From Flavobacteriaceae bacterium CG_4_10_14_3_um_filter_33_47 (GTDB lineage Bacteria; Bacteroidota; Bacteroidia; Flavobacteriales; Flavobacteriaceae), in assembly GCA_002784145.1 (NCBI GenBank), contig PFKE01000103.1, forward strand, positions 1 through 36,126: 36,126 nt of DNA, in the 5' to 3' direction. The number at the start of each line of letters is the position of its first letter. Position 1 is the stretch's first letter. The notes beneath the pieces were generated by a model that did no database searches, was not told the DNA's origin, and worked only from the letters and a program-made list of their open reading frames with translations. Of the stretch, positions 1 through 36,126 are shown one piece after another. Both the position numbers and the translations under genes were made by a program.

Positions 1-2
1 AG

Positions 3-1718
3 AAAAAAATCCAGATTGAATACTCGGGTTTTTTAACCTTTAATGAAGCCGAATATCCGGGGGCTAAAATCTTAACCAGGGATGATTCTCAACAAATACA
101 CATTACTCATGAAAGCATCAATATGTGGTGCGATAAAGCCTACTATTACACCAAGGAGAATTTTATTGAAGCCTACGGTCAAGTAAAAATGATTCAGGGA
201 GATACCATCAATATGACCTCTAAATATGTAGAATATAGCGGTATCACGAAATTAGCATTTGCTAGTGGCGACGTGGTTTTAAAAGACCCAAATTCAACCA
301 TAACCACAGATACTTTATATTTTGACAGGGAAAAACAACAAGCCTTTTATAGAAATGGCGGCACCGTGGTTAAAGACACTTCGGGCACCATTACCAGTAA
401 AATAGGCCTCTACTACATGAATCTTAAAAAGTATCAGTTTGTAACCGATGTAGTTTTGGTAAATCCTGATGCTACCATTAAATCCAATTATTTCGATTTT
501 TATTCAGATACCGGACAAGCTTATTTATTTGGACCATCAACCATAACCACAAAAGAAAGTGAAACCTATTGCGAAAAAGGCTATTATGATACCAAAACCA
601 AAATTGGTTACGCCATGAAACACGCCAAAATAAATTATGATAACAGAATTATTGAAGGCGATAGCTTATATTTTGACAATAACCAAAATTTTGCCTCGGC
701 AACCAATAACATAAAAGTAACAGACACTTTAAACCATAGCATTGTAAAAGGACATTATGCCGAAGTATTTAAAGAGAAAGATTCTGTATTCATCACAAAA
801 CGAGCCCTTGCCATTACGGTTCAGGAAAACGATTCCATTTATATGCACGCCGATACTTTGATGGTAACCGGAAAACCCGAAAAAAGAATTACCCGTGCTT
901 TTAGAAATGTACGCCTTTATAAATCGGATATGAGTGGTAAGGCAGATTCCGTACATGTGAATCATGAAAAAGGATTAACACAGCTTATCAATATTTCGAA
1001 ACTTTCTAATACAGATGCCTTTGCCACGAAACGCCGACCTATTTTATGGAATATTGGCAACCAAATGACGGGCGATACCATTCACCTTCTTTCAAACCCT
1101 GAAACCGAAAAACTAGATTCACTTCTCGTTTTTAAAAATGCGTTTTTAATCAGTCAAGATACTCTTAAAGCAGGATTTAATCAAATTTCTGGACAACGAT
1201 TGGTCGGGTTGTTTAACGAGGAAAATAATTTAAAAACAGTAGATATTATTAAAAATGCCGAATCTATCTACTATTTTAGAAATGATTTAAACGAACTGGT
1301 TGGTATTGACAAAGCAAAATCTGGAAGTATAAAAATATTTTTAGATAAAAAAACCATTGAAGAAGTTAAAAAAATAAACCAAATTGATGGAAAGATCTAT
1401 CCAGAATCTGAATTTCCCAACAAAGAAAAATTATTAAAAGGCTTTGATTGGCGCGAAGAAGAACGCTTAACCAGTATTGAGGACTTATTTAAAGATGACC
1501 CTCCTCTTGTCTTACCAATCCTTAAAGGTTTGGATGATTATGTACCTCAAGAAGAATTTTTTGATGCCGCTATGCTAGACAGGATAGAAAAAGCAGATAA
1601 ACAATCCAATACAACCAACAAGCAAGAATCAAAAGCCTCAAGGAACTTACCTCAAAACATCAAGTATAAAAGTAAGTTACCTGTTAATAAAAATAGCCTG
1701 ATTAAGCCTGAAAAATAA
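3..1718 (+). CDS. OstA-like / LptA-family LPS transport protein (5' partial)
   Basis: The reading frame is open from base 3 and runs through the first ATG at 123, so the gene begins before the window and only its last 571 codons are visible. The protein is rich in short beta-strand repeats of the OstA/LptA type (recurrent patterns such as GDTINMTSKYVEY, TITTDTLYFD, RIIEGDSLYFD), which form the beta-jellyroll that carries lipopolysaccharide across the periplasm. The last roughly 90 residues are charged and Lys/Asn/Ser rich and look disordered. Flavobacterial members of this family are much longer than E. coli LptA and are usually called OstA-like proteins. The next gene begins 8 bases after the stop and is probably co-transcribed. 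The family call is fairly secure; a role in LPS export is inferred from the family. Confidence 0.8.
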   Translation, partial: KKIQIEYSGFLTFNEAEYPGAKILTRDDSQQIHITHESINMWCDKAYYYTKENFIEAYGQVKMIQGDTINMTSKYVEYSGITKLAFASGDVVLKDPNSTITTDTLYFDREKQQAFYRNGGTVVKDTSGTITSKIGLYYMNLKKYQFVTDVVLVNPDATIKSNYFDFYSDTGQAYLFGPSTITTKESETYCEKGYYDTKTKIGYAMKHAKINYDNRIIEGDSLYFDNNQNFASATNNIKVTDTLNHSIVKGHYAEVFKEKDSVFITKRALAITVQENDSIYMHADTLMVTGKPEKRITRAFRNVRLYKSDMSGKADSVHVNHEKGLTQLINISKLSNTDAFATKRRPILWNIGNQMTGDTIHLLSNPETEKLDSLLVFKNAFLISQDTLKAGFNQISGQRLVGLFNEENNLKTVDIIKNAESIYYFRNDLNELVGIDKAKSGSIKIFLDKKTIEEVKKINQIDGKIYPESEFPNKEKLLKGFDWREEERLTSIEDLFKDDPPLVLPILKGLDDYVPQEEFFDAAMLDRIEKADKQSNTTNKQESKASRNLPQNIKYKSKLPVNKNSLIKPEK

Positions 1719-1726
1719 AAAGTTTT

Positions 1727-2905
1727 ATGAAGTCTAACTTCTTCAAATATCAAGCGCAAACAACACCACATCCGCTAGCTATGGAAGTTTCGCATGCTCA
1801 GGGGTCTTACATATATGATACCCATCAAAAGGCCTATTTAGATTTTGTAGCAGGTGTTTCTGCAACGCCTTTAGGGCACAATCATCCAAAAGTGATTCAA
1901 GCTATCAAAGAACAATTAGACAAATACCTACACGTTATGGTGTATGGAGAATATATCCAGAAACCAGCTGTTGAACTCACAAAACTGTTAGCAGAAAACC
2001 TACCTTATCCATTACAAACCACCTATTTAACGAACTCAGGAACCGAGGCTATTGAAGGTGCCTTAAAATTAGCCAAACGCGCCACAGGACGTAGTGAAAT
2101 AATTGCTGCAAAACATGCATATCATGGAAATACCATGGGTTCTATGAGTGTTATGGGCTTTGAAGAACGCAAACAAGCTTTTAGACCTTTATTACCCAAT
2201 GTTAGATTTATTACATTTAATAATGACGACGATTTAAATCTAATCACAACTAAAACGGCTTGTGTTATCTTGGAAACCATTCAAGGTGGCGCAGGTTTTA
2301 TCGAGCCAAAAAATAATTATTTAACCAAAGTAAGAGCACAATGTGATGCTGTTGGTGCGCTTCTGATTTTGGATGAAATACAACCCGGTATAGGAAGAAC
2401 CGGTAAACTTTTTGGTTTTGAACATTATCATTGTGTTCCTGATATTTTGGTAACTGGTAAAGGTCTTGGTGGAGGCATGCCTATTGGTGCCTTTACGTCG
2501 TCTAAAAAACTAATGGATTTACTCCAAAATAAACCTAAATTAGGCCATATAACCACCTTTGGCGGTCACCCAGTAATTGCCGCTTCTGCCCTAGCGACTT
2601 TAACCGAAATTCTTGAGAGTGATTTAATGCCAAGTGCTTTAGAAAAAGAGAAGCTTTTCAGGCAATTATTGGTACATCCATTTATAAAGGAAATACGTGG
2701 AAAAGGTTTAATGTTAGCGCTAATCATGACATCAGAAGAGGTTTCAAATAACTTAATTCTTCGATGCCAGGATGAAGGTCTCATTCTTTTTTGGTTGCTA
2801 TTTGAACCAAAAGCCGTTAGAATTACGCCTCCTTTAACCATTTCAGAAGAAGAAATTGTTAAAGGATGCGCCATTATCATCAAAATATTGAATTCATTTC
2901 AGTAA
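1727..2905 (+). CDS. Class III PLP-dependent aminotransferase
   Basis: This 392-residue protein is a fold-type I, class III (ornithine/acetylornithine/4-aminobutyrate group) aminotransferase. Visible motifs are the substrate-loop start LDFVAGVSATPLGHNHP, the phosphate-binding TNSGTEAIEGALKLAKRATG, the aspartate motif LILDEIQPGIGRTG and the Schiff-base lysine in TGKGLGGGMPIGAF (Lys245). Length is normal for the family. It begins 8 bases after the OstA-like gene on the same strand, so the two are likely one transcript, though no functional link is obvious. The amino donor cannot be told from sequence; acetylornithine- or GABA-type activity are both possible, and there are no arginine-biosynthesis neighbours. 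The downstream intergenic stretch (2906-3066) is very AT-rich. Confidence 0.85.
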   Translation: MKSNFFKYQAQTTPHPLAMEVSHAQGSYIYDTHQKAYLDFVAGVSATPLGHNHPKVIQAIKEQLDKYLHVMVYGEYIQKPAVELTKLLAENLPYPLQTTYLTNSGTEAIEGALKLAKRATGRSEIIAAKHAYHGNTMGSMSVMGFEERKQAFRPLLPNVRFITFNNDDDLNLITTKTACVILETIQGGAGFIEPKNNYLTKVRAQCDAVGALLILDEIQPGIGRTGKLFGFEHYHCVPDILVTGKGLGGGMPIGAFTSSKKLMDLLQNKPKLGHITTFGGHPVIAASALATLTEILESDLMPSALEKEKLFRQLLVHPFIKEIRGKGLMLALIMTSEEVSNNLILRCQDEGLILFWLLFEPKAVRITPPLTISEEEIVKGCAIIIKILNSFQ

Positions 2906-3066
2906 ACTGATTAAATCCTAACTTATTAATTATCAATTATTAAACAAACTTTATATCTATTATAAGTTTATATGTTCATTACTTTGTTAAAAACATTTAA
3001 CTCATCTTTATTGAAAAAACATTTAGAACCTTAAATTTATTGATGTAGAATCATACAAACTTGCTT

Positions 3067-4455
3067 ATGGAGTACAGCGCTAATGATAATGATAGTTTTC
3101 CGCTTTTAAAATTCGAATCCATGCTTAAAACAAACCATGTTTTGTTTTTCGATTCGGAAGAGTTTGAAAATATTATACATCATTACTTGAATCAAGGTAA
3201 AATGTCCTTAGCAAAAAAAGCGATAAAGTTGGGATTGGATCAGCATCCAACATCAACCAACTTAAAGCTCTTTAAAGTTGAAGTATTTGTCTTTGAAAAC
3301 AAGTTAGTTCAAGCCGATGCCTTATTGAATGAATTGTACCGTCTTGAACCATTGAATGAAGAAATTTATATTCAAAAAGCCAATATTCTATCAAAAAAAG
3401 ACGAACATTTACAAGCTATTGATGTTCTAAAAAAAGCCTTAGAACTCACGGATGATGTCGTGGATATTTATTCGCTTATTGGAATGGAATACTTATTTCT
3501 GGACCATTTTGAAGAAGCTAAAACCTATTTTATAAAATGTCTTGAAGAAGATATTGAGGATTATTCGGCACTTTACAATGTTATTTACTGTTTTGATTTT
3601 CTTGAGCAAAATCAAGAAGCCATAGCCTATTTAAATTCATTTTTAGACGACAATCCTTATTGTGAAGTTGCATGGCATCAATTAGGTAAGCAATATTATG
3701 ACTTAAAAGACTATAAAAAAGCCTTATCTGCCTTCGATTTTGCTATCATTTCTGATGATACATTCGTAGGAGCATACTTAGAAAAAGGAAAAGTTCTTGA
3801 AAAATTAAAGCGTTTTGAAGAGGCTATTGAATTTTACAGTTTCACTTTAAAACTGGATGACCCAACCTCTTTTGCATTATTACGGATTGGGAATTGCTAT
3901 GAAAAATTAAAGCAAGATGATTTAGCCGTTCAATATTATTATAAAACCGTACATGAAGATCCTTTATTAGACAAAGGATGGATTGCCATTACAAGGTTTT
4001 ACAACAGAAAAAGAAACTATCAAAAAGCATTATATTACATCAATAAAGCCATTAATATTGATAGTGAAAATGTTATTTATTGGAAATTATATTCACAAAT
4101 AAATCTAAAGTTAAAATTATATGAAGAAGCCGAACGTGGCTTTAAAAAAACCTTGGAATTAGGAAATTACGAATTAAACACTTGGTTATCCCGGGGTGAT
4201 TTATTGATAAAACTTGGCGAGCCCGAAGCTGCCATTTATAATTTTGAACAAGCTGTAGAATTTTATCCCGAAAATGCTGAAATTGAATACCGTCTAGCTG
4301 GTTTGTTCTTTTCTTTAAATGAAACAGATAAAGGATCTTTTCATTTAAAAAATGGTTTAAAAAATAATCCCGACTATCTTTTTATAATTGATGAACTTTT
4401 CCCTGAAATTTATAACAAAATTCAAGTTAAAAACATCCTAAAAACAAAATCTTAA
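3067..4455 (+). CDS. Tetratricopeptide repeat protein
   Basis: A 462-residue protein made almost entirely of TPR-type helical hairpins, recognisable by repeated patterns such as NLVY/W...G..Y..L..YEEA...F..AL.LD; at least ten units are visible between about residues 40 and 440. There is no signal peptide or membrane segment, so it is probably a cytoplasmic scaffold. A TTG two codons upstream (3061) could extend the frame, but the ATG at 3067 is the more natural start. A possible promoter, ATTG-N18-TAAATTTA, lies upstream (about 3013-3042), with one mismatch in each box. The DUF368 gene follows after 55 bases. The partner is unknown; the protein is named from its repeats only. Confidence 0.8.
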   Translation: MEYSANDNDSFPLLKFESMLKTNHVLFFDSEEFENIIHHYLNQGKMSLAKKAIKLGLDQHPTSTNLKLFKVEVFVFENKLVQADALLNELYRLEPLNEEIYIQKANILSKKDEHLQAIDVLKKALELTDDVVDIYSLIGMEYLFLDHFEEAKTYFIKCLEEDIEDYSALYNVIYCFDFLEQNQEAIAYLNSFLDDNPYCEVAWHQLGKQYYDLKDYKKALSAFDFAIISDDTFVGAYLEKGKVLEKLKRFEEAIEFYSFTLKLDDPTSFALLRIGNCYEKLKQDDLAVQYYYKTVHEDPLLDKGWIAITRFYNRKRNYQKALYYINKAINIDSENVIYWKLYSQINLKLKLYEEAERGFKKTLELGNYELNTWLSRGDLLIKLGEPEAAIYNFEQAVEFYPENAEIEYRLAGLFFSLNETDKGSFHLKNGLKNNPDYLFIIDELFPEIYNKIQVKNILKTKS

Positions 4456-4480
4456 GCATTAGCTCTATAAAAAATTTGTA

Positions 4481-4488
4481 TACCTTTG
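4481..4488 (+). promoter_or_regulatory. Bacteroidota -7 promoter element ahead of the DUF368 pair
   Basis: TACCTTTG matches the Bacteroidota -7 consensus TAnnTTTG exactly and lies 22 bases before the ATG at 4511. No good TTTG -33 box is present 19 bases further upstream, so this is a half-supported promoter. It suggests that the DUF368 pair and aroE can be transcribed separately from the TPR gene. Confidence 0.45.
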
Positions 4489-4510
4489 GATTAAACAATA
4501 AAGACGCTGT

Positions 4511-5431
4511 ATGCAAAGAGGATTTAAAGAGTATTTAATTATTTCGCTTAAGGGTTTGGCCATGGGCGCAGCAGATGCTGTTCCTGGTGTTTCTGGTGGC
4601 ACCATTGCCTTTATTTCTGGAATTTATGAAGAGTTAATTTCTACTATAAGCAATATAAACCCTTCACTATTTAAAACGCTCTTAACCAAAGGTTTTAAAG
4701 AATTCTGGAAACAATTAAATGGTAATTTTATACTCGCCCTGGTATCTGGCATTATTATAAGTTTTATTTCTTTTATGAGACTTGCCAAATATTTAATTGA
4801 AAATGAACCTGTTTTAATCTGGTCCTTCTTTTTCGGACTCATTATTGCCAGTATTTACTTTGTTGGAAGACAAATCTCCACTTGGAATTTACAGGTTTTT
4901 TTAGGATTAACCTTTGGCGCAGTGGTTGCATATTTTATCTCAACATTACCATCCATGGCAACTAATGAAAGTAATGTCTTTTTATTTTTTGCTGGTTCTT
5001 TAGCGATTTGCGCCATGATTTTACCCGGAATTTCGGGATCATTTATTCTTGTAGTTTTAGGGGCTTATAAAACTTTAAGTGATGCCATTCATGATTTCGA
5101 CATTAAAAAACTGCTGATTTTTACATCAGGTGCTGTTATAGGACTTCTTAGTTTTAGTCATTTATTAAAGTGGCTTTTTAAGCATTACCATAACCTTACC
5201 ATGGCTATTCTTACAGGATTTATATTTGGGTCTTTAAATAAAGTTTGGCCTTGGAAAGAAACTTTAACTTGGCACACAAATTCCAAGGGTCTTAAAACGC
5301 CTCTTGTTGAAAAAAGTATTTTGCCATTTTCATATCAAGGAGATAACCATCTTTTTACCGCCATTTTATTAATGATTCTTGGCTTTCTAACCATTCTATT
5401 TCTGGAAAAAATAGGTTCTAAACAAAACTAA
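4511..5431 (+). CDS. DUF368 membrane protein, PopT-type undecaprenyl-phosphate transporter (copy 1)
   Basis: A 306-residue polytopic membrane protein with the DUF368 signature near the N-terminus (GAADAVPGVSGGTIAF) and a second, related PG[IV]SGS motif in the middle (LPGISGSFILVVLGAY), giving an internally repeated architecture. Roughly eight hydrophobic segments are visible. DUF368 proteins have been identified as flippases (PopT) that return the lipid carrier undecaprenyl phosphate across the inner membrane for peptidoglycan and O-antigen synthesis; that role is carried over from the family. The stop codon overlaps the start of the paralogous downstream gene in a TAATG arrangement, so translation is probably coupled. 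The conserved acidic residue in the first signature (A-D-A-V-P) is intact here. Confidence 0.85.
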   Translation: MQRGFKEYLIISLKGLAMGAADAVPGVSGGTIAFISGIYEELISTISNINPSLFKTLLTKGFKEFWKQLNGNFILALVSGIIISFISFMRLAKYLIENEPVLIWSFFFGLIIASIYFVGRQISTWNLQVFLGLTFGAVVAYFISTLPSMATNESNVFLFFAGSLAICAMILPGISGSFILVVLGAYKTLSDAIHDFDIKKLLIFTSGAVIGLLSFSHLLKWLFKHYHNLTMAILTGFIFGSLNKVWPWKETLTWHTNSKGLKTPLVEKSILPFSYQGDNHLFTAILLMILGFLTILFLEKIGSKQN

Positions 5432-6450
5432 TGGAAAGTACAAGAACACTCAGAGACAAAATATTCCTTGTTTTAAAAGGATTAGGTATGGGAGCCGCTA
5501 ATAAAGTTCCTGGTGTTTCTGGTGGTGTGGTAGCTTTTGTTGCCGGATTTTATGAAGAGTTTATTTATTCCTTGAGAAAAGTAAACGGAAAAGCCTTTAA
5601 ACTGCTCATTAATGGCCGTTTTAATAGCTTCTACAACTACATTAATGGTAAGTTTTTAAGCTTGCTGTTTTTTGGAATGATCGTCAGCTATTTTAGTGTT
5701 TCTAAAGTTTTAGATTATCTAATAAAACACTATGAACTCTATGTGTGGAGCGTTTTCTTTGGAATGATTATTGGTTCTATTTATTACATTAATAAAGACT
5801 TTAAAGACTGGAACTATAAAACTTACATGACATTATTTGTAGGAATTAGCTTAGGTGTTGGAATTAGCTTTTTAAGTCCGGCAAAAGAGAATGATAATTT
5901 ATGGTTTGTGTTTTTTTGTGGCATTATAAGTGTGTCTGGAATGACGCTTCCCGGATTTTCAGGCTCTTTTATTCTCATTCTTTTAGGCAATTATGTGCTG
6001 CTTTTAGTGGAATCTGTAAATGCCTTGTATGATACATTTTTCGATTTAATTAAAGGCGATTTTAGTTTTTTCCAAAATGCAGTACGTACAAGAATGTTAA
6101 AAGTGTTGGCCGTTTTCACCTTAGGCTCCATAACAGGATTGGTCACGTTTTCAAATGTATTAAGCTATATTTTAAAACATTATAAAAGCATAACCATCTC
6201 AGCCATTATTGGTTTTATTATTGGCTCGCTTGGTGTTGTTTGGCCATGGAAAAAAACAATTTTTAAACTTAATGAACAAGGTGAATTCCTTTTTGATTCT
6301 ACCGGCACCAAAGTTGTAGAAAATTACAGAAGATATCTTCCAGAATTAAATATGGAAACATATTACGCAATCATTTTTATCTTTGTTGGAATTGCTATTG
6401 TACTTGCACTTGAAATATATGGACAAAAAACAGGAAAAAGAAAAGCATAA
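5431..6450 (+). CDS. DUF368 membrane protein, PopT-type undecaprenyl-phosphate transporter (copy 2)
   Basis: A 339-residue paralogue of the preceding gene, sharing its topology and both motifs (GAANKVPGVSGGVVAF near the start, LPGFSGSFILILLGNY in the middle). It starts inside the stop codon of copy 1 (TAATG). The two differ clearly: copy 2 has Asn-Lys where copy 1 has Asp-Ala before VPGVSGG, and its C-terminal part is about 30 residues longer. This suggests an old duplication with functional divergence, not a recent one. The family role is undecaprenyl-phosphate recycling at the inner membrane; whether both copies do the same job cannot be told. The aroE start lies within the last 32 bases of this gene. 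Confidence 0.83.
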   Translation: MESTRTLRDKIFLVLKGLGMGAANKVPGVSGGVVAFVAGFYEEFIYSLRKVNGKAFKLLINGRFNSFYNYINGKFLSLLFFGMIVSYFSVSKVLDYLIKHYELYVWSVFFGMIIGSIYYINKDFKDWNYKTYMTLFVGISLGVGISFLSPAKENDNLWFVFFCGIISVSGMTLPGFSGSFILILLGNYVLLLVESVNALYDTFFDLIKGDFSFFQNAVRTRMLKVLAVFTLGSITGLVTFSNVLSYILKHYKSITISAIIGFIIGSLGVVWPWKKTIFKLNEQGEFLFDSTGTKVVENYRRYLPELNMETYYAIIFIFVGIAIVLALEIYGQKTGKRKA

Positions 6451-7183
6451 ACTTGGTTTAATAGGCAGAAACATCTCATATTCATTTTCTAAATTATTTT
6501 TCACTAATAAATTTAAAAAGGAACATATAGATCATGTTTCTTATGAAAACTTTGATATTGAATCGATAGACTTGCTACCTTCAATCTTAGAAAACACGCC
6601 TAATTTAAGAGGATTTAACGTTACCATTCCTTATAAAGAAGTCATTATTCCGTATTTAGATAAATTAAATAAAAAAGCCGCAGACATTGGAGCTATTAAC
6701 ACAGTAAAAATTACCAAAAAAAATAAGCTGGTTGGTTATAATACCGATTGTTATGGCTTTAAAAATTCAATAAAAAAGCACCTTAAACCACATCACAAAA
6801 AAGCGTTGATTTTAGGAACCGGTGGCGCCAGCAAAGCTATTGTTTACAGCTTAAAAGAATTAAACATAGACTATCATTATGTTTCAAGACACCTAAAAAA
6901 AGGCGTCGATTATACCTATGAAACTTTAACCAATGAGGTTATTAAACAACATCAAATTATCATAAACTGCACCCCAATTGGCACCTTTCCTAATGTAGAA
7001 GATTGCCCGAACATTCCATTTAATGCGGTAAATGAAACGCACATTTTATATGATTTAATCTATAATCCTGAAGAAACTACGTTTTTAAAATTAGGTAAAG
7101 AGCAAGGCGCAAAAACCATTAATGGTTTAAAAATGCTAAAGCTTCAAGCAAAAAAAGCTTGGTCTATATGGAATTTAGAATAA
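6419..7183 (+). CDS. aroE: Shikimate dehydrogenase
   Basis: A 254-residue NADP-dependent shikimate dehydrogenase, the fourth enzyme of the chorismate pathway, reducing 3-dehydroshikimate. Seen in sequence: substrate-binding NISYSFSK near the start, NVTIPYKE with the catalytic lysine, NTDCYGF with the catalytic aspartate, the nucleotide-binding GTGGASKA loop, NCTPIG and the C-terminal NGLKMLKLQAKKAW. The frame is open further upstream, but the chosen ATG at 6419 gives the normal N-terminus; it overlaps the end of the DUF368 gene by 32 bases, so translation is probably coupled. A second shikimate-pathway gene (aroQ) lies elsewhere in the window at 34434-34859. Confidence 0.93.
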   Translation: MDKKQEKEKHKLGLIGRNISYSFSKLFFTNKFKKEHIDHVSYENFDIESIDLLPSILENTPNLRGFNVTIPYKEVIIPYLDKLNKKAADIGAINTVKITKKNKLVGYNTDCYGFKNSIKKHLKPHHKKALILGTGGASKAIVYSLKELNIDYHYVSRHLKKGVDYTYETLTNEVIKQHQIIINCTPIGTFPNVEDCPNIPFNAVNETHILYDLIYNPEETTFLKLGKEQGAKTINGLKMLKLQAKKAWSIWNLE

Positions 7184-7218
7184 AAACGGCTATTTAAATA
7201 TTAAAATCACCTCTCCTT

Positions 7219-7249
7219 TTTGTAATTACTGTAGTTGTTACTATATTTA
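7219..7249 (+). promoter_or_regulatory. Bacteroidota-type promoter for the DUF349 gene
   Basis: TTTG (7219-7222), a 19-base spacer and TATATTTA (7242-7249) fit the Bacteroidota consensus TTTG-N19-TAnnTTTG with one mismatch in the last base. The expected transcript start is about 35 bases before the ATG at 7289. The spacer begins with the palindrome GTAATTAC (7222-7229) and ends with TTAC, which could be an operator but is short. Confidence 0.5.
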
Positions 7250-7288
7250 AACAATTAAGTAATAATACTGAACCTAAACATTTATAAA

Positions 7289-9346
7289 ATGTCTGAGCTA
7301 GAAAACCTGCAAGAAGCAGATGGAAACCAAGAAATTAAGCCTAAAAAAATCAAGTCTAAAGAAAAATCTGCTGAAGATACTGCTGCGGAACCTAATCACG
7401 TTGAATCTACACCAGAATCCAATACTCAAGAAGTTGATGCATTAGACCAGTCAACGCATCAATCCAAAGAAGATTTAAAGGAAACTGAAGCATCAAAAGT
7501 AATTGAAGAACCAAAAGAAACAGAAAGCACAAAACCTGTTTTGGATGAACAGGATGACCTCTTAAATGAAATCGATGAATCCAATGCTGAAGATGCCGAA
7601 GACGATGGCAACAAAGAAAGACATATTATAGAAGTAAAGGATTACGATACCATGTCGTTAGAAGCCTTGACCGCGGAGCTTGAAAAATTGGTTAAAAGCG
7701 AAAAAGTTCAAGCCATTAAAAATCATGTTGAGGAAATAAACAATGAATTTAAAACAAAATTTCAATCGTTACTAGACGAAAAAAAGGAAGAATTTTTATC
7801 GGATGGCGGTAACGAAATAGACTTCTATTATTCAAGTCCTATACAAAATCGCTTTAAAACCACTTACAAGGCGTATAAAAATAAACTCTATGAACATTAC
7901 AAGAGCTTAGAGCAAAACTTAAAACAAAACTTAGAAGACAAACTTGACATTATTGAAGAGTTAAAAGGACTCATTAATGTTGAAGAAAATATAAACACTA
8001 CCTATAAACATTTCAAGGAATTACAAGAACGATGGCGAAACACAGGACCAATTCCTAGAGATAAATACAACAATGCCTGGAATAGTTATCACCACCATGT
8101 AGAAATGTTTTACGACTTTTTGCACCTTAACAGAGAGCTTAGAGATTTAGACTTCAAGCATAATTTAGAAAAGAAGTTAATGATTATTGAACGTGCAGAA
8201 GAATTATCAAAAGATAATGATGCGCTGCATTCATTTAGAGAACTTCAAGAACTCCATAAAATGTGGAAAGAAGAATTAGGTCCGGTTGCAAGAGAACAAA
8301 GAGAAGATATTTGGAACCGGTTTAAAAACGCCACAAAAATAATCAATGAAAAGCGTCAAAAATTTTACCAAGAAATTGATAAAGTTTACGAAAAGAATCT
8401 CGAGAAAAAACAAGACATCATTCAAGCCATTCAAGCCATAAGCACAGAAGATATTACCTCACACAGTATTTGGCAAAAGAAAATAAAAGATATCGATGCC
8501 CTTAGAGAGTCTTTCTTTAATGCAGGAAAAGTTCCTGTTAAAGTTAATGAAGAAACTTGGGCGCATTTTAAAGATGCTGTAAGAGCTTTTAACAAAAGAA
8601 AAAATTTATTTTATAAAGGATTAAAAAAAGAACAGTATAAAAATCTTCAAAAAAAATTAGAACTCATAAAAATTGCTGAAGACAACAAAAACAACGAAGA
8701 TATTCCTACAACCATGGCACTCATGAAAAAAATTCAGAGTGATTGGAAAAAGATTGGCCACGTTCCAAGAAAAGATAGCGATAAAATATGGAAACAATTT
8801 AAATCGGCCTGTAATTTCTTCTTTGACAAACTTCACGCTTCTAAAAACGCAGCAAACAATCTTGAAGCTGAGGCCTACACAAAAAAAATGACGCTTTTAG
8901 ATTCCATGAAGAACTTAACATTGACTCATGATAAAGAAAAAGATTTAGAAATTATTAAAAATACCATTACCCAATGGAAAGAAATAGGTCGAGTTCCAAA
9001 CGATAAACGCTTTATTGAAGGCAAATTCAATAAAAACTTAGATGAACTGTTTTCAAAACTGAAAATGGATAAAAATGACATTGAACTTATTAAGTTTGAG
9101 AACAAGCTAGAAGTTCTTAGTAATGATGATGATAATAGAAATCTTGATAACGAAAGAGCTTTTATTCGTAAGAAAATTGATGAGCTTAAAAGCCAGATTA
9201 ATCAATTAGAAAATAATCTGCAGTTTTTCACCAATGTTGATGATGATAATCCTTTAGTAAAAGAAGTTCATAAAAATATTAAAGGCCATAAAGATTCTTT
9301 AAAGCTTTGGAAGACAAAACTCAGTAAAATCAAAGAGCTTTACTAA
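7289..9346 (+). CDS. DUF349 repeat protein
   Basis: A 685-residue, highly charged, largely helical protein. The first ~115 residues are a low-complexity Glu/Asp/Ser/Thr-rich stretch that is likely disordered. From about residue 170 to 620 there are several DUF349 units, each with a pattern like W...G.VPR...D.IW..FK.A...F (for example GPIPRDKYNNAWNSYHHH, GPVAREQREDIWNRF, GHVPRKDSDKIWKQF, GRVPNDKRFIEGKF). The last ~60 residues form a coiled coil. There is no signal peptide, so it should be cytoplasmic. DUF349 proteins are widespread in Flavobacteria, but I know of no settled function. It stands alone, with its own probable promoter just upstream. Confidence 0.85.
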   Translation: MSELENLQEADGNQEIKPKKIKSKEKSAEDTAAEPNHVESTPESNTQEVDALDQSTHQSKEDLKETEASKVIEEPKETESTKPVLDEQDDLLNEIDESNAEDAEDDGNKERHIIEVKDYDTMSLEALTAELEKLVKSEKVQAIKNHVEEINNEFKTKFQSLLDEKKEEFLSDGGNEIDFYYSSPIQNRFKTTYKAYKNKLYEHYKSLEQNLKQNLEDKLDIIEELKGLINVEENINTTYKHFKELQERWRNTGPIPRDKYNNAWNSYHHHVEMFYDFLHLNRELRDLDFKHNLEKKLMIIERAEELSKDNDALHSFRELQELHKMWKEELGPVAREQREDIWNRFKNATKIINEKRQKFYQEIDKVYEKNLEKKQDIIQAIQAISTEDITSHSIWQKKIKDIDALRESFFNAGKVPVKVNEETWAHFKDAVRAFNKRKNLFYKGLKKEQYKNLQKKLELIKIAEDNKNNEDIPTTMALMKKIQSDWKKIGHVPRKDSDKIWKQFKSACNFFFDKLHASKNAANNLEAEAYTKKMTLLDSMKNLTLTHDKEKDLEIIKNTITQWKEIGRVPNDKRFIEGKFNKNLDELFSKLKMDKNDIELIKFENKLEVLSNDDDNRNLDNERAFIRKKIDELKSQINQLENNLQFFTNVDDDNPLVKEVHKNIKGHKDSLKLWKTKLSKIKELY

Positions 9347-9374
9347 CCCACTATAAATCTACTTTTTATTGTGT

Positions 9375-10178
9375 ATGACCTATAAATTAATTTGTAGTGA
9401 CATTGATGGTACTTTGCTTAATAAAGACAAAGAATTATCAACAGCCACAATTAGAGAAATTAAACGTTTATCACATATTCCGTTTGTTTTAATTTCGTCA
9501 AGAATGCCAAAAGCCATGAGGCATTTGCAACACGAACTAGGAAATACAGATGCGCCCATTATTGCCTATAATGGTGGTTTAATATTGCATAAAAATAAAA
9601 CCATTCAATCAACGGTCATTGATCTTTCAATTTTAGAATCTATTATTAATCATTGCAAAAATACTTCCATTCATATTAGTTTATACCATCATGACGAATG
9701 GTTCGTGCCTTCTCTGGATTATTGGGCAAACAGAGAAATTAATAATACCAAAGTACATCCTGAAAAAAAATCTTATAAAAATGTTTTAGAAACTTGGAAA
9801 CGAGAAAAAAAAGGCGCTCATAAAATTATGTGTATGGGCGAAGAACATGAGATTGATTTTTTATATCATACTTTAGAAAAAGAACATGATGAGGATATTA
9901 TCTTATATAGGTCTAAATCAACATATATTGAAATTTCACATCGTTCTATTTCAAAAAAAACAGCTATTGAAACCTTGATAAATTATAGTTACCCAAATAT
10001 TGCCATGCAGGAAGTTATTGCTTTTGGAGATAACTATAATGATATAGAAATGCTTAAAGCCGTTGGTTTAGGCGTTGCTGTTGAAAATGCTAATGAAGAG
10101 GTTTTGAAAATAGCAAAAAGAGTTACCGATACCAATAAAAATGATGGCGTTGCTAAAATTTTAAGTGAACTTTCCTAA
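9375..10178 (+). CDS. Cof-type HAD-superfamily phosphatase
   Basis: A 267-residue HAD hydrolase of the Cof/YidA type (subclass IIB cap). The nucleophile motif CSDIDGTLLN is at the N-terminus, motif II is ISSRMPKA, and the C-terminal metal motif is AFGDNYNDIEML followed by GVAVENANEEV. Members dephosphorylate small phosphorylated metabolites such as sugar phosphates, FMN or PLP; the substrate cannot be predicted. A TTG two codons upstream (9369) is open, but the ATG at 9375 places the DxD motif at the usual distance. Only 7 bases separate its stop from that of the convergent lectin-like gene. Confidence 0.88.
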   Translation: MTYKLICSDIDGTLLNKDKELSTATIREIKRLSHIPFVLISSRMPKAMRHLQHELGNTDAPIIAYNGGLILHKNKTIQSTVIDLSILESIINHCKNTSIHISLYHHDEWFVPSLDYWANREINNTKVHPEKKSYKNVLETWKREKKGAHKIMCMGEEHEIDFLYHTLEKEHDEDIILYRSKSTYIEISHRSISKKTAIETLINYSYPNIAMQEVIAFGDNYNDIEMLKAVGLGVAVENANEEVLKIAKRVTDTNKNDGVAKILSELS

Positions 10179-10185
10179 TATTATA

Positions 10186-13100
10186 TTATCTAACCAAGCT
10201 AAAATGGCCACGAAATGTTCTAACATTTCCTGAAGTTTCGATAAGTTGGGCAACAAACCAATAATCATCGCCTATTAATTGTTGCCCATTAAAAGTACCA
10301 TCCCAAAATCCGTTTTTTGCATTTATTTGCTTAATTAACTTACCATAACGATCAAACACACTAACTATGGAAGCGTTTGTAAAATCATTTCCTAAGCCTT
10401 TAACGTGCCAAGTATCATTATTTCCATCATTGTTTGGCGTAAAAAATTTAGGAAACCCAAGTATAAAAATATCCAATGTTGCTATACCACATAAGTTTTT
10501 GTCATTAACATAAATGATATGGGCACCAGCTCCTACTCTATCAAAATATGGTTGATCTTGATAAGGGCCATTGATATTATCTAGGGCAAATTCATAATCT
10601 CCAATACCCAAATTATTATTGTCATTGTTGATGGTAATACTGTTATTATCTGATAACTCAACAATGATAATATCTTCTGAAGTTATATTGGCTATAGCAG
10701 ATTCAACGACCGGAAAAGATACTGGAAAAGATTCACACCCAAAATTCGAGGTTGCTAACACCGTATAATTGCCACCAGAGACCACAGTAGCATAAGGCAA
10801 AACACTTACAATTTGTCCGTTTTCATCCATCCATTCATATGTATAATTCCCTTTAGGATTAAACGTTGTTAAAGTAATAGGATTGTTATCCAAACAATAA
10901 ATAGCAGAATTATCCACTTCAAACTCTGGTCGTGGATGTACTGTTAACAACACATGAGGTCCAAGCCCAAAACATTCCCCATTATCATCACTTTCAACTC
11001 TTACATACAATACTTGAGAAAAAGCAGTTTCATTGACATATGAAGTTTGATTTAAAATTTCATTTTGTTCTAATTGCGCATCATTCAAATTTCTAAAATA
11101 ATGAACACTTAAATTTTGTCCTGTCGGAAAATTTGATAGAAGTGATGTAGAAGCATTACTTAAATTAAATTCACGAAATCCGTCAATAACTGTATCATCA
11201 TCACAGTTTTCTAATTCTTGAAGATATCCTTGAGGAAAAGACGTTGTAGAGACCTGTAAATTAACCGTGCAAATTCTATAGCAAGCATTTTCATTTTCTA
11301 CACGAGCATAAACCGTATTTCCGTTAGTATTGTTGTAAAGCGAAGCATCTAAAGCATTCAATCCAGCATTCGCATCATTCCATGTGGCATAATACGAAAA
11401 GGTTAAACCAGCAGAGTTATTAAAAGATATAACATCATTGGCTTCATTTAAATTATAATTGGTAAACCCATCGGGAACACCATCTTCGTCACAATTTTTA
11501 AAAATAATATTGGGTTGAATGACGGGCAATTCATTGACAATAATATTAAAAGAAGCCTCTGTAAAACACGTTGTATTTAAGTTATTTTCAATTCTAACAT
11601 ACATGGTTTGTGAAAATTGAACCGTGTTGGTAAATGCTGTTGGCGTAATGATTGGGTTAGTAAAAGCTGCATCTGTAAAATAGGAAAATGTGAAATCTGA
11701 AGCGGACTTTCCATTAAGCAAAACAGACTCGTTAAGGGTTAAATCAAACGATACAAATCCATTGGTATCGTCTCCATCCATATTGGTATCACATAACTCT
11801 AAATTAGGAATATTGGATTGATTGGGTATTATAACCGTTTCGAAAACAGTAACAGCTACCGGTAATCGTGCAGAACTTTCGCAGGTATTTACAGTTTGAG
11901 AAGCATAATAAGTTGTAGAAATTAATGGTTCCGTTTCATTTAAAGCGGTTCCTCCAATGCTAGACGCATACCACAGAATATTGGTTCCAGTTATTGTTAA
12001 ATCGGCAAACGTAGCATTTTCAATATCACAAAAAGTTTGTATTGCAGGAGCTGTTGGTAAAGGTGTTTTTTGCACATTAAGCGTTACTGCTGTTCTTGTT
12101 TGCGTGGTGCAGCCATTAAGTGTGGCATCCACATAATAGGTTGTGGTATTGTTTAAGCTAGGCGTCGTAAAAGTGTTTCCAGTATGCAATGAAATTCCTC
12201 CTGTTGGCGTATCATACCAATTTATATTGCCAGCCGAGGCTGTAGCAGATAAATTCCCCGAACCAAAATCGCATACTAAAGCGTTTACCGTGGACGTTAT
12301 GGTTGGTATGGAATTAATGGTAGCAACAACTTGCGTTCTTACGCCAGTTAAGCAACCATTTTCTGATGCTAATGCGTAATATGTGGTGGTTGTATTTATA
12401 ACAGGAGTCGTTAACTGATTTCCACTTCCTATAAGATTTCCTCCTGTTGCAGCATCAAACCATAAAATAGTAGCGGTTGGCGTTGTAGCAAAAGCTTCTA
12501 AAATAACACTTCCAGCTCCACAACTTGAATTAGCGATAGTAGTAGCCATTTTAGTAACATAAATTTGTGTACTGGCAGAAATATTTAAAATTGGATCTCC
12601 AGGAGTACCACCATATTCAACGATATAACCTTTAGGCTGATAATCACCACTGGTTCCTCCAGTATTGGATAAATCATTCCAAGAACCTGGAATACCAACC
12701 CCAGGAGCCGTAACATGGGCATAATCTTCATCGCCGGATTGATTGGGTTCACCGGTATTCCAAAAAGCAAAATTTGGGGTCGTTCCATTAATGCCACCAT
12801 TCCAAAAAGTGGTTCCAGCCTCTGGTCCAGTCATCCATTTCCAAACACCTTCTGTTTGTTCATCACTACCACCAATCCATCCGGCACCAGCAGCCTGCTC
12901 GCCAGATAATTGAGCTTCTTCTATAGAGGTTATGGTTGCTAAATAGCCTTTTAAACCAAAATAAGTCCTAACTTCTGCTGCGGCTCGTGCGCTAGTCCAT
13001 GTAATTGACAAGCTAGGCACATATTCATAATAATGCCCTGTTTGCGGTAAAAAATTAACATCGCCAATGGTAAAAGAAAAAAACTTATCTGATGGGTTTG

Positions 13101-13488
13101 TACTTGTGCTTTGAAAAACCACTTCTTTTACGGCTGCTATAGCATCAACATAACTTACCAATGCAGTACCATTTCCTCTTAATGTTAGCTTCCCTTCTAA
13201 AACGCTCCATGTATCTGTAACATTGGGATGGGTCCCTGTTAAAATCAATCTATCTGAACTAGCGTCATAACCTGTTGAAATTTGAACATGAACAGCCTCT
13301 ATGGCTGAATCATCTGAATCAAATATATTAAAATCTGTAACGACATTAATTTGTGATAACGGACAATACACTTGATTTCCAGTTGCTGTTAAAACAGGAG
13401 GATCGTTACTTGTTTGCGACCAAGAACAATGGACAACCAGCAAAAAAAACGTGAAATATAATCGATAAAAATAGGTGTTGTTAAGCAT
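10186..13488 (-). CDS. Secreted C-type lectin / Ig-like protein with T9SS type B sorting domain
   Basis: An 1100-residue modular secreted protein. Domains in order: signal peptide (about 1-24, ending CSWSQ); a beta-sandwich region (about 30-140); a C-type lectin-like domain (about 150-293) with an EPN motif at 247-249 and WND at 270-272, the classical calcium/sugar site; three Ig-like repeats (about 320-545) with the patterns LWFDAATGG, NWYDTPTGG and LWYASSIGG followed by T-T-Y-Y; three longer repeats starting C-D-x-D...DGF (about 560-860); a further Ig/PKD-like part; and a C-terminal gliding-motility-type tail (about 1010-1100, beginning FFTPNNDGNNDTW). That tail directs type IX secretion of the type B class. 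It probably binds surface or environmental glycans; the ligand is unknown. Confidence 0.88.
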   Translation of the reverse strand: MLNNTYFYRLYFTFFLLVVHCSWSQTSNDPPVLTATGNQVYCPLSQINVVTDFNIFDSDDSAIEAVHVQISTGYDASSDRLILTGTHPNVTDTWSVLEGKLTLRGNGTALVSYVDAIAAVKEVVFQSTSTNPSDKFFSFTIGDVNFLPQTGHYYEYVPSLSITWTSARAAAEVRTYFGLKGYLATITSIEEAQLSGEQAAGAGWIGGSDEQTEGVWKWMTGPEAGTTFWNGGINGTTPNFAFWNTGEPNQSGDEDYAHVTAPGVGIPGSWNDLSNTGGTSGDYQPKGYIVEYGGTPGDPILNISASTQIYVTKMATTIANSSCGAGSVILEAFATTPTATILWFDAATGGNLIGSGNQLTTPVINTTTTYYALASENGCLTGVRTQVVATINSIPTITSTVNALVCDFGSGNLSATASAGNINWYDTPTGGISLHTGNTFTTPSLNNTTTYYVDATLNGCTTQTRTAVTLNVQKTPLPTAPAIQTFCDIENATFADLTITGTNILWYASSIGGTALNETEPLISTTYYASQTVNTCESSARLPVAVTVFETVIIPNQSNIPNLELCDTNMDGDDTNGFVSFDLTLNESVLLNGKSASDFTFSYFTDAAFTNPIITPTAFTNTVQFSQTMYVRIENNLNTTCFTEASFNIIVNELPVIQPNIIFKNCDEDGVPDGFTNYNLNEANDVISFNNSAGLTFSYYATWNDANAGLNALDASLYNNTNGNTVYARVENENACYRICTVNLQVSTTSFPQGYLQELENCDDDTVIDGFREFNLSNASTSLLSNFPTGQNLSVHYFRNLNDAQLEQNEILNQTSYVNETAFSQVLYVRVESDDNGECFGLGPHVLLTVHPRPEFEVDNSAIYCLDNNPITLTTFNPKGNYTYEWMDENGQIVSVLPYATVVSGGNYTVLATSNFGCESFPVSFPVVESAIANITSEDIIIVELSDNNSITINNDNNNLGIGDYEFALDNINGPYQDQPYFDRVGAGAHIIYVNDKNLCGIATLDIFILGFPKFFTPNNDGNNDTWHVKGLGNDFTNASIVSVFDRYGKLIKQINAKNGFWDGTFNGQQLIGDDYWFVAQLIETSGNVRTFRGHFSLVR

Positions 13489-13623
13489 AGAATGTATTGA
13501 AATACCGTTTACTTTGATAAAAATTAGATTTTAAAGTTTAGCGCGCAAGTTAATTTGAGCATCTATCAAAAATAATCGTTTAAATATGAATAAAGCATTG
13601 TTTTAATTTTGTTTGTACAATAT

Positions 13624-13811
13624 AACTTGAAAATCTCAGATTTTTTAATTCCTTATTTTAGCAAGCGCTTCGCTTCTTCCCCGTTTGGAATTTGAAAATC
13701 TGTGATTTTCCAATTCCTTATTTTGGCAATCGCTTTGCTTCTTCCCTGTTTGTAATTTGAAAATCTGTGATTTTCCAATTCCTTATTTTGGCAATCGCTT
13801 TGCTTCTTCCC
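13624..13811. repeat. 65-bp tandem repeat (2.9 copies) that includes the 3' end of mazG
   Basis: Three head-to-tail copies with an exact 65-base period lie at 13624-13688, 13689-13753 and 13754-13811. Each holds a hairpin-forming segment (in the third copy AATTTGAAAATC and GATTTTCCAATT around a TGT loop, 13754-13780) plus a 29-base segment that, in the third copy, is the last nine codons and stop of mazG (13783-13811). The two outer copies are therefore detached gene tails with no coding role, since 65 is not a multiple of three. The outermost copy is the most diverged, which suggests it is the oldest or least constrained. This is most of the 294-base gap between mazG and the lectin-like gene. 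Confidence 0.9.
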
Positions 13812-14562
13812 AAAATACATCCATTTCAGCCAAGGACATATCTTTAAGTGGCTTGTTGATGACTTTAGCTTTTTCTTCAAGGTACTGAAACCGTTTTAAA
13901 AACTTTTTATTGGTGCGCTCCAAGGCATTTTCGGGGTTTATTTTTAAAAATCGGGCATAGTTTACCATAGAAAACAACACGTCACCAAACTCACTTTCCA
14001 TTGCATCTACATTGCCATTTTTTACTTCTTCTTTAAATTCGGCTAGTTCTTCTTCAACCTTTTCCCAAACTTGGTTGGGTTCTTCCCAATCAAAACCTAC
14101 GCCTGCTACTTTTTCTTGTATCCTGTTAGCTTTTACCAATGCCGGCAAACTGTTGGGTACACCTTCCAAAACACTTTTCTTGCCTTCTTTGAGTTTTAAA
14201 TTTTCCCAATTTCGTTTGACGTCCTCTTCATTTTCAACTTTTACATCACCATAAATATGTGGATGTCTGTTTATTAATTTTTCGCAAATGCTATTACATA
14301 CATCAGCAATATCAAAATCATTGGTTTCGCTTCCAATTTTTGCATAAAACACAATGTGCAGCAACACATCTCCCAATTCTTTTTTAACTTCTTCCAAATC
14401 ATTGTCTAAAATAGCGTCTCCTAACTCATAGGTTTCTTCAATAGTTAAATGACGAAGAGATTCCATAGTTTGTTTTTTATCCCACGGACATTGCGCACGC
14501 AACTCATCCATAATGGTCAATAATCTATCGAAAGATTTTAACTGATTTGCTCTTGAATTCAT
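13783..14562 (-). CDS. mazG: Nucleoside triphosphate pyrophosphohydrolase MazG
   Basis: A 259-residue protein with two tandem MazG domains, the layout of the E. coli enzyme that hydrolyses (d)NTPs to the monophosphate and pyrophosphate. Visible: CPWDKKQTMESLRHLTIEET near the start, the metal-binding ETYELGDAI and KKELGDVLLHIVFYAKIG in the N-terminal half, and EELAEFKEEV with SEFGDVLFSMVNYARF in the C-terminal half. The last nine codons lie inside a 65-bp tandem repeat whose further copies extend downstream. The acn terminator lies upstream, between the acn stop and this start, so mazG probably has its own promoter; TATTTTTA about 20 bases before the ATG (one mismatch) is a candidate. Confidence 0.93.
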   Translation of the reverse strand: MNSRANQLKSFDRLLTIMDELRAQCPWDKKQTMESLRHLTIEETYELGDAILDNDLEEVKKELGDVLLHIVFYAKIGSETNDFDIADVCNSICEKLINRHPHIYGDVKVENEEDVKRNWENLKLKEGKKSVLEGVPNSLPALVKANRIQEKVAGVGFDWEEPNQVWEKVEEELAEFKEEVKNGNVDAMESEFGDVLFSMVNYARFLKINPENALERTNKKFLKRFQYLEEKAKVINKPLKDMSLAEMDVFWEEAKRLPK

Positions 14563-14619
14563 TGAAAGTATTTTGGTAAAAATACAATTATATATGATTA
14601 TTGTTAATGGCTTAAATCA

Positions 14620-14647
14620 AAAAATCCAGCAAAAAAGCTGGATTTTT
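14620..14647 (-). terminator. Rho-independent terminator of acn
   Basis: AAAAATCCAGC (14620-14630), a loop of six A, and GCTGGATTTTT (14637-14647) form a perfect 11-bp stem flanked by A and T runs. It lies 22 bases after the acn stop on the minus strand. The symmetry would also allow termination on the other strand. Confidence 0.85.
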
Positions 14648-14669
14648 CTAATTTATACCATCATAAAAC

Positions 14670-16940
14670 TTATGATGCATTTTGCTTTTTAATTAAGTTT
14701 AAAGCAGAACCTGCGTTATACCATTCAATTTGCGCACTGTTATATGTGTGATTTAATTTAATCACGTCCTTACTTCCGTCAGCATGAACCACCTCTAAGC
14801 TTAATGTCTTATCTGGTGAAAACTGGTTTAAATCCAAAAAGTTGAAGGTATCGTCTTCTTGAATTAAATCATAATCTGCTTCATTGGCAAAAGTTAAGCC
14901 CAACATCCCTTGTTTTTTAAGGTTGGTTTCATGAATACGAGCAAACGATTTTACTATAACCGCAGCAACCCCTAAAAATCTAGGTTGCATGGCGGCATGT
15001 TCTCTTGAAGACCCTTCACCATAATTATGATCGCCAACCACCACGGTTTTAATGTCTTTGGCTTTGTATTGACGTTGTACATCTGGCACACCACCATACT
15101 CGCCCGTTAATTGGTTTTTTACAAAGTTTGTTTTTTGGTTAAACGCGTTTACTGCACCAATTAAGGTGTTGTTAGCAATGTTATCTAAATGTCCTCTAAA
15201 ACGCAACCAAGGTCCTGCCATGGAAATATGGTCGGTGGTACATTTTCCAAAGGCTTTAATTAATAATTTAGCACCTGTAATGGCATTTCCAATAGGCTCA
15301 AAAGGCTCTAGTAATTGTAAGCGTTCTGAATCTTGAGCAACTTTAACTTGCACATGGCTACCATCGGCTTCAGGAGCTAAATACCCATTGTCCTTCACTT
15401 CAAAACCTTTTGGAGGCAATTCCCATCCTGTTGGTTCATCAAACATTACTTCTTGACCGTTCTCATTGATTAACTTATCTGTCATTGGATTGAAATCCAA
15501 ACGTCCCGCAATAGCAATGGCTGCTGTAATTTCAGGCGATGCCACAAAGGCATGTGTATTTGGATTTCCGTCGGCTCGCTTTGCAAAGTTCCTGTTGAAT
15601 GAATGGACAATACTGTTTTTAGGCGCATTTTTAGGGTCGCTGTAACGTGCCCATTGACCAATACATGGACCACACGCATTGGTAAATATTTTAGCATCCA
15701 GTTTTTCAAATACTTGAAGAATGCCATCTCTTTCAGCAGTGTATCTAACTTGCTCTGAACCTGGATTAATACCCAATTCCGATTTCATTTTTATGCCTTT
15801 ATCCAAAGCTTGTTGTGCAATGGACGAAGCACGAGATAAATCTTCGTAAGACGAATTGGTACAAGAGCCAATTAAGCCCCATTCTACAGCCATTGGCCAA
15901 TCGTTAGCTTTGGCTTTTTCAGTCATTTCACTTCCTACGGTAGTGGATAAATCTGGAGTAAATGGGCCGTTTAAAAGTGGTCCTAATTCCGATAGATTAA
16001 TATCAATGACTTGATCGAAATAGTTTTCTGGGTTTGCATACACTTCTGCATCGGCAGTTAAATACTCTTTTATATGGTTTGCAGCATCGGCAACATCGGC
16101 CCTATCGGTAGAACGCAAATAACGCTCCATAGATTCATCATATCCAAATGTTGAAGTGGTAGCGCCTATTTCAGCACCCATATTGCAAATCGTCCCCTTT
16201 CCTGTACAAGACATTGAGGTTGCTCCTGGTCCAAAATATTCAACAATAGCGCCAGTTCCACCTTTTACTGTTAAGATTTCAGCTACTTTTAAAATCACAT
16301 CTTTAGGGGCTGTCCAACCCGACAATTTACCAGTTAATCTAACACCAATTAATTTGGGGAATTTCAATTCCCAAGCCATACCGGCCATAACATCTACCGC
16401 ATCGGCTCCACCAACACCAATAGCAATCATTCCCAAACCACCTGCATTTACAGTGTGTGAATCAGTACCAATCATCATACCTCCAGGAAAGGCGTAGTTT
16501 TCTAAAACCACTTGATGAATAATCCCAGCACCTGGTTTCCAGAAACCAATGCCGTATTTATTAGAAACAGATTCTAAGAAATTAAAAACTTCACTACTTA
16601 CAGAATTGGCATGTTTTAAATCGGCACTGGCACCGTCTTTGGCTTGAATTAAATGGTCGCAATGCACCGTTGTTGGCACTGCCACTTTAGACTTTCCGGC
16701 TTGCATAAATTGCAATAAAGCCATTTGTGCTGTGGCATCTTGACAGGCAATGCGGTCTGGGGCAAAATCTACATAATCCTGACCTCTTTTAAAAGCCTCT
16801 GTTGGATTTCCATCCCAAAGATGAGAATATAAAATCTTTTCAGACAGTGTTAATGGTTTACCTACAATATTACGTGCTTTATCAACGCGTTCAGCCATTT
16901 TGGTGTATACACCCTTAATCATATCGATGTCAAATGCCAT
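14670..16940 (-). CDS. acn: Aconitate hydratase (mitochondrial type)
   Basis: A 756-residue aconitase that isomerises citrate to isocitrate in the TCA cycle. The three [4Fe-4S] ligand cysteines are Cys360 ([11 protein letters not shown]) and Cys423/Cys426 ([10 protein letters not shown]); their spacing of 63 and 3 residues is the same as in mammalian mitochondrial aconitase. Other visible motifs are the [13 protein letters not shown] loop and the swivel-domain [18 protein letters not shown]. The length and pattern place it with the mitochondrial-type enzymes common in Bacteroidota, not with E. coli AcnA or AcnB. It appears monocistronic, with a clear terminator downstream and a 185-base gap upstream that contains only a weak promoter-like TTTG-N21-TACTTTTT. 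Confidence 0.96.
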
Positions 16941-17125
16941 GTTTTATTTTATTTTAATTTGTGTTTATAAAAAGTACTGCAAAATACGAAATTAATACAA
17001 AGATTTAAAAATAATCCTTGTAATACCATCTTCATTTATATCAATTTGTTATCCTAATATTTAAAAATGAAATAATTAAATTATCGTCAATAATTGCTTT
17101 AAAAAATTGATTTTTCAACCTTAAA

Positions 17126-18274
17126 CTATTCTAAAAATTTTCTTATTTTTTGATGATCTCTTAAATCTGTTAAAGGTTTTTCAAAAAAAATATAGATGCC
17201 TTTAGATGTTACATAAACTAACCATAAATAAATTAAGACCCAAATAATTCGGGACAAAATATCTAATTCTTCAAAAATGATAACATAATCTAAAAGGAAC
17301 AACAAAAAACTGTAATGGAACAAATACATGCTGTATGAGTAAAGGCTGATGTTTAAAATCATTTTTTGTGCTATTTGACTGGAATTTTTCAAGTAATAAA
17401 AATAAGGCAAGGTTATGGCAATGGCTATAGAATTAAGCGGCAAGTAACCAATATTCCAATACCAAGGATGATTCTCTATGGTGACTCCCATGGACGGAAG
17501 GACTATGATGACAACAAACAACATGAAAATACCCATTAAAAACAGTTTATTTTTTATTTTTTTAATGAATGAAGGCTGCGTTTTAAAATAATACAACACA
17601 ATGAAACCATAAAAAATAGCATCTAACCTATAAATAACAATGGCTTTTAAGTTTGAATTCCAAATTTCCAGACTTTGAAAATTAGGGGTATTTACATGGT
17701 AAAAAACCTTCAATAAAAAAAATAGGATGACTAAAAAAATGGATGCCAGCAGAAATATTTTCTCATTAGCCATGTTCCGAATTTTTAATGGTATTTTAAA
17801 AAAACCGAGCAGCATAATGGGAGCTAATAAATAGGCGAATTCTTCAACTGATAAACTCCACGATTCGGGAAAAAAGGCGATGTGAACTTCAGAAAAATTT
17901 TGGAGAAAAAAGACATATTTCCATAATGACCTTGGCAACTCAATACCTAGCAAAAGAGCTATTGAAACATTAAGTATGAGGAATAAAAAATATAAGGGCA
18001 ATGTTCTAAACCATCGACGAACCCAAAAATGCTTTACATCTTTAAATGAAACATGGTTTGATTTAAAGATGCGAAACAAAATACCTCCTATTAAAAAACC
18101 ACTTAAAACAAAAAAGATTTCAACCCCTAAGAATCCAAAAATATTTAAAACATCAAAAAAAGAATGATTGTAACCTTTAAAGATGAACATAGCGTGTGCC
18201 ATAACGACCATAGATATGGCTATGGCTCTCACGACATCTAATCCGAATATTCTATTTTTATAGGTTAATGACAA
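17126..18274 (-). CDS. Acyltransferase family 3 membrane protein
   Basis: A 382-residue polytopic protein of the acyltransferase-3 (OatA/NodX/OafB-like) family. It opens with FGLDVVRAIAISMVVMAHA, which carries the R and H residues typical of the active site, followed by GFLGVEIFFVLSGFLIGG and PESWSLSVEEFAYLLAP, both hallmark motifs. About ten hydrophobic segments are visible. Such enzymes acetylate or acylate sugars on exopolysaccharide, LPS or peptidoglycan from the inner membrane; the acceptor here is unknown. It begins 25 bases after the MoxR gene on the same strand and could be the distal gene of that operon, but there is no glycan-synthesis neighbour to narrow its role. Confidence 0.85.
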   Translation of the reverse strand: MSLTYKNRIFGLDVVRAIAISMVVMAHAMFIFKGYNHSFFDVLNIFGFLGVEIFFVLSGFLIGGILFRIFKSNHVSFKDVKHFWVRRWFRTLPLYFLFLILNVSIALLLGIELPRSLWKYVFFLQNFSEVHIAFFPESWSLSVEEFAYLLAPIMLLGFFKIPLKIRNMANEKIFLLASIFLVILFFLLKVFYHVNTPNFQSLEIWNSNLKAIVIYRLDAIFYGFIVLYYFKTQPSFIKKIKNKLFLMGIFMLFVVIIVLPSMGVTIENHPWYWNIGYLPLNSIAIAITLPYFYYLKNSSQIAQKMILNISLYSYSMYLFHYSFLLFLLDYVIIFEELDILSRIIWVLIYLWLVYVTSKGIYIFFEKPLTDLRDHQKIRKFLE

Positions 18275-18299
18275 TCAAGGATTGATAGAAAAAATTAAC

Positions 18300-19253
18300 T
18301 TAAAATAAACTTTTAATTATAAAATCGTCCGTTATTCCTTCTGCTTCTGCCTTGTAGTTTTTTATAATTCTGTGTCTTAAAATACTTCCTGAAACCGCTT
18401 GAACATCTTCAATATCGGGAGAAAATTTTCCATGAATTACCGCATGAGTTTTTGTAGCCAAAATTAAATTTTGTGAAGCTCTTGGTCCTGCACCCCAATC
18501 CAGATAGTTTTTAATCAAAGCGCTTGCAGCATCAGAATTAGGTCTTGTTTTTCCTACCATGGTAACAGCATATTCAACAACATTATCAGCCACCGGAACT
18601 CTTCTAATTAGGTGTTGAATATCTACAATTTCTTGTGCTGTAAAAAGAGGCAAAACTTTTTCATTGGTATCAGCCGTTGTAGATTTTACTACTTGAACTT
18701 CTTCTTTAAACGTTGGATAATCTAAATTAACCGCAAACATAAAACGGTCTAATTGAGCTTCTGGCAACGGATAAGTTCCCTCCTGTTCAATAGGATTTTG
18801 AGTTGCTAAAACAAAATATGGTAAGCTTAATTCATAATGATGGCCCGCAACCGTAACCGATCGTTCTTGCATGGCTTCTAACAAAGCTGCTTGCGTTTTT
18901 GGAGGTGTTCTATTAATTTCATCTGCTAAAATAATATTAGCAAAAATAGGACCTTTAATAAATTGGAAATGACGATTTTCATCTAATATTTCACTTCCCA
19001 AAATATCACTTGGCATTAAATCTGGAGTGAACTGAATGCGTTTAAAATCCAATCCTAAAGCTTGGGCAATGGTATTGACCATCAAGGTTTTTGCCAATCC
19101 TGGAACACCGATAAGTAACGCGTGCCCACCAGAGAAAATTGCTATCAAAATTTGATTTATAACCTCATCTTGGCCAACAATAACTTTGGCTATTTCAGCT
19201 TTTAAATCTTTATATTTCCTTACAAATTGTTCTACAGCGGTTACGTCGGACAT
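18300..19253 (-). CDS. MoxR family AAA+ ATPase
   Basis: A 317-residue AAA+ ATPase of the MoxR family. Walker A is GVPGLAKT, Walker B is ILADEINRTPPKTQAALLEAM, and the family-typical QERSVTVAGHHYELSLPYFVLATQNPIEQEGTYPLPEAQLDRF region follows as sensor 1 and arginine-finger segments. MoxR proteins act as chaperones that insert cofactors or activate partner complexes, often with von Willebrand A-domain proteins; no such partner follows here. The start is 4 bases after the stop of the SurA-like gene, so it is very likely in the same operon, which suggests a link to envelope protein maturation. That link is an inference from position only. Confidence 0.92.
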   Translation of the reverse strand: MSDVTAVEQFVRKYKDLKAEIAKVIVGQDEVINQILIAIFSGGHALLIGVPGLAKTLMVNTIAQALGLDFKRIQFTPDLMPSDILGSEILDENRHFQFIKGPIFANIILADEINRTPPKTQAALLEAMQERSVTVAGHHYELSLPYFVLATQNPIEQEGTYPLPEAQLDRFMFAVNLDYPTFKEEVQVVKSTTADTNEKVLPLFTAQEIVDIQHLIRRVPVADNVVEYAVTMVGKTRPNSDAASALIKNYLDWGAGPRASQNLILATKTHAVIHGKFSPDIEDVQAVSGSILRHRIIKNYKAEAEGITDDFIIKSLF

Positions 19254-19257
19254 ACGT

Positions 19258-20742
19258 TTATTGTTTTAACCAGTTACTTGCAAAATCACAATCCCTATAA
19301 GATCCACTTATTTTTATATAAGTATCCATAATTTTTTCATTTTGCCAGGTCTCAATAGCTTTTAATTTCTTTTCATTAAGGGCTTGTTCTTTAATTTTAA
19401 GATAATCGCGGGCGTAATCAGCTTCGTGTTCATCAACTCTATCAGAAACGGTCAATATTTTAAATTTTATCTTATCGGTTCTATCTCTTTCCGTTTGCAC
19501 CAAACTCACTTCGCCTTCTTTTAAATTTTGAATTTGAGAATATAATTCTGGATCCATTCTTGTTAGTTCAAAATTGTAATCTTGCGTTTCAGGATTTATA
19601 AGTTGTCCGCCATCATTTCTGGTTTCTTTTTCATCACTCGATTCTCTTGCTGCATCGGCAAATGATATATCGCCGTCAACAATACGCTGTCTTATTTTAT
19701 CAATGCGCTCTTTAGCTTCTTTTATGGCATCTGTTGATACTTTTGGAATTAAAAGGATGTGGCTAACATCGTATTCTTGTCCTCGTATTTTTTCACAATA
19801 CACAATATGAAATCCAAAGTCGGTTTCAAAAGGTTCAGATATTTCACCTTCTTGAAGTGAAAATGCCGCCTGCCTAAATTCTTTTACCATTTTTGGGCGC
19901 TTTCTATTTAAGGTGTAAATATAGCCAGACTGTTTGATGCCTGGATCTTCACCGTATAAGACCACTTTTGAACGAAAGCTTGCGCCATTTTCCAAAACGT
20001 CGGCTTTAAATTGTTTTAATTGGTCTATAACGCGTTGTTTTTCTTCTGGCGTAATTTTTGGTTCCACAACTATTTGTGCTACTTTAAGTTCTGTACCAAA
20101 GGTTGGCCTGTCATCTTTAGGTATTTTGTTGAAAAATTCTCTAACTTCTTCTGGGGTTACTTCTACTTCTTCGACAATTTTAGCCTGCATTTTTTTGGCT
20201 AGCTCATTGCTTTTATTGATTTCAAACATTTCCTCTCTCAAACTTTTTTCGTCTTCTTTTTCATAAATCTGCAAAAGTTTTTCCATGGAACCATTGGTTG
20301 ATTGAAGAAACTGCTGAATTTGATAATCGATGTTTTGTCTGATTTCAGCATCTGAAACCGGCAAGCTGTCCTGTATGGCATGATGCGCATACAGTTTGTC
20401 TTCTAATAATTTACCAAATAACTGACAACGAGGAATGTTGGTAGTATTAACACCTTGAGCCTCAAGTTGTAAAATGGCCTTATCAACATCTGAATCCAAG
20501 ATAATAAAATCTCCCACAACAGCAGCAACGCCATCTACCTTTTCGGCTTTGAAAGTATTGATAGAATCTTTAGTTATTTGAGACTCTAGTTTTACATTTT
20601 CTTGAGGTGTAATAGTATCTTTAACAGGTTCTTGAATGATTTCTTGGGCTGATATAACATTTAAAGCAATAAAGGTTATAAAAATGGTGAAAATGAGTTT
20701 CAAATTAATTATAAATTTCAAATTGTTTGTTTTTAATGGCAT
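19258..20742 (-). CDS. SurA-like periplasmic peptidyl-prolyl isomerase
   Basis: A 494-residue exported chaperone with a signal peptide ending FIALNVISAQ, a SurA-type N-terminal helical region that starts VDGVAAVVGDFIILDSDVD (about 50-200), and two parvulin domains (about 215-330, with SGYIYTLNRKRPKMVKEF and FETDFGFHIVYCEK; about 335-450, with VSHILLIPKV and NDGGQLINPET). SurA family members escort unfolded outer-membrane proteins across the periplasm. The ATG at 20742 overlaps the previous gene by 38 bases; a TTG at 20703, just past that gene's stop, would give a more compact signal peptide and cannot be excluded. It is the third gene of the operon. Confidence 0.9.
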   Translation of the reverse strand: MPLKTNNLKFIINLKLIFTIFITFIALNVISAQEIIQEPVKDTITPQENVKLESQITKDSINTFKAEKVDGVAAVVGDFIILDSDVDKAILQLEAQGVNTTNIPRCQLFGKLLEDKLYAHHAIQDSLPVSDAEIRQNIDYQIQQFLQSTNGSMEKLLQIYEKEDEKSLREEMFEINKSNELAKKMQAKIVEEVEVTPEEVREFFNKIPKDDRPTFGTELKVAQIVVEPKITPEEKQRVIDQLKQFKADVLENGASFRSKVVLYGEDPGIKQSGYIYTLNRKRPKMVKEFRQAAFSLQEGEISEPFETDFGFHIVYCEKIRGQEYDVSHILLIPKVSTDAIKEAKERIDKIRQRIVDGDISFADAARESSDEKETRNDGGQLINPETQDYNFELTRMDPELYSQIQNLKEGEVSLVQTERDRTDKIKFKILTVSDRVDEHEADYARDYLKIKEQALNEKKLKAIETWQNEKIMDTYIKISGSYRDCDFASNWLKQ

Positions 20743-21559
20743 CCTTGGTAATATCTTTTTCTAATTCCTTAATAAGTTCAAGCTTTCTTTTGTTAATGAC
20801 AATTTGTTCTATAGTTGGTTTTACATACTCCAATGGTGCTGTTTCACTTCGCAACAAAACCTCATTAATCTGCATCAAATATACTCCTAATGAATCTTTG
20901 AGCTGTACAAAATTAGATTTTTTTAACAGTTCATTTTTATTTTCGGTAGTCATGATTGGAATTTTATCTATAACCTGACTTACCTTTATCCAAATAGTAT
21001 CATTTAACGAATAAGATTTAAACTGAACGGAAATAGAATCTAACTCTTTTTGGTCGGTAGGATTAAATCTTTTGAACTTTTGTTCAATGCTTTTAAAATC
21101 TATCATGTTTTCAACAACATGAACATATCTAAATTTTATAAGCTCTTCGTTTAATTTGAAAATTTCCTTGTTGGCTTCGTAAAATTCTTTAGCTTCATCA
21201 TCAGTAACGGTAGTGTCTATGGTTCTTTTAACTAAAGCTTCAATATAAGCCTTGGTGTATAAATCGTTTTTATACTGGGTTATTAATTTATTGAAAGATT
21301 CTTGCTGGGATTCGCTTAAATTTAACATAGCACCATCCACAAAAAGCTGTTGGGTTGCCCAACGGTTTATAAAGTTTTGCACCACTAAAATACTGTCTTC
21401 TTTGGTGGCATCTTTTGAAACCAAGTCTTTAATATCGTCAAAATACAAATACGAATCGTTTACTCTGGCTACTTTAATTCTATCATCGCTTTCCTTGAAA
21501 AAAAAGGTACAGGATGATACCATTAAAACTAATAATAGGATGTATGCTTTGTTTTTCAA
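20705..21559 (-). CDS. SurA N-domain-like periplasmic lipoprotein, no visible PPIase domain
   Basis: A 284-residue protein with a lipoprotein signal (MKNKAYILLLVLMVSSC, lipobox cysteine at residue 17), so it should be membrane-anchored in the periplasm. The body is helical and resembles the SurA/PrsA N- and C-terminal chaperone parts (KVARVNDSYLYFDDIKDLVSKD, FINRWATQQLFVDGAM, VTDDEAKEFYEANKEIFKLNE), but I see no parvulin core between them. It starts 7 bases after the stop of the parvulin gene and overlaps the next gene, so all three are translationally close. It may be a holdase or an adaptor for its two parvulin neighbours; this is inferred from context. Confidence 0.78.
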   Translation of the reverse strand: MKNKAYILLLVLMVSSCTFFFKESDDRIKVARVNDSYLYFDDIKDLVSKDATKEDSILVVQNFINRWATQQLFVDGAMLNLSESQQESFNKLITQYKNDLYTKAYIEALVKRTIDTTVTDDEAKEFYEANKEIFKLNEELIKFRYVHVVENMIDFKSIEQKFKRFNPTDQKELDSISVQFKSYSLNDTIWIKVSQVIDKIPIMTTENKNELLKKSNFVQLKDSLGVYLMQINEVLLRSETAPLEYVKPTIEQIVINKRKLELIKELEKDITKDAIKNKQFEIYN

Positions 21560-21566
21560 ACCATTA

Positions 21567-23516
21567 TTAATTTATGATGGACTTTATATGGTTTAATTCC
21601 TCTTGATTGATAACAATTTTATATTTTGCCCGTAATGTTTCTAACCAAATCGATTCTTTTTCAGTTTGAAAATCGGCAATCACATTTCCTTTGGCCTCAT
21701 CCAATGATTTTTGAGTGCTAGGATATAGGTCTGTTACATACACAACCACAAAACCATTATTGTGTTTGTAAATTTTTGAGATGCCTTTTTTAAATTCAAA
21801 ATCAATGGGTAACGATTGATCTTGTGCATCCATCAAGCCCGAAGTAAATATAACGTTGACCTCATCATTTTTATTGAATTTATTTTTTATGGCTTCTATA
21901 TCTGAATCGTTATTTAACCATTTAGCGACTTTTTTTAAAACACTTTCTTTTGAAGATGAAGCTACCAACGCATGTACCCTATCTGGCCACATGTATTGCT
22001 CTTTATGAGATTCATAAAATTCTTTAATGGCCATTGAATCTGTTTGGGATGAATTCCAAATGGTGGATTCCATTAAATCAAACAACAACAATCCATCGGT
22101 GTATTCTTGAACAATATTGGCGTAATCTTGGTTTTCTTCCTCTAAATGCGCTTCTTGATATTGTATTAATTGACTGTTTAAAAAAGTTTCATATTGTTTT
22201 GAAATGATTTGATTAAACGGTGCTTTTGATGGCGCGCTACGTTGGGTTTTTACTAGATAATCTCCAAAATCCTGATACGTAAATTCTTTGTTCTCAATTT
22301 TTAAAAATAGCTTTTCGCCAATAAAATCTTCTGGTAATTTCCAGCCACGTTTAAAATAACTGTCATTTAATATGGATGAAAAATAATCTAAATCTTCTGG
22401 ATTGCTTAATACAGTATAGTTTGCTTTTAGCTTGCTTACCAAGGCATCATCAATTAAATGAGAACGCTCATTGCGTTTCACTTTCATTTCCAATTCGGGT
22501 TTTAAATCTAAAAACGGTTTTACTGGCTGTTTATCATAAAGTTTTAAAATGTGCCAGCCATACGCTGTTTTTATAGGTTTTGAAACATCGCCAATCGCTT
22601 CCAAACCAAAGGCAGCCTCTTCAAACTCTTGAGCACTTAATTGACCAGCCGAAAATGGTCCCAACATGCCTCCTTTGCTTGCGGTGGCTGTATCTTCAGA
22701 AAACTGTTTAGCCAACGATTCAAAATCTTCTCCTTGATTTATTTTTTTGTAAATATCATTAATTCTTGTTTCTGCAGTATCCTGTAAAGAATCGCCTTGT
22801 TTAGATTTAACCATAATATGGGCAACGGTTCTTTCTCCTCTAGATTTTCTTTGGTCGTAAACCTTTACAATATGATACCCAAAACGGGTTCTAAAGGGTT
22901 GTGAAATCTCTCCAACCTTGGTGTTAAATGCAGCATTTTCAAAGGCATAAACCATTCTGAAACCAGAAAAATAACCCAATTCTTCGCCAAATAATGTTTG
23001 TCCGTTATGAACGTCTTTCATAACAACTTCAAAGCCTTCATTTAAAGTACGTTCTCTTAACTTAACCATATTGTTATAAGCTACTAAGGTATCGTCCGGA
23101 CTTGCATTTTCTGCCAAACGTACTAAAATATGATTGGCCTTTATTTCATATGAAACACGCTCGTAAGCCTCTTCAATTAAAGCATCGGTTACTTTAGAAT
23201 CGGTCATAAAATTTTTAGCCAGTTGTTTTTTATAACTTTCAAGTTCTCTTTTATAGGAATCTTTATTTTGAAGTCCCAGTGAATGGGCTTCCTTTAGCTT
23301 TAATTTATAATTAGTGAATAGCTTTAAATACTCGTCCACGTTTTTTTGAGATTCATCCTGAACAAGGTCTAAATTTTTTTTGTAAACCCTAATAAACTCA
23401 TCCGAATAAACAGCCTCTTGGTCAATAGTGAATAGCACTTCTTTTTGTTGGGTTTGTGCCTTGAGAACCGATAAAAATAAACTCAATAGTACAATAGGGA
23501 AATAACGTATTTTCAT
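21567..23516 (-). CDS. Periplasmic peptidyl-prolyl isomerase with two parvulin domains
   Basis: The chosen ATG at 23516 gives a clean signal peptide (MKIRYFPIVLLSLFLSVLKAQ) and a protein of 649 residues; an ATG 15 codons upstream (23561) would place extra residues before it. After a SurA-like helical N-region come two parvulin domains (about 105-205, with IKANHILVRLAE and FRTRFGYHIVKVYD; about 210-320, with VAHIMVKSKQ, SKGGMLGPFSAGQ and IKTAYGWHILKLYD). The C-terminal ~300 residues hold further helical chaperone-like sequence. It is probably an outer-membrane-protein folding factor. It is the first gene of the operon, with a good Bacteroidota promoter about 110 bases upstream. Confidence 0.88.
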   Translation of the reverse strand: MKIRYFPIVLLSLFLSVLKAQTQQKEVLFTIDQEAVYSDEFIRVYKKNLDLVQDESQKNVDEYLKLFTNYKLKLKEAHSLGLQNKDSYKRELESYKKQLAKNFMTDSKVTDALIEEAYERVSYEIKANHILVRLAENASPDDTLVAYNNMVKLRERTLNEGFEVVMKDVHNGQTLFGEELGYFSGFRMVYAFENAAFNTKVGEISQPFRTRFGYHIVKVYDQRKSRGERTVAHIMVKSKQGDSLQDTAETRINDIYKKINQGEDFESLAKQFSEDTATASKGGMLGPFSAGQLSAQEFEEAAFGLEAIGDVSKPIKTAYGWHILKLYDKQPVKPFLDLKPELEMKVKRNERSHLIDDALVSKLKANYTVLSNPEDLDYFSSILNDSYFKRGWKLPEDFIGEKLFLKIENKEFTYQDFGDYLVKTQRSAPSKAPFNQIISKQYETFLNSQLIQYQEAHLEEENQDYANIVQEYTDGLLLFDLMESTIWNSSQTDSMAIKEFYESHKEQYMWPDRVHALVASSSKESVLKKVAKWLNNDSDIEAIKNKFNKNDEVNVIFTSGLMDAQDQSLPIDFEFKKGISKIYKHNNGFVVVYVTDLYPSTQKSLDEAKGNVIADFQTEKESIWLETLRAKYKIVINQEELNHIKSIIN

Positions 23517-23630
23517 GTGTTTATAAATATTGTTTTTTAAGTAATTGCGAAAAACATTCATGTAATCATTTCCTTGTGTTTGAAGAAAAGCCTCGTAAAT
23601 GTTTTAATAAAAAAATTTAAACTGTAGCTA

Positions 23631-23661
23631 CAAAAATAGTAATATAAAGCTATTATACAAG
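23631..23661 (-). promoter_or_regulatory. Bacteroidota promoter of the parvulin operon
   Basis: On the minus strand CTTG (23661-23658), a 19-base spacer and TATTTTTG (23638-23631) match TTTG-N19-TAnnTTTG with one mismatch in the upstream box. The predicted leader to the ATG at 23516 is about 110 bases, long for this group. Confidence 0.6.
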
Positions 23662-23730
23662 TTGCTTTAACAAACGGTTTAAAGAATACTTTAGTATCTT
23701 TATTTTCTAATTTTTTTACAGAGTACGTAC

Positions 23731-23967
23731 ATGACAACATTGAAGTTAATTTGGGATTTTCACGGACCCGATGCACACAAAATTGCAGAACACCATGAGA
23801 TTCATTTAAAGCAGTATATCCAATTAAAACAGTTACCTATTACAATCACTGGTATTGAAGATATACATGAGTTACATAGCTTGGCTTTTTTATTGGTGAA
23901 TAAAATGGATATGAAACCTATACGAGATGCCTTAAAACCACATAGAGGGCAAGTTTACAACCCGTAA
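23731..23967 (+). CDS. Small uncharacterised soluble protein
   Basis: A 78-residue protein that starts MTTLKLIWDFHGPDAHKIAEHH and ends DALKPHRGQVYNP. It has no signal peptide or membrane segment and is notably rich in histidine (nine residues, with HHEIHLKQY and IHELHS clusters). I do not recognise a named domain, although this kind of short protein with a W-D-F-x-G-P-D-A start and KPHRG end seems familiar from other Flavobacteria. It stands alone, divergent from the parvulin operon, in a 600-base stretch where no other plus-strand gene is visible. The His clusters could bind metal, but that is only a suggestion. Confidence 0.7.
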   Translation: MTTLKLIWDFHGPDAHKIAEHHEIHLKQYIQLKQLPITITGIEDIHELHSLAFLLVNKMDMKPIRDALKPHRGQVYNP

Positions 23968-24063
23968 GAAATAATTAAAAACTGAATACTGCCACCGGTT
24001 TTTATAAGTGTAGTGGCGGAAAAACTAGTGCCTTCTTTCAGATAACAATATATTACATTCAAT

Positions 24064-24100
24064 GCAATAGCGAGTTGAGTTTAAACCCAAACGCTATTGC
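24064..24100. terminator. Hairpin between convergent genes
   Basis: GCAATAGCG (24064-24072) and CGCTATTGC (24092-24100) form a perfect 9-bp stem around a 19-base loop that itself contains GTTTAAAC. On the plus strand a T-rich stretch follows, so it probably terminates the small plus-strand gene, and it may also end the DUF2892 transcript coming from the other side. Confidence 0.6.
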
Positions 24101-24123
24101 TTTATTATTTGTTGTATGCTGCC

Positions 24124-24336
24124 TTATTTATTTTCTTTCACTTTACAAGTGCTAATTCCAAAAGGAGCGTATAGTGGACAAACACTAATCAGGCTTGTTA
24201 TAAGAAATACCCCAGCTAATACTAACAATACAATTCCAAGTGTACCAGAAATAGTACCTGTATAATAAAGAACCGCCACGATAGCAGCTATTATTATTCT
24301 AATAAATCTATCTACTGAACCCATATTTTTTTTCAT
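24124..24336 (-). CDS. DUF2892 small membrane protein
   Basis: A 70-residue protein with two closely spaced membrane segments (about 10-27 and 32-50) and the cysteine-containing tail SVCPLYAPFGISTC that typifies DUF2892 (YgaP C-terminal-like) proteins. In other bacteria such proteins accompany rhodaneses and sulfur-handling genes, but no rhodanese is visible here. It lies 84 bases downstream of the Crp/Fnr gene on the same strand, with a CRP-type palindrome in between. This placement suggests that the neighbouring regulator controls it. The function is unknown; the two cysteines hint at thiol or sulfur chemistry. Confidence 0.82.
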   Translation of the reverse strand: MKKNMGSVDRFIRIIIAAIVAVLYYTGTISGTLGIVLLVLAGVFLITSLISVCPLYAPFGISTCKVKENK

Positions 24337-24404
24337 TGTGGTAATATTTTAATTGTTTCTGCATTATTGCGATACAAAGATTGCAATTCAGAAGAATCTT
24401 TACA

Positions 24405-24418
24405 GTGACTGCGGTCAC
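24405..24418. promoter_or_regulatory. CRP/FNR-type palindrome upstream of the DUF2892 gene
   Basis: GTGACTGCGGTCAC is a 5+5 perfect inverted repeat and reads GTGA-N6-TCAC, the half-site spacing of CRP-family operators. It starts two bases after the stop codon of the Crp/Fnr-family gene. A weak -7-like AATCTTTG lies about 30 bases downstream on the minus strand (24382-24375), which would put the palindrome near -41 and suggest activation. Confidence 0.55.
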
Positions 24419-24420
24419 CA

Positions 24421-25041
24421 CTAACCAATAATTTTTATTCTACCTGAATTTTGTTCAACTTTCCCATCATTTTCAAGTTTTTTCATTATTCTTGAAATAA
24501 CTTCTCGCGCTGTTCCCAACTCGTTTGCTAATTGAGTATGGCTTATTTTAATTGAAGTGTTACTTATTAGTTCTGTTTTTCTTTTTAAGTGGTCATATAA
24601 TCTTTTATCCATTTTGTCCAGTAACAAATGACTAATGGTATCTAAAAGCTCAGAATACCTTAGGTTGTATTGATTGAAAAACAATTCATTAAACTCAGGA
24701 TATTTTTTTAACCATATGGGCAGATATTGCACAGGTATTAAAATTACTTTAGAATTCTCTTCGGTTTGGGCGAATACTCGACTTGGGGTGTTCTTTAGTG
24801 CTGCGTAAAATGACATCACGCAACTTTGTAAGGGTTCAATATAGTATAAAAGCAATTCCTTTTCATCAAATCTGGAATAAACTTTAACGAGTCCTTTCAG
24901 AACAATTGGCAAGACTTTTACGTACTGTTGTTGTCTTAAAATTTCTGTCCCTTTTGGAATCATTCTGATACTTGATTCTTTAAGAATTAAATCAACCAAT
25001 TCAGGTTTTAAAAATGATAGTATTTTCTTGTCAATTTCCAT
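24421..25041 (-). CDS. Crp/Fnr family transcriptional regulator
   Basis: A 206-residue regulator with an N-terminal cyclic-nucleotide-binding-type beta-roll (about 20-120) and a C-terminal winged helix-turn-helix (about 145-206; recognition region SHTQLANELGTAREVISRIMKKLE). The beta-roll lacks the full cAMP-binding signature and there is no N-terminal cysteine cluster, so it is neither a classical CRP nor an iron-sulfur FNR; the signal is unknown. Two inverted repeats precede it (25047-25062 and 25076-25102), and a CRP-type palindrome directly follows it, ahead of the DUF2892 gene. It is probably a local regulator of that gene and perhaps of itself. Confidence 0.87.
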   Translation of the reverse strand: MEIDKKILSFLKPELVDLILKESSIRMIPKGTEILRQQQYVKVLPIVLKGLVKVYSRFDEKELLLYYIEPLQSCVMSFYAALKNTPSRVFAQTEENSKVILIPVQYLPIWLKKYPEFNELFFNQYNLRYSELLDTISHLLLDKMDKRLYDHLKRKTELISNTSIKISHTQLANELGTAREVISRIMKKLENDGKVEQNSGRIKIIG

Positions 25042-25046
25042 TTTTT

Positions 25047-25062
25047 TAGTTGCACATAACTA
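25047..25062. promoter_or_regulatory. Short palindrome just upstream of the Crp/Fnr gene
   Basis: TAGTT (25047-25051), six bases, AACTA (25058-25062): a 5-bp perfect inverted repeat with the N6 spacing of CRP-family sites, five bases before the start codon. It could be an autoregulatory operator. In DNA this AT-rich, chance is a real alternative. Confidence 0.3.
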
Positions 25063-25075
25063 TTAATATAGCGCA

Positions 25076-25102
25076 TTAAAGCCATCTAAATCATGGCATT
25101 AA
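25076..25102. promoter_or_regulatory. Inverted repeat between guaB and the Crp/Fnr gene
   Basis: TTAAAGCCAT (25076-25085) and ATGGCATTAA (25093-25102) pair over ten positions with one mismatch around a 7-base loop. It lies 13 bases past the guaB stop and about 35 bases before the regulator start, so it may terminate guaB or bind a regulator. There is no long T run, so it is not a clear intrinsic terminator. Confidence 0.4.
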
Positions 25103-25115
25103 CCGAGCCTAGAAA

Positions 25116-26588
25116 TTACCTAGAATAATTAGGAGACTCATTGGTAATGGTAACATCATGTGGATGACTTTCATTAATTCCACTGGCCGTAATTTTTACA
25201 AATTGCCCGTTTTCTTTCAAAGCTTCAATATCTTTAGCACCACAATAGCCCATACCTGCACGTAACCCACCAATAAATTGATGGATGCTTTCGTATAAAT
25301 CGCCTTTATAAGGCACACGACCAACAATACCTTCTGGAACCAGTTTCTTTATATCGTCTTCAACATCCTGAAAATAACGGTCTTTACTGCCTTGTTTCAT
25401 GGCTTCAACAGAACCCATACCACGATATGATTTAAATTTTCTTCCTTCGTAAATGATGGTTTCTCCTGGAGATTCTTTGGTTCCTGCCAATAACGAGCCT
25501 AACATAACACTATCTGCACCAGCAGCAATGGCTTTAGGAATATCGCCTGTATAACGAATACCTCCATCTGCAATCACTGGAACACCAGAACCTTTGATGG
25601 CTGCGGCCACTTCTAAAACGGCAGAAAACTGAGGAAAACCAACACCAGCAATAACTCGTGTTGTACAAATAGAACCAGGGCCAATACCAACTTTAACGGC
25701 ATCTGCACCAGCTTCAACCAGATATTTTGCAGCGGCACCTGTAGCAATGTTGCCAACAATAACGTCGAGCGTTGGAAATTTGGATTTAATGTCTTTTAAA
25801 ACAGAAACGACACTTTTGGTATGTCCGTGAGCCGTATCAATCACTACTGCATCCACACCTGCATTTACTAAAGCTTCGGCGCGTTCTGGAGCATCGGCCG
25901 TAACACCAATAGCCGCAGCCACACGCAAGCGTCCAAAAGCATCTTTATTAGCCATTGGTTTTAGTTTAAGTTTGGTAATATCTCTAAAGGTAATTAATCC
26001 AGAAAGCTTATAATGTTCGTCAACAATCAGGAGTTTTTCAATTTTAAATTGTTGTAGAATTTTTTCAGCATCTTTTAATGACGTTCCAACAGAGGCTGTC
26101 ACTAAATTTTTGCTGGTCATAACCTCAACGATAGGCCGTTTGTTGTCATGCTCAAAACGTAAATCGCGATTGGTCACTATTCCTTTTAAGGTTCTGTGTT
26201 CATCTACGATAGGGATCCCTCCTATACCATGCTCTGCCATACTTTGCTTAGCATCTTTAACCGTTGCGGTTAAAGGTAAGGTTACAGGATCTATAATCAT
26301 ACCACTTTCGGCACGCTTTACTTTTCTAACTTTTAAAGCCTGTGCTTCAATAGTCATGTTTTTATGCAATACACCAATGCCGCCTTCTTGCGCCATAGCA
26401 ATGGCCATTTTACTTTCAGTAACCGTATCCATAGCGGCTGAAATGATAGGCACATTAATGGTGATGTTGCGTGTAAATTTTGTTTGAATATTTACTTCCC
26501 TTGGGAGTACTTCTGAAAAGGCTGGAACTAAAAGGACGTCATCGTAGGTTAATCCTTCTCCTACTATTTTGTTTTGATGTGAAATCAT
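25116..26588 (-). CDS. guaB: IMP dehydrogenase
   Basis: A 490-residue IMP dehydrogenase, which oxidises IMP to XMP in the first committed step of GMP synthesis. It has the usual TIM barrel interrupted by two CBS domains (about 95-205). Visible motifs: [19 protein letters not shown] at the N-terminus, the catalytic loop [13 protein letters not shown] with Cys308, the phosphate site [15 protein letters not shown], the flap [12 protein letters not shown] and [14 protein letters not shown]. Length is standard. It appears monocistronic, with a consensus -7 element and an inverted repeat in its short leader. Confidence 0.97.
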
Positions 26589-26591
26589 GTT

Positions 26592-26610
26592 GCAATTACG
26601 TTATAATTGC
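26592..26610. promoter_or_regulatory. Inverted repeat in the guaB leader
   Basis: GCAATTA (26592-26598), spacer CGTTA, TAATTGC (26604-26610): a perfect 7-bp inverted repeat that sits between the guaB -7 box and the start codon, three bases before the ATG. It could be a repressor site at the transcription start or a hairpin that occludes ribosome binding. Confidence 0.45.
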
Positions 26611-26613
26611 GTG

Positions 26614-26621
26614 CAAATATA
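26614..26621 (-). promoter_or_regulatory. guaB -7 promoter element
   Basis: TATATTTG on the minus strand matches the Bacteroidota -7 consensus TAnnTTTG exactly, 25 bases before the guaB start. No good -33 TTTG box is seen at the usual distance. The leader would be only about 20 bases long. Confidence 0.55.
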
Positions 26622-26698
26622 CAACTTAATATAAGAATTTACTATAAAAATAAAACCTTGTTAATATAATTATAGAAGCGGTTTATAAATGGGGTCAT

Positions 26699-27187
26699 TT
26701 ATGGTTTTTGAATCAACTGTTTTAAAATAATAATGGTGGAAAATAAAAAAGACAAGGTCATTAATGTTCCAGAAATCATCACAACATACTTCATCCAGAT
26801 TGTGCCAGTCCATAAAAAATATAACCCTCCAAAAGTTAGGATAACTGAGACCAATGGTTCAATCATTAAAAAATTTTTAAAAGGTCTATTTAGTTTGGTA
26901 ATGGACACGATAAGTGCGAGTAGAAAGAAAATAACAGACATGGATAATACATGCGAATGCACTAAAGACAACATTTCTTTTTCACTTTTTTTAAACTTCA
27001 TAATGTCAGCCTCTTCATCATGTTCATTTCCTAAATATTGTTCTTCAATACCGTTTGGATTTGCCGAAGAGGTTTCACCCACAAACAACAATCCTGAAAA
27101 AAAACCTATGCTTAAAACTATCATAAAAACGCCAATTAATAGCTTAATATTTTTTGGTAGTAAAAAAATGTATCCGTTTAATTGCAT
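26699..27187 (-). CDS. Four-helix membrane protein with an H-S-H motif
   Basis: A 162-residue protein of unknown family. It has four membrane segments (about 15-37, 78-97, 105-126 and 130-157). A charged, probably periplasmic loop of about 40 residues between the first two contains NEHDEEADIMKFKKSEKE. Two histidines (His77 and His79, LVHSHVLSMSVIFF) sit at the mouth of helix 2, a position where haem or metal could bind. The start codon abuts the stop of the FMN-binding gene with no gap, so translation is coupled. It is the last gene of the porin/FMN-bind operon and may be the inner-membrane electron donor for the flavoprotein, which is an inference. Confidence 0.72.
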   Translation of the reverse strand: MQLNGYIFLLPKNIKLLIGVFMIVLSIGFFSGLLFVGETSSANPNGIEEQYLGNEHDEEADIMKFKKSEKEMLSLVHSHVLSMSVIFFLLALIVSITKLNRPFKNFLMIEPLVSVILTFGGLYFLWTGTIWMKYVVMISGTLMTLSFLFSTIIILKQLIQKP

Positions 27188-27715
27188 CTATAAAATATTT
27201 TTTGAATGAAGTATTTTTAATGATTTAAGTAAATTATTGATAGCCTCTGTAAACGACCTTACCGATATGGTTGCCCCTGAAATTGCTATAATATTATCGC
27301 CATATTTCAAGTCGTCTGTCTGGGTTTTTCCAATGAATTGTTTTAGCCAACGTTTACTTCCTATTTCACCGCCGTATTCTTCTCGGTAAAATAAAACTTT
27401 TGTTTTTATGATAATCAAATCAGAATCCAATAAAACCATATAATCAAATAGTGCTGTTTTACTGGCAGCCTGAGAAATATATACATAAGCTAAAAACTTA
27501 TTATCAGATTCAATTTTAAACAAATTATCTTCTCCAAATCTTGATGCTAATGTTTGTTCTATTTCAATGGGAATAGAAACACTTATTAAATTAAAATTTA
27601 CTACACTAAATGTTTCGGTAATTTCTTTGTTTACTTTTTTTTCGATGTTTTTTGGTAACCCAAATGCAAGAAATGAAAAGCCAACAAGTATTAATATAAT
27701 ATGTTTAAATCTCAT
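27188..27715 (-). CDS. FMN-binding domain protein (covalent flavin type)
   Basis: A 175-residue exported or membrane-anchored protein with an N-terminal hydrophobic segment (about 5-20). The C-terminal half resembles the FMN_bind domain of RnfG/NqrC/NosR-type proteins: a G-[KS]-x-x-W region (GSKRWLKQFIGKT), then KYGDNIIAISGATISVRS, whose SGAT motif (residues 146-149) marks Thr149 as the likely residue flavinylated by ApbE. No apbE gene is visible in the window. It is encoded between an outer-membrane porin and a small membrane protein with which it directly abuts. It probably acts as a periplasmic one-flavin electron carrier; the redox partner is unknown. Confidence 0.8.
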   Translation of the reverse strand: MRFKHIILILVGFSFLAFGLPKNIEKKVNKEITETFSVVNFNLISVSIPIEIEQTLASRFGEDNLFKIESDNKFLAYVYISQAASKTALFDYMVLLDSDLIIIKTKVLFYREEYGGEIGSKRWLKQFIGKTQTDDLKYGDNIIAISGATISVRSFTEAINNLLKSLKILHSKNIL

Positions 27716-27796
27716 AAGTTAAAATTAAGTATTAAATTTAAATAGTATGATAAGGACTTAAAAAATCCTTATCACACTTGTATTTTTCTGTCGCTT

Positions 27797-28975
27797 TTAA
27801 AACCAAACTCCCAAGCCAAAGTTGAGTCTGTTTTGAACATTTGATCCTGACAAAGCATTATCTCTAAATTGATAGTCACCTTTAAAAACAACCCCTGGTG
27901 CAATATGATAGCTTAAACCCATAGTAACATCTGTTCTGTTAAAAGCATCGTTTCTTAACAAAACACCATCAGTATCTGCATGAGTATCATAGGTTTCGTA
28001 TCTTAAAAAAGCAAAGAGGCGTTGTTCGTTTGATTGAGGTAAGAGATTATAGGCGCCTTCAACATACCAACCTTCTAAGGCACTTCCTAAATCATTACCC
28101 GTTAAATTATTGTAAGCTTCTGTGCCAGATAAAGAACCATGCACATATTGACCTCTGGCTGTAAATCTTTGATAGGCATAACGAGCATCTAAGCCAAACA
28201 TAGAAATACCAATGTTGGCGCCATTGATGGATTCTACATCATCTTCTGCTTGTGTATCTCCAAAATATCCAGACAATCCCAATCTAAGACCGGGCAAGCC
28301 ATAATAATCAAATTTAACCGATAATGTTGGACTGTCAATAGTAGATTGTATCCCTTTTTGTCGTCCACCTCTTAAAGCATTAGACCCCTTTAATGCCCCA
28401 TTAACCCCTCCAGAACCGTCAAAACTTGTAGATTTAAAGCCATTAAACACATACGCTTGATAACCAAGAGAAAGATCATTAAACCGTCCAGCAACACCAA
28501 ACCCTAATTCTCTCCAAGTGGTAGGAACAATAACATTATCCAATCCTGGTCTTTCAACACCATTAAAGGTTGTTGGTTCGTGAAATTCATTAATAATACC
28601 AAAAGGCACTAACATTAACCCACCGCGCAAACTAACATTTGAACCCACAGCATAATTCACAAAAGCTTGTTCTATAAAAACTTCTTCTACATGTTCAAAC
28701 TCAACTTCGGTGACAAACTGTGTTTTATCATTAAACTTGTACCCAAAAAGTAACACTAAACGCTGAACATCTAATTCACCATTGTCACCCTCGGGTTGAT
28801 TGTAGGTTAATTCTCCATAGGCTCCTACGGTTACTGACTGACCATAGTTTCCTGAAAGAATTCTTTGTGAAGCATTTAACTGTTGTTGAGGATTAAACGT
28901 AATGGAATGCTGCATGGTTTGTGCAGCTACAAATGCACTGATGAAAATTGCTAAAATTGTTGTTGTAGTTTTCAT
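27797..28975 (-). CDS. Outer-membrane porin-like beta-barrel protein
   Basis: A 392-residue protein with a signal peptide (MKTTTTILAIFISAFVAAQT) and a body of alternating amphipathic strands typical of outer-membrane barrels (for example GKFNDKTQF-like turns, LRGGLMLVPFGIINEFHEPT, VFKGDYQFRD), ending in the C-terminal phenylalanine expected by the BAM complex (LNFGLGVWF). It looks like the porins of the phosphate-selective O/P or similar Bacteroidota groups, but the substrate cannot be told. It is the first gene of an operon with the FMN-binding and four-helix membrane proteins. It has a textbook promoter overlapped by a perfect inverted repeat. Confidence 0.85.
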   Translation of the reverse strand: MKTTTTILAIFISAFVAAQTMQHSITFNPQQQLNASQRILSGNYGQSVTVGAYGELTYNQPEGDNGELDVQRLVLLFGYKFNDKTQFVTEVEFEHVEEVFIEQAFVNYAVGSNVSLRGGLMLVPFGIINEFHEPTTFNGVERPGLDNVIVPTTWRELGFGVAGRFNDLSLGYQAYVFNGFKSTSFDGSGGVNGALKGSNALRGGRQKGIQSTIDSPTLSVKFDYYGLPGLRLGLSGYFGDTQAEDDVESINGANIGISMFGLDARYAYQRFTARGQYVHGSLSGTEAYNNLTGNDLGSALEGWYVEGAYNLLPQSNEQRLFAFLRYETYDTHADTDGVLLRNDAFNRTDVTMGLSYHIAPGVVFKGDYQFRDNALSGSNVQNRLNFGLGVWF

Positions 28976-29005
28976 TTATTTTAATTTAGACTAATTATAA
29001 ATAGT

Positions 29006-29033
29006 GTGTTATATTCGACAGCAAATATAACAC
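29006..29033. promoter_or_regulatory. Perfect 10-bp inverted repeat over the porin promoter (candidate operator)
   Basis: GTGTTATATT (29006-29015), an 8-base spacer and AATATAACAC (29024-29033) form a perfect 10-bp inverted repeat. It overlaps the -7 box (29022-29029) and the predicted transcription start, the position expected of a repressor site. It does not match a Fur box or a CRP/FNR site that I know. Confidence 0.65.
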
Positions 29034-29052
29034 TGAAAATTAAATTTCCAAA
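29022..29052 (-). promoter_or_regulatory. Consensus Bacteroidota promoter of the porin operon
   Basis: On the minus strand TTTG (29052-29049), a spacer of exactly 19 bases and TATATTTG (29029-29022) match the Bacteroidota consensus TTTG-N19-TAnnTTTG without mismatch. The predicted leader is about 42 bases. A 10-bp inverted repeat overlaps the -7 box. Confidence 0.8.
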
Positions 29053-29081
29053 GCTTATTTAGAATTATTTTAAATAATTTC

Positions 29082-29945
29082 TTAATGAAAAACGCTAAAT
29101 ATTTTAGTAGCTTCATTAAAAGCACTTTCAAAACTTAGTGCATCCAAATTGTTTAGTTTTTTTGAAGTAAAAAAAGACAATAATTTTTCTGTAGGCATGT
29201 TACCTGTTAGCGCATTGGTAGCCATAGGACAGCCTCCAAAACCTTGAATAGCACCATCAAAACGATTGCATCCCGCTTTAAAAGCACTATCCACTTTTTC
29301 AAACCAAGTGTTTGGTGTTGTGTGTAAATGCGCCCCAAACTCAATATTTGGATATAAAGGAATTAAATTTGAAAACAAATAATAAATGTTATCAGCATTT
29401 GAACTTCCTATGGTATCACTTAATGACAAAATTTTAACGCCCATTTTACTCAAACGCTCGGTCCACTCGCCCACTATATCAACATTCCAAGGGTCACCAT
29501 ATGGATTGCCAAATCCCATTGAAATATACACAACAACTTGTTTTTGTGATGCATCTGCAATATTTAAAATACCTTCTAAAGTAACAACCGATTGCGCGAT
29601 GGATTTATGGGTATTACGCATTTGAAAATTTTCGGAAATAGAAAAAGGAAACCCTAAATAATCCACTTGTTCATGCTTTGATGCATCTTCGGCGCCTCTT
29701 TCATTGGCAACAATGGCTAATAATTTACTTTTTGTTTTGCTTAAATCCAACATAGATAAAACTGCCGAGGTATCTGCCATTTGTGGAATGGCTTTGGGAG
29801 AGACAAAACTGCCAACATCTATGGTATCAAATCCTACGCGCAATAAGGATTGAATATACTGAACTTTATTCTTTGTTGGAATAAAACTTTTGATGCCTTG
29901 CATGGCATCTCTTGGACATTCTATAATCTTAATTTTGCTTGACAT
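29082..29945 (-). CDS. Hydroxymethylglutaryl-CoA lyase
   Basis: A 287-residue enzyme of the DRE-TIM barrel family that splits HMG-CoA into acetoacetate and acetyl-CoA, the last step of leucine degradation. Visible features: the catalytic ECPRDAMQG near the N-terminus (Arg12-Asp13), the metal-binding AHLHTTPNTW, and the mobile active-site loop IQGFGGCPMATNALTGN with its conserved cysteine. Length is usual. It seems monocistronic; no other leucine-degradation gene is adjacent. The downstream 106-base gap holds the porin promoter, whose -33 box lies 30 bases past this stop. Confidence 0.92.
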   Translation of the reverse strand: MSSKIKIIECPRDAMQGIKSFIPTKNKVQYIQSLLRVGFDTIDVGSFVSPKAIPQMADTSAVLSMLDLSKTKSKLLAIVANERGAEDASKHEQVDYLGFPFSISENFQMRNTHKSIAQSVVTLEGILNIADASQKQVVVYISMGFGNPYGDPWNVDIVGEWTERLSKMGVKILSLSDTIGSSNADNIYYLFSNLIPLYPNIEFGAHLHTTPNTWFEKVDSAFKAGCNRFDGAIQGFGGCPMATNALTGNMPTEKLLSFFTSKKLNNLDALSFESAFNEATKIFSVFH

Positions 29946-30136
29946 TTATACTTGAAATAGACTCGATAAAAATAATATTATTGAAACAGAAAACATAACA
30001 TCTTTAGTATTATTAAATTTTGGGGGTTATCTTTTCATTTCAGGTTAAACAATCATAACGAATAAATTAACACATCAACGTAAATATTATTAAGAAAACC
30101 TGATTGCTTATACATTTAACTAAATATTTCGCCCCA

Positions 30137-31318
30137 ATGAAAAATTTCTTCCATCGTATAAAATCTAGTCTTTTTTCGATTCTTTTATTGATTTCTTATT
30201 ATGTTTCATCACAAAACAATGTAGAACCTGTTTGTGGAACCGTTACTAGCAAGGAAACCCTTCATTATTTTAATACCATTAAACCTCAGTTAAAAAACTT
30301 TCAATTGCAGTTTAATACCTCAAAATCTACTATAAACAGTTCAAAATCCATAACAAAAAATTATATTCCTATTAAGGCTCATGTTATACGATTATCAAAT
30401 GGTGAAGGTGGTTTAACGGAATACGATCTAAACAATGCTATTGCAGACATAAACCAAACATTTGCAAATGCTTACATGGAATTTTTTCTGTGTAAAGACA
30501 TTAATTATATTGATAGTGATCGTTATTTTCATTTTAAATCGTCTGAAGAAAAAACTTTGGTGGAAGCTAACTATGAAACTGGCGTCATTAATATATATTT
30601 TACGGATCATATTAAAAATTCGTCTGACGAAAGCATTTGTGGCTACACATACAACAAATCAAACTACGATGTTATAATGATGCAGAATGATTGTGCCACC
30701 AACAATTCTTCATTAGCGCATGAACTAGGTCATTATTTTTCTTTAATACATACGCATGGCGCAGACAACCTTTGTAAAACAAAAGAATTGGTTAACAGCA
30801 GTAATTGTAGTAGTGAAGGCGATCAAATTTGTGATACGCCAGCCGACCCAAAACTAACCTCAACAAACATCAACAACTTTTGCAGATATATTGGAGACGA
30901 AACAGATGTTAATGGTGAATTGTTTAATCCGGATACTAAAAATATCATGTCGTATTCCATGAAAGGATGCCGTTCCCATTTTTCGCAGGAGCAATTTTCC
31001 AGAATGTATGCCTATTATATGACAGAGAAAAGCTATTTGGCATGTGGAGATGCTTCAGATATTGATGAAATTGTTGAAGTATCAAATGCTTCAGACATTA
31101 AAATATATCCTAACCCTATTTCGGGAGATGTTCTTTATATTAAATCCAATACGGCTGACACCGAATTTTTTGAAATATCAAATTTAATGGGACAGGTATT
31201 TGTGTCTGGCAAAGTAACGAGCAATGAACCTGTTCATGTAAACCATTTATCTTCTGGTACTTATTTATTGACCATTAAAAGTAAGAGTTCAAAGATTTCA
31301 AAAAGGCTTATAAAATAA
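30137..31318 (+). CDS. Secreted M43-type metalloprotease with T9SS type A sorting domain
   Basis: A 393-residue secreted protease. The ATG at 30137 gives a signal peptide (MKNFFHRIKSSLFSILLLISYYVSSQ); an upstream TTG at 30104 would lengthen it without need. The zinc site is HELGHYFSLIH (His195, Glu196, His199, His205), the extended HExxHxxxxxH of metzincins, with a Met-turn candidate NIMSYSMKGC further on, which fits the pappalysin/cytophagalysin family M43. Several cysteines (for example DDESICGY and NLCKTKELV regions) may form disulfides. The last ~75 residues (KIYPNPISGDVLYI to the end) are a type A T9SS signal that is removed on secretion. It probably degrades extracellular protein. The stop abuts that of pyrD with no gap. 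Confidence 0.9.
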   Translation: MKNFFHRIKSSLFSILLLISYYVSSQNNVEPVCGTVTSKETLHYFNTIKPQLKNFQLQFNTSKSTINSSKSITKNYIPIKAHVIRLSNGEGGLTEYDLNNAIADINQTFANAYMEFFLCKDINYIDSDRYFHFKSSEEKTLVEANYETGVINIYFTDHIKNSSDESICGYTYNKSNYDVIMMQNDCATNNSSLAHELGHYFSLIHTHGADNLCKTKELVNSSNCSSEGDQICDTPADPKLTSTNINNFCRYIGDETDVNGELFNPDTKNIMSYSMKGCRSHFSQEQFSRMYAYYMTEKSYLACGDASDIDEIVEVSNASDIKIYPNPISGDVLYIKSNTADTEFFEISNLMGQVFVSGKVTSNEPVHVNHLSSGTYLLTIKSKSSKISKRLIK

Positions 31319-32353
31319 TTATTGGGTATCAAGTAATGCTTTATTGATGTCCTTGATAAGTTTAGGACCTTCATAGATAAAACCGGTATAAATCTGAATC
31401 AAAACAGCACCAGCATTTAGTTTTTCTAAAGCATCTTGAGCAGAATGAATGCCACCAACACCAATAATTGGGAAGGCTTTATGGCTCTTTTCTGAAAGAT
31501 ATTTTATAACACGGGTACTTTTATCTTTTATGGGCTGACCACTTAAACCGCCATTTCCAATAGTTTCCAAACGCTTTTTTGTAGCTTTTAAATCTGTTCT
31601 ATCAACCGATGTATTACTGGCTATAACACCATCTAATTTGGTTTTAATGACCAACTCTATAATATCATCCAACTGATGGTTATTTAAATCTGGAGCAATT
31701 TTTAAAACAATGGGTTTTTGTGTTTTAAAACTATGATTGGCTTTTTGAACTTCTTTAATAAGTTCTTCTAAATACGCTTTATCATTTAATTTCTCATGAC
31801 TACCAACATTAGGACAGCTTACATTCAACACAAAATAATCAACATACGGATGTAATGCGTTAAAACACTCTAAATAATCTTTTGTATAATCTTCAGGTTT
31901 TGTTGCTGTGTTTTTTCCAATATTTCCGCCAATAATAAGGTTGCCTTTATTTTTTTTAAGATGTGATATAACAGCTTCTAAACCATCATTGTTAAATCCC
32001 ATTCTGTTTATAATGCCTTGGTCGTCTTTTAACCTAAACAATCTTTTTTTAGGATTTCCTGTTTGTCCTTTAGGAGTAACCGTTCCTATTTCAATAAAGC
32101 CAAATCCAAAATTAGCCAGCTCATTAAATAAGACTGCATTTTTATCGAAACCAGCAGCTAATCCTACAGGATTTTTAAAAGTTAGTCCAAATACATTTCG
32201 CTCCAATCTTCTATCTTCAAGAACGTACATGGTTTTTAATAGCTTCGGAACTAATGGGATTTTATTAATAAAACGAATTAAAGAAAAGGTAAAATGATGC
32301 ACTTGCTCAGGATCGAACCAAAATAAAACAGGGCGAATGATTGATTTGTACAT
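31319..32353 (-). CDS. pyrD: Dihydroorotate dehydrogenase (quinone), class 2
   Basis: A 344-residue FMN enzyme of pyrimidine synthesis that passes electrons from dihydroorotate to membrane quinones. The N-terminal [21 protein letters not shown] is the membrane-associating segment of class 2 enzymes. FMN and substrate motifs are visible ([63 protein letters not shown]). The catalytic loop reads [13 protein letters not shown] with Cys180 where E. coli PyrD has Ser. A TTG start at 32374 lies inside the promoter -7 box, which favours the ATG at 32353. Confidence 0.93.
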
Positions 32354-32371
32354 AGAGGTTGAATTGCTGTG

Positions 32372-32379
32372 CAAAAATA
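32372..32379 (-). promoter_or_regulatory. pyrD -7 promoter element
   Basis: TATTTTTG on the minus strand matches TAnnTTTG exactly, 18 bases before the pyrD ATG. No convincing -33 box is seen. It overlaps the alternative TTG start at 32374 and so argues against it. Confidence 0.5.
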
Positions 32380-32423
32380 GGATTCATTTCTTAAAAAACA
32401 CCCATAAGCTTTTTAAAAATTAG

Positions 32424-32431
32424 TATTTTTG
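32424..32431 (+). promoter_or_regulatory. pepT -7 promoter element
   Basis: TATTTTTG matches TAnnTTTG exactly, 21 bases before the pepT ATG at 32453. It covers the alternative TTG start at 32429 and argues against it. The -33 box is not clear. Confidence 0.5.
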
Positions 32432-32452
32432 ATAGAACAAAAAAACAACGTC

Positions 32453-33691
32453 ATGCAACACATTATAGATAGATTTATTAGTTACATAATTATCGATACA
32501 CAATCAGACCCTAATTCAGAAACTACACCAAGCACAAAAAAACAATGGAATTTAGCCAATAAACTAGTTGATGAGCTTAAATCTATTGGTATGAAAGAGG
32601 TTACTATTGATGATAATGCTTACATCATGGCAACGTTGCCAAGTAATGTTGAGCATGAAGTTCCAACCATTGGTTTTATTGCTCATTTTGACACGTCTCC
32701 AGATTATTCTGGCACGAATGTAAACCCACAAATAATTGAAAATTACAACGGCAAAGACATTCTTTTAAATGCTGAGCAACAAATTGTTTTATCTCCTGAC
32801 TATTTTGAAAATCTATTACTTTATAAAGGGCAAACTTTAATTACTACAGATGGCACTACGCTACTTGGTGCTGATGATAAAGCTGGTATTTGTGAAATTA
32901 TATCAGCCATGGAACATTTAATAAAGCACCCAGAAATTAAACACGGTAACATACGTGTTGGCTTTACACCCGATGAAGAAATTGGTCGTGGCGCTCACAA
33001 GTTTGATGTCAAAAAATTTGGTGCAGATTGGGCTTATACCATGGATGGCAGCCAGATTGGCGAGTTGGAATATGAAAATTTTAATGCCGCCGGAGCTGTG
33101 GTTAAAGTAAAAGGGGAAATTGTGCATCCAGGCTATGCTAAAGGAAAAATGATAAACTCCATGTACATTGCCCAAGAGTTTATAAATTCGTTACCACGTT
33201 TTGAAACTCCAGAGCATACCGAAGGTTATGAAGGGTTTTTCCATTTAAGTTCCATAAAAGGAGAAGTAGAAGAAACCGTTTTACAATACATTATTAGAGA
33301 CCACAACAAAGATCATTTTGAAGCCCGTAAAGAAGTCATGCAAAAATTGGCAGATGAATTAAATTCACAATACGAACGCGAAGTTATTGAGATCAGTATT
33401 AAGGATCAATATTACAATATGAAAGAAATGGTTGAACCCGTGATGCATATTGTTGATATTGCAGAAGACGCTATGAAACAACTGGGGATAAAACCTTTAA
33501 TAAAAGCCATTCGTGGTGGTACCGATGGCTCTCAATTAAGTTATATGGGTTTACCTTGTCCAAATATTTTTGCCGGTGGCCATAACTTTCATGGACGTTA
33601 TGAATATGTGCCAGTGGAAAGTATGGTAAAAGCAACAGAAGTGATTTGTAAAATTGCTGAATTAACAGCAAAAAAATACCACAAAGTATAA
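32453..33691 (+). CDS. pepT: Peptidase T (tripeptide aminopeptidase)
   Basis: A 412-residue M20-family zinc aminopeptidase that removes the N-terminal residue of tripeptides in the cytoplasm. Metal and catalytic motifs are all present: [11 protein letters not shown] (His and the following Asp), LLGADDKAG (bridging Asp), [10 protein letters not shown] (Glu pair), the [20 protein letters not shown] segment, and the C-terminal [13 protein letters not shown] with the last zinc histidine. The dimerisation insert lies at about 205-320. It shares the short divergent promoter region with pyrD; the YdeI-like gene begins 18 bases after its stop and is probably co-transcribed. Confidence 0.95.
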
Positions 33692-33709
33692 ACAAACGCA
33701 TCAACACCC

Positions 33710-34300
33710 ATGAAAAAACCCAGTTCTGTAGAAGACTATATAGAACAATCGCATTTTAGCGAGGCACTACAGTTGTTACGTGCCATCATAACATCAACAG
33801 AATTAGAAGAAACCATTAAATGGAATGCACCCGTATATTCACTTAAGGGTAAAAACGTGATTGGTTTAGGTGCTTTTAAACATCATTTTGGTATTTGGTT
33901 TTTTAATGGTGTATTTTTAAAAGATGACCATAAACAATTAGTTAATGCTCAGGAAAAAACCAAAGGCTTACGGCAAATGCGGTTTGAATCTATAGAAGAT
34001 ATTAATAAAAACATGGTGTTGGCTTATGTTAAAGAAGCCATTCAAAATCAAAAACTAGGGAGAGAAATAAAACCAGAAAAAACTAAGACGGTGGTCATTC
34101 CTAAAGCTTTAAAAAGTGCTCTAAATATTGATACAGATTTTAATACTTGTTTTATGTCATTAACACCTTATAAACAAAAAGAATACTGTGAGTATATTGA
34201 AACAGCAAAAAGAGAAGCCACTGTTTTAAGTCGTTTAGAAAAAATAAAACCTTTGATTAAAAAAGGCATTGGCTTAAATGATAAATACAAAAACTGTTAA
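33710..34300 (+). CDS. YdeI/OmpD-associated family protein (DUF1801 plus OmdA)
   Basis: A 196-residue cytoplasmic protein with an N-terminal DUF1801-type domain (about 15-115; EETIKWNAPVYSLKGKNVIGLGAFKHHFGIWFFNG) and a C-terminal OmdA-type domain (about 125-190; VVIPKALKSALNIDTD and MSLTPYKQKEYCEYIETAKRE). This is the arrangement of the bacterial YdeI group, which has been linked to protection against antimicrobial peptides in Salmonella; the flavobacterial role is unknown. It starts 18 bases after pepT and is followed by a clear terminator, so the two form a short operon. Confidence 0.85.
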   Translation: MKKPSSVEDYIEQSHFSEALQLLRAIITSTELEETIKWNAPVYSLKGKNVIGLGAFKHHFGIWFFNGVFLKDDHKQLVNAQEKTKGLRQMRFESIEDINKNMVLAYVKEAIQNQKLGREIKPEKTKTVVIPKALKSALNIDTDFNTCFMSLTPYKQKEYCEYIETAKREATVLSRLEKIKPLIKKGIGLNDKYKNC

Positions 34301-34302
34301 AT

Positions 34303-34330
34303 AAAAAACTTCCAATTTTGGAAGCTTTTA
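34303..34330 (+). terminator. Rho-independent terminator of pepT-ydeI operon
   Basis: CTTCCAA (34309-34315), a TT loop and TTGGAAG (34318-34324), preceded by six A and followed by CTTTTA, form a 7-bp stem with a short T run. It lies 8 bases after the stop. Confidence 0.7.
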
Positions 34331-34433
34331 TAACCTATTATTTTTATCAATGGAAACTATTTTTTAAAATTATAGCTTTATCGTATTGAGTAGTTTGTCT
34401 TTACAAAGCAATACTTTAATCTTCTTAACCAGT

Positions 34434-34859
34434 CTAAGCAAAACTTATAAAACTCTGAATTGCCAATTCATAACTTTGAAGGCCAAACCCTAAAATAACG
34501 CCTTTAGCATTTGCTGAAATAAAAGACTGATGTCTGAATTCTTCTCTGCCAAATGTGTTGGAAATATGCACTTCAACCACAGGCGTTTCAATGGCTTTAA
34601 CGGCATCACCAATACCGATAGAGGTATGTGTGTAAGCACCGGCATTGATAATAATACCGTCATAAGTAAATCCTACTTCATGTAATTTATCGATAATTAG
34701 CCCTTCAATATTAGACTGAAAGTAATCTATTTCAACGTTAGGATATTTAGTCTTAATCTTATCTAAAAATTCAGTAAAGCTTAAGCTGCCATAAATTGCT
34801 GGCTCGCGCTTACCTAACAAATTTAAATTTGGACCATTGATGATGATTAATTTTTTCAT
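34434..34859 (-). CDS. aroQ: 3-dehydroquinate dehydratase, type II
   Basis: A 141-residue type II dehydroquinase, the third shikimate-pathway enzyme, forming 3-dehydroshikimate through an enolate intermediate. The substrate-binding and catalytic motifs are complete: INGPNLNLLGKREPAIYG (with the catalytic Tyr at its end), the FQSNIEGLIIDKLHE segment, INAGAYTHTSIGIGDAV and VEVHISNTFGREEFRHQSF, with the catalytic His in the last. Length is standard. It is divergent from the xerD-like gene across 197 bases, and faces the pepT-ydeI terminator. Confidence 0.95.
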   Translation of the reverse strand: MKKLIIINGPNLNLLGKREPAIYGSLSFTEFLDKIKTKYPNVEIDYFQSNIEGLIIDKLHEVGFTYDGIIINAGAYTHTSIGIGDAVKAIETPVVEVHISNTFGREEFRHQSFISANAKGVILGFGLQSYELAIQSFISFA

Positions 34860-35056
34860 AAAGTAAAGATATTAAATTTTGTATATAAAAAATGGCTACA
34901 ATCTCTTTGGGTTTTTATTTAATTTATCGCTACATATAGATGACTACTTTTAAAGTCCCTTTTAAACCAAAAGTTATAATTCTGAATAAATATATGGGTT
35001 TATTTATTCTTTCATAAGCTTAAGTAATCTTAAAGTTTTATCATATTTTTACGGCC

Positions 35057-35953
35057 ATGAAATGGGAACACGCCTTAAAAGATTATCAACTCTATTTAAA
35101 AATTGAACGTGGTTTATCAAAAAATTCCATCGATAATTATGCTCTTGATGTTAAAAAACTGTTAGTCTATTTAGAAACCTATCAGATAAGTGTTTCTCCT
35201 ATAGATATTTCTTCAGAAATTATTCAACAATTTATTTATGACCTTGCTAAAGTTGTTAATGAGCGTACACAATCGCGCATTATTTCTGGCTTAAGAAGTT
35301 TTTTTGGTTTTTTAGTGTTTGAAGATTATAGACAAACCAATCCTTTGGAACTCATTGAATCTCCAAAAATAGGCAGAAAACTTCCCGATACCTTAAGCGA
35401 ATATGAAATTGATACCTTAATTGGTGCTATTGATTTAAGCAAACCCGAAGGCGAACGAAACCGAGCCATTCTTGAAACCTTATATGGTTGTGGTTTACGC
35501 GTTAGCGAATTGACCCATTTAAAACTATCTGATTTATTTTTTGATGAAGGTTTTATAAAAGTAACGGGTAAAGGAGATAAACAAAGGTTTGTGCCTATTT
35601 TAAAAAACACTCAGAAGTATATCATGATTTACGTTAATGATATTAGGAAACATATCAAAATTCAATCAAATCATGAAGATACTTTGTTTTTAAACAGAAG
35701 AGGAAAACAACTTACAAGAGCTATGATTTTTACTATTATTAGACAACTGGCTGATAACATTGGGCTTAAAAAAACCATCTCACCACATACCTTCAGGCAT
35801 TCCTTTGCAACGCATTTATTACAAAATAATGCCGATTTACGATCTATTCAAATGATGTTAGGACATGAAAGTATTACAACCACAGAGATTTATGTTCACC
35901 TTGATAAAAGTCATCTATCAAAGGTGATAGCAAAATACCATCCTAGGAAATAG
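35057..35953 (+). CDS. xerD: Tyrosine recombinase XerD/XerC type
   Basis: A 298-residue site-specific recombinase of the kind that resolves chromosome dimers at dif. The N-terminal SAM-like DNA-binding domain covers about 1-90 and the catalytic domain about 110-295. All catalytic residues are present: Arg148 (GCGLRVSEL), Lys172 (TGKGDKQRF), His244 and Arg247 (HTFRHSFATHLL), His270 (LGHES) and the nucleophile Tyr279 (TTEIYVHL). The chromosomal context beside aroQ, with no mobile element, and the standard length indicate the housekeeping enzyme. The symbol follows the usual flavobacterial name; XerC versus XerD is not settled. Its TAG stop is the first three bases of a 7-bp tandem repeat. Confidence 0.93.
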   Translation: MKWEHALKDYQLYLKIERGLSKNSIDNYALDVKKLLVYLETYQISVSPIDISSEIIQQFIYDLAKVVNERTQSRIISGLRSFFGFLVFEDYRQTNPLELIESPKIGRKLPDTLSEYEIDTLIGAIDLSKPEGERNRAILETLYGCGLRVSELTHLKLSDLFFDEGFIKVTGKGDKQRFVPILKNTQKYIMIYVNDIRKHIKIQSNHEDTLFLNRRGKQLTRAMIFTIIRQLADNIGLKKTISPHTFRHSFATHLLQNNADLRSIQMMLGHESITTTEIYVHLDKSHLSKVIAKYHPRK

Positions 35954-36115
35954 CTGTTAGCTGTTAGTTGTTAGCTGTTAGTTGTTAGCTGTTAGTTGTT
36001 AGCTGTTAGTTGTTAGCTGTTAGTTGTTAGCTGTTAGCTGTTAGTTGTTAGCTGTTAGCTGTTAGCTGTTAGCTGTTAGCTGTTAGCTGTTAGCTGTTAG
36101 CTGTTAGCTGTTAGC
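35951..36115. repeat. Heptanucleotide tandem array after the recombinase gene
   Basis: There are 23 complete units plus TAGC of the 7-mer TAGCTGT or its variant TAGTTGT, without an indel. Units 3, 5, 7, 9, 11 and 14 are TAGTTGT, so the first half has a 14-base higher-order alternation and the last nine units are uniform. The first unit supplies the stop codon of the upstream recombinase gene. Because 7 and 3 share no factor, stops recur in every forward frame, so the array cannot code. It runs to eleven bases before the window end. Confidence 0.95.
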
Positions 36116-36126
36116 AAAATTAACTT

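Follow-up and report, generated by a model that had tools for sequence, protein, structure and literature searches.

What do an outer-membrane porin, a predicted covalent-flavin protein and a small membrane protein with two closely spaced histidines do together? The three are encoded side by side in Flavobacteriaceae bacterium CG_4_10_14_3_um_filter_33_47, on a 36,126-nucleotide stretch of contig PFKE01000103.1 that we call the window. A first-pass annotation proposed that they constitute an envelope redox module, in which a three-part electron chain crosses the inner membrane, the periplasm and the outer membrane.

A conserved trio of genes

The three genes are indeed encoded together, all on the minus strand, and the last two abut as the first-pass annotation noted, with the FMN gene ending at 27188 and the next gene starting at 27187.

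27797-28975, minus strand: Porin_O_P outer-membrane barrel, 392 amino acids, first gene of the unit (open reading frame; PF07396)
27188-27715, minus strand: FMN_bind protein, 175 amino acids, with an N-terminal hydrophobic segment and an SGAT motif containing Thr149 (open reading frame; PF04205)
26699-27187, minus strand: four-helix membrane protein, termed the HSH or HxH protein, 162 amino acids, with H77-x-H79 at the start of helix 2 (open reading frame; AlphaFold)

Loci carrying these genes were fetched with the membrane protein or the FMN protein. In all 110 of them (L007-L116, the window included), one gene each for the porin, the FMN protein and the HxH protein is present, on one strand and in the same order. 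An orthologue of the porin occupies the equivalent position in 110 of 110. The first-pass annotation had made its proposal depend on linkage elsewhere, and the linkage of porin, FMN and HxH genes is one conserved unit, beyond chance.

The FMN and HxH genes are jointly present and jointly lost. Among 299 sampled genomes, assigned to Flavobacteriaceae by the names of their loci, 110 have the HxH protein and 108 have an FMN orthologue, and the latter set lies wholly inside the former. The two genomes with the HxH protein and no FMN orthologue hold remnants riddled with stops; three of the 110 genomes carry broken copies. No paper on the trio or on the HxH protein was found among the matches listed, although an unnamed protein makes a poor word query and the supplements of PMC8238504 may include such clusters.

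A predicted flavin carrier

FMN_bind substrates of ApbE are recognized by a PF04205 score above the gathering cut-off together with a [S/T]GA[S/T] motif. The 175-residue protein has both, with a score of 31.4 bits (curated cut-off, 22) and the sequence SGAT. Thr149 is invariant in 110/110 near relatives and in 23/23 diverse sequences, and the predicted structure resembles those of RnfG/NqrC proteins (9eri_G, E = 7e-7). The host has three apbE genes, and apbE, called by profile or Pfam, lies within the gene run in 8 of 20 loci from other families. Thus, the first-pass annotation was correct that the flavinylation motif is intact, and its expectations that the motif be conserved among orthologues, that the host possess apbE and that apbE co-occur with these families are borne out. 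The protein is a predicted carrier of covalent flavin.

A small membrane protein with an invariant HxH motif

The AlphaFold model of the 162-residue protein (mean pLDDT 84.7) consists of four long helices, at residues 12-37, 69-95, 101-127 and 132-159. His77 and His79 reside 8 and 10 residues into the second helix, at an end that the positive-inside rule, applied to this model, puts towards the periplasm. Both histidines are invariant in 110/110 near relatives and in 31/31 diverse sequences. The middle serine varies, so the conserved motif is HxH.

The first-pass annotation recognized no family for this protein, and likewise we found no match to it in NCBIfam and none above cut-off in Pfam. 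The nearest Pfam families are Orbi_NS1 (12 bits versus a cut-off of 27) and DUF2871 (PF11070; 12.6 bits versus a gathering cut-off of 27.4). The likeness to DUF2871, too low in score for membership, is local, spanning residues 68-118 alone with an E value of 0.17. None of the NapH-, MsrQ-, PepSY-, DsbD-, NQR/RNF-like or DUF4405 families is among the three Pfam families listed at E values up to 10. Comparisons of fold gave a best Foldseek E value of 0.84 and VIA Z scores of at most 8.7, mostly to common helical bundles. A search of PDB sequences with the HxH profile returned a single chance-level match, to ELAV-like protein 1 (E = 0.25), and, outside Bacteroidota, tblastn against plasmids returned only three weak Nostoc matches, with E values between 1 and 5 and 29% query coverage. 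The protein may resemble a proteobacterial membrane-protein family.

The first-pass annotation raised the question whether His77 and His79 line a haem pocket. Such a pocket finds no support, because HxH alone is conserved and there is no second invariant histidine. The two residues are unlikely to bind one haem within a monomer, given that they are only two positions apart on one helix, which leaves a dimer, a quinone or another metal. Met63 was also considered as a haem ligand and rejected: it is conserved in 109/110 near relatives, but not in the diverse set.

The HxH protein might not carry electrons at all, and instead might work with the flavoprotein as a membrane anchor, an assembly factor or a permease for iron or haem. 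The lack of a known cofactor family and of a clear fold match would be in keeping with such roles. However, they would leave unexplained why all 31 diverse members retain two histidines at the predicted periplasmic helix end, and why the protein co-occurs almost perfectly with the flavoprotein, for which the unit offers no other obvious source of electrons. We therefore regard these roles as very unlikely.

Predicted Fur sites upstream of the porin gene

The region preceding the porin gene carries two Fur-box-like sites and a putative promoter. Bacteroidota promoters have the consensus TTG/TAnnTTTG.

29057-29075, minus strand: Fur-box-like site 1 (ATTTAAAATAATTCTAAAT), lying 82-100 bp ahead of the porin ATG; 21.3 bits, the best score in the window
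29022-29051, minus strand: putative Bacteroidota promoter TTG-N19-TATATTTG, from a pattern match and sequence reading, between the two Fur-like sites
28984-29002, minus strand: Fur-box-like site 2 (ATTTATAATTAGTCTAAAT), lying 9-27 bp ahead of the porin ATG; 20.5 bits, second in the window

A Fur-box consensus and site table published for Riemerella describe a 19-bp ATTTAGAATTATTCTAAAT-like box (PMC5609570). By this consensus, such a 19-bp site occurs twice within 100 bp of the porin ATG, and site 1, read on the plus strand, departs from that consensus at one position. The scores derive from a matrix built solely from 11 Riemerella sites that have been published; these come from another genus, and several are weak predictions. 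The third-best score in the window is 10.1 bits, and 100 first-order resamplings of the window reach at most 16.6.

Sites of this type recur in relatives. Porin upstream regions have a median score of 19.1 bits (77 scorable of 80 loci), versus 4.9 for 433 other upstream regions, although the matrix is not fully specific, because 5 of the 433 score at least 19 bits. In L161, the best site (21.6) precedes unrelated genes. Among 20 loci from other families, the top-scoring site lies at the porin in 12; in 5, it precedes a different gene that heads the run.

A pattern search gave a more mixed result. Site 1 is the only zero-mismatch match to ATTTARAATWATTCTAAAT in the 2.94-Mb genome, but this pattern was written after these sites had been seen. 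When up to three mismatches are allowed, the window has four matches (the two sites on both strands) versus 1.05 expected, and 1 of 100 shuffles reaches four. Genome-wide, three-mismatch matches are hardly commoner than those of a reversed control (49 and 45 versus 44 and 35). The host carries a Fur gene, and the predicted Fur sites look like iron-starvation switches behind which the trio sits.

Iron genes near the trio in relatives

In one relative (L148), the genes fur-feoA-feoB are followed by porin-FMN-HxH-apbE. A gene for a ferric-binding-type protein (FbpA) immediately precedes the porin gene in L151, L156 and L193, which represent three genomes of one family. Genes for HmuY, a TonB receptor and DUF6607 lie beside the FMN-HxH pair in L146 and L203, and HmuY was confirmed in L146, L198 and L203. 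Among annotated neighbours, iron genes were identified next to the trio in only 5 of the 20 longer loci, and in 1 of 8 others (L193). The iron-linked loci come from a few genomes in other Bacteroidota families. Together with the Fur-type sites, the links to feoAB, FbpA and HmuY/TonB suggest iron assimilation rather than a generic outer-membrane electron chain.

In the host, there is no clear FeoB. The best match scores 53 bits in a 462-residue frame, versus 204 bits for FeoB_N in L148. FeoB was rejected as the host's importer, as its FeoB_N matches are weak and fall in frames of 205 to 538 amino acids; its absence is not proved, given a draft assembly of 164 contigs with 97.55% completeness. 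Candidate importers are one Nramp match over cut-off and ZIP matches over cut-off on two contigs.

Multihaem cytochromes in a deep lineage

In a deep lineage, the FMN-HxH pair lies beside multihaem cytochromes in four of seven loci. In these loci (L186, L188, L189 and L191), the porin-like, HxH and FMN genes are accompanied by a gene for a probable lipoprotein that has eight CXXCH motifs; the FMN frame of L186 and the HxH frame of L189 were dropped by the open reading frame filter. Among nine loci counted, eight-CXXCH proteins occur only in these four, and the L191 protein passes the Pfam cut-off for MtrC/MtrF domains II/IV. No comparable Fur-type site precedes the five runs of this lineage that have upstream sequence. 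Because the pair adjoins cytochromes and lacks a comparable site in these five runs, its original function may not have concerned iron.

The cytochrome loci bear on an envelope conduit of the kind that the first-pass annotation proposed, in which the HxH protein and the flavin would relay electrons from quinol to the outer membrane, and a route that includes the porin would lead them out of the cell. The eight-CXXCH lipoproteins, and the MtrC/MtrF likeness of the L191 copy, speak for such a conduit. However, none of the three proteins encoded by the window's unit contains CXXCH, and an MtrAB-type porin-cytochrome conduit was rejected for this unit on that ground. The porin matches PF07396 at 34.5 bits (curated cut-off, 20.9), and its profile matches nothing in a search of PDB sequences. 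MtrB-type barrels are far larger than this 392-residue Porin_O_P protein. Given also the Fur-type sites and the linkage to iron genes, we consider a conduit to the exterior quite unlikely. What stands of the envelope redox module is a redox role, which fits a pair that adjoins cytochrome genes in the deep lineage. Electron passage by way of the porin is not supported, as there is no sign that this protein carries electrons.

The same loci, and the Fur-type sites, could be read in another way. A flavin-based periplasmic carrier might replace a c-type cytochrome under iron starvation, so that Fur control would reflect iron replacement and not uptake; the membrane protein would take quinol electrons for some periplasmic reductase, whose substrate the porin would admit. 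An exchange between flavins and cytochromes is an idea raised in PMC8238504. However, this iron-sparing role leaves the links to feoAB, FbpA and HmuY/TonB unexplained, and no reductase gene was seen to recur with the trio among annotated neighbours. We judge it unlikely.

Proposed function

The trio is kept together in many relatives and sits behind apparent iron-starvation switches; thus, it probably forms an iron-acquisition machine that is driven by electrons and has a new type of membrane component. More specifically, we estimate a probability of about two in three that it is a Fur-repressed module for reductive iron assimilation. Under iron limitation, the promoter would be released, as the predicted sites suggest, and the porin would admit small ferric complexes into the periplasm. 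There, the FMN_bind protein, presumably flavinylated at Thr149 by ApbE, would reduce Fe(III) or strip it from a carrier. The four-helix HxH protein would be its dedicated inner-membrane partner. Because it has no cytosolic domain, this partner most likely oxidizes menaquinol on the periplasmic side, near His77 and His79 and perhaps via haem b, and would pass the electrons to the flavin. Fe(II) might then be imported by FeoB in the relative with adjacent feo genes, and in the host perhaps by Nramp or ZIP proteins.

Flavobacteria, many of which are marine, break down algal carbon, a process on which iron acquisition bears. If our reading is true, more than a third of the sampled Flavobacteriaceae genomes (110 of 299, three with broken copies) have a reductive iron module that had gone unrecognized. 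Flavin-based periplasmic electron transfer would also gain a new and very small membrane donor, and a family that lacks a database name would acquire a function.

Relation to known systems

The flavinylation systems described in PMC8238504 include NapH-, MsrQ-, PepSY-, DsbD- and NQR/RNF-like membrane partners. Several are tied there to iron assimilation, through PepSY, MsrQ with VIT1, or P19. As in those systems, the present unit appears to combine an extracytosolic flavinylated protein, a membrane electron donor and ApbE; it differs in its four-helix HxH partner, which has no Pfam match, and in including a porin gene. We tentatively propose, at somewhat less than even odds, that the HxH protein defines a seventh class among the membrane electron donors to flavinylated proteins, one of very small size. 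Together with the porin, it would form a cytochrome-free ferric reductase induced by iron starvation in Flavobacteriaceae. The same donor-flavin core would feed multihaem lipoprotein cytochromes in deep-branching relatives, and so would be wired both to iron uptake and to outward electron transfer.

The DUF4405-like cytochromes described in association with flavinylation have six helices and four central histidines (PMC11334425). Like the HxH protein, they are small membrane proteins linked to flavinylation in which histidines are the most conserved residues, whereas the HxH protein has four helices and a single invariant histidine pair, HxH, and lacks a Pfam match. The FMN protein shares its fold and its flavinylated-threonine motif with RnfG/NqrC, but the trio contains no other Rnf or Nqr subunit and has its own separate membrane partner. 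Finally, where the Hmu/Hfp haem-uptake loci have HmuY and a TonB receptor, the unit in the window encodes a Porin_O_P barrel. Those loci nevertheless include a paralogous FMN_bind protein beside the TonB receptor and DUF6607, joined in L203 and L146 by an HxH protein as well, and the function proposed here, if true, hints at what the FMN proteins in such TonB/HmuY loci might do.

Conservation of the porin, FMN_bind and HxH genes

ORF calling confirms three minus-strand genes where the first-pass annotation had placed an operon for a possible envelope electron-transfer module. The features of this region of the window are as follows.

Features at the trio locus
Intergenic, ahead of the porin gene, minus-strand reading: two Fur-like palindromic sites
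28975 to 27797, minus strand: porin (Porin_O_P)
27715 to 27188, minus strand: FMN_bind gene, 81 bp after the porin gene
27187 to 26699, minus strand: 162-aa HxH membrane protein, zero gap after FMN_bind
25116-26588, minus strand (that of the trio): 490-aa ORF, 110 bp beyond the HxH gene
29082-29945: HMGL-like gene (Pfam), upstream of the trio

The 490-aa ORF reads as IMP dehydrogenase, and a PF00478 gene (Pfam) follows the HxH gene in another locus, L194. At 30104-31318 of the window is a 404-aa ORF whose product, by eye, resembles a secreted metalloprotease bearing a sorting domain at its C terminus.

The HxH protein is found in 110 of 299 Flavobacteriaceae genomes (93 of the 249 of good quality). 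The proposed linkage holds throughout 110 loci, in which each of the three genes (porin, FMN_bind, HxH) occurs once, all on a single strand and in the same order. These comprise 30 loci from the HxH search and 80 from the FMN-protein search, with the window counted as L007; the two sets may have species in common, and some FMN-search record titles give order or phylum only. The median gap from FMN stop to HxH start is -1 bp in the 80 FMN-search loci.

Thr149, predicted earlier to lie in an intact flavinylation motif, is unvarying across 110 aligned sequences, as are His77 and His79. Both histidines of the proposed HSH motif are conserved, but its middle serine varies, hence HxH. Among diverse Bacteroidota, His77, His79, Gly53, Phe87 and Pro111 of the HxH protein are invariant in 31/31 sequences (near relatives L117-L120 and duplicates removed) and in a second set of 23/23, and Gly-Ala-Thr of the FMN protein is invariant in 23/23. 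In loci with flanks, HxH is kept in 113/113 HxH ORFs and [STAD]GAT in 118/118 FMN ORFs.

Co-occurrence and co-loss

The FMN profile (A2; E of 1e-15 or better) matches 108 of the 299 family genomes, all of which lie within the HxH set of 110. The two HxH-only genomes, G075 and G227, carry just HxH remnants with four stops each. In G099, a member of both sets, the FMN and HxH genes are both broken by stops (L208, about 6440-7500), which is joint loss caught in progress. The upstream Fur-like site persists there at 18.8 bits. Two genomes have their sole FMN match away from the HxH gene, which lies instead downstream of a PepSY_TM gene (G172) or a TonB receptor gene (G229).

The host has apbE, as the proposal called for, in three copies. 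However, ApbE occurs in 295/299 family genomes and in 249/249 good ones; because it is nearly universal in the family, finding it is a necessary result but carries little information. Completeness is 64 to 84% in the four genomes lacking an ApbE match, among which G062 and G161 have both the FMN and the HxH gene. In all, three FMN_bind genes are present in the window's genome; the two outside the trio (L209:6660-7256 and L210:6996-7784) lie in runs that resemble rnf and nqr operons in ORF size.

Distribution in other Bacteroidota

Two HxH profiles extend the distribution: A1 matches 39/395 genomes of the phylum, and the broader A4 matches 19/195 in the class of genome G641. In 29 A1-search loci of ~3.5 kb each (L117-L145, the window among them), the FMN gene adjoins in all 29 and a porin is detectable in 24. 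The longer loci from other families (L146-L165) number 20; HxH and FMN genes occur together in 20/20, porin in 19/20 (including a weak match in L161) and apbE in 8/20. Every other neighbour cluster occurs in at most 6/20 loci; therefore, the unit is the trio itself. In the window's family, apbE lies downstream of the trio directly in L204 and after one ORF in L205, and 4 of the 80 FMN-search stretches contain an apbE match.

Fur-type sites ahead of the porin gene

An unsupervised word count found TCTAAATAA in 77/78 porin upstream regions versus 1.9 expected. Its context there is the palindrome ATTTAGAATTATTCTAAAT, which is a Fur box published for Riemerella anatipestifer, with gel-shift support in that organism, in PMC5609570. 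A matrix of the 11 sites tabulated there is independent of the trio loci, although it represents Riemerella sites rather than those of the host. Its two top scores in the window are 21.3 bits, for 29057-29075, and 20.5 bits, for 28984-29002, and the third-best is 10.1; 100 first-order resamplings of the window gave a maximum of 16.6 bits and a mean of 12.8.

Of the 80 FMN-search loci, 77 provided porin upstream regions for scoring after regions too short or overlapped by ORFs, and other labelled genes, were dropped. These have a median of 19.1 bits (minimum 10.0), versus 4.9 for 433 other upstream regions, and 59/77 exceed the 99th percentile of the latter. Five of the 433 other regions reach 19 bits or more, one of them ahead of an imelysin gene (L082).

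Between the two sites in the window is TTG-N19-TATATTTG, a putative promoter by the Bacteroidota consensus. The window's genome (2.94 Mb) encodes a Fur protein, and its sole zero-mismatch match to ATTTARAATWATTCTAAAT, a pattern composed after viewing the sites, is the porin site. With three mismatches the pattern occurs 49 and 45 times, hardly more than the reversed control (44 and 35). Elsewhere in this genome, fairly good Fur-like sites occur where a frame begins that weakly resembles, below cut-off, a membrane subunit of succinate dehydrogenase (L215) and ahead of a gene for a NUBPL/Mrp-type iron-sulfur protein (L222).

In 12 of the 20 other-family loci, where best sites score 14 to 26 bits, the porin has the top-scoring site of its stretch; these include L158, where that site lies just inside the called start. 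The top site is ahead of another run-heading gene in five (L146, L148, L154, L155, L156) and ahead of fur in L160. The porin site ranks third in L165. In L161 the best site (21.6) precedes unrelated genes, and none lies ahead of the trio.

Iron and haem gene neighbours

Among annotated neighbours, which are a part of all, an identified iron or haem gene adjoins the trio in 5/20 longer loci, plus L193 and L203. L148 carries, on one strand, fur (PF01475), feoA (PF04023), feoB (PF02421, TIGR00437), a gap of about 560 bp with a possible 54-aa FeoB-associated protein (PF12669, under cut-off), porin, FMN, HxH and apbE. In three genomes of one family (L151, L156, L193), a solute-binding protein gene lies immediately ahead of the porin gene. 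The L151 protein matches the periplasmic iron-binding protein 3wae (E 5e-91), and the L156 and L193 copies, which are similar, are solute-binding proteins by Pfam; for L151 and L193 the nearest NCBIfam models, under cut-off, are thiamine and phosphonate binding proteins. In L160, fur lies two genes ahead.

HmuY, a TonB receptor, DUF6607, FMN_bind and HxH genes occur together in L146 and L203. A paralogous second FMN gene adjoins DUF6607 in L196-L202 and is the genome's only FMN match in L196 (G172) and L197 (G229); with L203 and L146, an FMN gene adjoins DUF6607 in 9/9 loci, although the profile used was trained on five of the nine, and Pfam confirms five. All nine have TonB receptors, and HmuY was confirmed in 3/3 tested (L146, L198, L203). 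A conserved Cys-containing protein of 116-121 aa follows the FMN_bind/DUF6607 genes in at least L198-L201 and L203; its L198 and L203 copies have no Pfam match. The L070 trio has a TonB receptor and DUF6607 farther off, at distances of about 1.3 kb and upward beyond it.

Cytochromes in a deep-branching class

In a deep-branching Bacteroidota class, seven loci (L186-L191 and L161) carry a porin-like gene with HxH and FMN_bind genes, with gaps: the ORF filter dropped the L186 FMN and L189 HxH ORFs, a contig start cuts L187, and the L161 FMN frame is broken. A single cluster of one-haem (CXXCH) proteins is represented in 5/7 (L161, L187, L188, L189, L191), and ApbE in 3/7 (L188 by Pfam; L190 and L191 by profile). 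An EB_dh-domain protein with one CxxxCH motif lies between the porin-like and HxH genes at L161:5794-6699 and L190:3620-4840. Probable lipoproteins with eight CXXCH motifs, encoded divergently from the porin-like, HxH and FMN genes, occur in 4/7 (L186:50-1687, L188:5230-6801, L189:9382-10923, L191:9967-11568), and the L191 copy exceeds the Pfam cut-off for MtrC/MtrF domains II/IV. A comparable Fur-type site is absent upstream of the run in L186 and L188-L191; L187 and L192, where sequence ends on the upstream side, fall outside this comparison. These loci support a redox role, not an iron role.

Proposed function

With its observed linkage, residue invariance, co-loss and upstream sites, the trio is a real, widespread module that is apparently iron-controlled. 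The HxH protein has invariant histidines that lie near the periplasmic face, and its cytosolic loops are predicted to be short; it probably passes menaquinol electrons to the flavin of the FMN_bind protein, which in turn would reduce ferric iron, with the porin as the proposed entry for the iron complex. A family search of the host genome found no clear FeoB as Fe(II) importer; Nramp and ZIP matches there are candidates. According to PMC8238504, ApbE acts on FMN_bind proteins bearing [ST]GA[ST], and these proteins carry electrons. The HxH protein appears to represent a new class of membrane partner, and we file the trio with flavinylation-based systems of envelope electron transfer for iron assimilation.
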